Notes under the pieces: model-generated
The model's input: the letters and a program-made list of their open reading frames with translations, nothing else
Told to the model about the DNA's origin: nothing
The model's database searches: none
Assembly: GCF_002252755.1 (NCBI RefSeq)
Contig: NZ_NHOY01000028.1
Location: forward strand, 1-47,629
Length of the DNA: 47,629 bases
Direction of reading: 5' to 3'
Origin: Halorubrum sp. Hd13
Lineage (GTDB): Archaea > Halobacteriota > Halobacteria > Halobacteriales > Haloferacaceae
Position numbers and translations under genes: made by a program
Shown: in pieces, positions 1-47,629 of the stretch
How positions within the stretch are numbered: the stretch's first letter is position 1
How the letters are laid out: each line of letters opens with the position of its first letter

Positions 1-2
1 GA

Positions 3-1214
3 CCTTATCTCAACACTGCCACGACTGCCGCTCTTTTATCGCTGCTTGTTGCCCGCCAACTGTTAGCAGAATTAACGACACCAGAACACTTGCTGAAACG
101 AACCGCAAAAAGCGTTTCTAGAGATACCTTTGTTAAATCCGATTCTGAACCTCAGTCCGGACCAGCGGCTCCATCACGTACCGCCCTATTTACCATCGAA
201 CAAATACTCATATCTGCACATAATAATGAAGATGAATATACTGTTCAACAGGCTATTCACCAACTTTGGTTAGCTATCGATCGGCTTCTCACCCCCCCAA
301 TAACGGCCAAAATTCGTCATTTTACCAATGAACCTTCACATACGGACAGTCTAGACTTGGACCGAATTTTGGAGTATTGGTCAACCGCCGTAGCGTATGG
401 ATCGAAAGGACCATTTGATAGAATTGAGCGCACGGCCTCCGCTCACCGACATATTCTGATTACGCTCCTTAGAACAGACGAGATAGCAAAAACTGTGGAG
501 CAGTTGGAACACCTGTATGATCTTTCAATATCCGGGTTTAATCATAGTGGAACTCAGTCAGTGCTATCTGAATACAGTATACTAGCGCCAGATATTGCCG
601 CACATACGAGTTCGGAGCCGCTAATAACCGTCCTACGTCACTATACTGAATTTATTGACGAACAACTCTGCCGATTAGATGAAGTTGATGAACGAAAGGA
701 ACTGAAGTATACTGACGCCTTGCTGGCTGAAATTATATGTGAGCATATCGTATTGCTTGAACAGATCTGGGTACAAAAACTAGAGCGTTCAACTACACGT
801 AGTAGGACCGATTCGGTTCTGACACAGTTGTCTACCAACTTAATTTCAATATTTGATAAATATGATGAGGGTGATAACACTATATCGCGGAAACAGACCC
901 TCCTCACAGAGTTACATAAACGTCTCATGAAGGCTTCGTCAGCCCTTGACGGCGATTCGACGCAGCCCTCAGATCGATATCTCAACTTAATCGTTGAAAC
1001 ATCGCTCATACTGGGCAGGGAGCCTGACGAAGTGGCGGACGTACTAAATAATGAATTAGCCGGATATGATGATCAACGAAAAATAATCAATGATAGATTG
1101 AAAAACTGGTCGTTGGAAGATACCTATCAGATTGAACTGAGAACGCAATCTTTAGAGGGAGAAAAAATATCTAATTTTATTGATATATTATCTAGTGAGA
1201 TAGTTTCAGAGTGA
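3..1214 (+). CDS. Hypothetical protein, 5' end outside the window
   Basis: The frame is open from the first bases of the window to the TGA at 1214, so the start lies upstream. About 403 codons are visible. The first visible residues (PYLNTATTAALLSLLVARQL) already look like folded protein, so the internal TTG at 90 is probably not the true start. The rest is mostly helical, acidic and without a membrane segment or a motif I recognise. The 3' end overlaps the convergent gene that ends at 1206 by nine bases. Codon use is much more AT-rich than in the genes after 3.1 kb, which suggests recent acquisition together with the next two genes. No function is assigned. Confidence 0.75.
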   Translation, partial: PYLNTATTAALLSLLVARQLLAELTTPEHLLKRTAKSVSRDTFVKSDSEPQSGPAAPSRTALFTIEQILISAHNNEDEYTVQQAIHQLWLAIDRLLTPPITAKIRHFTNEPSHTDSLDLDRILEYWSTAVAYGSKGPFDRIERTASAHRHILITLLRTDEIAKTVEQLEHLYDLSISGFNHSGTQSVLSEYSILAPDIAAHTSSEPLITVLRHYTEFIDEQLCRLDEVDERKELKYTDALLAEIICEHIVLLEQIWVQKLERSTTRSRTDSVLTQLSTNLISIFDKYDEGDNTISRKQTLLTELHKRLMKASSALDGDSTQPSDRYLNLIVETSLILGREPDEVADVLNNELAGYDDQRKIINDRLKNWSLEDTYQIELRTQSLEGEKISNFIDILSSEIVSE

Positions 1215-2213
1215 GGCAGACACGCTCATCTGTTCAAACACGGATGTGTTTGCCGTGAAATAGAGATCAGATTCGCTATCTTCTTTCTGTTCTTGTTCGA
1301 GAATGTCATTTTGGACCAAGAAACTCAGTTTGTCACGAAGTTCGAACCTGTGATAGCGAGCTGAAGAGCCATACCAGTCAATCATATTCTCTTGAATCGC
1401 TTCGATATCTAGGTGGAGCTCTGGATCATTCACCTCAAGAGCCGCCAGATAGTATCCGTTCGCAAACTTCGGTAGGTGCCTGAGTATACCAAGTTGGAGA
1501 TCGCGGCTCAATCTATCGAAGCCTTGCTCAACAACCTCCCCTAATATTCTCTTATTGAATTCTTCGCCTTGTACTTCACCGTAATCGTATTTTTCAAGAG
1601 GCTGCTTTGGATGAAGGTTACCATCCCGTTGCTCAACAAATCCTAGTTCCTCTAGTATATTTACGTACTGTAGAGTTTTATCATCATCCTTGTCTTGTGC
1701 TTTTTTCACCTCTGCGAACGGCACAGGTGCGTATAGACGCGTCCAACGGAGAATTTGTTTTATCGGATTGAGCTGGTTCTCAACAGATGGTGTCGCAGCG
1801 ATTTTTTCATAGGTTGCACGTGCCATCGCTTTATCAAGTTCATCTCTGAGATCTTCCTTGGCAGAAATAAACCCCTGTTCAACTGAACCACGGGAGGGTA
1901 GTTCGATAACAAGCTTTTCATTTTCTCTTTCTCCAGAAATATCTATAATACCGTCCACTGCGATATATTTGATTACCCTATTGCGGTTGGGTCTGCAGTC
2001 GCTGACATCTTTTGGAAAAGAGTTGCCAATGGTTACACTCAATGTACCAGAATCTGTAGTGTAAAAGTCGGAAAAGTATGTTCCGCTCCCATACACCTGT
2101 TGAAGTTTGTTTTTAATTGTACTTTCAAGGACTTCTTCATTTTCAGTATACGGAACAGTAATCGTCTCAGGGATTATTCTGCGAGATTCGTTCCCACTCG
2201 ATTCTTCGACCAT
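1206..2213 (-). CDS. Hypothetical protein of AT-rich left-edge module
   Basis: A 335-aa soluble acidic protein. Its ATG overlaps the stop codon of the upstream gene as TAATG, so the two are almost certainly cotranscribed and translationally coupled. The N-terminal third is beta-rich; the middle (about residues 140-200) reads like a winged-helix segment with an EELGFVEQRDGNLHP wing-like stretch; the C-terminus is helical (FELRDKLSFLVQNDILEQEQ), again resembling a small DNA-binding or protein-interaction domain. I do not recognise the family. Codon use is AT-rich like its neighbours, consistent with an acquired accessory or defence-type module, but that role is inference only. Confidence 0.75.
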   Translation of the reverse strand: MVEESSGNESRRIIPETITVPYTENEEVLESTIKNKLQQVYGSGTYFSDFYTTDSGTLSVTIGNSFPKDVSDCRPNRNRVIKYIAVDGIIDISGERENEKLVIELPSRGSVEQGFISAKEDLRDELDKAMARATYEKIAATPSVENQLNPIKQILRWTRLYAPVPFAEVKKAQDKDDDKTLQYVNILEELGFVEQRDGNLHPKQPLEKYDYGEVQGEEFNKRILGEVVEQGFDRLSRDLQLGILRHLPKFANGYYLAALEVNDPELHLDIEAIQENMIDWYGSSARYHRFELRDKLSFLVQNDILEQEQKEDSESDLYFTANTSVFEQMSVSASL

Positions 2214-2833
2214 TATTTGAACTCCTGCAGTCGGCTCTGATCAGTTTCTTCAATCCATAGAGTCGTAGTCGTTTCGGATCGACCCCTCCAAGCATTCACG
2301 AACTCTTGTTTATTTATTTCTGAACTCTCAATGCCCTGTATTTGATCCGAATTCGTTTCACCAAACCTGAGAGGGTCGTAATATAAGAGCGACTTATGGT
2401 TTATCTCTAATACTAGCAGTCTCAGTTTCCGTGCTGTACCGCGACCGGCAGGCTGAACGTCGTAATCGGTAGGATCGTACATCGTTAAATCGACTTCTAC
2501 CGCTGGAAAAGAACGACCCGATTTTTTCACAGTTTTTGATAATTCTTCGATAGACAGTCCTTCTTTGTATCGTGCCTCAAAACTATAGTCACTCATCTCG
2601 GCTGAAAGGCGGTGCTCTATATCCAGCGTAACAGGGCCAATGGAACGCTGGTCACACAAGTCATAGATCTTCTGCTTTCCCAAGTTGATATCAGATGGCA
2701 CATTGGGTCTGTCTGCAAATTCTTGTAACATATTCCATAGAACATTTGGCATATCTTCATCTAACCCACTCTGTGCGTTAAATGGAGAGACAGTTTTCTC
2801 CGCCTTTGCTCTATCCTGGTCCGAGAGAGTCAT
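2213..2833 (-). CDS. Hypothetical protein, possible papain/C39-like fold without obvious active site
   Basis: A 206-aa soluble protein, first gene of the leftward pair 2833-1206. The C-terminal part (about residues 135-200) contains LLVLEINHKSLLYYDPLRFG followed by an EFVNAWRGR...TLWI stretch. That pattern recalls the His/Asn half of C39-like cysteine peptidases, where a strand, a YYDP turn and an acidic-F-x-AW segment follow the catalytic His. The expected N-terminal GCGP-type cysteine motif is not visible and the only nearby Cys is in YDLCDQR, so a catalytic role is doubtful. The coding sequence is AT-rich like its neighbours. The resemblance is weak; hypothetical protein is the safe label. 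Confidence 0.72.
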   Translation of the reverse strand: MTLSDQDRAKAEKTVSPFNAQSGLDEDMPNVLWNMLQEFADRPNVPSDINLGKQKIYDLCDQRSIGPVTLDIEHRLSAEMSDYSFEARYKEGLSIEELSKTVKKSGRSFPAVEVDLTMYDPTDYDVQPAGRGTARKLRLLVLEINHKSLLYYDPLRFGETNSDQIQGIESSEINKQEFVNAWRGRSETTTTLWIEETDQSRLQEFK

Positions 2834-3168
2834 CCTATTGAAAATGATATTAATGTGGAAATTATATTAGTCTGTCCCTTCATTTTGAATAGTTGTCTTC
2901 TCTATGCCCAGAGGGATTAGTCAATACTTGTTGTTATTCGATATGGAGTACTCGCCGATTAGTTCAGCCTCAACTTGTCCTCATCTTTGCCTCGCATCAC
3001 CGTCATTGGTGGAAGTGTAGTTGAACATCAACCCCGAATCCCGCTCCTGACTGTACTGAGGGAATCCGAGCGATCCGAAAGCCATTGTAGCATGCGGTAG
3101 ATACCACTTCCACTTTCACCATCCATCCACGGCTCACCCCTTTTAGGGATCTGTCCATCCACGCTACC
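2834..3168. other. Intergenic boundary between AT-rich module and GC-rich core
   Basis: 335 bases with no convincing gene. Base composition changes here from AT-rich to GC-rich, so this is the likely edge of the left-hand accessory module. CTTTTAGG around 3138-3146 sits about 27 bases before the ATG at 3169, the usual spacing of an archaeal TATA box for a leaderless mRNA. I looked for a tRNA or tRNA 3' end that could mark an integration site and did not find one. Confidence 0.4.
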
Positions 3169-3855
3169 ATGCGCACTCGTTCCCGACGACCGACCGCCGA
3201 TCTCCCGGACCTCGTGCCGGGCGTCACGCTCGTCGACGTCGACGACGACTTCGGTGTCACACCCGTCCAAGCGCTCCTTCTCGACCGAGTGCTCAGTAGC
3301 GCCGGACCCGCGTTCTGGGTCGACGGCGCGAACAGAGCGAACACGACTCGTCTCCGCGAGCTCGCCCCGGCCGATCGCGTGCTCAACCGCATCGAGGTGG
3401 CTCGCGGATTCACGGCCCATCAGCACACCTCGCTCCTCGATCGGCTGGCCGCCCGAGAGTCACCATCGGTCGTCGTCGCGACCGGCCTCGACGGGATGTA
3501 CCGCGCCGCCGACGTCGACGGCGAGCTCGCGGAGCAGATGTTCATCCGGGCGATCGCGTCGGTCGCTCGCGTCGCTCGCGTCCACGACGTGCCGGTCATC
3601 GTGACGCGGTGCCGCGAGGACGACTTCTCGCGGCCGCTACGCCGTGCCGCGAAGACGCACCTCCAGTGCCGGGAGACGCCCTTCGGACCGCGCTTCGAGG
3701 ACGCGGAGGGCGACACGGAGACGCTCGTCTACCACACCGAGGACGGCTGGATGCAGACGACGCTCGCGTACTGGCGCGAGGTGCTCGAACACCGTGCCCG
3801 GATGCACGAGGGAGCGACCGTCGAACGCGCCGCGGCCACGCCGGGGATCCAGTAA
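3169..3855 (+). CDS. RadA/RecA-superfamily-like protein lacking Walker A
   Basis: A 228-aa soluble protein that reads like the core of archaeal RadA-type recombinases. Residues about 45-85 give FWVDGANRANTTRLRELAP and then NRIEVARGFTAHQHTSLLDR, resembling the RadA strand and ARAYN/F helix after the Walker A region. A hydrophobic strand SVVVATGLDGMY is in the position of Walker B, and VPVIVTRCREDDFSRPLRR follows. No GxxxxGKT Walker A is present, so it is probably not a canonical ATPase. Its stop overlaps the ATG of the 85-aa gene (3855), implying coupling, and a polB2-like start follows. The neighbourhood suggests a DNA replication or repair accessory role, by inference. Confidence 0.62.
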   Translation: MRTRSRRPTADLPDLVPGVTLVDVDDDFGVTPVQALLLDRVLSSAGPAFWVDGANRANTTRLRELAPADRVLNRIEVARGFTAHQHTSLLDRLAARESPSVVVATGLDGMYRAADVDGELAEQMFIRAIASVARVARVHDVPVIVTRCREDDFSRPLRRAAKTHLQCRETPFGPRFEDAEGDTETLVYHTEDGWMQTTLAYWREVLEHRARMHEGATVERAAATPGIQ

Positions 3856-4112
3856 TGGGCCGCACGAATCCGACCTACCGGGACCAGCTGGGAACGATCG
3901 AAGAGGAGTGGAGCCCGTACCGACGAGCGCTTCGTCGACAGGATAAATCCCGTTTCGACCAGCTGTTCGTGTACGCTCGCGATCACGCTGACGCCGCTGG
4001 CAACCTCAACCATCCCGACCCGCTGGCTCCCGTGTGGATGGCGATGGCGCTCGAACAAGAACGTCGGATCGCCGACCTGGAGTCACAAGTCGACTCACTC
4101 ACCGACGCGTAG
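3855..4112 (+). CDS. Small haloarchaeal conserved protein (DUF8156-like)
   Basis: An 85-aa basic-then-acidic protein beginning MGRTNPTYRDQL. The ATG at 3855 overlaps the last base of the upstream stop, and a longer frame extending upstream is only an overlap with the RadA-like gene. It contains EEWSPYRRALRRQDKSRFDQLF and HADAAGNLNHPDPLAPVW and ends in a short coiled-coil-like helix. I recall this small family in haloarchaea beside polymerase-type genes, and its position between the RadA-like gene and a polB2-like remnant fits that. Function is unknown; it may be a subunit or clamp-like partner of those proteins. Confidence 0.65.
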   Translation: MGRTNPTYRDQLGTIEEEWSPYRRALRRQDKSRFDQLFVYARDHADAAGNLNHPDPLAPVWMAMALEQERRIADLESQVDSLTDA

Positions 4113-4115
4113 CCC

Positions 4116-4330
4116 GTGACGCTCACACTGGATCATCTCGGCGACGGTCGCGTCGCCTGGTGAACGCTCACACCGGACGGCGTCGCTCGCGAGGTTCCCG
4201 AGGACTATCTGCCGACGCTCTTCGTCGGTGACGCCGCGGGCGGTCTGTACGGACGAGAGGGTGAACCGGATCTGTCACCACCGCCTCGGCAGGGGCTCTC
4301 GGATGCACTGCGCGAACTCCAGTCCTTTCA
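4116..4330 (+). pseudogene. Remnant of family-B DNA polymerase start (polB2-like)
   Basis: Starting with GTG at 4116, three bases after the previous stop, the frame gives VTLTLDHLGDGRVAW, then TGA, then TLTPDGVAREVPEDYLPTLF and LSDALREL. This resembles the first about 65 residues of the haloarchaeal short PolB2 polymerases: a beta strand with D-G-R-V-x-x-W, TPDG, DYxPTLFV, and an LxxAL helix. The in-frame TGA at codon 16 and the absence of any downstream polymerase core show that it is dead. The last part overlaps the 3' end of the opposite-strand gene at 4275. The identification is from memory of the family N-terminus, so moderate. Confidence 0.5.
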
Positions 4331-4544
4331 GGACGGCTAGGATGGGGCCGTCGGCCACGTCGTCGAGGTCGGACAACTCGATCGCCTTCAGCCGATCGAC
4401 GAGCGAGTTCGTCTTGGTCGCCGTCTCACGGAAGTTCTCGAAGCCACCCGCCTCGTCGACGGCGACCGGAACGAAGTGCTCGATCAGGTCCGCCTCCCGC
4501 TCCGTGAGGTCAGTGATCCGGAACGCCGGCAGGTACTCCGTCAC
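4275..4544 (-). CDS. Hypothetical protein, C-terminus possibly altered by rearrangement
   Basis: An 89-aa acidic helical protein (MTEYLPAFRITDLTEREADL) ending in FAQCIREPLPRRW. It lies 37 bases downstream of the membrane-protein gene 5424-4582 on the same strand and may be cotranscribed. Its last dozen codons overlap the polB2-like remnant on the other strand, so its natural C-terminus may have been replaced when the two sequences were joined. No family recognised; a small regulatory or accessory protein for the upstream membrane protein is possible. Confidence 0.55.
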   Translation of the reverse strand: MTEYLPAFRITDLTEREADLIEHFVPVAVDEAGGFENFRETATKTNSLVDRLKAIELSDLDDVADGPILAVLKGLEFAQCIREPLPRRW

Positions 4545-4581
4545 CGTGTAGCCCCACTGGTCCGTTTCGCGGGATCGCTCG

Positions 4582-5424
4582 TCAGACGAGGGCCGGGGCG
4601 ACGCCGAGGGCGGCGGTTCCGAGAAGGACCGCGCCGTATCCGGTAGCGACGAAGAATACCGCGCGTCTCGGGTGGTCGACGAGCCCCCGGCGGTGTCCGA
4701 CAGCCGCGAGGTAGCCAGTCAGCGGCAACAGCTGGAGAGCGTGGAGGCCAACGAAGTGGGCGATGCGGAGGTCTCCGACGAGCTGCCACCCAACGACCGG
4801 GACCGTCGGCTCCGTCGTCTCGACGACCCGTGACTGGATCGCGATCATCGCCGCTCCTTCGAACGCCCCGACGACGAACCACCCGATGCCGAGGAGGATG
4901 CCCGCGGCGAACGCCGGGTGGACATCGAACTCGTTGTTGCGCGCCCGGACCGCCAGCGCTGCGACCGCGACGGTGACGACGACGATTGTGACGCCCATGA
5001 CACCCCCGACAACCCCGTCGAGGACCGTCGCCTGATTGAAGTGGGACCCAACGCCCCGCGCGGCCTGTCCGCCGATGAGGGCGATTTCAATGAGGAGACC
5101 GACCCCGACGACCCGGGAGACGCGGCGGCGAAAGTCCGGGTCGACCGGGAGGTGGACACCGAGCCAGCCGAGCGTCGCGCACACGAGTGCGATCGAGCCG
5201 GCGAACTTCGTCGGCTTGAGCCACGCCGGTTCCCCGTTGACGACCGTTGGGTCGAAGACGATGCCGACGGCGAAGGCACCAAATAGGACAGCGTTGATCG
5301 CGGCCACGGCGGACAAAACCGGATCGCGGCGTCGCAGCTCTCGGATCGACGTGGCGATCGTTCGCGCCATTGCCCGCAACTTCGTCCGTCCGCTCGTGGC
5401 CGCAGCGGCCGACTCGGAGTTCAT
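4582..5424 (-). CDS. Seven-helix membrane protein, conserved KPTKF/SHFN family
   Basis: A 280-aa protein with about seven hydrophobic segments after an N-terminal cytoplasmic stretch of about 35 residues. Recognisable signatures are AWLKPTKFAGSIAL (about residue 68), RGVGSHFNQATVLDG (about 124) and HFVGLHALQLLPLTGY (about 224). This combination occurs in a widespread family of uncharacterised bacterial and archaeal membrane proteins, often beside regulators. The conserved His and Asn residues near membrane faces suggest a ligand or metal site, but that is inference. It is transcribed divergently from the HTH regulator at 5501, across a 76-base gap holding a perfect palindrome. Confidence 0.7.
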   Translation of the reverse strand: MNSESAAAATSGRTKLRAMARTIATSIRELRRRDPVLSAVAAINAVLFGAFAVGIVFDPTVVNGEPAWLKPTKFAGSIALVCATLGWLGVHLPVDPDFRRRVSRVVGVGLLIEIALIGGQAARGVGSHFNQATVLDGVVGGVMGVTIVVVTVAVAALAVRARNNEFDVHPAFAAGILLGIGWFVVGAFEGAAMIAIQSRVVETTEPTVPVVGWQLVGDLRIAHFVGLHALQLLPLTGYLAAVGHRRGLVDHPRRAVFFVATGYGAVLLGTAALGVAPALV

Positions 5425-5461
5425 ACCGTAGTGTTGCCGGGCGATTCATGTGTGCGTGACC

Positions 5462-5473
5462 CCAACATGTTGG
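5462..5473. promoter_or_regulatory. Perfect 12-bp palindrome in divergent promoter
   Basis: CCAACATGTTGG is a perfect inverted repeat between the starts at 5424 (minus) and 5501 (plus). It is the only clear dyad in the 76-base divergent gap, so it is a candidate operator for the HTH protein at 5501 or for another regulator controlling both genes. Confidence 0.4.
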
Positions 5474-5500
5474 TATCTGCCCGAAGCGGCGGTGACCAGC

Positions 5501-6136
5501 ATGATCGACGCTCGGTTCCGCATTCGCCTCCCGCCGGACCTGTACATCGCCGACCTGTCGGAGGCGTTTCCCGACGCGACCTTTCGCCTCCTCTCCGGCG
5601 TCCGCAGCGGCGCCACCGCGAAGGAACTCGGTGAGGTGCTGACTCGGACTCCGGAGTCGGTCGCGGCGGCGTTTCGCGAGCACGATGCGATCGACGCGTA
5701 CGAGGTGTTGGAACGTACCGACGATCGGCTCCTCACGACGTACGAGACGACCGATGTCGACTTCTACGCCTTCGTCGAAGCCGGAGGGTTCCCGCCCGAG
5801 TTTCCGATCGAAGTGCGGAACGGGTTCTACGAGTTCGACTTGACCGGCACTCGCGGGGAGTTCGACCAGCTCCGAAAGACGCTGGAAGCGAGCGGTACCG
5901 AGTACGAGCTCCTCTCGAAGGTGAACAAGAAGCGGTCGGACCGACTCCTCACACGCCGACAAGAGGAGCTCCTCGCCGCCGGCCTCAGAGAGGGTTACTT
6001 CGAGGTCCCGCGAGGGTGCACGCTGGCGGATCTCGCCGACGTGGTCGGCGTGGACAAGTCGACCGCGAGCGGAATCGTCCGCCGAGCGCAGGCGCGGCTT
6101 ATTGCGTGGTACCTGACCGACGTAAACGTCGAATGA
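5501..6136 (+). CDS. HTH-10 (bacterio-opsin activator type) transcriptional regulator
   Basis: A 211-aa protein. The ATG at 5501 (MIDARFRIRL) is preferred over the upstream ATG at 5450, because the extra 17 residues look noncoding and would cover the palindrome. The N-terminal about 150 residues form a haloarchaeal sensor-like domain. The C-terminus carries the HTH-10 domain: LLTRRQEELLAAGLREGYFE, then VPRGCTLADLADVVGVDKSTASGIVRRAQARL, with DVVGVDKSTASGIVRR as the recognition-helix region. Proteins of this type are intracellular one-component regulators. Divergent orientation to the membrane-protein gene at 5424 suggests it controls that gene. The ligand is unknown. Confidence 0.85.
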   Translation: MIDARFRIRLPPDLYIADLSEAFPDATFRLLSGVRSGATAKELGEVLTRTPESVAAAFREHDAIDAYEVLERTDDRLLTTYETTDVDFYAFVEAGGFPPEFPIEVRNGFYEFDLTGTRGEFDQLRKTLEASGTEYELLSKVNKKRSDRLLTRRQEELLAAGLREGYFEVPRGCTLADLADVVGVDKSTASGIVRRAQARLIAWYLTDVNVE

Positions 6137-6289
6137 CGAGCGGGTGGGTTCGGCATAATTCTTTGGACTGATCGAAAACACACCGCCTCACTCTTCATCC
6201 TTATCTGAACACCGCCCACGTTGTTTTTAGAGGATTATTATATGTATAAATATCAATAAAAATATGCTCCCCGACGATACAGTTCACGT

Positions 6290-6724
6290 ATGCACGTCCT
6301 CCTCCCGTTCGACATCGTTCCGGTGGACAGTCGGGTGCCACAGTCGGCCTTCGGCTTCTCGCCGACAAGCGAACGTGCCGTCAACTACGCCCTCGAAACG
6401 TTCGGAACTCACGACCAGTTGGAGGTGACGGCGATCCACCTCTCGGCGGACTCGATCGATCTCGAGGAGAACATCGGCGCAGCGGACATCAGACGACTGG
6501 CCGAGGAGTTGGACGTGTCGGTCGAGGTGTCGATCGAGTCGGTGACGGACGTCGGCTCGATGGCCGAGGTCCGCCAACGGATCCTGTCGATCGTCGAGCG
6601 GTCGGACATCGATACGGTCGTCATCGGCTACACCGAGGACTCGTTCATCGACTCCGTGTTCTCGGACAGCACGCCACAACAGATCCTCGAACAGGAACAC
6701 TGTCCGGTGGTTTTCGTACCGTAG
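6290..6724 (+). CDS. Universal stress protein (UspA family)
   Basis: A 144-aa single-domain Usp protein starting MHVLLPFDIVPVDSR. The beta1 strand HVLLPFD is followed by an insertion (SERAVNYAL helix), then VTAIHLS, a coiled acidic helix, DTVVIGYTEDSFIDSVFSD and the closing strand HCPVVFVP. The usual nucleotide-binding G-x2-G-x9-G-S/T signature is degenerate here (GYTEDSFIDSVFSDS), so ATP binding is doubtful. The upstream region 6225-6275 is strongly AT-rich (TTATTATATGTATAAATATC), unlike the flanks, and probably holds the promoter. A second Usp gene follows 124 bases downstream. Confidence 0.85.
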   Translation: MHVLLPFDIVPVDSRVPQSAFGFSPTSERAVNYALETFGTHDQLEVTAIHLSADSIDLEENIGAADIRRLAEELDVSVEVSIESVTDVGSMAEVRQRILSIVERSDIDTVVIGYTEDSFIDSVFSDSTPQQILEQEHCPVVFVP

Positions 6725-6847
6725 CGCCGGTGGTCCCGCGGATCCCGAACCGGACGGGCCGGGTGACGGGCGCCACCGGCTCCGGCGGATTCCCGATCCG
6801 CCAAAATACGATGAATAATTATGTAGGTTCAGTAACGACTTCCGACT

Positions 6848-7246
6848 GTGACGTATCGAATACTCGTCCCCATCGACGCGAACAAGGAGCGTACGGTAGA
6901 ACAGACGGATTACGTGCGATCACTGCCGATGGACCGCGACGAAGTCGAGGTCAAGGTGATCCACGTCGACGAGGCCGATTACGAGGGCGCACCGCCGAGG
7001 GAGTTCGAGGACATCCCGTCGGCGACCACCGCCGTCGAGGATATCGCCGACGCCGGCTTCCGCTGTGAGGGCGAGAAACTCGAGGGGTTGGTCGCACAGA
7101 CGATCCTCGAGGCCGCCGAGTCGTTCGACGCCGACGAGATCGTGGTAGCCGGTCGGAAACGGTCGGGCGTTGCGGAAGTCGTGATGGGAAGCGTCACCAG
7201 TGACGTCCTCAGGTCGACGGACCGCGCCGTCGTGATCGTCGGGTGA
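6848..7246 (+). CDS. Universal stress protein (UspA family), ATP-binding type
   Basis: A 132-aa Usp protein starting at GTG (TYRILVPIDANKERTVEQ). It keeps the canonical nucleotide-binding motif near the end: DEIVVAGRKRSGVAEVVMGS, then VTSDVLRSTDRAVVIVG, which fits G-x2-G-x9-G-S. It is therefore likely an ATP-binding Usp, in contrast to its degenerate neighbour at 6290. The upstream stretch near 6805-6830 is AT-rich and may contain its own TATA element. Cytoplasmic stress-associated role is inferred from the family. Confidence 0.85.
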   Translation: MTYRILVPIDANKERTVEQTDYVRSLPMDRDEVEVKVIHVDEADYEGAPPREFEDIPSATTAVEDIADAGFRCEGEKLEGLVAQTILEAAESFDADEIVVAGRKRSGVAEVVMGSVTSDVLRSTDRAVVIVG

Positions 7247-7337
7247 GGTCCGATCCGTGCCCTCGGGATCGGTTTCGGCCGATCGCTGAACGGACGAAAT
7301 CACGAGCGAAGCCGGACTCCCCTGCCGAGGCGGACGG

Positions 7338-8243
7338 TCACTCCTCGGCCAACGGCGGTTCCGTGTCGAGTAACGCCGCACTCTCCGTCCAGAGCCGCCG
7401 TGCGGCGTCGGGATCCCGGGCGGCGTTCGACGGCGACCGCGGCCGTTGATCCGCGAAGTACCGTCCAGAGACGTCCGCCGTCCGCGGCGAGACGGCGACG
7501 AACAGGATCTCCGCGGCGCCGTCGGCGACGGACGTGACCCCGGGAAGCGACTCGAGCCGTTGGAAGAGCCCCGGGAGCGGCCCGGGCAGGAACCGGCTGA
7601 AGCCGCTGCCCGGGATCGCGCCGGGATGGATGCTGTTCGACGTCACGTCACGGTCCGCGGCGTCGAGGCGTCTGGCGAGTTCCGACGCGAAGAGGACGTT
7701 CGCCAGCTTCGAGTGGCTGTACGCTCGGAAGCCGGTGAACCGGTCATCACCCCGGACCCGCTCCAGGTCCAGCGACGCCCCCTCGTGTGCGCCGGAGGCG
7801 GTCGTGACGACGCGAGCGCCCTCGCGGAGGTGGTCGAGCAGTTCGGCCGTGAGCAGGTACGGCGAGAGGTGGTTGACGTGGAACGTGTACTCGATCCCGG
7901 CGTCGGTGGTCGCCCCGTTCCTGAAGAGTCCACCGGCGTTGTTGACGAGGAGGTCGATTCCGTCGGTCTCCTCGCGGACGTCGGCCGCGAGTTCCCTGAC
8001 CGCGTCGACGCTCGCGAAGTCGGCTCGGAGGAAGCCGGCGTCGACCCCGCTTCGAGTAAGCTCGTCGACCACCGCCCTGCCCGCCTCCGCGTCGCGGCCG
8101 TGAACGATGACATCGGCGCCGAGCCGGCCGAGCGCCAGTGCCGCCGCGCGACCGATCCCGCTCGTCGACCCGGTGACGACCGCCTGCAGTCCGGTACAGT
8201 CGATGTCCGACACACCAGCGCGGCTCTCCGGGAGATCGCTCAT
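7338..8243 (-). CDS. Short-chain dehydrogenase/reductase (retinol-dehydrogenase-like)
   Basis: A 301-aa classical SDR. The ATG at 8243 (MSDLPESRAG) is chosen, because the 57 residues of the longer frame upstream are low-complexity and noncoding-like. The Rossmann motif AVVTGSTSGIGRAAA is at about residue 20. VIVHGRD (about 45) suggests NADP preference, LVNNAGG at about 103 is the NNAG motif, Ser in TTASGAHEG (about 150) precedes the catalytic pair, and YSHSK (about 178) supplies Tyr and Lys. HPGAIPGSGFSRF follows. The arrangement is that of WWOX/RDH-like SDRs, oxidising or reducing a hydrophobic alcohol or carbonyl. The substrate cannot be told. It stands alone. Confidence 0.88.
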   Translation of the reverse strand: MSDLPESRAGVSDIDCTGLQAVVTGSTSGIGRAAALALGRLGADVIVHGRDAEAGRAVVDELTRSGVDAGFLRADFASVDAVRELAADVREETDGIDLLVNNAGGLFRNGATTDAGIEYTFHVNHLSPYLLTAELLDHLREGARVVTTASGAHEGASLDLERVRGDDRFTGFRAYSHSKLANVLFASELARRLDAADRDVTSNSIHPGAIPGSGFSRFLPGPLPGLFQRLESLPGVTSVADGAAEILFVAVSPRTADVSGRYFADQRPRSPSNAARDPDAARRLWTESAALLDTEPPLAEE

Positions 8244-8424
8244 ACACCCGATAGGGGCTCGACGATGAAAACAACGGCAGTCCGGTGCGAACGGGGCGGG
8301 TCGTCGGCCGATCCGGGCTGGGAAGGTGTCAGGGTTAGATGATGGCATTGTGGAAAGCGCAGTGTGGTGAACAGAGCGGCGATCAGTTCGACGCAACTGA
8401 GCAGACATAAGCAACGAAAGCGCA

Positions 8425-9054
8425 GTGGTTCCGGTAACCGGCGTGATGAATAGTGCGACAGCAGTCTACGAGGCGATCGAGCAGGGATACGAGCCGTACT
8501 TCCTCCATACGTCGTACGGGAAGCGCATTGAAGACAAGGCGTACGAGTGTGCGAAAGCGCTTGCTGAAGAGGCTGACGCGGGTGACTTCCTTCATATCGT
8601 AACGGGGCATCTCTCACAGATCGGGACATCGAGTCTGACGGACGAAGAGATAGATGTGGCTGACGCCGATATGGAGAGTGACGAAATTCCGACGTCGTAC
8701 GTCCCATTCAGAGACGCGAATCTATCGTCGATGGCGACATCGTACGCAGAAGCGACCGGTTCGGAGACGCTGTTTATCGGCGCGCGTTCGGATGGTTTCT
8801 CCGGGTATCCCGACTGTCGTCCGGCTTTTTTCGACGCCTTTCAGAACGTGATCGATGTCGGGACGAAGCCAGAGACGGAGATAGCGGAGCGTGGCTCGGG
8901 ACTCGGTGTGCCGTACGAGATGACGTGGTCGTGTTACCGGGACGAGGAGCCTGCGTGTGGGACCTGCGATGCCTGCGCCTTCCGGCTTGAGGCGTTCTGG
9001 AACGCCGGGTCTCGCGATCCGGTCGCGTATGCTGAGCGGCCGGAGTTCTCGTAG
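8425..9054 (+). CDS. QueC-like protein with altered PP-loop
   Basis: A 209-aa protein starting at GTG (an in-frame TGA lies at 8398 and no ATG is available upstream). Most of the chain matches 7-cyano-7-deazaguanine synthase, which in archaea supplies preQ0 for archaeosine tRNA modification: YFLHTSYGKRIEDKAYECAK, PTSYVPFRDANLSSMATSYAE, SETLFIGARSDGFSGYPDCRPAFFDAF, and the zinc-binding SCYRDEEPACGTCDACAFR. However the pyrophosphatase PP-loop, normally SGGMDS, reads TGVMNS, losing one glycine and the aspartate. The protein is therefore probably inactive as QueC or repurposed. QueC-like proteins also occur in some defence systems, but no such partner lies beside it. Confidence 0.75.
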   Translation: MVPVTGVMNSATAVYEAIEQGYEPYFLHTSYGKRIEDKAYECAKALAEEADAGDFLHIVTGHLSQIGTSSLTDEEIDVADADMESDEIPTSYVPFRDANLSSMATSYAEATGSETLFIGARSDGFSGYPDCRPAFFDAFQNVIDVGTKPETEIAERGSGLGVPYEMTWSCYRDEEPACGTCDACAFRLEAFWNAGSRDPVAYAERPEFS

Positions 9055-9098
9055 TTCGTTGCTAGTTGGCTGCGGTTCAGTTCGGGCAGAAAGACCAC

Positions 9099-9539
9099 TC
9101 ACCAGAGCGTTTCGATACGCCGCTCGATCGCTTCGAACACCGTTGAATAGACATCGAGTGGGTGGAGTGAAGCGAGATCGTAATTTGAGACTTCAGTACT
9201 GGTTGGTGGTTCGTGAAAATGGAGTCGGGTGTTGTGTGTGTTTGGATGCCGATCCCAGCGACACTCCCAGTGGGTGTTCTCTCTCCGGGTCTCGACGTAG
9301 TGGATGGAAAAATCTCCGGTTGTGAACCATCGAATATCGACTCTGGCGTCAGCGATCGTATCGGGATATCGGTCAGTGTCAAGGGTTGCGGTGAGCAGTC
9401 GCGGTTCGTGCGTATTTGGGTCGAACTGGGTGGCAGCAACGAGTTGGTCCGTCGTCAACTGTTTTTCAAGCAGGCGTAACGTTTGTCGATCGGGCGGGCC
9501 TGTCGAGTCAGCCGCTGAATCCTCTGGGGGCGGACTCAT
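9099..9539 (-). CDS. TumE-like protein (putative toxin of a toxin-antitoxin pair)
   Basis: A 146-aa protein. The ATG at 9539 is one base after the TAA of the upstream wHTH gene and is preferred to the ATG at 9587, which would overlap it. The core has DIRWFTTGDFSIHYVETRR, then HWECRWDRHPNTHNTRLHFH and a C-terminal VFEAIERRIETLW helix. The pattern of a strand with FxIHYV, an RWDxHPxxHNTRxHFH segment and a terminal helix matches what I remember of haloarchaeal TumE-type (DUF6516) putative toxins encoded after a small HTH protein. Toxicity is inferred from the family and gene order only. Confidence 0.6.
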   Translation of the reverse strand: MSPPPEDSAADSTGPPDRQTLRLLEKQLTTDQLVAATQFDPNTHEPRLLTATLDTDRYPDTIADARVDIRWFTTGDFSIHYVETRRENTHWECRWDRHPNTHNTRLHFHEPPTSTEVSNYDLASLHPLDVYSTVFEAIERRIETLW

Positions 9540-9540
9540 C

Positions 9541-10068
9541 TTATGCGGGGATGAGGTGCCCGTCGTTCTGTGAGAGTTGGCGGGCAAGTTCGTATAAGCG
9601 AATGTCTCGGATGACCCCCTGCCAGTCGCTTACTGCAGTCATGCGGTCGTGGATCGTCTCGTGGTCTTCGGCATCGAACACCGCAACGGTGGCTGGGTCG
9701 GTGGTGCCGAATTCGGCTTCGTACTCCGTCCGTCGCTGTTCAAGCGCTTCGACGCGGTCGATAATCGCATCGACAGAGAGATCGGTGGCGATCCGACTCG
9801 CCTCTTGCCATTCGAGATACCCATTATTTCGCTCGTACGTGGCCGGACGGCTGCTACGATCAGCGCGGACAATCCCCATCTCCGCGAGGCGATCGAGGTG
9901 CTTTTTCGCTGCGTTCGGGGAGCAGTCTGCGAGTTCTGCAACCCTCGTGTACGTCGTCGGTGACGTGAGACCGAGGGCCACATCGTAGACGCGGCCGAAG
10001 GTATCGGTTCCGTCTTGCCACCGTGGCGTCTCTGTCGCTGAGTCAGGAGCCGGATCGAATTCGCTCAT
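9541..10068 (-). CDS. Winged-helix regulator (DUF7342-like), partner of TumE-like gene
   Basis: A 175-aa protein. The ATG at 10068 (MSEFDPAPDS) is chosen over 10110 because a TATA-like element at 10092-10100 would be about 27 bases upstream. An N-terminal winged helix spans about residues 25-80: YDVALGLTSPTTYTRVAELA, then DCSPNAAKKHLDRLAEMGIV. A long helical C-terminus follows (VEALEQRRTEYEAEFG). Such proteins act as ArsR/MarR-like DNA-binding factors. One-base spacing to the TumE-like gene suggests an antitoxin-like, self-regulating first gene of a two-gene operon. Confidence 0.65.
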   Translation of the reverse strand: MSEFDPAPDSATETPRWQDGTDTFGRVYDVALGLTSPTTYTRVAELADCSPNAAKKHLDRLAEMGIVRADRSSRPATYERNNGYLEWQEASRIATDLSVDAIIDRVEALEQRRTEYEAEFGTTDPATVAVFDAEDHETIHDRMTAVSDWQGVIRDIRLYELARQLSQNDGHLIPA

Positions 10069-10091
10069 GAGCGTCTCTACGGAACGAGTAT

Positions 10092-10100
10092 CAATATATG
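10092..10100 (-). promoter_or_regulatory. TATA-like element for the wHTH/TumE-like operon
   Basis: On the minus strand CATATATTG lies 24-32 bases before the ATG at 10068. That spacing suits a leaderless haloarchaeal transcript and supports the 10068 start. Confidence 0.4.
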
Positions 10101-10338
10101 TTTGTATCACTCAAATATCTGTGAGTCTTGTGTCGGTCGAGTTTTTTGTCGCTCGGAATTGACGCCCGGCAAGGTTTGTGAGTAGCAATGTGTCTCGCTT
10201 CCGGGCGTGGCTTGCTGAACTCGACCTCTGTATCGGTCGGATTGTTACTGACACATGTCGGGGTGTTTGTTGATACCGTGCTGAATAGCGCCGCGGGGAA
10301 AGCCGTCTTATTGACCGGGCTCGTATCACCGGTGCCGA

Positions 10339-10659
10339 ATGGGGCAACGAACGCTCGGCGGCGACGACCTCACGCGCTTGCGCGAGACGTATCTCCAGCG
10401 GGTCACCGGTGCGCTCCCGAAACAGGCGGCCGAAGCGGGCGACTGGCCGATCCACCGCGACCACTGTTTCGCCCGCGTCGTGTTGGACGGCCTGTTCGAG
10501 GGGGTCTGGTACGACCACGTCGACGGCACCCCCGCGTACGAGCAGCTGTCGGCCGACGAACTGCGCGCGGCCATCGCGATCGCCGACCGAATGCTCGAAG
10601 AAGGCAAGCCCGCCGTGGAGGCGCTGAATCGGCAGTCGCTTCGGTGGCGGGATCACTAA
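10339..10659 (+). CDS. Conserved haloarchaeal hypothetical protein
   Basis: A 106-aa soluble protein (MGQRTLGGDDLTRLRETYLQ). It contains GDWPIHRDHCFARVVLDGLF, then WYDHV, and ELRAAIAIADRMLEEGKPAVEALN. The HxDHCFARVVLD and W-Y-D-H residues look conserved and could coordinate a metal or contact nucleic acid. I recognise the pattern as a recurrent haloarchaeal hypothetical protein but cannot name a function. It is followed by a convergent gene ending at 10695. Confidence 0.68.
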   Translation: MGQRTLGGDDLTRLRETYLQRVTGALPKQAAEAGDWPIHRDHCFARVVLDGLFEGVWYDHVDGTPAYEQLSADELRAAIAIADRMLEEGKPAVEALNRQSLRWRDH

Positions 10660-10694
10660 CCGGGACCCGAGCGGCGACCGCTCGGCCGGCCGCG

Positions 10695-11096
10695 CTACTC
10701 GCGGACCACGCTGTCGGTCAGCCAGTGCTCGTCGAGTTCGCCGCGTCGGCGACGCGACAGCTCGAAGACGTACGTGACCGTGCGGCCGTCGGGGCCGGTC
10801 AGCGTGACGCGTTGTGCGGCATCATTCCCGTCGCGCTCGACCGGTCCCGTCGTCGCTTCGACGTGGTCGATCATCGGGGCGTATCGCGGGTTGTGCACCA
10901 TCTGCCGGAAGCGGTCAAACGGGCCCGTCGCCCGTCTGTTCGCCGGCGATGCGAAGTTGTATGCGACGCCGATGCCGGCGTTCGTGAACGGGTCGTCGTT
11001 GGTCGCTAGCGCCTCGAGTTGGATCGCGACCACGCGGTCGGCATCGTACGTCGGGTCTGGGGTCGGGAGCCCGGCTATCGGGTACCGGTCGGACAT
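10695..11096 (-). CDS. DUF4864-like small protein
   Basis: A 133-aa protein starting MSDRYPIAGL at 11096; the much longer open frame upstream is GC-driven. Residues 20-45 (RVVAIQLEALATNDDPFTNAG) and the following YNFASPANRRATGPFDRFRQ and MVHNPRYAPMIDH form the recognisable core of DUF4864-type proteins, ending in a strand-rich domain with VTLTGPDGRTVTYVFELSRR. The fold is predicted to be NTF2-like. The role is unknown. A membrane-protein gene lies upstream on the same strand, but the 94-base gap leaves cotranscription open. Confidence 0.68.
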   Translation of the reverse strand: MSDRYPIAGLPTPDPTYDADRVVAIQLEALATNDDPFTNAGIGVAYNFASPANRRATGPFDRFRQMVHNPRYAPMIDHVEATTGPVERDGNDAAQRVTLTGPDGRTVTYVFELSRRRRGELDEHWLTDSVVRE

Positions 11097-11190
11097 CTGA
11101 GTGTCAGATGTAGGGGCGCGAGCGGCATTAATCGTCCGTTGAGACGGCTCCAGGCGTCGCTTGTCCTCGGCCAGACGATACGAGAGCCGA

Positions 11191-11610
11191 TTATTCGGGA
11201 CCGTGAGCGACGTCGTCGCGGGCCCTCCGCTCGTCCGGGGCGGAGCGTCGAAACCACTGTTTCGGCTCGGGAACGACGTCCGTGGTGATTCCGATGAGCA
11301 GCGCGAAGTACCCGGCGAGGCCTCCGAGCGTCGCCGCGTGTGGCGCGCCGCTTCGACGGCCAACCGACAGGGTCGCGGCAAGGAGCGCGAGCGGCGAGCC
11401 GAAGCGGATCGCCGGATGCCGCCAGAGGCGAGTCGTGCGTTCCGGCCACCGCGCGAACGTGACTTCGACGAACACCGCGACGGCCGCACCGCCGAGAAAC
11501 GGGCCCGGGCGAAGCAACGCTCGCGGCGAACGTCCGTCTCGCCGCCCGGTAATCCAAACGGCGAGTGCGACGAGCGCGGCCGAAGCGGCGTCGGTGTGTC
11601 GTGTCGACAC
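11191..11610 (-). CDS. Small multi-pass membrane protein, unknown
   Basis: A 139-aa protein (MSTRHTDAASAALVALAVWI). Four hydrophobic segments can be seen: after the N-terminus, around FLGGAAVAVFVEV, around SPLALLAATLSVG and around LAGYFALLIGITT, with a charged C-terminal tail (EPKQWFRRSAPDERRARDD). No catalytic motif is seen. The reverse frames are open because of high GC, but only this one gives coherent hydrophobic segments. Expression may be shared with the DUF4864-like gene downstream. Confidence 0.55.
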   Translation of the reverse strand: MSTRHTDAASAALVALAVWITGRRDGRSPRALLRPGPFLGGAAVAVFVEVTFARWPERTTRLWRHPAIRFGSPLALLAATLSVGRRSGAPHAATLGGLAGYFALLIGITTDVVPEPKQWFRRSAPDERRARDDVAHGPE

Positions 11611-11730
11611 GGCACACAGTATGTCACCCCGTCGGATACCGATGTCGGTATGGCGATCGGCCCGCGCCGGTGCCGCGCACCGGAGCCGCTAGTGCCGGTA
11701 TTGATGCCGCGACCGAGCCCGCAGCCGAAT

Positions 11731-12054
11731 CTATCGCGGCTGGTCGTCGCCGACAGCCGCGAGGACGTGGCGGAGTTCTCGGCTGACTGCGTCTGTGGCG
11801 GCGGCGATCGAGTCGAAGGTGTCGCTCCCCGCGTCGCCACATCCGCGTTTGCGGACGAGCCGGACGGCCGTGTCGCTCAGGATGTCGGGACGGACAGCGA
11901 CTTTCGCCGCGGTACAGGGGCTTTCCTCGTCCGAAAGCCGGTACTCAACGATGCCGCCGGGTTCTTCGTTCCGTTCCCAGTCGCCCGGGGCTGCTGGGAG
12001 CCTGTCGACCAGCGCCTGCGGATTGGCCGCCGTCTCGACGCTCGTGGTGGACAT
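11731..12054 (-). CDS. Hypothetical small soluble protein
   Basis: A 107-aa protein starting MSTTSVETAANPQALVDRLP at 12054. It has a strand-rich middle (GDWERNEEPGGIVEYRLSD), two cysteines (SPCTAAKVAV and KRGCGDAGSD) and a terminal helix (AVSRELRHVLAAVGDD). Nothing in it is diagnostic. The shadow frames around it are proline/arginine-rich and unlike haloarchaeal protein, which supports this frame. Confidence 0.55.
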   Translation of the reverse strand: MSTTSVETAANPQALVDRLPAAPGDWERNEEPGGIVEYRLSDEESPCTAAKVAVRPDILSDTAVRLVRKRGCGDAGSDTFDSIAAATDAVSRELRHVLAAVGDDQPR

Positions 12055-12062
12055 ACCAGTTG

Positions 12063-12296
12063 TTGGGTCGTCGCGCACATACCGGTGTCGGCGAGTTCGC
12101 CGAGCGAGAGCTGCGTTCCGTCCGGCACGTCGGCCTCGGCCGCCCCGTGTTTGTCCGCGATGGCTCGCGCGGCGGCGTCGCCGCCGGAGAGCGAGGCGCG
12201 TTTCGCAATCGCTTCGCGTCGAAGCTCCCGTGCCGGCTCAGGCCGCCGGTCCTCGTACCGGAACCAGAACTGCTCGCGGCGCGCCTCGAAGCCCAC
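12063..12296 (-). pseudogene. Possible truncated gene next to TnpB relic
   Basis: From 12296 downwards about 75 codons look protein-like (EARREQFWFRYEDRRPEP, then REAIAKRASLSGGDAAARAI and PDGTQLSLGELADTG). Beyond that the frame runs into the 107-aa gene out of phase and becomes Pro/Arg-rich. The ending TQLSLGEL resembles the C-terminus of longer haloarchaeal proteins, so this may be the tail of a gene cut by the TnpB relic that begins near 12325. The family is not recognised. Confidence 0.3.
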
Positions 12297-12324
12297 AACC
12301 GGGCGCGGATACGTCTGACCCCTC

Positions 12325-12985
12325 AGACGAACGCGACCGCTTGGAGCGCGAGCAACGGACGCTCGTGCGCAAACAGCACGGGTCGAACAACGACGAGAAA
12401 TAACGGCGTCGAGTCGCGGAGTGTCACGCCGACCTGCGACGGAAGCGCCGCGACTTCTTGCACAGGCTCTCGGCGTACTACGCTCGAGAATACGACCTTG
12501 TAGCGGTCGAAGACCTGAACGTGGAGGGGATGATGAAAGGTCCGTCGAACAGCCGCAACACTGCGTCTGCCGCGTGGCGAACGTTCCTCTCGTTGCTCGA
12601 ATACAAGTGCGAGCGTGAAGAAACGCACTTCGTCGCGGTCAACCCGAGGGGGACGACCAAGGAGTGCGCGTCGTGCGGCGTTTCGACCGACAAGCCGTTT
12701 TGGGTCCGTGAACACTCCTGTCCGTCTTCTGGGTTTGAGGCGGACAGGGACGCGAGCGCGGCGTGGAGCATCCTTTCTCGCGGTCTACAAGATGTAGGAG
12801 TGGGACACTCCGAATCAACGTCACCAGAAATCGAGGATTTCTGGTTGGCGAACGAATCGCTCTGCGATTCGTCAACGCCTGTGGGGACTGCGCTCCCTGT
12901 GGATACGTTCCTATCTGCAAAGCGCGTCGTGGAAACAGGAAGCCCTTCCCTCAAGGAGCGAACGGCGTCAGCCGTGAGCGAGTAG
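12325..12985 (+). pseudogene. tnpB: Decayed IS200/IS605-family TnpB (RNA-guided nuclease homologue)
   Basis: The frame reads DERDRLEREQRTLVRKQHGS, then NNDEK, TAA, and resumes in the same frame with RRRVAECHADLRRKRRDFLH, AREYDLVAVEDLNVEGM, THFVAVNPRGTTKECASCG and FEADRDASAAWSILSRG. This is the C-terminal half of haloarchaeal TnpB. The N-terminal half with the first RuvC aspartate is missing, there is an in-frame TAA near 12400, and the second zinc knuckle reads SCPSSG instead of CPxCG. The RuvC Glu (VEDLN) and last Asp (ADRDA) remain. The right end (GGGAGGGTAGTTCAC) finishes near 13000 inside another broken gene. Confidence 0.8.
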
Positions 12986-13000
12986 GGGAGGGTAGTTCAC

Positions 13001-13174
13001 AGACGTCTCCTGTCGGGTCGACATGTTGAGCTGTGCCGTCGGGGAGCTGACGCCGCCCCCGATGAAGAGCGCGACGAGCGCGAGCGTCCGCCAGCGGCGA
13101 ACATCAATAGGAGTCAGAAACTCCCGTGTGACGCCGAACGCTTCCGCAACGTTTTCGACTGAGCGGAGGGCCAT
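13001..13174 (-). pseudogene. 5' fragment of DUF7544-like membrane protein cut by TnpB relic
   Basis: From 13174 the frame gives MALRSVENVAEAFGVTREFL, TPIDVRRWRTLALVALFIGG and SSPTAQLN, then runs into the right end of the TnpB relic. The start matches haloarchaeal DUF7544-type integral membrane proteins (ALRSVEDLxDAxxATRxFLxPxDxxxWLxLAxVxLFVGG), which are normally several hundred residues long with several membrane segments. Only about 57 residues remain and the rest is not seen on the far side of the relic, so a deletion accompanied or followed the insertion. Confidence 0.6.
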
Positions 13175-13510
13175 AGGTCGGGATACTCAAACTCCATGGT
13201 CAGCCCTTCTGGTGGTGGCTTACGGGGCGTCTCTCACGGACGGTTCGACAGCTGTGTCTCACCGGGGTTTCGAATCGGACGATCCCGTCATTTTATGCGT
13301 AGGTCTCGCTGACACGTAGAGTGTGGCCCTCCTCGAAGCCCTCCGAGAGGTCTCGTGGCCTCTCCGTGAGCAACCGACACTGTTCGTGACGACGACATTC
13401 AGCAGGTTCGACCGAGCTCTCGTCGGGACGGACGGAAACCCGTCCCGGTCAGGCGCAACGACGACCGACCGCGCCGCTCATGCGATTGACAAGCCGCGTC
13501 CCTGCCGTTG
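13175..13510. other. Intergenic region without a supported gene
   Basis: 336 bases lying between the broken DUF7544-like gene and the GIDE-like gene. Short open frames on both strands have no protein-like character. ATTTTATGCG at about 13291 could be a TATA element, but it is too far from the ATG at 13511 to be its promoter. Nothing else is seen. Confidence 0.3.
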
Positions 13511-14230
13511 ATGCTGTACACGGTCGTCGGGAGCGGCTTCGTCGCTCTCGGTCTCGCGATCGGCTGGTACGGGATCCGGCCGCTTGCGGTCGTACCGAGT
13601 GTCCTCCGTGCCACCGTTCGAGACCCGAGCGAGGTGGCCAGCACCGGCTCCTTCGTCGTGTGCCGCGGCGTTGCGAACGAATCGAGCGAGACCCTTACGA
13701 CTCCGTTCACGGGATCGCGGAGCCTCGGGTTCGAGTTCGAGGTCACCGAACGGCAACCGTTCGGGATCGGGATCCCGTGGTTTCAAACCCATCTCGATGA
13801 CGGTATGACGACGCGTCCGTTCACTCTCGACGGTCCGTCCGGGTCTCTCGACGTCGTCCCGTCCGCCAAACGGTTCTCTCTCGATACGGAATCAACAGTC
13901 ATCACCGTCGGTGCCAGTGAAACGCCGCCCGAGCGAATCCAACGGTTCGTCGACGTGCGAGACGATCTCGAACCCGTTGCGAGATGGGCACGGATTATTC
14001 CCGGACTCGGGACGCGGCGCTACGTCGAACGTCGGACCGTTCCCGACGAGGAGTATCTTATCGCGGGACACACGGAACGGCAACAGAACGAGGCCGTCCT
14101 CACAGGCGATCTTGTCATCACCGATCGCTCCCCGAGACGGTTCGCGTTCTCACGGCTCTGGCGGGCGGTGTTTCCGACGGTGGTCGCGCTGGCGTTCGTC
14201 GCTGTCGGAGTCGGAGGTATCGCCCTATGA
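13511..14230 (+). CDS. GIDE-like membrane protein next to ABC transporter
   Basis: A 239-aa protein starting at ATG 13511. It has an N-terminal membrane helix (YTVVGSGFVALGLAIGWYGI), a large exposed domain of about 185 residues and a C-terminal membrane helix (VFPTVVALAFVAVGVGGIAL). The domain has SFVVCRGVANES, LTTPFTGSRSLGFEFEVTER and YLIAGHTERQQNEAVLTGDL, matching the layout of the prokaryotic GIDE domain (PF12483 type), where a short strand, a PLTG-like turn and an aromatic strand recur. These proteins are uncharacterised in archaea. The ABC ATPase starts 37 bases downstream, so it may be an accessory of that transporter. Confidence 0.6.
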   Translation: MLYTVVGSGFVALGLAIGWYGIRPLAVVPSVLRATVRDPSEVASTGSFVVCRGVANESSETLTTPFTGSRSLGFEFEVTERQPFGIGIPWFQTHLDDGMTTRPFTLDGPSGSLDVVPSAKRFSLDTESTVITVGASETPPERIQRFVDVRDDLEPVARWARIIPGLGTRRYVERRTVPDEEYLIAGHTERQQNEAVLTGDLVITDRSPRRFAFSRLWRAVFPTVVALAFVAVGVGGIAL

Positions 14231-14267
14231 CCGACTGCGGTACGAACCTGACCATCCATCCGTCACA

Positions 14268-15107
14268 ATGACACAGGAGACAGGCGCCATCGAGACGCGT
14301 GAATTGACAAAACAGTTCGGGACTGAGATCGCTGTCGACGGGCTCGACCTCGCCGTCGACCCCGGCACGGTGTACGGCTTCCTCGGACCGAACGGGGCCG
14401 GAAAAACGACGACGATGCGGATGCTGACGTCGCTGACGCGACCGACTGACGGTGAGGCGTGGATCAACGGAAATCCCGTCTCTGACCGTGATGAAATTCG
14501 GGCATCGATCGGCTACCTTCCCGAAGAGCCGCCGGTCTTCGACGAACTCACCGGTCGTGAACAGCTCGAGTACTATGGTCGGCTTCGTGACATCCCCGCT
14601 ACCGAGATGGAGACTCGGATCGCAGACTGGTTGGATCGATTCGGTCTCACGGACGACGCCGACAAGCGAATCGACGATTACTCGAAGGGCATGCGCCAGA
14701 AGATCGGGCTGATTCAGGCGCTGTTACACGAGCCCGACGTCGTATTCCTCGACGAACCGACCAGCGGACTCGACCCGCGGGCGGCTCGAACCGTCATCGA
14801 CGTCATCGCGGACCTGACCGACGACGGCCACACGGTGTTCCTCTCGACGCATATCCTCTCGGTCGTCGAAGAGCTCGCGGATGTCGTCGGCGTCCTCTAC
14901 GAGGGCGACCTCGTTACCGAGGGCGCACCCGCGGAACTGACGGCGCGGATGGAAGCCGAAGAGGGAACGACGCTTGAGGACGTGTTCCTCTCGGTCACCG
15001 CCGAACGCGGCCCGGCAGCTTCCGAATCGGCTCCCGGGAACGCCGGAGACGCGACGGCCCGACAAGACGGACGAGTCGAGGACGACAGACGAATTGAGGA
15101 CCGATGA
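14268..15107 (+). CDS. ABC transporter ATP-binding protein
   Basis: A 279-aa ATPase of the ABC-2/DrrA-like type, starting at ATG 14268 (MTQETGAIETRELTKQFG). Walker A GPNGAGKT is at residues 40-47, the Q-loop region at about YLPEEPP (83-89), the signature YSKGMRQK at 138-145 (the SGGQ variant usual in this subfamily), Walker B VVFLDEP at 158-164, the D-loop SGLDP next to it, and the H-loop His at 195. The C-terminal 60 residues are low-complexity and acidic. Its stop overlaps the ATG of the permease (ATGA at 15104), so the two form an ATP-driven export or multidrug/antimicrobial-type transporter. The substrate is unknown. Confidence 0.93.
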   Translation: MTQETGAIETRELTKQFGTEIAVDGLDLAVDPGTVYGFLGPNGAGKTTTMRMLTSLTRPTDGEAWINGNPVSDRDEIRASIGYLPEEPPVFDELTGREQLEYYGRLRDIPATEMETRIADWLDRFGLTDDADKRIDDYSKGMRQKIGLIQALLHEPDVVFLDEPTSGLDPRAARTVIDVIADLTDDGHTVFLSTHILSVVEELADVVGVLYEGDLVTEGAPAELTARMEAEEGTTLEDVFLSVTAERGPAASESAPGNAGDATARQDGRVEDDRRIEDR

Positions 15108-16717
15108 GGCGTGCAAAACGGCCCCGGCTCATCGCCTGGACCGAACTCCGACGCCGCTGGCGGAGGATGAGGAGGAACACGACGCAGCTGTTGGCGCTCG
15201 CGTTCGCGGGCGTCATGCTGCTTCCGTTCTCAATCGGCGGTGTGTTCGGGGCCTACCTCGCCGGGGGATTCGTCGCCGGAAGCGAGACCGAGCCGCTCCT
15301 CGAATGGGCGCGGATGGCGTTCGTCTACGGATGGATCTTCGTGGTCGGATTCGGTGGATATCGCGCGTACGCCGTCGCGCTTCGCCCAGACAACGTTGGC
15401 GGCTTGTTGACGACGGTCTCACACCGGGACGTGATCGGTGGCCTCGTCCTTGCCGAACTAACGCTCTGGTCAGCGTTCCTCCTCACAATCGGAAGCGCCG
15501 CCACAGTCGCGTTCGCCGTCGGTGCCGGCTCGCTGCTCACGATCCCCGCCCTGTTGCTCACATTGTGTCTCTTACTCGCGACCGGGATCCCGGCAGGCTT
15601 CATCATCGCACTGGGGGTGCGAAACGCCGGCGTTCGATCGCGGCTCCTCAGCCGCCTTCGAACGCTGTTCCTGCTTCTGTTCGGTATCGGGTACTTCGCG
15701 CTGATATTCACGAACGCGTTCGCGTCTGTCTTGGAACCGGTCTATCGAGCGCTCGCGCCGACGCCGATCGATTGGTTCGGCGACCTCGCGGCAGTGGGGC
15801 TCGGTATCGGGGCGTCACCGCTCAGGGCGGTCGGCGCGGTGGGGTTCACAGGAGCGTTCGTCGTCGTCGCGGCCGCGTCCCTATCCCGACTTGCAGAGTG
15901 GCTTTGGTACGCTGATGGCGTTCACATCACGCACGAGATCGAGCGGTCGGAGGGGGGATCTTCACGGCTCAACGGCCTCTCAAAAGTTCTCTCACGGCCG
16001 GTCTTCGGTGTCGTTGCAGTCGATTGGAAACGTGCACGCCGGTCGCCGATCTCGCTTTCGTTCGCGTTGTATCCCCTGATCGTCCTCGCTGGTCCGACTG
16101 TCACGGCCGTCCAAACAGGGGAGATCGGAACCGGGCTGCCGCTGTGGATCGTGCTCAGTGGAACGTGGGTTGCCGGGTCGTTGTTCGCGCTCAACGTGGT
16201 GGGTCAAGAGGGCGCAGCGCTCCCCGTCACACTGCTTTCGGAGACCCCCGAACGCTCACTGGTCATCGGACACGCCCTCTCCGGTGCCCTCCTGATAGCG
16301 CCGATAACCGTCGTGGCGACCGTTACCACGGGACTTCTGAGTCCGCATTCGGTACCGGTCGTTGCGAGCCTCGGCGTGTCAGCGCTCGTCTTGTCGGCCG
16401 TGTCGGGGACGATCGGGACCGGAATCGGTGTCGGTTTTCCGCGTTTTGAGGCCGTCAGCGTCTCTCGAAGTACCAAAGCGATCGTCCCCAGCGCCTTCGC
16501 GTTCGCACTCTACTCGGTCGCCGTACTTGTCGTCGCGCTCCCGACCCTTATCGCACACTCCGGTACTGTCGGCCGCGCGCTCGGCTCGGTCCTCGGGGTT
16601 AGTCAGTTCGTGATCGGTCTCAGTGGGACGCTCGTTTCGGCTGTCATCGCGTGTCTCGTCGGTCTCGTCTCGATGTACGTTGCGCGAGACCGCGTTAGCA
16701 ACTATCGGCTCGGCTGA
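15104..16717 (+). CDS. ABC transporter permease (large, multi-pass)
   Basis: A 537-aa integral membrane protein beginning MRRAKRPRLIAWTELRRRWR and overlapping the ATPase gene by four bases. About 12-14 hydrophobic segments occur in two groups, separated near residue 280-310 by a soluble loop (HITHEIERSEGGSSRLNGLS). This duplicated-permease layout occurs in ABC-2-like exporters encoded right after an ATPase. It is the membrane partner of the upstream ATPase; the GIDE-like protein may be a third component. The substrate is unknown. Confidence 0.88.
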   Translation: MRRAKRPRLIAWTELRRRWRRMRRNTTQLLALAFAGVMLLPFSIGGVFGAYLAGGFVAGSETEPLLEWARMAFVYGWIFVVGFGGYRAYAVALRPDNVGGLLTTVSHRDVIGGLVLAELTLWSAFLLTIGSAATVAFAVGAGSLLTIPALLLTLCLLLATGIPAGFIIALGVRNAGVRSRLLSRLRTLFLLLFGIGYFALIFTNAFASVLEPVYRALAPTPIDWFGDLAAVGLGIGASPLRAVGAVGFTGAFVVVAAASLSRLAEWLWYADGVHITHEIERSEGGSSRLNGLSKVLSRPVFGVVAVDWKRARRSPISLSFALYPLIVLAGPTVTAVQTGEIGTGLPLWIVLSGTWVAGSLFALNVVGQEGAALPVTLLSETPERSLVIGHALSGALLIAPITVVATVTTGLLSPHSVPVVASLGVSALVLSAVSGTIGTGIGVGFPRFEAVSVSRSTKAIVPSAFAFALYSVAVLVVALPTLIAHSGTVGRALGSVLGVSQFVIGLSGTLVSAVIACLVGLVSMYVARDRVSNYRLG

Positions 16718-17255
16718 GGGTCCTGTCGCTGGTGTTGATGTCTACGGGGACGATTGGTGGTCCGCCCCGACCACACGTGAGAAGAGGCGACCTTCCCGAG
16801 GCGAGAGGCGGGCATTACGGCCGAAACGAAGACCCTGACCGGTAACGCTCTCGTACGGTCGGCTCCGTCGGAAGCCGATCGCTTCGACACTTTCCGCTGA
16901 AACGGGCGTCAGTTCGAACTGAGTATGGCCTGCCGTCGCCGTCACTCGTCTGTCCGCTCCACGCCGTCGATGTCGAGTGCGGTGGAGGCGGACGCCCGTT
17001 TACTTTGGATCGAGGCGGCCACAGGTGCGTAGCTAAATTGAATATTTGTCGCTATTCTACGTGAATATTTTTCAGCGAAGTCACTCAGCTACTTCGTGCT
17101 CGTTGGTGGTGCTATCGCAGTAATGTGGTTCCCGAAATTCATCTCCGAAGGCTACAAAAGTATAGTACGGGGGGTTGATAGACGGAAATTGTCGTGTTTC
17201 AAATCGGATTTTAGTCTTCCGTATCTTGATGTCGGTAGCACTTCGATGAGGTGAC
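16718..17255. other. Intergenic region marking GC-rich to lower-GC transition
   Basis: 538 bases. The first half is still GC-rich; short minus-strand frames (for example 16945-16742) are open but show no convincing homology. From about 17030 the sequence becomes AT-rich (GAATATTTGTCGCTATTCTA), and composition stays lower to the window end. GGATTTTAGTC near 17210 could belong to the promoter of the lipoprotein gene at 17256. No RNA gene is seen. Confidence 0.35.
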
Positions 17256-17768
17256 ATGGCCCTCCAATGGACGGTCCGTCAGTATTTAGACAGCGCTTCC
17301 CGACGACGGTTCCTCGCCTGCAGTGGTGGAGTGCTCATCGCAGGAACAGCCGGCTGTACAGGGATCGTCAACAGTCTTGCCGACCTCGCGTTGGGCGATG
17401 TCAACCTTTTCAACGAAACTGACGATACCCTTACTGGCACTGTGACGATTACCGATTCGGCGGATGAGACTGTTCTCTCGGACGCATTTGAATTGCCGCC
17501 GGCATCGGGCGATGAAGACGCCGACGAAAAAGACGATGAAGACGGCATGACTGCGTATGAGGACGTATGGACTGATTCTAGAGCCTATGACGCGAGGGTC
17601 GAACTGGATGATGATCCAGCCATCCAAGTCGAATCCGCTACCTCGTCGTCAATAACTATTGATAACCCGAGCGAGGAGATGCTTGCGATAGTGTTCGGTG
17701 GCGAAGAGTTCGACGACACAATCGGTTTTACCGTCGGTGAGTCGTTGAGTGATCTCGCACAGGCGTGA
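17256..17768 (+). CDS. Tat-exported lipoprotein, acidic beta-rich domain
   Basis: A 170-aa protein. After an N-terminal stretch of 15 residues it has a Tat motif SRRRFL, a hydrophobic segment with GGVLIAGTAGC and a lipobox AGC, so the mature protein probably starts at the Cys and is anchored to the outer face of the membrane by a lipid. The mature part has VNLFNETDDTLTGTVTITDS, typical of haloarchaeal Ig-like/DUF7490-like surface modules, and a strongly acidic DEDADEKDDEDG spacer. Function unknown. It is followed by the hairpin-rich element at 17784. Confidence 0.78.
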   Translation: MALQWTVRQYLDSASRRRFLACSGGVLIAGTAGCTGIVNSLADLALGDVNLFNETDDTLTGTVTITDSADETVLSDAFELPPASGDEDADEKDDEDGMTAYEDVWTDSRAYDARVELDDDPAIQVESATSSSITIDNPSEEMLAIVFGGEEFDDTIGFTVGESLSDLAQA

Positions 17769-17783
17769 GAGTCTTGTTGAGCG

Positions 17784-18310
17784 ATTGACATTCTCTTCCG
17801 CGTAAACGCGGAGGAATCCCGAGCGGTGGGAGTTTCAGGTTCGCAGTCTAATTACCGGACTCCCAGTCCTTTCGGGCACGGGTAGTCCCACAGTGTCGGA
17901 CTGGTGGACTGCTGGCCATGCCAACTGGCCGTTACCCCTATCCTCGGCCGTGTACGGCGTCCCAGTGTTGTTTTTGCCACGGGGACGCTGGCAGGCATCA
18001 CCGGAGTTGGGGATATCGTCTGACTCGCTTCGAGCAGTCAACACAGACACACCCTTCGAGGATGTAGCGTTCACCGACTGCCCTTTCAGATACTGCCTCG
18101 TTACGCGGGCGGACAGGCCGCCTCTGAAGGACGGTTCGGAATCCGCTCCGTTCCGACCGATTCCTAACTACGTATAGAGCGGCCTGTCAGTTAAACCTCG
18201 GTATATGAAACTCGGTACAGACGTTCGGCCAGTGGATTGCTTCCCACCATGTCGGCTTCATCACCCGCCTAAAGGCGGGTGTATTCGCCTTCCAGTCTGT
18301 ATAACCTCGA
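17784..18310 (-). repeat. Hairpin-rich IS200/IS605-derived element, copy A
   Basis: A noncoding relic of about 0.5 kb. The left end has TTGACATTCTCTTCC, a hairpin CCGCG-TAAA-CGCGG, then GAATCCCGAGCGGTGGGAGT (17814-17833) and TTCAGGTTCGCA, nearly identical to copy B at 20490. Inside are stems GGCCA/TGGCC (around 17920), GGCGG/CCGCC (around 18113) and TTCGGAA/CCGTTCCGA (around 18140). The right end has TGTCGG and a long stem CACCCGCC-TAAA-GGCGGGTG (18262-18281). Read on the minus strand, the left end encodes a PPLGIPP-like ending seen in haloarchaeal IS1341-type TnpB tails, so this is probably the 3'/RNA-specifying end of such an element. Confidence 0.55.
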
Positions 18311-18410
18311 GGGGGTTTCGAAATCGAATGCGCACAGTGCTGTCTCGGTAAAAAAGTGATCTTAGCGGTCAAATCGGTTAAATATCGTTTTGATACCACG
18401 TCTGAGCTAA

Positions 18411-18533
18411 TACGCGCCACTCCAACGGTACGACGGCCCGCGAACCGTCATCATCCTCAACGAGGTCGATCAACGCAAGGACCCGAGCCTCATCTACGAT
18501 CCCCACAGTATGGAGCAGGTCGCGCTGATCCGT
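18411..18533 (+). pseudogene. Orc1/Cdc6 fragment (Walker B region)
   Basis: A frame of about 41 codons reads YAPLQRYDGPRTVIILNEVD followed by QRKDPSLIYDPHSMEQVALI. This matches the Walker B segment of haloarchaeal Orc1/Cdc6 replication initiators (VVVLNEVDQ, D-x-SLLYDL, LTMVLI). It is cut upstream by a stop at 18408 and downstream by an IS-like end (CTCTGTTGAAATCC from 18534). The rest of the gene is absent. It suggests that a plasmid or integrated replicon once provided this DNA. The assignment rests on one motif block. Confidence 0.5.
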
Positions 18534-18645
18534 CTCTGTTGAAATCCTCAGCGCCTGAGACAAACAGTCCTCTGAATAGAAGGCGCGAACATGGTACGAA
18601 CCGAGGCTAATCTGCGGGATAGAGTGATCGGTCAGTACAGGTGAG
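18534..18645. repeat. Solo end of the GGCTCTGTTGAAATCC element family
   Basis: CTCTGTTGAAATCCTCAGC begins at 18534 and the block closes with CGGTCAGTACAG near 18638, the same inner boundary sequence seen beside the other ends of this family. No partner end is found nearby. The exported pilin gene lies directly beyond, with its 3' end facing this block. Confidence 0.45.
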
Positions 18646-18728
18646 CGTGGGGCGTGTGTTACCGAAGCGGGTGGCTCTCGGCACCGTTGGAGGTGACCTC
18701 AGACGAGCCATCCACTACCCGGCTGGGG

Positions 18729-19298
18729 TTACGCGACCATCGTTTTGCGGATCACAACTGTCTGTGATGGCCGGTGGATCACTTGGACAGACACGTCGCT
18801 GCCGGTGGCCAGCGCACACTTACTCTCCGGGATCCGGAACATAATTGTGTCTCCCACAGCGTACCGGCCACCCTGAAGCAGCGCTCCACCGTCACCCACG
18901 TCTGCAACAGCGTTGTCCACTGCCTTTAGCGAGCGTTCATCGAAGAGATTCGCGCCCGCAATCTGGCCGTCGGATTCACGGATTGCATTCCCTGCCCCGG
19001 CTGGTAGATGCACAATGCGGCCGCTTCGGACGCCTTTGTCACAATCGGCACGCACGGCAATCTCTGTGTCAGACACCGCGACAGGATCGCCTGCGATGTG
19101 CGTGAGCGTAACGATACCCCCGCTCGTCCCGTCCTGCGGGGCGAAATCGCCGCTCGACTGGGCCACTCGTGGCGCCGGCTCCCGGAGTGCCGTGGTGACG
19201 TCTAAAGCCGCAATTGCAATAGCTCCGCTGAGTACAACGACGATGGCGACTAACAAAATAACCGAGATTACCGACGACACGCCTCGGTCTGTGCTCAC
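18729..19298 (-). CDS. Archaeal type IV pilin-like protein
   Basis: A 189-aa protein beginning MSTDRGVSSVISVILLVAIV. The short charged leader ending in RG, followed by VSSVISVILLVAIVVVLSGA, is the signature of haloarchaeal pilins, cleaved by the prepilin peptidase PibD before the hydrophobic segment, which then packs into the filament core. The remainder is a beta-rich globular domain with two cysteines (RADCDKGVRSG and PESKCALATG) that could form a disulfide. It stands alone, without pilus-assembly ATPase genes. It would be membrane-bound until assembly. Surface adhesion or secretion-associated roles are possible. Confidence 0.82.
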   Translation of the reverse strand: MSTDRGVSSVISVILLVAIVVVLSGAIAIAALDVTTALREPAPRVAQSSGDFAPQDGTSGGIVTLTHIAGDPVAVSDTEIAVRADCDKGVRSGRIVHLPAGAGNAIRESDGQIAGANLFDERSLKAVDNAVADVGDGGALLQGGRYAVGDTIMFRIPESKCALATGSDVSVQVIHRPSQTVVIRKTMVA

Positions 19299-19558
19299 AT
19301 GTTCTCATACCGGAGTTGGGGATATGAGTGTTCGGCCTCCGGTCACTCCACTGCGGATCCGCTCTCAGCTGTGACTGAGGGTGAGCGACGAGTCGTTGAG
19401 ATTGCGTATCTTTGTGACCAGGGCGATGGAATCGCAAAAATCGATCGTGGCTACGTCGTGATCGTCTCGGAGACAACCGTTGGTGAGCAGTATCAGTTGA
19501 GATGGAGACGGCGCCGAGGAACGTGGCGTTTGCCGCTGTTGTTGACCATACCCCGTAG
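19299..19558 (+). pseudogene. Frameshifted TRAM-domain protein
   Basis: One frame gives EGERRVVEIAYLCDQGDGIA, KIDRGYVVIVSETTVGEQYQ. A one-base shift near 19497-19503 then gives EMETAPRNVAFAAVVDHTP and TAG at 19558. Together these reproduce a complete TRAM domain (EIEDLGxQGDGIAxVDRGYVIIV, VGE, RxNVAFAxVV), an RNA-binding beta-barrel that in haloarchaea occurs as small stand-alone proteins. The frameshift and the lack of the usual N-terminal part indicate a dead gene. GTG at about 19370 or ATG 19299 could be the old start. The coordinates bracket the visible remnant. Confidence 0.62.
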
Positions 19559-19763
19559 CCCAGCTATCTCCGGCTGCAGGCGGGTCTCTGGCTGCTGACC
19601 GCCTCCACCTGTGAGTTAGGCGCCACCGCTAGCGGGCAGGGAGCGTATGGACTCGCCTGCGGATCTCGATGTATCTCTTAGTTGAGCGGGTGGGACGGAC
19701 CGGTGCTGTGTAGCTCCGAATGTGACAACGTCTTTGCGAGGAGGCCCCGATGCGCTGTCTCTC

Positions 19764-19880
19764 TTAGCTTACCGAACGCAGAAAATACGGAATGACAAGG
19801 CCACAGAGAAGCGCGCCAACGACAGCAAGCACTGCTACTTGTGGCGTACTCGCAACTGCACTGTCCATTACCGCGCTCAT
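19764..19880 (-). CDS. Small single-span membrane protein (38 aa)
   Basis: ATG at 19880 to TAA at 19764 encodes MSAVMDSAVASTPQVAVLAV then VGALLCGLVIPYFLRSVS. There is one hydrophobic helix (about residues 15-33) with a short polar N-terminus outside and positive residues at the C-terminus. On the minus strand a TATA-like TTTTAAATATAC (19899-19910) sits 19-30 bases upstream, which supports expression. No homologue is recognised. Confidence 0.45.
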   Translation of the reverse strand: MSAVMDSAVASTPQVAVLAVVGALLCGLVIPYFLRSVS

Positions 19881-19984
19881 AGAGGGAGGTCGCTTACAGT
19901 ATATTTAAAAGAAACTATGTGACACGTCAGCCACCGCGTTATAACACTGTGGTTGCTGATGAGCGCCGCATTCCGAGGGTTCGA

Positions 19985-20410
19985 TCAGGCTTGCTGGTTC
20001 GGGAAAACCATCACCGGAACGTCTGCTTCTCGGATGAGTTTACCTCCCGGGTCGCCGGCAATTGTCCGCTCCCACGTATCCATATCTCGAGGTGTGAAGG
20101 CGACGAGTGTCGCCTCCATCATATCGATCGCATCAGTGAGTGCCTCCGCGACCTCGCGCCCTTCAAGCGTCGCCCACTCAAACTGGAGATCATCACGGTA
20201 TAGGATGTCTACGAACTTCTCGTAAGTCGCTCCTGTGAACTGATCTCTGCCGGTTTTTATTGTCGTCTCCGCGGCCGTTCCCGGGGTTACGTGTGTTACG
20301 ATAAGAGTCGTATCCGAGTCTAAGTGCGGCCGAACCGCACGTGCCGTCGCTTCAGCGTCGTCGGGACTCGCGATCGGAATTAAAATACGTTCGAATAAGT
20401 CCTCGTTCAT
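19985..20410 (-). CDS. Universal stress protein (UspA family)
   Basis: A 141-aa Usp domain. The ATG at 20410 (MNEDLFERILIPIASPDDAE) is used because the 29-residue upstream extension is cysteine-rich and unlike the family. Strand 1 RILIPIAS, LIVTHVTPGT, MEATLVAFTPRDMDTWERTI and closing strand VPVMVFP follow the Usp order. The nucleotide-binding G-x2-G-x9-G-S/T motif is not conserved (TPRDMDTWERTIAGDPGG), so this is a non-canonical member. It is flanked by the 38-aa membrane protein gene and by hairpin-rich copy B. Confidence 0.8.
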   Translation of the reverse strand: MNEDLFERILIPIASPDDAEATARAVRPHLDSDTTLIVTHVTPGTAAETTIKTGRDQFTGATYEKFVDILYRDDLQFEWATLEGREVAEALTDAIDMMEATLVAFTPRDMDTWERTIAGDPGGKLIREADVPVMVFPNQQA

Positions 20411-20489
20411 GTATATACCGTGTCTGACGATACAAAAAAGCGTCCGGGTTACTGACTCGCAGGACCGATCCACATGGCACTTCCCAACT

Positions 20490-20990
20490 ATTGACATCCT
20501 CCTCCGCGTTCACGCGGAGGAATCCCGAGCGGTGGGAGTTTCAGGTTCGCAATCGTGAATCCGATTTTTTCTTCGAGAAATCGTTTAACCCATCGCAAAA
20601 CGGTGGGTGACTGGCGGTGCCAAGCCGCCGTTACTTCTATCCTCAATGCCGTTGACTCATCTGTTGTTTTTCCCAGGAGGGAGTCGCTAACACGTCGACA
20701 GACTTGGTACACTTGGACTTGCTCAACCGACAGGCACAGACGAACGTTTCTGGCATTCGCGTTCACCGTGTTGGTATTTCGAGTATTGTCTCGTTAGCGG
20801 CGGCGAGGCCGCCTCCCAAGGCCGTTCGGAATCGCTCCGTTCCGACCTGATCTTACTCTTTAGTACGAATTGACACCATTTGAAACTGCGGGCTTTGGAA
20901 ACTCGGGAATGCCACCGAACAGTGGTTCGTGTAGGGTTCTGTCGGATTCGTCCTGCAGCTCAAGCCGTAGGTATTCTCCTCGAATCTCTA
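20490..20990 (-). repeat. Hairpin-rich IS200/IS605-derived element, copy B
   Basis: Starts with TTGACATCCTCCTCCGCG and a perfect stem CCTCCGCG/CGCGGAGG, then GAATCCCGAGCGGTGGGAGT (20520-20539), identical to copy A. Internal stems are CGATTT...AAATCG near 20570, GGCGG/CCGCC (about 20612-20628), GGCGG/CCGCC (about 20800-20815) and TTCGGAA...TTCCGA (about 20826-20845). The right end has TGTCGGATTCGTCC and ATTCTCCTCGAA. On the minus strand a frame of 92 codons ends NLKLPPLGIPPRERGGGCQ, the usual tail of haloarchaeal IS1341-type TnpB. The nuclease body is gone. Copies A and D share the same stem order. Confidence 0.55.
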
Positions 20991-21308
20991 TAAAACCTCA
21001 AACCACGAGATAACTAACTGATTGCCTTCAGCTTCTCCGCCCGTCGCCTCAGTGTTGTAACGCTTGGATTTCGACTCGTCCATGCCTCCGCGATAAATCC
21101 AAATATTGACTGTATAATTCCTGTAGCGGTACTTCACAGGCAGAAATGCGTAAACCGGATTTAATTGCGGCGTCATCATGAGCTCAGCCATGCCGGGTCC
21201 AGATCAGGCATTAACGCAGCGCCATCGGTTCATCACCCAACTCGGGTCGTGTCGTCAATCCAATTGTGTCTGTGCGCACCTCGCGTCATGGTCCTGTGGG
21301 GAAGATCG

Positions 21309-22166
21309 ATGAGCCGGCTCACCGCACTCACAAAGCGAGCAGCTGCGAGCCCCGTTAGAACGTTCATGTTCGTACTGATTGCGGTATCCGCTGCCGTCGC
21401 AGCGATGCTGTATGCGGTCTTCGGATCTGAGCTGCCCGGCACTGCGGCGATCGTCTACGCGTGGACGCCGATGATGAGCGCGGGTCTCACTGTTTGGATC
21501 GTCGACGAGAGCATTCGCGATTGGCTTGGACAACTCCGCAACCTACGGGTCGGCATCCACTGGTATCTTGCCGGGATTGGGATCATGCTGCTCGGCACGG
21601 AGTTCGAAACCATCGTTACGCTCGTCAGTGGCGGAGACGTGAGCGTTCCAGCAGCGCCGCCTCTCGCGTATCTCATCACATTCGGGGTTACACTTCTTCT
21701 CGCTGGCGCGATCGAGGAACTCGCATGGCGTGGATTTCTTCAACCTCGTCTCCAGCGCCGTTTTTCGGCGATATCGGCAAGCGTGTTCATCGGCATTATC
21801 TGGGGGCTCTGGCATGTTCCGATGATACTCGGCGGGGCGGGCAACTTCACCGTCTTTTGGGAGTACATGCTGAATATCACGATGATGTCCGTCATTCTCG
21901 GATGGCTGTACAACAGCACAAACGGCGCGCTTCCGGCCGTAATGATCGCGCACGCGTCGCATAATATGCCTCCTGTCGGCGATCCGACCGGGGGTGCGCC
22001 TGGGGTCTTTGAGACCCTTTCTGGTGACGCTATCTTCTATCTTTGTTGTGCGGTCGCAATCACGCTATACGCTGGGTCTCAAACGCTAACTCGTGACCGT
22101 AGTCTCCCTGATATCCCAGGGCAGCTCACGGGTCAACCCGGTCAGGAAAGTCACTCAGCCGATTGA
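21309..22166 (+). CDS. CPBP family intramembrane protease
   Basis: A 285-aa protein with about eight membrane segments, starting MSRLTALTKRAAASPVRTFM at 21309. The CPBP (Rce1-like, ABI) motifs are complete: IEELAWRG with Glu136, Glu137 and Arg141; IWGLWHVPMI with His169; and MIAHASHN with His215 and Asn219. These residues form the glutamate-dependent active site of Rce1-type peptidases in the membrane. In prokaryotes such proteins are linked to bacteriocin self-protection or protein maturation. No peptide or bacteriocin gene is next to it. Two more CPBP genes, one broken, lie within 10 kb. Confidence 0.88.
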   Translation: MSRLTALTKRAAASPVRTFMFVLIAVSAAVAAMLYAVFGSELPGTAAIVYAWTPMMSAGLTVWIVDESIRDWLGQLRNLRVGIHWYLAGIGIMLLGTEFETIVTLVSGGDVSVPAAPPLAYLITFGVTLLLAGAIEELAWRGFLQPRLQRRFSAISASVFIGIIWGLWHVPMILGGAGNFTVFWEYMLNITMMSVILGWLYNSTNGALPAVMIAHASHNMPPVGDPTGGAPGVFETLSGDAIFYLCCAVAITLYAGSQTLTRDRSLPDIPGQLTGQPGQESHSAD

Positions 22167-22450
22167 CGTCGCGTCGGGATTGGTACTCCAAATTGCTACT
22201 TAACGATCACTCCGATTTTCGGTCGTCGAGAATCGATTGGAGATCACAATCCTCGTCTGAGCGGCTTGACGGACGACAATTCAAATGTGCCTCGCTTCTG
22301 CCACGCTGTGCGGTCGGTGACACGCACCGAGTGGCGGCTCACCCGCTGGGGCGAGCACAGATCCCGTAGACCGCTGTTACGCCTGTATCCCCGGGAGAGA
22401 CCTTCTCGGAAGCCACAGCTATTAAACGCTGTAGTAAGTATCGACACCAC

Positions 22451-23035
22451 GTGACGGCCGACATGTACGTTGACAGGCCGCGGGTGCTGCTCGTTGACGA
22501 TGAGAAAGAGGTCGCCGACGCGTACGCCCTCCGGCTGGACGCAGTGGCTGACGTCACGGTTACTTACAGCGGTCCTGAGGCATTGTCTGCGGTCGACGAG
22601 TCTGACCCGCCGGACGTAATTCTCCTCGATCGGCACATGCCGGAACGGTCTGGTGACGATATTCTCCGTGAGTTACGAGAGTATGATATTCACACCAGAG
22701 TTATCATGGTGACCGCAATCGACCCGGGGTTGGAACTCCTCGAACTCCCGTTCGACGACTACCTCTGTAAACCGGTTGACCGCGCGGATATCAGGACCGC
22801 TGTCGACCAGCAATGTCAGGTTCTCGCATACGAACTCCTCGGCCAATACTTCGGAGTCGAATCGAAGCGAGCGGTTATCGCCGCTGAATTGCCACAGGAC
22901 CGTCTCGAGGACCACGACCAGTTCTCGTCGCTCAACGAGCACGCCAACCGTTTGCGGGACCGCATCTGTCGACTTCTACCCGACGCAGACGAGTTGTTAG
23001 ACCGGTTCACCGGTATCGAGCGCGAGGGGTACTGA
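22451..23035 (+). CDS. Response regulator with HalX-like C-terminal domain
   Basis: A 194-aa protein starting at GTG 22451 (an ATG at 22463 is an alternative). The receiver domain spans about residues 10-120: acidic pair Asp16/Asp17 (LLVDDEKE), phospho-acceptor Asp60 in ILLDRHMP, Thr88 region VTAID and Lys107 in YLCKPVD. The C-terminal helical part (ELPQDRLEDHDQFSSLNEHA) resembles HalX, a haloarchaeal helical module found after receivers; no classical DNA-binding domain is present. The convergent histidine kinase ending at 23105 may be its partner, though hundreds of orphan pairs exist in haloarchaea. Confidence 0.85.
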   Translation: MTADMYVDRPRVLLVDDEKEVADAYALRLDAVADVTVTYSGPEALSAVDESDPPDVILLDRHMPERSGDDILRELREYDIHTRVIMVTAIDPGLELLELPFDDYLCKPVDRADIRTAVDQQCQVLAYELLGQYFGVESKRAVIAAELPQDRLEDHDQFSSLNEHANRLRDRICRLLPDADELLDRFTGIEREGY

Positions 23036-23104
23036 TCCCCGGCGAGAGGCGCGACCGGGGCTGATTGATCAAGGAGGTCTCTGTCGCCTCCCCCGACACC
23101 CTGA

Positions 23105-24142
23105 CTAATGGCTGATTTCAAACCGCGCACCGCCGTCATCCGCTGCTGTGAGCGTCAGATCCCAGCCGTGTGCTTCGACGATTCGGTCGACGATCGCTAG
23201 GCCAAGACCGGTCCCACCACTCCGTGTGGAATATCCGGGGGTGAAGACGATTTCACGCTCCGTCGACGGGATACCGGGCCCATCGTCCGCGATATAAAAT
23301 CCACCCTCGAATGGGTGAACGGCCACGGTCGTGCTCTCGCTCGTCTGCCCGTCTCGGCCGTTTGAACGACCTTTTGTTGGTGCCTTTGTCGGCTGATCGT
23401 TCCCCGTTTCGTCGGTCGCGACACCGTGTTCAACGCTATTCCGAAACAGGTTTTCAAATAACCGCTGGAGGCGATCGGGATCCGCGGTGACCGTCGGTAG
23501 CGACTCCGAAACCGTCAGTTCGACCTGTTCGGTATCGATCGACTCCCACGCGTCTCTCGCAGCGGTCTCGATTGCGACCTCCTCTGTGGGCTGAACAACA
23601 GCATCGTCGCGCGTCAGCGTCAGGACATCACGGATGATCCGTTCCATCCGATCGTGTGCGTCAGCGACCGACTCGAAGTGCTCGGGGTCACCGGTCTCCT
23701 GTGCTGCACGGAGATGGGCCTTCGCGACATCGAGCGGGTTCCGGAGGTCATGGCTGATGACGCTGCTCACTTGGTCAACGCCCGGTGAGTAACCTTCGTC
23801 GGGACACTCACGAAGGTCGGTAAACACGAGATACCCGGTGTCGTCGTCCGACGGGATTACGCGAGCGAAGAACGGGCCTCGGTTGCCGTATCCGTCCAGA
23901 CGGATGCCGATCCGATCGCCGCGGACGAGATGTGAGACTGGCTCCTGGTCACCGGTCGTATTGTAGCTGTTGAACCGGTCGAATATCGTCGACACGCGTC
24001 CGCCCGCCAGCTCCTGTTCGAACTGCTGCTCGAAGGCGTCGTTCGTGGCGGTCACGCGAGCATCGTCACCGTCGACGGTGTATGCGAGCGCGGGGTCCGG
24101 AAACTCACGCAACGGAATCGCCGTGTGACGATCATCACTCAT
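23105..24142 (-). CDS. PAS-type sensor histidine kinase, soluble
   Basis: A 345-aa protein without membrane segments. The N-terminal about 110 residues form a PAS-like domain (ALAYTVDGDDARVTATNDAF). The HisKA helix has SSVISHDLRNPLDVAKAHL with phospho-acceptor His131. The HATPase domain has the N-box Asn235 (LFENLFRNSVEHG), G1 DDGPGIP, F-box FTPGYST and G2 GGTGLGLAI. An unusual linker of about 25 residues rich in Gly, Thr and Lys (about 242-268) separates N-box and G1. It senses an intracellular signal. It is convergent with the receiver gene at 22451, 69 bases away. Confidence 0.9.
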   Translation of the reverse strand: MSDDRHTAIPLREFPDPALAYTVDGDDARVTATNDAFEQQFEQELAGGRVSTIFDRFNSYNTTGDQEPVSHLVRGDRIGIRLDGYGNRGPFFARVIPSDDDTGYLVFTDLRECPDEGYSPGVDQVSSVISHDLRNPLDVAKAHLRAAQETGDPEHFESVADAHDRMERIIRDVLTLTRDDAVVQPTEEVAIETAARDAWESIDTEQVELTVSESLPTVTADPDRLQRLFENLFRNSVEHGVATDETGNDQPTKAPTKGRSNGRDGQTSESTTVAVHPFEGGFYIADDGPGIPSTEREIVFTPGYSTRSGGTGLGLAIVDRIVEAHGWDLTLTAADDGGARFEISH

Positions 24143-24351
24143 CGGTTGCTCACATCTCTATTTGGCATTGTTACCGCGCCCGTTTCTCCGTGCGAGTGCG
24201 CATGGTAACTGGTTGGACCACCACCCGATACAACACCTATCATCACTTTGGCCCGGCAACCTGTTTAATATTATTTCTTATTTCTGAGCCAGAAACACTC
24301 TTTTTATGTTAGCTCCTATAACCAGATAACTCTATCTCATTTGTGAACCGG

Positions 24352-24546
24352 CTACGCGCTCCGAGCGGCGCGTTTCAATATCTGTGGCGTGACAAGGAAG
24401 TCAGCGACGGCAACCCCCAACATCGCTAATCTAAGTATCTGATCTTCGACGACGAGGAACGCGATAGCTGCGATAATAGTGGCCGTCACAGCGGGCATGC
24501 CCCAACGAACGACCGGACTGCGGAATACATTCGCTGATTGCGACAT
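24352..24546 (-). CDS. Small two-span membrane protein (64 aa)
   Basis: MSQSANVFRSPVVRWGMPAV starts at 24546. Two hydrophobic stretches (around VTATIIAAIAFLVV and LRLAMLGVAVADFLVT) are joined by a short polar loop (EDQI), and the C-terminus is positive (KRAARSA), which would stay inside. It reads like small haloarchaeal conserved membrane proteins, but I cannot name a family. No partner is evident. Confidence 0.6.
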   Translation of the reverse strand: MSQSANVFRSPVVRWGMPAVTATIIAAIAFLVVEDQILRLAMLGVAVADFLVTPQILKRAARSA

Positions 24547-24688
24547 ACCAGATCATCAGTATGTGCTGATATATTGATGTCGGCGTGTTTCTGGGTTGGA
24601 ATCACTCCGAACAGATTAGTTGAATTGGCCTGTTTCTGGGACAGACACTCTCCGACGGGCATAACGGGTTACTTACCAATCTACCGTC

Positions 24689-24850
24689 ATGCGACATCGG
24701 GGAGCGGGAATTGTACTTTGGATGATCACCTCGCTCGTTTTGGGTGCGGTGATCCTCTCTCCGACCAGTGGCGTCGTGCTATCCTTCTTAACAACGATCA
24801 TACTGTGGGTGCTCATCGAGTCAGAAGCCGGCAATGATAGGGGACTGTGA
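24689..24850 (+). CDS. Small two-span membrane protein (53 aa)
   Basis: ATG at 24689 to TGA at 24850 encodes MRHRGAGIVLWMITSLVLGA, VILSPTSGVVLSFLTTIILW and a polar tail VLIESEAGNDRGL. Two hydrophobic helices are split by a SPTSG turn, with positive N-terminus and negative C-terminus. It is divergent from the 64-aa membrane protein at 24546 and upstream of the large histidine kinase. Codon use is haloarchaeal. It is short, so some doubt remains. Confidence 0.45.
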   Translation: MRHRGAGIVLWMITSLVLGAVILSPTSGVVLSFLTTIILWVLIESEAGNDRGL

Positions 24851-24948
24851 GGCAACTGGGATCTCGGCAAACACTTCTGTGTAAATCAACGCACCACTCG
24901 AAAATACCATCATTAACAGGTTGATCGAAGTATAATAGTACACTATCC

Positions 24949-26583
24949 GTGGTCAGTTTCACTGTCGAACTGGCGGGTCGCTTGCTGGTCCCCGTACTCG
25001 CCGGGCTTGCCTGTATCATCGCCGGGTCTGTGGCACTCCAACGGCGAGGGCCGGCAGCTAGCGCATATGCCGACTTGGCCGTTCCGTTTGGTGTCATGTC
25101 TCTGCTATTCGGTGCTTCTGGATTCGTCTACGCTGGCGTCCTCGTGTTCGAAACGATTGGCGTCCAGCTGGTCGACTCCGCAGCAGACCGCACTATGGGT
25201 CTGCTATTTCCTGCTATCGTCCTCCCGTGGACGGTATTCGCGCTTCGATACGTGGGCCGGGGAACGCTGGTAACGCGTCGTCGCATTACTGTTGCGGCCG
25301 GACTCAGCTTTGTGATCGTCGGGCTCGAATCTATCGCACTGTATAACCCGCTCAACCTCGCTATGGGGCAGCGGCAACTACTGAGTGTCACCTCGTCTGT
25401 CCTCCTCTTATCGCTTTTAGCGATCGCCTTTGCCGCGATGTGGTTAGTGCTGTCAACGTCGCGCCGTCACGATCGGTTCACCTGGCGAGACGGGCTGCTG
25501 GCCGTTGCGCCAGTCGCTATCCCGTTGCTGGTCTTCCAAACCACTCGCCCGTCTACTCCGTGGCTCAATGACATCTTAGCTAGAACGGGGTTGGGATTGG
25601 TAGCTGTCGTGATCTGGTTCGGTATGTCCCGATATTCCATTCTCTCAGATCGTCCTGGAACCGGCACGCTCGGAGAACGTGCGGTAGTAAACAGAATGGA
25701 TGAGGCGGTATTCGTCGTTGATCGCGACGGGCGTGTTGCTCGCGTCAATCCGGCGGCTGAAGATCACTTTGGCACTATCGGCGCGGGTGTACAGATCAGC
25801 GAGGTGACTGACTTTGGCGTAGAATTACTCACGGAACGCGAGACAATTCGATGTCAAACCACGAACGGACAGCGCCAATTTGATCCTCGCATCACTGAGC
25901 TTCGAAACGACCGCGATGAGCTCCTCGGTCTCACTATCACATTGTTCGACGTGACTGACAGGGAAATCCGACAGCAACGGCTTCAAGTACTCAACCGAGT
26001 CCTTCGACACAATCTCCGCAACCGACTTGATGTTATCAAAGCCCACGCCGAGGAGACGCAGAACACGCCGATCGTCCGAAGTGCTGACCAACTTCACCAA
26101 CTCAGTACCGAGGCTCGCCGGCTCGAGACGCTGATGCAACGCTCCGAACCGGAGCAAACAGAGGCGCCGCTTCAGGAGATAGTCAATGATGTCGTTGCCG
26201 ACGTGACCGACTCCACTGGTGAGGCTGAAACGAGCGTCACCCTTCCTACTGTGACCCTTGATGCCGACCCTAGTCTGTGCCGGTACGCGATTGAACAACT
26301 TGTCGAGAACGCAATTGAACACAGCGACGGAACGCCGCCACGCGTCGAAATCACCGGCTCACGGGACGAGAGCGGCGTACAAGTAGTTATCGCAGACGAC
26401 GGTCCTGGTATCCCACAAACTGAACTCGACGTCATTGAGTCCGGTACCGAGGAGGATCTTGCTCACGGGAGTAGCTTCGGATTGTGGGGCGCGAACTGGG
26501 CAATCCAGACCGTCGGAGGGACGTTGGAGTTCAAACCAAGTCACCTCGGTGGCACGGCTGCTGTCATTGAGTTTCCGAACTGA
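24949..26583 (+). CDS. Membrane histidine kinase with seven-helix sensor and PAS domain
   Basis: A 544-aa protein starting at GTG 24949; TATAATAGTA lies just upstream. Residues about 1-230 contain seven hydrophobic segments in the style of the HisKA_7TM sensor. A PAS domain follows (MDEAVFVVDRDGRVARVNPA), then a dimerisation helix with LNRVLRHNLRNRLDVIKAHA (phospho-acceptor His in RHNLRN), and a HATPase domain with LVENAIEHSDG, DDGPGIP and FGLWGANWAIQTVGGTL. The final G2 box is the haloarchaeal variant. It is anchored in the membrane and likely senses an envelope-related signal. No receiver gene is adjacent. Confidence 0.92.
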   Translation: MVSFTVELAGRLLVPVLAGLACIIAGSVALQRRGPAASAYADLAVPFGVMSLLFGASGFVYAGVLVFETIGVQLVDSAADRTMGLLFPAIVLPWTVFALRYVGRGTLVTRRRITVAAGLSFVIVGLESIALYNPLNLAMGQRQLLSVTSSVLLLSLLAIAFAAMWLVLSTSRRHDRFTWRDGLLAVAPVAIPLLVFQTTRPSTPWLNDILARTGLGLVAVVIWFGMSRYSILSDRPGTGTLGERAVVNRMDEAVFVVDRDGRVARVNPAAEDHFGTIGAGVQISEVTDFGVELLTERETIRCQTTNGQRQFDPRITELRNDRDELLGLTITLFDVTDREIRQQRLQVLNRVLRHNLRNRLDVIKAHAEETQNTPIVRSADQLHQLSTEARRLETLMQRSEPEQTEAPLQEIVNDVVADVTDSTGEAETSVTLPTVTLDADPSLCRYAIEQLVENAIEHSDGTPPRVEITGSRDESGVQVVIADDGPGIPQTELDVIESGTEEDLAHGSSFGLWGANWAIQTVGGTLEFKPSHLGGTAAVIEFPN

Positions 26584-26679
26584 GTGTGGACCCGTCTAAC
26601 CCGCAATCTCGATGTATCTCTCTAGGCTCACTCGGACTGGTAGCGCGTTGTTGTCTGCGCCCTGAAGAGCGTCACCTGC

Positions 26680-26808
26680 TTACAGTCTGCCGAATAGCGG
26701 CGAGATGAAAGCATACGCACAGATACAGAGCGTGAGAACAAACATCGGAAATCCTACTCCGTCTTCACCGGCGATGACGAGTCCCGTCGTGAGAACTGAG
26801 GTCGCCAC
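26680..26808 (-). CDS. Possible small membrane protein after CPBP gene
   Basis: From a GTG at 26808 to TAA at 26680 the frame reads ATSVLTTGLVIAGEDGVGFP, MFVLTLCICAYAFISPLFGR and a final L. Two hydrophobic stretches flank GEDGVGFP. The same frame is open further upstream (LRSHPRSLRTALIAV), so the start is unclear. It lies 87 bases beyond the end of the CPBP gene at 26896 on the same strand. The hydrophobic pattern and PLFGRL ending look natural, but no initiation signal is visible. Confidence 0.3.
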   Translation of the reverse strand: MATSVLTTGLVIAGEDGVGFPMFVLTLCICAYAFISPLFGRL

Positions 26809-26895
26809 AGCGATGAGTGCCGTGCGAAGTGAACGGGGGTGCGATCGAAGTGCGGCTTCGCATCCGTCATGCGATCTGTCACCTCGACCCCGATA

Positions 26896-27819
26896 TCAAC
26901 GTTCCCCGACTGGCCGGAGTGACGCTTCTGGAACTTCACCCCGCGTGACTCGAACCCACAACATAATCGCCACGATGAGTACGGCCGTCGGGAGCAGTAA
27001 GACGACGATGAGATCGGCACCGAGATCGAACGGTCGGGTGAGTCGGAACGCCGCCGGATACCCGCTCTCCGGTTGCCCGAATACGACCGACGTCCAGAGA
27101 TTGGTCGAGAAGTGGATGCCGACCGGAAGCGCGAGACTGTCGGTGAGCACGTACGCGAGACCGAAATACAGCCCTCCGACCACCGCCTGTACCACAGCAA
27201 CCGACGCGGAGAGTCCCGCCGCGCCAGCGTTCAAATGAATCGCTCCGAACACGAGAGCCGATACGACGACCGCGCTCCCCGTGGCAGCCGGCCTCGAGAC
27301 CTGGCGAGACGTAAGCCCGACAACGAGCTCACGGATCAGTACGCCTCGAAAGATGAAGTCCTCCCACAACCCGACAATAACGAACGCAGCGGCCGTCGCT
27401 CCGATCGCGAGTCCGACGGTCACAGGGTCGCTGAAAACCCCCATTGACCACGAACTAACGATCCTCCCGCTCCCGGTAGCGAGAATCGCGGCCGTCGAAA
27501 CAGCCTGAAACAGCGCGCCGATTACGGCACCGCCGGCGAAATCATTGAGCCACTGCCGACCCAGAGAGAGCCCGTACGCGGCGGGGGTAGTTTCGAACGC
27601 GTAGGATATGACGAGTACCACCGCTGCTACCCCACAAAGCATTGGAAGTTGATTCGGAAGGTTAGTCAACACGTCCGGAGTTGAGAGTTGAGCGAGTACC
27701 AGCCCTACAGCGGCAAATGTCGCGACGAACATCACCGCTGCTACGACCACTCGCACCACCGCCCCGCTGACCGATACCTCGGACCCGATACGACTGACTG
27801 GTCGCAAGCGTGTGCTCAT
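26896..27819 (-). CDS. CPBP family intramembrane protease
   Basis: A 307-aa protein with about eight membrane segments (MSTRLRPVSRIGSEVSVSGA). The first motif reads LWEDFIFRG (Glu153, Asp154, Arg158), an EDxxxR form of the usual EExxxR. The second is VFGAIHLNAG (His about 191) and the third is VGIHFSTNLW (His about 235, Asn about 239). The Glu-to-Asp change is conservative and seen in some members, so activity is still plausible. The winged-helix gene at 28190-27846 lies 26 bases upstream on the same strand, so the two are probably an operon, with the regulator controlling its own protease. Confidence 0.85.
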   Translation of the reverse strand: MSTRLRPVSRIGSEVSVSGAVVRVVVAAVMFVATFAAVGLVLAQLSTPDVLTNLPNQLPMLCGVAAVVLVISYAFETTPAAYGLSLGRQWLNDFAGGAVIGALFQAVSTAAILATGSGRIVSSWSMGVFSDPVTVGLAIGATAAAFVIVGLWEDFIFRGVLIRELVVGLTSRQVSRPAATGSAVVVSALVFGAIHLNAGAAGLSASVAVVQAVVGGLYFGLAYVLTDSLALPVGIHFSTNLWTSVVFGQPESGYPAAFRLTRPFDLGADLIVVLLLPTAVLIVAIMLWVRVTRGEVPEASLRPVGER

Positions 27820-27845
27820 CTGTTCGGCGTAAATCGCTTTTCGAC

Positions 27846-28190
27846 TTAGCAGCTCAGACTGATCGTCGCGTCGATGTCACCACCATCGAGCGACACGGAG
27901 AGATGTTGCGCGGAGGCGCTGAACTGCTCTCGGTGGTGGCCGTCAGGTGCGACGTAACACTCGCTCGTGACCAGTCCGGCGTCCTGAAGCTCATTGAGAC
28001 GCCGGTAAGCCGTCGGCCGCGAGACATCGGCCGCCTGCGCGACGGCGCGTCCGCCGCGAGGCTGCTCGGAGACTGCCTCGAACACTCGCCGGGTGTACTC
28101 GTCGCCGAAGAGGTCGAGCAGCTCTTCGGTCGATAGCTCGTCTGTCGGTTCCTCAGTCCGGTCGCCGCGCGACTTGTGTCGCACTGCCAT
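27846..28190 (-). CDS. Winged-helix transcriptional regulator
   Basis: A 114-aa protein (MAVRHKSRGDRTEEPTDELS). Residues about 25-75 form an ArsR/DUF7344-like winged helix: LLDLFGDEYTRRVFEAVSEQ, GGRAVAQAADVSRPTAYRRL and NELQDAGLVTSECYVAPDGH. A beta-rich tail with SVSLDGGDIDATISLSC follows. It binds DNA as a small dimeric repressor or activator by family analogy. It precedes the CPBP gene by 26 bases and lies downstream of the BAT-like regulator at 28338, which has the same orientation. Confidence 0.82.
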   Translation of the reverse strand: MAVRHKSRGDRTEEPTDELSTEELLDLFGDEYTRRVFEAVSEQPRGGRAVAQAADVSRPTAYRRLNELQDAGLVTSECYVAPDGHHREQFSASAQHLSVSLDGGDIDATISLSC

Positions 28191-28337
28191 GTGGCTACGA
28201 TGTAACGGAACACGCTTGGTGGAATATGCTCAGTATTCAGAGTCTCCGCAGCGAGGATATCTAACTATCCAGACTCCCCTTCGTGTGAGAGCAAGCGGCC
28301 GCATGTCGATTGGCCGCGACCCGGCGAATCCCGACCG

Positions 28338-29882
28338 CTATCCGCTACTGTCGTCGTGTTCGTCGTAGAACGCGTCCAGCAGCTTTCGCTGGCTCGCCCG
28401 AAGGTGGTGGAGCAGCGTCGATCCGGTGATTCCGAGCGATGTCGCAACCTCCTCGGCCGTACTTCCACGCGGGGAGGTGAAGTAGTCCGCGAGATAGGCC
28501 GTCCGCAAGACGGTCGCCTGTCGGTCAGTAAGCCGGTCGTTCAGATCGTTTCGAAATTCCCGCGTGGTCGTCGGCGAGCGGGTTTTGTCCTGTCGTGCGA
28601 GAACGGGTGCCGGTCCGTCATCGTCGAGCACGTTTGCCACCCGACGCACGTTCGTGTCGGGAGACAGTTCGACGATCAGCTGACTGTCATCGCCGTTAAA
28701 CACCGCCGTCTGTATCGTCGCACCACGGTTGATTGCCGCAACGAGCGGAACTTCCTCACCCAGCGTCACCTGGATCCGGCCGCGCTCAGCGTCCGATTGA
28801 CGAATCACACGACCATCCTGCGCACTCGGTAGCGCTTCGGCGGTCTCAACGACGGTGTCCGGATCGGAACCCGATACTGATAGGAAACACGTGAGACCAG
28901 TCTCACTCGGCATTACGGTCCCCTCAAGCGTGAGTTCCGCCTCGCAGGTGTCGCTCACACGTACCAGCGGGGAGTTCTCTGTGAGCCCGAACGTAACCTC
29001 CGTGAGGGTGTCGGAAAACAATAGCTTCCGATTCTGTGTCGCGTTGATCGCGTACCCTGCTAGTTCACCGAGTGTCTCAAAGCTGGCCTGTACGTGATCG
29101 CTGAATGCGGTTTCGGTTCCCGCATAGACACCGACAACGCCGTACACGCTGGAGCCGTACACTAACGGGAGCGCGAACACCGACTGGACTCCGTCCGCGA
29201 ATCCAGCGGCACGAACCGCGTCCGGGACTGATGGATTCTCGCTTAACGATTGTACCAGTTTGGGGCGCTGCTGTTCGACCGCTCGCCGTTCCGGGGTAGC
29301 CTGTCCACTTTTCACTGCCTCGCGGACCGCCGGGAACAGTTCTCCCTGCTCACCCGCAACGCCGCTCATAACGAGTTCGTCGCCGTCGACGGCGTACTCA
29401 CCGGTCCATACGAACCGGTACTGGTCCGATGTCCCCAGTTGGTCCCGGATAGTCTCCATGATCGCGCCCTGAGACGTAGCTCCGACCAACCCCTCAAGCA
29501 CGTCGGCGATCAGAGTATCGACCATTTCGGCCCGCTCGGACTCCGAACGAAGCCGTTCGATCGTTTGCTTGTTGGTGCGTTTTTCAGTGATGTCGGTAAC
29601 GTAGACAGTTGCCGCATCGTCGTCAGGAACAACTGACACTGACAGCCAGCGGTCGACTTCTGGATAGTACTCTTCGAATGCTACATCAGATATCGATGTC
29701 CCTTCGAACGCCTTTGTGAGCGACCCTTCGACCGACTGGGGAAACACCCCAGCAATTGGCTCACCGTCAGGTGTGTCAGTTGTAAGGATATCGGCCGCCC
29801 GATCATTCCACGCGCACACCACCCCATCTCGGACGGTGATAACTCCCATCGGTGCTTCTGCGAGACGATGTTCCAACTCCAT
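28338..29882 (-). CDS. BAT-like regulator: PAS, GAF, BAT and HTH-10 domains
   Basis: A 514-aa soluble sensor-regulator. Domains in order: PAS at about 1-105 (MGVITVRDGVVCAWNDRAAD, VTDITEKR), a coiled linker, GAF at about 120-280 (VLEGLVGATSQGAIMETIRD, SVFALPLVYGSSVYGVVGVY), a BAT-type domain at about 285-430 and a C-terminal HTH-10 (LNDRLTDRQATVLRTAYLAD, YFTSPRGSTAEEVATSLGIT, STLLHHLRASQRKLLDAF). This is the architecture of bacterio-opsin-activator family proteins, which respond to redox or light-related signals. No opsin gene is in the window. It could control the winged-helix/CPBP pair downstream. Confidence 0.92.
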   Translation of the reverse strand: MELEHRLAEAPMGVITVRDGVVCAWNDRAADILTTDTPDGEPIAGVFPQSVEGSLTKAFEGTSISDVAFEEYYPEVDRWLSVSVVPDDDAATVYVTDITEKRTNKQTIERLRSESERAEMVDTLIADVLEGLVGATSQGAIMETIRDQLGTSDQYRFVWTGEYAVDGDELVMSGVAGEQGELFPAVREAVKSGQATPERRAVEQQRPKLVQSLSENPSVPDAVRAAGFADGVQSVFALPLVYGSSVYGVVGVYAGTETAFSDHVQASFETLGELAGYAINATQNRKLLFSDTLTEVTFGLTENSPLVRVSDTCEAELTLEGTVMPSETGLTCFLSVSGSDPDTVVETAEALPSAQDGRVIRQSDAERGRIQVTLGEEVPLVAAINRGATIQTAVFNGDDSQLIVELSPDTNVRRVANVLDDDGPAPVLARQDKTRSPTTTREFRNDLNDRLTDRQATVLRTAYLADYFTSPRGSTAEEVATSLGITGSTLLHHLRASQRKLLDAFYDEHDDSSG

Positions 29883-30060
29883 TCACGTAGGGACCTCCTC
29901 GTTCTATCTGTGTTTTCCCGTCGGCTAGTTATACGTGTTGTCCGGTTAAACCGCAGTTTACAACTTAGATACTGGTCACTGACACCGGTGTTGTTCTGTC
30001 GTTGTTTCAGAGTCAGCAACCCAAGAAGTGGATTATATGTATAGTTGTAGAATACAGGGT

Positions 30061-30480
30061 ATGCCCTCGAACACCCAAGGCCGCCGAATTTCTCAAACCT
30101 GGCGCGTTGTGATTCTCGGAACAATAGCTGCACTACCCGCAACTGCTGTAATAAATTGGCTTCCGAACTCTGAAGCGACTGCTGGTGGCGGGGCAATAAT
30201 AGTTGGGCCAATGGTCGCGGGCGCCATCGCAGCTAAGCGCTCGGTAGGGCCGAGTGCTGCTGGGCTCCGTGCTGGCTTTCTAGGTGGTGTGGTTGCGGTA
30301 TCTGGATTTATCCTTACAGAAGCCACGGCTGTAGCGTGGTCACTCAACACGATCGTGTTCTTCCTTATCGCCGTCGTGATGATTCTGTGTCTCTCGCCGG
30401 TGTTCGGCCTTATTTTTGGTCGGATTGGTGGCTGGGCAGCAAACACTGTCGGTGGTTTCGGAGTCGACCAAGCATCGTGA
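30061..30480 (+). CDS. DUF5518-like small membrane protein
   Basis: A 139-aa protein. The ATG at 30061 (MPSNTQGRRISQTWRVVILG) is chosen because the extra upstream codons (MDYMYSCRIQG) lack a hydrophobic or conserved look. About four membrane segments: VVILGTIAALPATAVI, GGGAIIVGPMVAGAIAAKR, AGFLGGVVAVSGFILT and TIVFFLIAVVMILCLSPVF. The GGxIVGPMVAGAIAA glycine pattern is the hallmark of DUF5518-type haloarchaeal proteins. Function unknown. It is the last ordinary gene before the mobile-element region. Confidence 0.62.
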   Translation: MPSNTQGRRISQTWRVVILGTIAALPATAVINWLPNSEATAGGGAIIVGPMVAGAIAAKRSVGPSAAGLRAGFLGGVVAVSGFILTEATAVAWSLNTIVFFLIAVVMILCLSPVFGLIFGRIGGWAANTVGGFGVDQAS

Positions 30481-30703
30481 TCAAGTGATAATGAGTTGTT
30501 CGCTTGCTTTGCTCCCGGCTTGTTAATTAAAAAGGATGACTTCGCCCCCAACTCCAGCTAAATAGGGGTGAACATGAGCCAATAGCCTGCGTGCGCCGTG
30601 ATTGGCACAGTCGCATTTTTTGTCCGCTCGTAGGCACCAGCCGCAAGGATAGCTAAAATACTCGTGAGGAGTATTGACACAATCCCACCCGAAAAGAACA
30701 GAT

Positions 30704-31587
30704 GGCCCTGTTGAAATCCTCTGAAACTGACAAGTATCGCGTGCCGAATAGAGAGGATACAGTCAGCCGGGGGCTACGATATTTCACCATCTAGATCCCG
30801 AACTAACCGACAGAACGTGTCTGTGAATGCGACATAGAACGCTTATATTGGGAGTATCCGAACCTCGACTTACCAGTTCAGTCTCCTACTGAAGTCTCAG
30901 TCTGACCCAAACACTGCCCGAGTCAGTGCACCACCGTAAGCAAGCCGTGAACCGGCCCACAGTGCACCGAGCGTGACGCCTATCGCCAAGAGGTATGGAA
31001 TTGGCTCTGGGAGCCGGCTGCTTGCTATGCGGGCGAGCCGGTCCGCTAGAGCGAAACCACCGAACCAAACTATCAAAAAAGCGATGTGCTGGTGAAGAGA
31101 CTTCTGTCGGCGTGCGTGGCGGTAACCGACGACGAGAAAGCCTACGAGCAGCAGGACGGCTAGGATTACGAAGGTGAGAGAGCGGAGTTGTCCATCGAGC
31201 GCAAACGCCGAAGGGATGCCGATAACCACTGCGAGAACGAAGATCGTCTGGGCAATAAGTCCGATATCTATCTCAGTATTGGAGGGCTGTTCGGTCACAA
31301 ATTGCGGTCAAGAACGATGAAAACATAAAATTTCGCCACACGAGATGAGTCCGTTCATCCAAATTGGCTACATTCTACGACACCGACTAGTCCGTCTCTC
31401 GTGACGCCCACCGTTGTCAAAGGTACTCCGCTGAATATACATGCTGTACGACTACGCCGAATCAAAAAATTTGTCACTTTATAAGCATTTCAACAGAGCC
31501 AAATATTTCGTCTAATCTGGTGTATGAGTCCCCTGTATTGACCACGACCGGATCAATATATCACTTACTGAGGATTTCAACAGAGTC
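30704..31587. mobile_element. Non-autonomous element E1 with 8-bp target duplication
   Basis: Ends read GGCCCTGTTGAAATCC (30704) and GGATTTCAACAGAGTC (to 31587), which are inverted copies of the family terminal repeat GGCTCTGTTGAAATCC. They are flanked by GAACAGAT at 30696-30703 and 31588-31595. The target is a CPBP gene. Instead of a transposase it contains one membrane-protein gene (31298-30897). A second end (ATTTCAACAGAGCC, to 31500) lies inside, so the element may itself be nested. The right 55 bases share the conserved sub-terminal sequence with GGTCAATACAG seen in the other copies. Confidence 0.8.
30897..31298 (-). CDS. Passenger membrane protein of element E1 (133 aa)
   Basis: MTEQPSNTEIDIGLIAQTIF begins at 31298. 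Four hydrophobic segments: IGLIAQTIFVLAVVIGIPSA, SLTFVILAVLLLVGFLVVGY, HIAFLIVWFGGFALADRLA and YLLAIGVTLGALWAGSRLA. Loops are short and positive on the inner side (RHARRQKSLHQH). No enzyme motif and no transposase similarity are seen. The gene lies wholly inside the target-duplicated element, so it travels with it. Family unknown. Confidence 0.65.
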   Translation of the reverse strand: MTEQPSNTEIDIGLIAQTIFVLAVVIGIPSAFALDGQLRSLTFVILAVLLLVGFLVVGYRHARRQKSLHQHIAFLIVWFGGFALADRLARIASSRLPEPIPYLLAIGVTLGALWAGSRLAYGGALTRAVFGSD

Positions 31588-31939
31588 GAACAGATGTATT
31601 CCACGGAAAAGGAGACCGCCGATAAGCACCCGACAGGGCGATCCGATCGCCGGTTCCAGCGCATCGTGGACTACCCCTCTGTATAGGATCTCTTCCATGG
31701 GTGTCATAGCTGCGAACATGATCACCAATCCCGGGACAATGATCTCCGGGTGGTCGAAGAATACCCGCCACGTCGCAGTGCCACCGTGCGTGGTGTAGCT
31801 CAACCCGAGCATTGGCAATACCGGGGTCACCGCTCGCACCGCCATCTCGTACCCGATCGGTATGAAGCCAATCCACGCAATCCCTTCAACTGAGGGCATC
31901 TGAATCCGGTCCAGCGGATTATAGTCGTCACGCCATCAA

Positions 31940-32600
31940 ATGTAAACACAGAAGAATCCCGAGCGGTGGGACTTTCAGGTTTACGGAAATCAAGGAGAAA
32001 GCCCCGTGCTTTAGCGCGGGAATGAATCCGACAAACCCTACACAACCGACATCATCAACTAGCCCGGCATCGAACATAGTAGCAAGCCAATCGCGTAAAG
32101 TATCAATCGGAAGACTCGGGGTCGCTTCCCGCCGACACGGACGGTTCCACGCCCACCACTTCGGTTCACAACGAGGTGGGGAGTGCGTGGTTGAGACTCG
32201 TTCGCCGTCCTCACAGAACCCGTAACCCCGCTGGGACGGGCAGTAATGCTCGTGTACGGGAGGGGGTGACGGCTTAACCAAAACACGCCCCGTTCGCGGT
32301 TGCACTTCGCCACGAAGCTGTGTGGCGGAGTACGGTCGATGGCACGACCCGTGTCACGCTCCTCGAAACGAGGGGCGTGAGTCCTCGCGTTCGCACAGTC
32401 CGTTTGGGACTGGGCGCAGGGAACGCCACAAGCAGGGCGACTCGCAACGAGTCAGCGTCACCACGCGCTCACCGCCCTGACGTGGAGCGCACGAACCCGG
32501 TACTCCCTTCGTGGGAGGAAGTTGCCCTCGGGGGCTTGGGAACGGCCCGATGCCCCACGAGGGAATCCTCGCCCTTCAGGGCGGGGAGGATGTCAAAGTC
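31940..32600. mobile_element. Composite of IS200/IS605-type TnpB 3' ends (region C)
   Basis: On the minus strand 31950-32050 gives TGTCGGATTCATTCCCGCGC, TAAAGC, a GGGGCTTTCTCC stretch and AACCTGAAAGTCCCACCGCT followed by CGGGATTC. That is the 3' RNA-specifying end of haloarchaeal IS1341-type elements; the minus frame ends NLKVPPLGILLCLHLMA. On the plus strand 32450-32600 ends GCCCTTCAGGGCGGGGAGGA then TGTCAA, the opposite type of right end, coding an ...ESSPFRAGRMSK tail. So two TnpB tails lie back to back with no intact nuclease. The left border abuts the truncated CPBP gene at about 31935. Confidence 0.5.
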
Positions 32601-32891
32601 CGCTTATCCTGCTTCTCACCGGGTCAGATATATACTATCAAATTCTACGTTTCCGCACTTGAAACACCCTATTAGCCATTATTAACCCGATTATCGTATA
32701 GAAACACATGATACTGGAACATTATCAGCCACCGTCTCTTCGCAGAACCGTTTGTTACTTGATAATCGGTGTAGGTTGCTGTGGTTCTAATCAAATTAAC
32801 TACTCTGCCGCTGTCACCCGAAGATCACATGCTCTCAGTGTAGACAGGCAGTCACTAACGGAGGTACAGTGCTGAGGATCGGCTACCATTC
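32601..32891. other. AT-rich intergenic region
   Basis: About 290 bases between relic C and the next gene. It has stretches such as GATATATACTATC and ATTATTAACCCGATTATC that could hold promoter elements. One open frame of about 55 codons from 32708 (MILEHYQPPSLRRTVCYLII) exists but has little protein-like character, and I do not call it. Confidence 0.3.
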
Positions 32892-33596
32892 ATGAACTCT
32901 GAGCAACCACTATCCTTCAATGGAGATAGCCGCTGGGCGATCGCCTTCGTGGCGTTACTCTTTGTACACAACGAAGTCCATGAGATCGCGCACACGGGAG
33001 TCGGTCGTCTCATTTGTGGCGCGTGGGGACCACGAAATTTCAACAGTTGGCAGCTTGCTTGTTCGAAAACGCCGGAGATTGTTTTGGCACCACTCGCGGG
33101 ACTTCTTTGGAGCTACGGGTTGATGTGGATCGGGTATCGGTTATTGAATCCGACAGAGTCACCGGTCAAACGGTCTGTAGGATTTTGTCTTGTTTTCGCG
33201 ACAATGCCCTTCGGTCGGCTGTATACTGTGGCGCAGTCCGGAGGTGACGAAATGGTCATCCTGCGTGGAGCCTTCCCGACCGCTGATCCAGCAGTGCGCC
33301 TCGCCGTCGGCCTCAGCATCGTTCTGCTACTTATTGGTCCCCCACTATACCGAGCCGCCAGTGTACTGTCACAGAAACGGCGGTGGATCATTTTTACTGG
33401 GATGCTTCTCCTTCCGTTTGTTCTATTCCTCGTTGTCGTACTGCGAATCGCAAACCCACTGCTCGCATCTGGAGTCTTGACTAGTGAGGGGCTACTCGGC
33501 TCGCCGCTGCTTGTGAACATCTGGACCCTGTTCTGGGTGATTGTCCTATTATTATCGTGGCGGCGATTGTCCACGACACTTATCAGCAAGAAATGA
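32892..33596 (+). CDS. Membrane protein with HExxH motif, possible metalloprotease
   Basis: A 234-aa protein with about six hydrophobic segments (MNSEQPLSFNGDSRWAIAFV). The first membrane helix runs into VHNEVHEIAHTGVGRLICGA, giving a zinc-type HExxH at His30-Glu31-His34. A NPTES segment and a PFGRLY stretch follow in later loops. The HExxH inside or at the edge of a membrane helix is typical of site-2-protease-like or M50-like enzymes, but the usual second metal ligand motif (NxxPxPxLD) is not seen, so catalytic function is only a hypothesis. The gene after it (33672) is on the same strand, 75 bases away. Confidence 0.68.
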   Translation: MNSEQPLSFNGDSRWAIAFVALLFVHNEVHEIAHTGVGRLICGAWGPRNFNSWQLACSKTPEIVLAPLAGLLWSYGLMWIGYRLLNPTESPVKRSVGFCLVFATMPFGRLYTVAQSGGDEMVILRGAFPTADPAVRLAVGLSIVLLLIGPPLYRAASVLSQKRRWIIFTGMLLLPFVLFLVVVLRIANPLLASGVLTSEGLLGSPLLVNIWTLFWVIVLLLSWRRLSTTLISKK

Positions 33597-33671
33597 TATA
33601 TTAACTTATATATCTGAATTTGCGAGTGTATTCCCACAGGTTGAATTTCTCAGACCTGTATTCGCCATAAT

Positions 33672-35072
33672 ATGCGGAGTGCGCCCTCCACAGTACCGCA
33701 CCGAACGACCTCCGACTTCGCAATTATCGCAGCAAATATGATTCCCCTAGCCGGCGTACTCATCAGCGGCTGGAATATCTGGACCCTCCTGGCGCTCTAC
33801 TGGATTGAGGCTTTTAGTACGGTCCTTCTCGGTGCGTTAAAATCGCTGTTCGCGAAGCAAGGTTCGCCTGATCTCGTTGGACAGCGGGAGCCGCTCCATG
33901 AGTTACGACACAAACGAGGTGGATGGCATTTACTCCCGACGCTTCCACCGGTGTATCCACGAAACGTGCCGTTTGCGCTATCTATCCTCGGCCTTTGGAT
34001 ATCTACTATCGTCCCAATCACGCTCCTGTCATGGATTACGGTCGAAACCGGAATAACAATTTCATGGCCGGTCGGTGTGAGCATCGGTGCGCTGTTGATT
34101 GCGCAGGTAATCGAGTTTCGTGTCGGCTATCTCGAGACCGGGGAGTACGAGACGGTGTCTGCCCGCGAGATTCTTCAGCGACCAACCCAGCTCACGATGG
34201 CGATGATGCTACTCGGGATGGTCGGACTGACAGCGAGTCAGGCGGCAGGTGTCGCTGTGCTCAGTGGATTTGTGCTCGTGAAAACCATCCTTTCGGTATC
34301 GGGGGAATCTACTGGACCGATCGCATCAGGCTTGCGAGCACTTCTTGATCGGTTTGGTGACGACGATGAACTCCGTCGTCCGCAGCCGGAATCTGACCCC
34401 GCTGACGGGGATATCCGGGCACGTGTGACGGTCAGCCCGAAAGCGGTACTTCTCGGAAGTACCAGCGCGATACTGCTAACCGTTTTTAATCGTGGCGTAG
34501 CGGTTCTGATCTTCGGAATTATCGCCGCGATCTTCACCGGGAACATCTTCTGGGGCAGTATCGGTCTCTGTATACTTCTCTGTATTATTGCGGTCCGGGT
34601 CGGCAGCTACTACCTCCGATACGGTACCATCGAATACCAGCGACGCGGTAATTCACTGGTTGCGTATGATACAGTTCTTGAGGCACCACAATGGGTGGTC
34701 CCCGTTCACTCACGAACCCGATTTGAAATTGCGAATGCAATTCCTGACCGACTGTTCGATACGGGAACGCTAACGATCTCCAACGTCGATGCGACACCGA
34801 GAAACACGGTCCAATTTGGCCCCGTCCCTAACCTTGATCAAGCGATTGAAACGCTTGATTTGCCAGTCAGGCACGAGGGACGACCTGACAAAGACCCCGC
34901 AGTTGTGGGTGCTGCGCTCGTGTTAACACTAGCTTTTCTCGGAGTACCGACGATGCTTCTTGTGTCTTCGCAGGTGAGTGGAGTGGAGGCGGTTGTGATT
35001 TTGTTGTTACTGGCTCCGTTTTTCGCGATTTTGATCGGTGTTCTCCTGTATGCGATGTTCACGCGGATTTAA
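33672..35072 (+). CDS. DUF6498-type multi-pass membrane protein
   Basis: A 466-aa protein. The first 240 residues have about six membrane segments, with ILISGWNIWTLLALYWIEAF, STVLLGALKSLF and VIEFRVGYLETGEYETVSAR; the LYWIEAFSTVLLGALK stretch is what I associate with DUF6498. After an acidic loop (DDDELRRPQPESDPADGDIR) two more helices precede a PH-like beta segment (YGTIEYQRRGNSLVAYDTVL, QWVVPVHSRTRFEIANAIPD) and two final helices. The PH-like part suggests binding of a membrane or peptide ligand. Function unknown. Its end is followed by the element starting at 35089. Confidence 0.7.
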   Translation: MRSAPSTVPHRTTSDFAIIAANMIPLAGVLISGWNIWTLLALYWIEAFSTVLLGALKSLFAKQGSPDLVGQREPLHELRHKRGGWHLLPTLPPVYPRNVPFALSILGLWISTIVPITLLSWITVETGITISWPVGVSIGALLIAQVIEFRVGYLETGEYETVSAREILQRPTQLTMAMMLLGMVGLTASQAAGVAVLSGFVLVKTILSVSGESTGPIASGLRALLDRFGDDDELRRPQPESDPADGDIRARVTVSPKAVLLGSTSAILLTVFNRGVAVLIFGIIAAIFTGNIFWGSIGLCILLCIIAVRVGSYYLRYGTIEYQRRGNSLVAYDTVLEAPQWVVPVHSRTRFEIANAIPDRLFDTGTLTISNVDATPRNTVQFGPVPNLDQAIETLDLPVRHEGRPDKDPAVVGAALVLTLAFLGVPTMLLVSSQVSGVEAVVILLLLAPFFAILIGVLLYAMFTRI

Positions 35073-35140
35073 TGAATTAGGGTTCTGTGGCTCTGTTGAA
35101 ATACTCAGAGAGTTACATGTTCGCCGTGTGATTCGACGAG

Positions 35141-35962
35141 ATGAAGCCCCTCCCGAAGTCGCAGATTCTCCGTTTTACTGAGAAGGCGATCCATCTGGCG
35201 CGTCGAGCGGTCTCTCGATACTCCTCGAAATTCTCTAAACACCGCTACACACTTCTCCAACACGTTGTTCTGTTGTGTCTCAAAGTTCGGAAGAGTACGA
35301 CCTACCGTGACCTGCTTGACGAACTGATCGAGATGCCACGCATCCGCCGGACTCTTGCATTAGCCGAACTTCCTACGTCATCAACGCTCTGTAAGGCGTT
35401 TAATCGACTTGATATGGTCGTATGGCGAGTCTTATTGACTCTCTCAGCGACACTGCTCCCGACAAACGGAATCGTCGGGATTGATGCGTCAGGGTGTGAC
35501 CGCAGTCACGCCTCGAAACATTATACGAAACGAGCTGAACTCACGATTCAGCAGCTCAAAGTGACGCTGTTGGTTGATGCGAAGGTGAACGCAATTCTCG
35601 ATCTCCACGTGACGACGACTCGGAAACACGATAGCCAGATTTCCCCGTCGTTGATCAAGCGTAATCCCGAGAGTGTCGGTATTCTGCTCGGTCATAAAGG
35701 CTACGACGACCAGAATATCAGACGACTTTGCCGTCAACACGAGGTTCGCCCACTGATCAAACATCGTGAATTCACGTCACTTCATCGGGCATGGAACGCA
35801 CGCTTAGACACTGATCTCTACGGCCAGCGGAGTCAATCCGAGACAGTCAACTCTACGCTTAATCGGAAGTTTGGTGCGTTTGTCCGGTCACGACGCTGGC
35901 GGAAACAGTTCTGGGAACTCACCATCGCCTGTCTCATTCATAATATAGACCGATCACTCTGA
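35141..35962 (+). CDS. IS5-type transposase with likely active-site substitution
   Basis: A 273-aa DDE transposase (MKPLPKSQILRFTEKAIHLA). The first Asp is in IVGIDASGCDRS (Asp115). The Y-x2-R-x3-E signature is LYGQRSQSE, with Glu234. The HYTKRAELTIQQLK and LVDAKVNAILDLH segments place it in the haloarchaeal IS5 group. The second Asp, normally in ADKGYD, is replaced: the sequence is LLGHKGYDD, with His185 in its place. A single G-to-C change (GAT to CAT) explains it. If this is the catalytic residue the enzyme is inactive, although full-length and otherwise undamaged. Confidence 0.88.
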   Translation: MKPLPKSQILRFTEKAIHLARRAVSRYSSKFSKHRYTLLQHVVLLCLKVRKSTTYRDLLDELIEMPRIRRTLALAELPTSSTLCKAFNRLDMVVWRVLLTLSATLLPTNGIVGIDASGCDRSHASKHYTKRAELTIQQLKVTLLVDAKVNAILDLHVTTTRKHDSQISPSLIKRNPESVGILLGHKGYDDQNIRRLCRQHEVRPLIKHREFTSLHRAWNARLDTDLYGQRSQSETVNSTLNRKFGAFVRSRRWRKQFWELTIACLIHNIDRSL

Positions 35963-36036
35963 ACGGTCAATACAGGGTATGAATCGGTCAGTACAGAGGA
36001 ACCACTTTTCGGTAGGTATTTTATTCAATTCTGTTG

Positions 36037-36210
36037 ATGTACGATATGGTCTCCCGCGAGAACCAGAAACTAGCCGCCTCTGCTGTGGTTGCCCTCGTTG
36101 TTCTTGTCTCCCTACGGGCATTGACGGATTTTGGACTGTTGTCGAGGTTTACGATTGTCGTCGTCGTTATAATCGTTACGCAGTCTGTTTTCGAACGGAT
36201 GTATCAGTAA
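36037..36210 (+). CDS. Small two-span membrane protein within element E2 (57 aa)
   Basis: ATG at 36037 (a second in-frame ATG at 36046) to TAA at 36210 gives MYDMVSRENQKLAASAVVAL, VVLVSLRALTDFGLLSRFTI and VVVVIIVTQSVFERMYQ. Two hydrophobic helices flank an LRALTDFGLLSRF loop. It lies between the transposase and the right end of the element, in the position where other copies of this family carry small membrane proteins. No family recognised. Confidence 0.5.
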   Translation: MYDMVSRENQKLAASAVVALVVLVSLRALTDFGLLSRFTIVVVVIIVTQSVFERMYQ

Positions 36211-36333
36211 GCAGTCACATTCTATCAGCTGATTCAGGATTCATTTAGAGAAGATATCGAAGCTCTTGTGCTGACTACATCCTCTGTATCTCCCACGCCA
36301 ATCCTATCAGTTCTTAAGTATTTCAACAGAGCC

Positions 36334-36598
36334 ACTCTTTCAGTTTCCAACCCATCTCTTCTGAAGAAACTTCATGTTCTCTGAGGAAGCGGCGTTTTCG
36401 GTCTTCTGGCCACGAATTGCCGTACCTCTCGGCGTATTTCATCCGAGTCGATTTTTCCTGTGAATCTACCGACTCTTTGTCCGACTCAGATGCGTCATTA
36501 TCACTATGCCGACTTGATTCACTCTTTTCCTGTTGTTTTGAGTGACTACCAGAGGGTTCGGTTACCTTCCGCTGTTTGAACTGAGACGCCGATCGCAA
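36334..36598 (-). pseudogene. Hydrophilic protein gene truncated by element end
   Basis: From 36598 the frame gives MRSASQFKQRKVTEPSGSHS, KQQEKSESSRHSDNDASESD, a Ser/Lys/Glu-rich low-complexity stretch, and then MKYAERYGNSWPEDRKRRFL and REHEVSSEEMGWKLKEWL before running into the end at 36333. The last 35 residues look folded; the first 55 look like a disordered linker. The stop codon is supplied by the mobile element, so the natural C-terminus is missing. Function unknown. Confidence 0.45.
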
Positions 36599-36707
36599 GT
36601 ATCCTCCGTGCGTCGTAGTGGCTACAGGCTATAGAGGATTACTACGAGTCGCACAAGTTCAGCGACCTAGCTGATGCTACTGACAATAGGAACCTGTACG
36701 TTGAGCG

Positions 36708-36770
36708 CCTCTGTTGAGATCCTCATCGGCTGATACATACCGTTCCAGTCCCGGTCAACAGAGCTGCAGG
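36708..36770. repeat. Solo end of the GGCTCTGTTGAAATCC family
   Basis: GCCTCTGTTGAGATCCTCAT, CGGCTGATACATACCGTTCC and CCGGTCAACAGAG match, with substitutions, the 55-base sub-terminal sequence of the family. No opposite end is seen. The next gene (37249-36863) encodes an exported protein whose 3' end faces this block. Confidence 0.5.
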
Positions 36771-36862
36771 ATTGCATATTGGCCACCGGAGCTTCTGCTT
36801 ATTTAAGCAGGTGTTCCAATAGCTGTGCGAGATACACAGCGCGAAGCCAGTGTAAACGGGGG

Positions 36863-37249
36863 TTATGACAGGGTGGCGACCTCAAATCCGATCCCGTCCG
36901 CGGTGATCCCGACCCCTAACCCATTGTTGCCGGCCGGTGAGCTCCAACTATACGTTTTCTCTAATCCGTTATCGGTTCGTACGGTGACTAAGAGGGGTTT
37001 GTCGGCGACGAGATCCGTGTATCCCTGTTCGTCGCCTGCGGGGATCGTCCGTGTATCGTCCATGAGTATCTCGCCCGTGTCGGTAGTGCGAATCTGCACC
37101 GTAACCACCTGCGCACTACGCAGCTGATTGTTCACAATCACGAACGGTGTCTGATCAGGTTGAGTGTACGCAACCGCGCCGCCGGCCGAGCCGATGACGA
37201 CTCCGCCGCCGAGCAGTGCGAGTACATTGCGCCGTGTCGCGGAGGGCAT
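36863..37249 (-). CDS. Tat-exported small beta-rich protein
   Basis: A 128-aa protein (MPSATRRNVLALLGGGVVIG). A twin-arginine TRRNVLALLGGGVVIGSAGG signal is followed by YTQPDQTPFVIVNNQLRSAQ, and the rest is a beta-sandwich-like domain with VVTVQIRTTDTGEILMDDTR and PLLVTVRTDNGLEKTYSWSS. There is no Cys at a lipobox position, so it is secreted or held by its uncleaved signal rather than lipidated. A similar gene (43727-44086) lies 7 kb away, with the same size, orientation and start MPS-x-TRR and the same position next to a family end. Function unknown; surface or ligand-binding role is possible. Confidence 0.75.
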   Translation of the reverse strand: MPSATRRNVLALLGGGVVIGSAGGAVAYTQPDQTPFVIVNNQLRSAQVVTVQIRTTDTGEILMDDTRTIPAGDEQGYTDLVADKPLLVTVRTDNGLEKTYSWSSPAGNNGLGVGITADGIGFEVATLS

Positions 37250-37318
37250 ACATCAACCGTTCCACCGCTGAGATCAATAACCCGGTCAAAAGTGAAAATC
37301 AGATTTAACAGACGAAGT

Positions 37319-38095
37319 TCATAATTCGGCCATTTGCGACGTCTCAACCGGGTCGATCGTTTCGGAACTACCGCCACCACCGGGATCGTCACGTACTTGC
37401 AGGTACGCCGACGCGACGATGGCGTAGAAGGGGAGGAAGAAGACTGTAGTAAGAACAACCGTAGCGAGGTCGGCGACGAGGGGAAGACCTGCGAGGTCCA
37501 ACACCGGCGCAACGCCGCCGACGATCCCACCGAACACGGCAGACAGGATCACGAGGAGGGAGAGTTTGAGCCGCGATCCACGAGCGAGTCCCCAGCTCCG
37601 CTTGAGACTTGCATAGATGCCGCGATCCTCGACGCTGATAGCGAATATGAAGAACATGAACGACGCCGCGAGGAATATCCCGGGGAGGAACAACAGTACG
37701 GTGCCGATACCTACCGAGATGCTCACGACCGTTCCGCCGATGACCGCCGAGAACGTGGCGCGTCCGAGTCGGTTGGCGTATCCCGCGGGGAACGTCGATA
37801 GTTCACGGAGCGGCCGGGCGAAAGCGCGTGAGAGCACGACGAAATACACCGCACCGAGGACGCTCGTCACGCCGAACAGTGCAAGTCCGACGCTTCCGGA
37901 GACGGGCAGTGCCAGCCCGCCGCTTCCAGCGAATTCCGTCATTGCTTCAGAGGGAAGAAAGCCGAGCACGGCGCTGTTGACTGCGGTTTGAGTGAGCAGT
38001 TGGATGGCAAGTAGCCCGACGAAGAGGATTCCGCCGGTTCGAGTAAATACCCGTCTGATGCCATCGCTGACCGCACGACCTAGTTGGAGGGCCAT
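37319..38095 (-). CDS. DUF7847-like membrane protein
   Basis: A 258-aa protein; the ATG at 38095 (MALQLGRAVSDGIRRVFTRT) is used rather than the upstream ATG at 38128. Six hydrophobic segments, with GGILFVGLLAIQLLTQTAVN first and VGIGTVLLFLPGIFLAASFM and FFIFAISVEDRGIYASLKRS in the middle. The latter F-x-x-FAIxVEDxGxxxSLxRSW pattern is shared with glycerophosphodiester-phosphodiesterase-associated membrane domains and with haloarchaeal DUF7847. Two further proteins of the same general type follow upstream on the same strand (38167, 39583). Likely a membrane remodelling or export helper. Confidence 0.68.
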   Translation of the reverse strand: MALQLGRAVSDGIRRVFTRTGGILFVGLLAIQLLTQTAVNSAVLGFLPSEAMTEFAGSGGLALPVSGSVGLALFGVTSVLGAVYFVVLSRAFARPLRELSTFPAGYANRLGRATFSAVIGGTVVSISVGIGTVLLFLPGIFLAASFMFFIFAISVEDRGIYASLKRSWGLARGSRLKLSLLVILSAVFGGIVGGVAPVLDLAGLPLVADLATVVLTTVFFLPFYAIVASAYLQVRDDPGGGGSSETIDPVETSQMAEL

Positions 38096-38166
38096 ACTCC
38101 GTCTTACGCCCCATGATAGTATAAGCACGGCTGAAAATCATACTGAGTTTTTAGTCTTATTCGCAG

Positions 38167-39072
38167 CTACTCCGTAATAACCTGCTGAACGTAGATGTGT
38201 GCGTAAGCACTCGCCCAGACGACGGAGAGTAGTTCGCCGATACTCGCTGCGATCATATTCACGAGGGAGGAGAGCAGGCCGAGATCCGATCCGATCTGCA
38301 AGACGTATGAAGGCAGGTAGAAAGTGACGCCGCTTCCGAGAGCGATCAGGACGAGGAGGAGGATTTTCGCTCGGTAGTTCGTTGTAATGCGCCAACTGAT
38401 TCGGAGTGAGTCGACGGGACCGTAATGACCGACGACACACGCTTCCAACGCGAACCAGAACTTGAATAACAACAGGAGAGGCGGACCCAAGGCGACGAGA
38501 GCGCCGACCCCTGCAACGGCAGGAAATCCGACGATTTCGATAGGGTTGCCGGGAAACACGAGGAGAAGCCCGAAGAGCGGGGCTGAGGCAGCGGCTGTGC
38601 TCATTACCAGTAAGATGACGAGTAAAATGGTGATACCGAACGCGGGGATTCGGGCAACGGTGTGAGAGAGTCCTTTACGCGCCGTCACACGATCACTGGT
38701 CAGTTCTCCGGCAACGATTGTCGCAACGTACGCTCGGATCAAAAAGACGAACGCGAACGCTGTGACGAACTCGATGATGTCGATCGCAGGTACTGGAAGT
38801 ATATTGATACTCTCCGTTTCGAGGAGTCGATTAGCGAGAATGATTACGGCCGAGAAGCCGAGGATAGACGGATAGGACCGAAACAGGCGAACTGACCAGA
38901 CTAACGTATCGAGGACGGTGCGATGCGTGGTGATTGTCTCGATGTTTCGGCAGTTGAGGCAGCCGCAGCCGTCGGTATCACCTTGCGTTCTGATCGTCGG
39001 TGCCACGTCACGGACGGTCGAGTCGTCGACAACAGAAGCATTTTGGATCGATCGGTCGTTACGATCGCTCAT
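38167..39072 (-). CDS. Membrane protein with N-terminal Cys cluster, regulated by adjacent wHTH
   Basis: A 301-aa protein starting MSDRNDRSIQNASVVDDSTV, overlapping the stop of the ArsR-like gene by four bases (ATGA at 39069-39072), so translation is coupled. The cytoplasmic N-terminus has CGCLNCRN (about residues 36-43), a possible metal-binding C-x-C-x2-C. About six membrane segments follow, with FKFWFALEACVVGHYGPVDS and LRISWRITTNYRAKILLLVL. It shows the same SLRxSWxxTxxxxxKILLL pattern as the neighbouring membrane proteins. It is probably a partner of the proteins at 37319 and 39583. Confidence 0.7.
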   Translation of the reverse strand: MSDRNDRSIQNASVVDDSTVRDVAPTIRTQGDTDGCGCLNCRNIETITTHRTVLDTLVWSVRLFRSYPSILGFSAVIILANRLLETESINILPVPAIDIIEFVTAFAFVFLIRAYVATIVAGELTSDRVTARKGLSHTVARIPAFGITILLVILLVMSTAAASAPLFGLLLVFPGNPIEIVGFPAVAGVGALVALGPPLLLLFKFWFALEACVVGHYGPVDSLRISWRITTNYRAKILLLVLIALGSGVTFYLPSYVLQIGSDLGLLSSLVNMIAASIGELLSVVWASAYAHIYVQQVITE

Positions 39073-39521
39073 TCACCGGTGAAGAGGTGTGAGACCGATT
39101 CGCCGACCGCAAGTAGGATCGACGGGGGTCCGAGTAGCGATGCGAACGATTTGAACGCGCGTTTGAGACTTGGTCGATCGTCTTTAGTGCCGAGGAAGAG
39201 CAGCGTCGGATCCTCGGAAACGACGAAGACGCTCATCTCACGGCCTTTCTCCGAATAGCAGGTGTCCGTGACTTCGATTACCCCTGCTGCTTCGAGATTC
39301 TCCAAGTGGTAGTGGACGTTCTGTACGCTCTGGTCGAGTTGCTCAGCGATCCGCGCTGGGGTCGCCGGTGTCTCGTTGAGCAGTCGAAAGATCTCGTAGG
39401 CGGTTTCGGACGATAACGCTTCGATCACGTCTCGTGTTGCGTCGTCGTCGAGGCTCAGTACCGTCGGGGCATCGCTTCGCTCAACGGCAGCGTCGGTTTG
39501 TGTCGGAAGGAGTCGTGCCAT
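39069..39521 (-). CDS. ArsR-type winged-helix regulator
   Basis: A 150-aa protein (MARLLPTQTDAAVERSDAPT). The winged helix spans about residues 25-95: DDATRDVIEALSSETAYEIF, RLLNETPATPARIAEQLDQS, VQNVHYHLENLEAAGVIEVT, then DTCYSEKGREMSVFVVSEDP, where a Cys in the wing could sense metal or redox. It ends with a hydrophobic helix (LLGPPSILLAVGESVSHLF) that may touch the membrane. It is coupled to the membrane protein gene at 39072 and lies 62 bases after the gene at 39583. Confidence 0.88.
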   Translation of the reverse strand: MARLLPTQTDAAVERSDAPTVLSLDDDATRDVIEALSSETAYEIFRLLNETPATPARIAEQLDQSVQNVHYHLENLEAAGVIEVTDTCYSEKGREMSVFVVSEDPTLLFLGTKDDRPSLKRAFKSFASLLGPPSILLAVGESVSHLFTGE

Positions 39522-39582
39522 GGTTACCTTCTGTAAATAGCGGTTGCGGGGACCTGATCCGATCGATAGCTGTTCGAGAACA

Positions 39583-40425
39583 TCATGCGTAGTCGTTGAT
39601 AGGTGTTTTCGTTGCTTCCGGAACGGCAGGTGAGACAGCGCTCAGTCGCAGGTAGTAGGCCGTGTACACCGTATAGAAGTACGCGAAGCCGACTGCGGAA
39701 AGTGTAATCCCGATCGGGAGCAGAACTGCTATCGGTATCCCGAGGTCGATAGGTAATACCTCAACCGGTTTAGCGTCTGTTAGCGTTACCCGAAGCAAGT
39801 ATTCGGGGAGTAAGAAGGCGTTCACCAAGACCAGCCACACCAGCGAGAATCCGGCGACGCTTTTGATGTTCGAGCGGACGAGCGCAATACTTCTCCGGAA
39901 CGCATCAGTAACGCTTTGATCTTCAAGGACGATCGCAGTGTCGTAAAACTGTACGAACATAATGACAGCGAGAATCGACACCAGCCAGATGATCATAGAC
40001 CCGATACCTGCGACGAGACCGGCTGTCCGGTTAATCGCGGCGAGCGCTATCGGCACAATGCCGAGGACGAATCCGATCAATCCGAGTCCGATAGCGGTTC
40101 CGAGGACGAGAAGCAGGAACACCACCGTTGCAAAGAGAAGTGCGAAATAGTGCGTCCGCGCTGCAGTGAAAAATCGGGTGAGTGAGGGGTCTGTCCCTTC
40201 GATTGCCGCCTGAGCAGTTCCGATAAACCCACCGAGAACGAACGGAAACACAACCAGCCACGACAGTGAGACGCCTGCTGACAGAACTGGTGAGTCGGTC
40301 AGCTGACCGACGTATTGCAGTTGGCTTCCACCCCCAACGAGGAGACCGGCAACGAACAGGATCGGATTCGCGCGGAGGGCGGTGAATCCATCTTTGAATG
40401 CGGAGCGTATGACCATCGTATCCAC
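39583..40425 (-). CDS. Multi-pass membrane protein, paralogue of the 37319/38167 proteins
   Basis: A 280-aa protein; ATG 40425 or 40416 (MVIRSAFKDGFTALRANPIL) are both possible. Six membrane segments, with NPILFVAGLLVGGGSQLQYV first and IMFVQFYDTAIVLEDQSVTD, AFRRSIALVRSNIKSVAGFS in the middle. This FYDTAIVLEDxSVxxAFRRSIxLVR motif corresponds to the VEDRGIYASLKRSWGLAR motif of the 37319 protein, so the three are divergent copies. The order membrane protein, ArsR regulator, membrane protein, membrane protein on one strand implies one regulon. Function unknown. Confidence 0.72.
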   Translation of the reverse strand: MDTMVIRSAFKDGFTALRANPILFVAGLLVGGGSQLQYVGQLTDSPVLSAGVSLSWLVVFPFVLGGFIGTAQAAIEGTDPSLTRFFTAARTHYFALLFATVVFLLLVLGTAIGLGLIGFVLGIVPIALAAINRTAGLVAGIGSMIIWLVSILAVIMFVQFYDTAIVLEDQSVTDAFRRSIALVRSNIKSVAGFSLVWLVLVNAFLLPEYLLRVTLTDAKPVEVLPIDLGIPIAVLLPIGITLSAVGFAYFYTVYTAYYLRLSAVSPAVPEATKTPINDYA

Positions 40426-40573
40426 GAATTACCGCCGTCGCGTATTAGACCGCACGTAGTATCAAATCCATATTTAATCATCTTGAGCGTCTGGAGCTAC
40501 TGTTTCGATGGAGGCAACGCAACACACGACTTCGATTCGATAGGCCACTTGCTCTGACATACCCCGTGATGGC

Positions 40574-41167
40574 TCAATTTCCCTGGATCGCGTCTATAAC
40601 GACTGTCCCAGCCACGATCGGATCTATGGGGACCGAGCTGCTATCGCTGATCGAAATATCGTATTGATCACGAATTGCGAAGTCGCTCTCAATGGAACCA
40701 ACGGAACTACCGTCCGGGTCTGTCACCTCGAATTTATGCCCGATAAACTGTCCTACCGGCAGGAGTTTTCGACCCATCGTGATGAGCCCCCCACGTGAAG
40801 TAATCTCTGCGAGGAGCGACCCATCCTCCGCGTCGCGGATTCGCCATGTGTCTTGGAACAGCGAAAAATCGTTGTCCAGAATGACGAGAGGTTCTCCAGT
40901 ATGGCCATCGGTAAGTGCGTAGTCACCAGCAATATCCCAGGTGCCACTGGCCTCTACAGTGAACATCTCGTTTCCGTCGGCGTCGACGAACGGAAACGTG
41001 TCCTTCCCCTCATACATACTGTAGGTACAGCGAAATATCGTGTCGCCGGTGATATCTTTGCCTTCATATTCGGGTTGAAGATTCTTGTCCTGTCCCGTCT
41101 GTTCGACGGTATACTGACTCCCAGAGAGGCCGAGACCAGCAACGCCGTATTGCTGTGGTGTCTCCAT
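40574..41167 (-). CDS. LURP-one-related family protein
   Basis: A 197-aa soluble beta-rich protein. The start METPQQYGVAGLGLSGSQYT (41167) is preferred over ATGs at 41185 and 41194, because the TATA-like element at 41194-41205 is 27-38 bases upstream of it. Repeated strand pattern: DTFPFVDADGNEMFTVEASG, TWDIAGDYALTDGHTGEPLV, DTWRIRDAEDGSLLAEITSR, GHKFEVTDPDGSSVGSIESD, and the ending YDISISDSSSVPIDPIVAGT, which is the C-terminal helix of LURP-one/scramblase-like barrels. The family forms a 12-strand barrel around a central helix. Its role in archaea is unknown. Confidence 0.75.
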   Translation of the reverse strand: METPQQYGVAGLGLSGSQYTVEQTGQDKNLQPEYEGKDITGDTIFRCTYSMYEGKDTFPFVDADGNEMFTVEASGTWDIAGDYALTDGHTGEPLVILDNDFSLFQDTWRIRDAEDGSLLAEITSRGGLITMGRKLLPVGQFIGHKFEVTDPDGSSVGSIESDFAIRDQYDISISDSSSVPIDPIVAGTVVIDAIQGN

Positions 41168-41193
41168 ATCCAAAATATTGTGCATAGCTAACA

Positions 41194-41205
41194 TTTAAAT
41201 ATAGG
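41194..41205 (-). promoter_or_regulatory. TATA-like element for the LURP-one gene
   Basis: On the minus strand CCCTATATTTAAATG covers this position, 27-38 bases before the ATG at 41167 and too close to the two upstream ATGs to serve them. It supports the shorter start. Confidence 0.4.
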
Positions 41206-41219
41206 GCATTCTGGTTGGT

Positions 41220-41275
41220 AGATCTGTTGAAATCTTCAGAACCTGACCGGCATGGCGTGCAAGCTATCGAGCGTG
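41220..41275. repeat. Degenerate solo end of the GGCTCTGTTGAAATCC family
   Basis: GATCTGTTGAAATCTTCAGA, ACCTGACCGGCATGGCGTGC and AAGCTATCGAGCG resemble the left end of element E1 at 30704 (CTCTGAAACTGACAAGTATC, GCGTGCCGAATAGAGAGG). It may be the leftover of a third variant end. No partner end is found. Confidence 0.35.
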
Positions 41276-41352
41276 AAGTCTGTCATGTCATAGAACTCTT
41301 CACACGCTATAGTCACTCTAGGTATCTTTTGAGAGCGTTATGACCTAAGGAG

Positions 41353-41371
41353 TGCGTGCATCAAGTGCACG
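41353..41371. repeat. Perfect 7-bp stem-loop
   Basis: GCGTGCATCAAGTGCACGC forms a 7-bp perfect stem with a five-base loop between the LURP-one gene and element E3. No U-run follows on either strand, so it is not a typical terminator. Confidence 0.3.
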
Positions 41372-41407
41372 CCGATAACAACCGTTCAGCCGTGTTTAGA
41401 CGCTACC

Positions 41408-41709
41408 GGCTCTGTTGAAATCCCATTTTTCAGATACATTCTCACTTGAAACAGCCAGTCGCTGAAGACTGCGCACTGAATGGTTCTGAAATGAGGGGCC
41501 CCGAGTCAGTATCTTCTTGATGCTATATCCTCGAAAGCAGGTATGGTCGGTATAGGGACTATTATTATCGCAATTACGTTCGTCGTCGCAATGGTGGTGA
41601 CTCTGGGTCTACTACTGCGGTTGTTGAAAGACGCTGATGGTCTATGATTCAGCTGTACTGACCGCGACCGGGGCAGAATATATCACTTTCTGAGGATTTC
41701 AACAGAGCC
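41408..41709. mobile_element. 302-bp MITE-like element E3 with 8-bp target duplication
   Basis: Starts GGCTCTGTTGAAATCC (41408-41423) and ends GGATTTCAACAGAGCC (41694-41709), a perfect 16-bp inverted repeat. ACGCTACC flanks it on both sides (41400-41407 and 41710-41717). The left 70 bases match the ends at 45883 and 46033; the right 55 bases match those at 31534-31587 and 46615-46670. It has no transposase. Between the ends lies a 34-codon ORF for a hydrophobic peptide. It must have been moved in trans. Confidence 0.85.
41543..41647 (+). CDS. 34-aa single-span membrane peptide carried by E3
   Basis: ATG at 41543 to TGA at 41645-41647 encodes MVGIGTIIIAITFVVAMVVT followed by LGLLLRLLKDADGL. 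There is one long hydrophobic helix with a short charged C-terminus. A codon-phase argument is not possible at this length, but the ORF fills the only non-terminal part of the element. No family recognised. Confidence 0.45.
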   Translation: MVGIGTIIIAITFVVAMVVTLGLLLRLLKDADGL

Positions 41710-41879
41710 ACGCTACCGATTACGTAGGTTAGCGTTTATGTTGAATGAACAGGACCGGTCTATGAGAGCCCCTCTGTTCCATTTCGTTTTCGGATAGCGG
41801 CCGTTTCGTCCGATCGACACCGGTCTAAACAAGGCTGGGCCTGAGCAAGAGATATACCATCCACGATTGATCTGGGCGT

Positions 41880-42314
41880 ATGGAAGTTGCCCTCCGGACC
41901 GCACTACTGGGAAGTGACCAGAAGCGATCGTTACAGGGAGTTCTCACAGCGGCGGGAGTATCTGTGCTCGTTCTAATTATTCCGTTCCTGCCGCTTGCTG
42001 GGGGTGTAATCGTTGAGCCAGGTTTTGTGATAGTCGGATTCGGGCTGGCAAGTTGGTGGGCCTATGACAATAGTGGGCTCGCAATCAGCGTACTCCTGAT
42101 ATTAGCACCGGTGATAGCTAGACTGACATACTACTGGTGGCTCTACCGCAACCAGCCATCCCCAGTCGCACTCCCATTGTCATTCGACGGAGTCGGCGCG
42201 TGGAAGATGTGGATTCCGTTGGGCCTATTACTTGGGATACTCGCATTCGGGGTCGGCGTTATCGTCCGCCGGGGCCGCCAAGTCACTGCGGGAGAATCCA
42301 ATACGGTTGCCTGA
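41880..42314 (+). CDS. Four-span membrane protein, unknown
   Basis: A 144-aa protein (MEVALRTALLGSDQKRSLQG). Hydrophobic segments: VLTAAGVSVLVLIIPFLPLA, GGVIVEPGFVIVGFGLASWW, LAISVLLILAPVIARLTYYW and WIPLGLLLGILAFGVGVIVR, with a short polar tail. The end of the first segment plus the EPGFVIVGFG turn resembles other small haloarchaeal membrane proteins. Neighbours are element E3 upstream and the frameshifted lipoprotein downstream. No enzyme motif is visible. Confidence 0.65.
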   Translation: MEVALRTALLGSDQKRSLQGVLTAAGVSVLVLIIPFLPLAGGVIVEPGFVIVGFGLASWWAYDNSGLAISVLLILAPVIARLTYYWWLYRNQPSPVALPLSFDGVGAWKMWIPLGLLLGILAFGVGVIVRRGRQVTAGESNTVA

Positions 42315-42702
42315 GTATCAACCAGACCGGCACGAAACTAAGCATTCGTCCGTATACGTGCCCCAAGCCTTGTTTAGACGCGGTGGAGATCGTCCGCTAC
42401 GGCCGATGTCTACACAGCGAGAGCTGGTCGAGAGGCGCTCAGGGACTGGTTCTGTTCGCCCTGCGTAGCCACTAACCGAGGCGTTCAGGAGCGTCTACAC
42501 AAGGCCCGTGCCCCATATTCAGTAGCGTTCACGTGATCCCCTCAGTTTCTGTCAATAGCAACGTGCGAAATATAGAGCGTCGATCCAGCAGAGCGACCTC
42601 AGTAGTTCGAGTCCGCGAGGAGGGGCCCACGGAATAACTGAGAACTACCTCAACGAACGATGACCACTGTGTATGAAGACATTTACTGCCCGGTTTGGAG
42701 TC
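42315..42702. other. Intergenic region without a supported gene
   Basis: About 390 bases. Open frames on both strands are short and Arg/Cys-rich. AATATAGAGC near 42569 and AGTATGAAGA near 42670 are AT-rich spots near the lipoprotein start. No mobile-element end or RNA gene is visible. Confidence 0.3.
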
Positions 42703-42708
42703 ATGGAT

Positions 42709-43130
42709 ATGGAGAGACGGCGATATCTGCAGGCAATCGGGGGATGTTTCGGTGTCGTTTCAATATCCGGGTGCACAGAGATTCTTCCGGGTAGCAATCA
42801 AGAATCCGAGTACCCGGGGGGAACGCTCCTCGTCGAGAACACAGGAAAAAAAACGCTGTCCCAGTCTCGGTAGAGACGAACTTGAATCAATACGACGCCT
42901 CACTTGATACCGAGATCGCCGCCGGAACGACGGTCGTTCGTCCTGAGTTCGTCACTGCTAATCAGGGTGAAATCGTTACTCTTGTCGCTCAGCTCGGTTC
43001 GACAGGGGACGCTATACGATTCCAGTTCCTCCCAGCAGGCGGAGAAGATACTCCGCCAGAAGTAGCGCAACTCACGGTCGAGAACGCCGTCAAGGCAAGT
43101 GCGACTTGGACTGCGACAAGTGGAAGGTGA
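42709..43130 (+). pseudogene. Lipoprotein gene with frameshift at an A8 run
   Basis: From ATG 42709 the frame reads MERRRYLQAIGGCFGVVSIS then GCTEILPGS, a twin-arginine-like start and a lipobox SGC. It continues to LLVENTGK, where eight A residues near 42842-42849 shift the reading: one frame stops at TLSQSR (42873), while the other resumes with NAVPVSVETNLNQYDASLDT and runs to TGA at 43130 as a beta-rich domain (TTVVRPEFVTANQGEIVTLV, IRFQFLPAGGEDTPPEVAQL). Without the shift it would be an about 140-aa lipoprotein. The 3' end touches hairpin element D, so the tail may also be altered. The shift could be mutation, sequencing error or slippage. Confidence 0.6.
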
Positions 43131-43545
43131 CCTCCTCCTCGCCGTAAACGGAGAGGGAGGGGAGCTCCCTCAGGCAGTCGGGCTACGCCCGACGACGGCG
43201 AGGCTTCCCACGGCACTACACCGCTGGGGTGGGATATTTGCTGGTTCACGGCCTGTCGGCATGACAGGCCGATGGCGGGGCCACACCGCCGTTACTCCTA
43301 TCCCGGCAGGGGACTCGGAGTTATCTTGACCGAGACACCACAGCGGTTCGAGAGTGTGTCTCGAACGTTCTGGGCCTCGGAGTCCCGATATTGTGCATTT
43401 GAGTGGGCGGTGTGACCGCCTCGGTGTACGTCATGCTACGATACACTGTTAGTTAAATATACGTATTGTTGCTGAACATAGGTTGTGGAGGCGTTGTCGG
43501 ATTCACGCCCGCCGTGAACGGCGGGACTCTCTCCTCGAAGAAAGA
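43127..43545 (-). repeat. Hairpin-rich IS200/IS605-derived element, copy D
   Basis: Begins GGTGACCTCCTCCTCGCCGT and continues with stems GTCGGGCTACGCCCGAC (about 43178-43194), GCCTGTCGGCATGACAGGC (about 43252-43270), GGCGGGGCCACACCGCC (about 43275-43291) and GGGCGGTGTGACCGCC (about 43405-43420). The right end is TGTCGGATTCACGCCCGCCG, TGAACGGCGGGACTCTCTCC (43495-43534). GGCGG-loop-CCGCC followed by GTTACTCCTATC is shared with copies A and B. The CCTGAAACTCCC block at the end of A and B is missing, so D is a third, divergent member. Confidence 0.5.
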
Positions 43546-43627
43546 TAGATCGGTCCCCACCCATCGCTAACTCGCTGCGTACACGGCCTGTATGCAGACC
43601 GGGCCGCCCGAAACAGTCGAGTTTTGT

Positions 43628-43690
43628 GGCATTATTGAAGCCCTCAACAGGTGATACACTCTGACCCGGCCGTGGTCAATACAAGGGATA
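43628..43690. repeat. Solo end of the GGCTCTGTTGAAATCC family
   Basis: GGCATTATTGAAGCCCTCAA, CAGGTGATACACTCTGACCC and GGTCAATACAAGG are a decayed version of the 55-base end. It faces the 3' end of the lipoprotein gene 44086-43727, the same arrangement as at 36708. No opposite end is identified. Confidence 0.5.
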
Positions 43691-43726
43691 CAGATACGAC
43701 CTCCCAGAATGGTAGTCGGTTGAGCG

Positions 43727-44086
43727 CTATCGGGTTTCGAACGACACCCCGTCGGGACCGAGAGCGGCATGGATAACAACGGATTCATCGACAGAGACGG
43801 TCGTTTCGCCGCCGGTGTTCGCCTCTTGAGCCGTGATCTGAATACGATACTCGCCAGATTCGTCAACCGGATACGAGAGCGCCGTCGTTTCCTCGGCTCC
43901 GAGCGAGCGGTCCGTACGCATGACCACCCGCATATCCGATGCTCTGGTGATATCGATATTAACGGTTACCCGCTGATTCAACTCGTTGTCGATCACCAAG
44001 TTCGGACCTCCCAACTCCAGACATCCGGCAACTCCCACGAGAGACGCTCCAACGGAGGCAAGCATCTGTCGCCTAGTGGAGGGCAT
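43727..44086 (-). CDS. Tat lipoprotein, beta-rich
   Basis: A 119-aa protein; ATG 44086 (MPSTRRQMLASVGASLVGVA) is used rather than the GTG at 44128. A TRRQML twin-arginine motif and a lipobox VAGC give a lipidated mature protein from the Cys. The mature domain has LVIDNELNQRVTVNIDITRA and YRIQITAQEANTGGETTVSV, similar in build to the secreted protein at 36863. The gene sits between a decayed family end (43628) and the target-duplicated element E4 (44130). Function unknown; a small surface-associated ligand-binding protein is plausible. Confidence 0.75.
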   Translation of the reverse strand: MPSTRRQMLASVGASLVGVAGCLELGGPNLVIDNELNQRVTVNIDITRASDMRVVMRTDRSLGAEETTALSYPVDESGEYRIQITAQEANTGGETTVSVDESVVIHAALGPDGVSFETR

Positions 44087-44129
44087 ACAGGCCAGTTCAA
44101 AACGCATCACTAATGCGTTTTGCTTCACG

Positions 44130-44519
44130 GGCTTTGTTGAAATCCTCAGCAGGTGATACGTTCTAAACTAGCTTCGGTCAGTATAAGAAAAGGTCGCATC
44201 AACTCGCGTCATTTGGATCAAAGGCGTAGTAAACGACAGCCATTGTGATTCCCATCAATACTGGCCCAAAACTTCCATCACCCGACAGTAGGAGCCTAAC
44301 AGCAAATACACCCACAGCGGAGACGAGGCCAACGAGGAGGGCATAAGGAACACGAGATAGGCCACGTACGCAATCGTCAAGCCGCTGGTACAGACCCCGC
44401 AGAGTATCCATACCACAATCACCGTGGATGGGTGAATGTGTCTTTCGTTAGAGATACATTCTTTGGGGAACAGGTTTTCAGGCAAGAACCTGTCTGAAGG
44501 GGAGGATTTCAACAAGACC
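44130..44519. mobile_element. 390-bp MITE-like element E4 with 8-bp target duplication
   Basis: Left end GGCTTTGTTGAAATCC (44130-44145), right end GGATTTCAACAAGACC (44504-44519), 14 of 16 bases inverted-identical. GCTTCACG flanks it at 44122-44129 and 44520-44527. The left sub-terminal part (CAGCAGGTGATAC, CGGTCAGTATAAG) is the reverse of E3's right end, and the right one (GGCAAGAACCTGTCTGAAGG on plus) is the reverse of E3's left end, so E4 is the same element in inverted orientation. It carries a 70-aa membrane protein instead of a transposase. Confidence 0.83.
44199..44411 (-). CDS. 70-aa two-span membrane protein carried by E4
   Basis: MDTLRGLYQRLDDCVRGLSR starts at 44411. Hydrophobic stretches VPYALLVGLVSAVGVFAVRL and FGPVLMGITMAVVYYAFD are joined by LLSGDGS. 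The charged N-terminus (ten charged residues in twenty) should stay inside. The gene fills the centre of the element and its 3' end faces the GGTCAGTATAAG inner boundary, as in other copies. No known family is apparent. Confidence 0.6.
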   Translation of the reverse strand: MDTLRGLYQRLDDCVRGLSRVPYALLVGLVSAVGVFAVRLLLSGDGSFGPVLMGITMAVVYYAFDPNDAS

Positions 44520-44713
44520 GCTTCACGATTTAGTGGATGGCACTCTGGCGGAGAGCAACCATCGCAATCAGGCCATTCGCATGCCCTATCTAACAGTTAA
44601 TTTAGTAAATATCTAAGCGGAAATTTGTTAAGAACGATTCTATGACAGGCTTTATTGTAAGTTCAGTTGTATCGAGTTGGCATCACCACCGGTAGTAGTA
44701 CGCATGTTTCCAG

Positions 44714-44920
44714 TCATGAACGATACCACCTGGGATTCCATTTTTTTATGACAAGAGTTGTAGCCGTTGCCACGGCGACACTCACAAGTAACACGATAAT
44801 AGCGTTTGTCCATCGCTGTATTCCGGTCAATCCAGTTCGATACCAAGCGAACACGGCGAAGGTGATGCCGATAACTGTGATGCTTGCAATCTCATCTCTA
44901 CTCAAGCCAGCCCTTATCAT
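44714..44920 (-). CDS. Small two-span membrane protein (68 aa)
   Basis: The ATG at 44920 (MIRAGLSRDEIASITVIGIT) overlaps the TGA of the upstream gene (ATGA), so the two are translationally coupled; the ATG at 44959 is therefore not the start. Helices IASITVIGITFAVFAWYR and AIIVLLVSVAVATATTLVIK are separated by TGLTGIQRWTN, with a positive C-terminus (KKWNPRWYRS). Coupled pairs of small membrane proteins often form complexes, but there is no direct evidence for that here. Confidence 0.62.
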   Translation of the reverse strand: MIRAGLSRDEIASITVIGITFAVFAWYRTGLTGIQRWTNAIIVLLVSVAVATATTLVIKKWNPRWYRS

Positions 44921-45123
44921 GGTCCTCCATCTGAATATACGCGGCTGTATAGCGTCCATCCGATGGCCGAGACCGCGACGATGATGCCAATAACCGCAGG
45001 GATAGTGTTCGCAGAGCCGTTGAACGACCAGTCAAAAATCAAATAACCGATGACGGCAATCAGCGCGACGATAGTCCCGATGGCTCTGATCGCTGGTGAA
45101 TCCGAACGACCACTACCAGGCAT
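44917..45123 (-). CDS. Small two-span membrane protein, first of a coupled pair (68 aa)
   Basis: ATG 45123 (MPGSGRSDSPAIRAIGTIVA). Two helices: IRAIGTIVALIAVIGYLIFD and NTIPAVIGIIVAVSAIGWTL, with an FNGSAN loop between. Its stop overlaps the next gene by four bases. Equal length of the two products (68 aa each) and similar layout suggest an ancient duplication or a heteromeric pair. Function unknown. Confidence 0.6.
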   Translation of the reverse strand: MPGSGRSDSPAIRAIGTIVALIAVIGYLIFDWSFNGSANTIPAVIGIIVAVSAIGWTLYSRVYSDGGP

Positions 45124-45360
45124 ACCTGATTGACATCTGCACACGGTATTAAATCTAGGAGTTACCAGTCCTGAAACGTCGCTACGATAACTAACTAATT
45201 TTATGACACGCTGCACTGCAACATATACACTGTGTATGCAGCAAGCCCTTGGTAAACTATCAGCGACAGAGGTTTACAACAAATTCAAATGTTGTTATTC
45301 AACCACAACCAAGTATGACTCACGATCAATCGATCTGTTGGCAACGTAAACTTGTTCGGT

Positions 45361-45630
45361 TCAAACTGTGGCTATTTGCGTGAGTAATCCGACAGCCCAG
45401 AGTAACAAGCCAGAGATCAGGAGATACGTTAGCGGGTTATACTCACTGACGATTGGATTCTCCTCATACCGTGCCAATCCGTAGAGACTAGTCAGTAACA
45501 AAAATAAACCACCCGCCAGCTGTAACACAGTTCCGATGGTGAATCGTAACTCTCCACCGACACTGACCTGAGCTAACAACAAGACACTGACAAAAAAGAA
45601 GCAGAGAGCGACTAACCTAGAGGGGTTCAT
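45361..45630 (-). CDS. Three-span membrane protein (89 aa)
   Basis: MNPSRLVALCFFFVSVLLLA begins at 45630. Helices: LVALCFFFVSVLLLAQVSVG, FTIGTVLQLAGGLFLLLTSL and YLLISGLLLWAVGLLTQIAT, with a short loop GLARYEENPIVSEYNPLT of mixed charge. It has no motif. It is another member of the unusually dense set of small membrane proteins in this region. Confidence 0.6.
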   Translation of the reverse strand: MNPSRLVALCFFFVSVLLLAQVSVGGELRFTIGTVLQLAGGLFLLLTSLYGLARYEENPIVSEYNPLTYLLISGLLLWAVGLLTQIATV

Positions 45631-45689
45631 AACCGCGAGTTACACTCCACGACCGGTATATTTACTGTTTGAACACTACGATCACGCAC

Positions 45690-45790
45690 ATAACGCCCAA
45701 TTGGGCGGTAAATCATACGGCCAGCGCTGGATGGACGAGACTGTCGTTTCAATCATCAAACTGCGACCACTATTCGAGTGGCCAAATCAA
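45690..45790 (+). pseudogene. Possible IS5-type transposase fragment
   Basis: One frame reads HNAQLGGKSYGQRWMDETVV then SIIKLRPLFEWP. The YGQRWMxET pattern parallels LYGQRSQSETVNS in the transposase at 35141 (Y-x2-R-x3-E). Only this piece is left, with no surrounding frame. Confidence 0.3.
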
Positions 45791-45882
45791 CCGAGGAGAC
45801 GTCACGCAGCGGTTGTGAGTGGGCCGGGGGCTTTCGACACTTACTGACCGAATAGCGCGGTCAAAGCAGATTCATCTCACTT

Positions 45883-46032
45883 GGCTTTGTTGAAACCCTA
45901 TTCTTTAGACATATTCTCGCCTGAAACAGTCGGTCGATGAGTGCTGCGAACATATCGATCCTGCGCTCAGTCATCTAAGGGGTCGCCACCTAATGTATGC
46001 GACTACTCCAAGAAGAGCGATTAGAACGGACA
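45883..46032. repeat. Solo left end followed by 3' part of a tiny membrane ORF
   Basis: GGCTTTGTTGAAACCCTATT, CTTTAGACATATTCTCGCCT and GAAACAGTCGGTCGATGAGT match the left ends of E3 and of 46033. Beyond it, on the minus strand, codons from 46032 down to TGA at 45971 read LSVLIALLGVVAYIRWRPLR, the C-terminal part of a small membrane peptide that seems to be interrupted by the next element (see the interrupted-ORF finding). Confidence 0.5.
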
Positions 46033-46177
46033 GGCTCTGTTGAAATCCTATTCTTCAGATATATTCTCGCCTGAAACAGCCGGTCGATGAGAGCTGCGTA
46101 TTGACCACTGAGAATTTGTACTGACACAGATGGCGTGTCACAACATCTGTTACGGTGGAGAGAGAATGTAGGGTGAG

Positions 46178-46501
46178 ATGGCAACAAACAACGACAAAAT
46201 CCAGTTCCGGGGGGAAACTGAGAAGAAGGCGACTCAAATTGTCGATCAGATGCGTCTTGGTGGGATCAACGTTAGTGAGCTTGCTCGACAGGGTCTTCAA
46301 GAAAAACTCCGAGAAGTACTCTCGGACGAGGAGAAGATCACTCTCCACCAGCGATACAAGCACGGAGAGCTCTCTGAAGAAGTTGCGGAGATTCTTCTTG
46401 GTGATTCCTTGGAAGAAATTGAGCGGGAGCGGGAAGCCTTCGAGGAGGCTGCGGAGCTTGATACGAGTGGCGTTTCCAGAAGTGAAGATGGTGGACAATG
46501 A
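46178..46501 (+). CDS. VapB-like antitoxin
   Basis: A 107-aa acidic protein (MATNNDKIQFRGETEKKATQ). The N-terminal part IVDQMRLGGINVSELARQGL resembles a ribbon-helix-helix DNA-binding unit, and the rest is a highly charged helix (EIERERE, EEAAELDTS) that would wrap a toxin. I recall such proteins in haloarchaea before PIN-domain genes. The stop at 46501 overlaps the toxin-like start at 46488 by 14 bases, which is standard for these pairs. Because the toxin is cut, the antitoxin stands alone. Confidence 0.62.
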   Translation: MATNNDKIQFRGETEKKATQIVDQMRLGGINVSELARQGLQEKLREVLSDEEKITLHQRYKHGELSEEVAEILLGDSLEEIEREREAFEEAAELDTSGVSRSEDGGQ

Positions 46502-46622
46502 TGTCCGTCATCCAGTTATCGTTGATATAGCTGCACTAATCGCTGCCGCGAACACGGCTCGCTGGTCTCGATTTGCGGGCAATATCCAGCTGACGACGAC
46601 TACTACTGTTAATCTGTATTGA
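46488..46622 (+). pseudogene. N-terminal fragment of PIN-like toxin
   Basis: From ATG 46488 the frame gives MVDNDVRHPVIVDIAALIAA, ANTARWSRFAGNIQLTTTTT and VNLY, then a stop inside the right end of E5. VIVDIAALIAAANTARW matches the start of VapC-type PIN proteins (IVDTSALIA), where the first catalytic Asp lies in the V-D segment. PIN domains normally need about 120-140 residues, so this is truncated and presumably not toxic. Confidence 0.6.
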
Positions 46623-46670
46623 CCGTAATCGGAGCAGAACATATCACTTGCTGAGGATTTCAACAGAACC

Positions 46671-46960
46671 AGATGCTTAGAAACTTAATCATCGTTCCGT
46701 TCACCCAAACGGATACTGGCCCACGTTGTCTGAGTCGTCTAAACAGCCTCGATTTTGTTTATTCAAGATCAGATCTCCCCAAAATCCATCTTAGATATCA
46801 GTTGGTAATATATTTGGAGAGAGCTTTTGAGAAACTGGGTCGGTAGTTGAGAGATTGAGTGGGGAGTTTATATGATGTACTCCGACGGGATGGAAGATTG
46901 TTTCACCCACTCAGTCGACTGAGATACAGATGCAGTGCGAGAGAGATATAATAATTCACG
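46671..46960. other. AT-rich intergenic region before integrase
   Basis: About 290 bases with no supported complete gene. On the minus strand, just beside E5, an ATG reading ATG ATT AAG TTT CTA AGC ATC may be the 5' part of the tiny membrane ORF whose 3' part is at 45971-46032. AGATATAATAATTC at about 46946-46959 is a likely promoter element for the next gene. Confidence 0.35.
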
Positions 46961-47233
46961 TTGCGCAGAAACAGCCCCCCACCCCACGACCGAAGTTCAG
47001 CGCCAGATGATGAAGGAAACACAGGAACTACAACTGAAATTGACAGCGCAGAAGTTGCTGCCCTACTTGATGAGGTTGCACAGAACGACTTGTTTCCCCT
47101 AACTCCAGAAGAAGGCCTTGAGATGTACAAGCAGGTTCGAAAAGATGAGTTGACAGACTCAACAATTCGGACACAAGATTCGCGCCTCAGCTACTTCATA
47201 AAGTGGTGCGATGAAGTGATAGTGTTCAGATAA
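46961..47233 (+). pseudogene. Tyrosine integrase N-terminal fragment, cut by IS6-type element
   Basis: A frame from TTG 46961 (no ATG or GTG nearby) reads RRNSPPPHDRSSAPDDEGNT, VAALLDEVAQNDLFPLTPEE, GLEMYKQVRKDELTDSTIRT and QDSRLSYFIKWCDEV. The segment LTPEExLEMYxxxRxDELxxSTIRxxxSRLxxFxxWCDE is the SAM-like core-binding domain of haloarchaeal XerC/phage-type integrases. The catalytic domain is absent; IVFR and a stop come from the adjacent IS. It supports the view that this is an integrated mobile region. Confidence 0.68.
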
Positions 47234-47271
47234 GGATTGAAAAGTGAGGCGGGTCGTTTTCAAAGTGATCT

Positions 47272-47629
47272 ATGCCCGAAAACGACCGCCTCAGCGGCTG
47301 TTTAGACGAGATCAACTTAGAGTTTGTGGAGCGAGAGGCAACACCGCGGCTGTTGATGAAGCTCAGTATTCAGCTCCACCTTGCTTGATTATCGCTTTCG
47401 AATACTGTTTCGTTTCTTGAGGTATTCGGTGTTGAAAGAGTTCGATCCACCGTTCATAACTGGGTTCACAAGGCCGATTTACAGCCGGAATCTGGTCGAA
47501 ACCCGAATCACGTTGCAGTTGATGAAACTGTGATTCAGCTTGACGATAAACAATACTGGCTGTACGCTGCTGTCGATCCCGATTCAAACGATTTGCTCCA
47601 CACAAAGCTTGAACCGACACGAACAAACG
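47272..47629 (+). pseudogene. IS6-family transposase with in-frame stop, 3' end outside window
   Basis: ATG 47272: MPENDRLSGCLDEINLEFVE, REATPRLLMKLSIQLHLA, then TGA (47386), and in the same frame LSLSNTVSFLEVFGVERVRS, TVHNWVHKADLQPESGRNPN, HVAVDETVIQLDDKQYWLYA and AVDPDSNDLLHTKLEPTRTN to the window end. This is a haloarchaeal IS6-type transposase (ISH14/ISH15-like). VAVDETVI holds the first catalytic Asp. The stop replaces what is normally a Gly codon (GGA to TGA), a single substitution. The left end of the IS is near 47215-47230, inside the integrase gene. Confidence 0.8.

Follow-up and report, generated by a model that had tools for sequence, protein, structure and literature searches.

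The window, i.e., the complete stretch of 47,629 nucleotides from Halorubrum sp. Hd13 that was analyzed, contains a CPBP (Rce1-like) protease gene on the reverse strand, which is interrupted just past its second motif by an insertion, designated E1. Features of the interrupted gene and the borders of E1 are given below; L030 refers to the orthologous locus on contig C6 of the Halorubrum genome G039.

30558–30703, reverse strand: CPBP (Rce1-like) protease gene, 3' part, assigned by frame and Pfam PF02517 (profile positions 56–90, E = 0.0029); aligns to L030 1801–1944; stop codon at 30558–30560
30696–30703: target-site duplication GAACAGAT, 8 bp, left copy; the empty site L030 has it once
30704–31587: E1, transposase-less IS5-type gene cassette, 884 bp, delimited by ends and duplication; not present at the orthologous G039 site
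30704–30721, forward strand: left terminal inverted repeat of E1, GGCCCTGTTGAAATCCTC
31501–31587, reverse strand: outer right end segment of E1, with the terminal repeat GACTCTGTTGAAATCCTC at 31570–31587
31588–31595: target-site duplication GAACAGAT, 8 bp, right copy
31588–31945, reverse strand: what is left of the 5' part of the CPBP gene, including the motifs EEILYRG and FRGIH; 89.9% identical to L030 1452–1809 (89% amino acid identity)

The intact orthologue in L030 matched PF02517 with an E-value of 6.8e-14 (52.4 bits, cut-off 22.4), whereas the two halves in the window scored slightly under this cut-off (22.3 and 18.3 bits). The preliminary description had counted all three CPBP motifs as present. 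This applies to the motifs EExxxR and FxxxH, represented by EEILYRG and FRGIH in the window and by EEILYRG and FGGMH in G039, but not to the third. The canonical third motif is HxxxN/D, whereas all three sequences compared carry HxxxW (HAGYW in the window, HAGHW in G039, and HAGYW in G021). Judged by its sequence, the interrupted gene is a CPBP-superfamily homologue, and its protease activity is uncertain. A second CPBP-type protease gene lies 3 kb away (26896–27819) and scored above the Pfam cut-off (E = 2.6e-15).

The two copies of GAACAGAT around E1 are identical, and the termini of E1, GGCCCTGTTGAAATCCTC (30704) and GACTCTGTTGAAATCCTC (31587, reverse strand), form imperfect inverted repeats. 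The borders are therefore exact to the base, as had been proposed from the sequence, and joining the flanks with one copy of GAACAGAT likewise restored the predicted single open frame, in which GGLLFRGIHLF is followed directly by FSGGIVSILL and which ends with HAGYWLMFTPI at the stop codon (30558–30560).

A search at the protein level across 52 Halorubrum genomes yielded one close orthologue of the interrupted gene, i.e., that of G039 (89% amino acid identity). L030 is ~89–90% identical to the interrupted gene and lacks the insert. The flanks of E1 align to L030 1452–1809 and 1801–2503 and join at a single CATCTGTTC, and L030 carries a single ATCTGTTC exactly at the insertion point of E1; the ninth base of the flank overlap is a chance match outside the 8-bp duplication. 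The gene product is intact, comprises 239 aa, and includes FGGMHLFLSGGVVS across the junction. L030 thus agrees with the sequence obtained by rejoining the flanks on one GAACAGAT, which the preliminary description had expected of an empty-site homologue. A relative in G021 (239 aa) is likewise uninterrupted at the E1 site, and the frames of distant homologues in G016 and G034 are open through it, with no insert. As the site is uninterrupted in all four genomes, we consider the empty state ancestral and E1 inserted after the split from G039. Synteny between G039 and the window extends over 27847–31984 at ~89% DNA identity, with a divergence of ~11% over 27847–30704. The insertion had been called recent; this is correct in that it occurred later than the split, but the dating is relative only and no finer.

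The 5' end of the CPBP gene was lost by a separate event, to which the following features relate:

31942–31945: TTAC microhomology where the two sides of a 351-bp deletion meet, from the comparison with L030; TTAC is present at both deletion ends
31942–31984: truncated IS605/PATE-type end, 43 bp; related copies at 17782, at 20484, and upstream of the intact G039 gene
31985–32609: IS605-type relic with a weak HgcC-like RNA match (32493–32609, under the gathering score); no counterpart in L030

The deletion (L030 1101–1451) removed the promoter region and the start of the gene in the window, i.e., ~128 bp in front of the start codon and ~224 bp of coding sequence. It had been suggested that the 5' end was lost to the IS605-type relic. 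The 5' end is indeed gone and the junction lies in an IS605-type end, but the cause is the 351-bp deletion with its TTAC microhomology. As G039 carries a complete version of this end ~128 bp ahead of the start codon of its intact gene, we rejected an IS605 insertion as the direct cause; by comparison of the two loci, the IS605 sequence was a neighbor within which the deletion stopped and not by itself the replacement of the 5' end. Deletions that start or stop at mobile elements were noted in Haloquadratum (PMC3119063). IS605/PATE-type right-end repeats (TTGACATCCTCCTCCGCGTAAACGCGGAGGAATCCC...) are found at 17782–17850, 20484–20555, and 31942–31984 of the window, and also upstream of the intact G039 CPBP gene.

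The interruption of a single protease gene is ordinary; the point of interest is the cassette family behind E1. It had been overlooked in the preliminary description that E1 belongs to the IS5-type cassettes, carries a gene, and has nested right ends (at 31500 and at 31587). Its internal composition is as follows:

30704–30823: left scaffold segment, ~120 bp, with counterparts at the ends of further cassettes (71–79%) but not in the ORF133 cassettes of G017 and G033
30822–31501, reverse strand: passenger core, also present in the ORF133 cassettes of G017 (85%) and G033 (87–92%)
30897–31298, reverse strand: ORF133, predicted four-helix membrane protein, 133 aa, GTG start; dN/dS 0.13–0.25 against the G033 and G017 copies
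31324–31331, reverse strand: TATA-like box TTTTATG, ~26–32 bp ahead of the GTG and in part conserved in G017; putative promoter
31483–31500, reverse strand: inner right end GGCTCTGTTGAAATGCTT, corresponding to the actual right end of the cassettes in G017 and G033

No transposase ORF is present within the 884 bp. E1 has this length because it possesses an outer right end in addition to the inner one, and the inner one is homologous to the actual end of the cassettes in G017 and G033. The left 120 bp derive from another type of cassette than those carrying ORF133. Further copies of ORF133 were found in Halorubrum laminariae R60 (G033, two copies) and Hrr. distributum JCM 10118 (G017). ORF133 is under purifying selection: it is intact in four copies, and pairwise dN/dS values between E1 and the copies of G033 and G017 range from 0.13 to 0.25. 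It is probably expressed from its own promoter. In G017, ORF133 lies in a 741-bp cassette with the duplication AGAGAAGT, for which G037 provides the empty site, with flanking matches overlapping by exactly 8 bp. A single-sequence model of ORF133 predicted four helices at low confidence (pLDDT 66.6), too weak for a structure search. Regarding function, Pfam matches were sub-threshold only (LtrA, E = 1.6e-4, under the cut-off), and NCBIfam gave no match. Carriage of E1-type cassettes by viruses was considered and rejected, as neither a viral contig with the end pattern nor a viral relative of ORF133 was found. An ORF similar to the DUF6498 gene mentioned below lies beside an ORF133 cassette in G033 (contig C20; L010 2292–3179).

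E1 is one of many elements with such ends. Within the window, the end GGCTCTGTTGAAAT occurs 14 times at ≤ 2 mismatches (0.2 expected), and three further elements are delimited by ends of this kind:

35089–36333, forward strand: related IS5-family element with E1-like ends (GGCTCTGTTGAAATACT); transposase ORF 35141–35962, with GHKGYDD versus GDKGYDD in relatives
41408–41709: second family member, 302 bp, duplication ACGCTACC
44130–44519: third family member (390 bp), with a small ORF and the duplication GCTTCACG; related elements in G039 and G011

An empty site for the element at 44130–44519 was sought and none was found. A cassette end pair also surrounds a 109-aa ORF at 46033–46670, with no matching duplication, and a further end lies at 45883. 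In eight Halorubrum genomes, the 17-bp end was counted 24–42 times per genome at ≤ 1 mismatch, figures that refer to ends and not to complete cassettes; reversed-pattern controls gave none. The exact terminal 17-mer is present in 194 of 292 haloarchaeal genomes, covering 60 of the 77 genera of the class. Among the fetched loci, we identified 43 distinct end pairs with an 8-bp duplication (≤ 1 mismatch), and since only 0.09 would be expected by chance, a chance origin of the end and duplication geometry of E1 is excluded. Only one of these 43 elements contains a transposase (L149, IS5 family); most others carry varied genes. The longest ORF was at or above the 95th percentile of dinucleotide shuffles (p ≤ 0.05) in 20 of the 43, so that some short family members may be plain MITEs. 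In L174, one cassette lies within another, each with a perfect duplication. Outside Halorubrum, transposase and passenger occur together in L202, L203, and L205, and transposase-less elements are represented by L197, L198, L199, and L201.

The ends of E1 match those of the IS5-type elements L149, L202, L203, and L205. Transposases located between E1-type ends are 73–86% identical, including that of the window (35141–35962) and those of elements with transposase plus passenger. Based on the transposase profile NF033579, which scored above cut-off for the window copy and L149 (E = 3.8e-65 and 1.6e-57), the mobilizing element is assigned to the IS5 family. The window copy is probably inactive, because GHKGYDD, with H for D, replaces the GDKGYDD of its relatives; its element lacks a matching duplication at 35089/36333. 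Another TIR-sharing transposase gene of the same genome, on contig C98, keeps GDKGYDD, also with no matching duplication. An autonomous element with a perfect duplication and ends matching both cassette end types was found in another species (L149 in G018), not in this genome.

Taken together, we propose, with a probability of roughly 0.88, that E1 is a non-autonomous cassette with a gene of its own and owes its insertion to the transposase of an end-sharing IS5-family element, acting in trans. The transposase (273 aa, NF033579 type) would recognize the conserved terminal GGCTCTGTTGAAATCCT and the subterminal ends, excise the cassette along with the passenger, and join it to a target cut with an 8-bp stagger, by which GAACAGAT would be duplicated and the CPBP gene broken. 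The doubled right end could go back to the insertion of an ORF133 cassette into, or directly beside, a different one, with subsequent use of the outer end by the transposase; by analogy, the cassette-in-cassette arrangement of L174 is a plausible type of precursor. Trans-mobilization is supported by the exact borders, the duplication, the empty sites, the absence of an own transposase, and a TIR-sharing transposase gene in the genome, and furthermore by selection on the passenger and by the occurrence of ORF133 in other species at other sites. We counted against it the GHKGYDD of the window transposase, the missing duplication of the C98 copy, and the finding of the autonomous element in G018 and not in this genome. 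That an IS5-type transposase is the one acting on E1 is what we infer from these observations.

Three other explanations were considered. The doubled right end could also be taken to mean that E1 is a composite in which two separate solo ends enclose unrelated DNA and which was fixed at this site by an IS26-like (IS6) mechanism, and 8-bp duplications and GGC..CTGTTG ends do occur in the IS6 family, which is why we considered this mechanism. It was rejected as extremely unlikely, since the transposases between such ends are of the IS5 type and not IS6, and the cassettes are bounded once per side, with duplications directly at the ends. The length of ORF133, which is borderline against shuffled sequences (p = 0.065 in E1, 0.05 in G017), together with the finding that the ORF exceeds the shuffles in only 20 of 43 elements, counts against a gene-carrying cassette, and short, apparently non-coding members such as 41408–41709 exist. 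E1 might accordingly be a plain MITE, i.e., a non-coding remnant in which ORF133 is a chance open frame. We regard this as improbable, given four intact copies with dN/dS of 0.13–0.25 against E1, a predicted four-helix product, and recognizable genes in other members (DUF998, HicA, PNPOx, and PycTM).

Regarding the direction of the event, precise loss by short direct repeats is possible in haloarchaea, where repeat-mediated deletions are described (PMC3119063). E1 could then be ancestral at the CPBP site and have been lost precisely from G039 by recombination between the GAACAGAT copies. This reading has next to no likelihood, as the distant homologues of G021, G016, and G034 are also insert-free and open across the site, E1 breaks an otherwise conserved domain, and several other elements of the family share the geometry, one of them with an independent empty site.

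The passengers of other cassettes include DUF998 (E = 1.5e-24), DUF5518, PNPOx, and HicA. In G034, a cassette with the duplication GCTTTGTT (L168 4244–6174) contains a Pycsar pair consisting of the cyclase PycC and the effector PycTM (PADLOC, 5.2e-17 and 2.4e-28), which by these matches is a predicted defense system carried as a transposon passenger. A HicAB-like toxin–antitoxin pair is present in 93% identical cassettes at different target sites in two species (L117 759–1517 and L162 530–1288). Several passengers recur in other species or at other sites; pairs that share a passenger at different sites are L117/L162, L169/L175, and L176/L189. Regarding other observations, a creatininase gene of the same genome lies between ends of the E1-outer type with no matching duplication (L004/L079, G000:C79:11237–12326), and a DUF6498 membrane protein gene (33672–35072) adjoins the IS5 element of the window; a DUF6498-like gene is also a passenger of a cassette in L172.

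One conserved end pair with many passengers would account for some of the fast turnover that small accessory genes show in haloarchaea, toxin–antitoxin and Pycsar genes included. Such cassettes are easily overlooked, because they lack a transposase and annotation lists their genes as ordinary hypothetical proteins. A search of the open-licence haloarchaeal literature found no specific description of this cassette series, and the large family of single-gene cassettes across haloarchaea is little-described. With empty sites and a TIR-sharing transposase gene at hand, the idea can be tested in a laboratory haloarchaeon.

Among known systems, the best reading of the sequence is that E1 represents a mobile insertion cassette (MIC), with relatives of the transporter insertion sequence (tIS) type in other genera (for definitions, see PMC3129680 and PMC6542083): it has terminal repeats of an IS family, a direct target duplication, and a passenger gene in place of the transposase. 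MICs, for example MIC231 from Bacillus cereus (Chen et al. 1999, as cited in PMC6542083), likewise consist of IS-type repeats and duplications around a passenger, lack a transposase, and need a related IS in trans. The E1 family differs in being archaeal, in its IS5-type ends, which are distributed class-wide, and in its dozens of passengers per genus, including a defense pair and toxin–antitoxin pairs. The elements L202, L203, and L205 resemble tIS (PMC3129680) in combining transposase and passenger, whereas E1 lacks a transposase and that of its family belongs to IS5. In haloarchaea, the ISH2-type HqIRS32 is a transposase-free element with a non-transposase ORF, described as the only MITE family of Haloquadratum with a likely protein-coding ORF (PMC3119063). 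E1 likewise has a non-transposase ORF and no transposase; however, HqIRS32 is a separate element, whereas the E1 family is a series of unrelated genes on one set of ends. With somewhat less than even confidence, we suggest that single-gene cassettes with common IS5-type ends form a system shared by haloarchaea across the class, and that this system could serve as an integron-like pool of accessory and defense genes and capture new ones by cassette-in-cassette insertion and the use of alternative ends. As with the cassettes of integrons, each is a single small gene, in many cases of the toxin–antitoxin type or of unknown function, and is shuffled among genomes; integron cassettes, however, depend on an integrase acting at attC/attI sites, whereas the E1 family would move by a DDE transposase, with terminal inverted repeats and 8-bp duplications at scattered sites.
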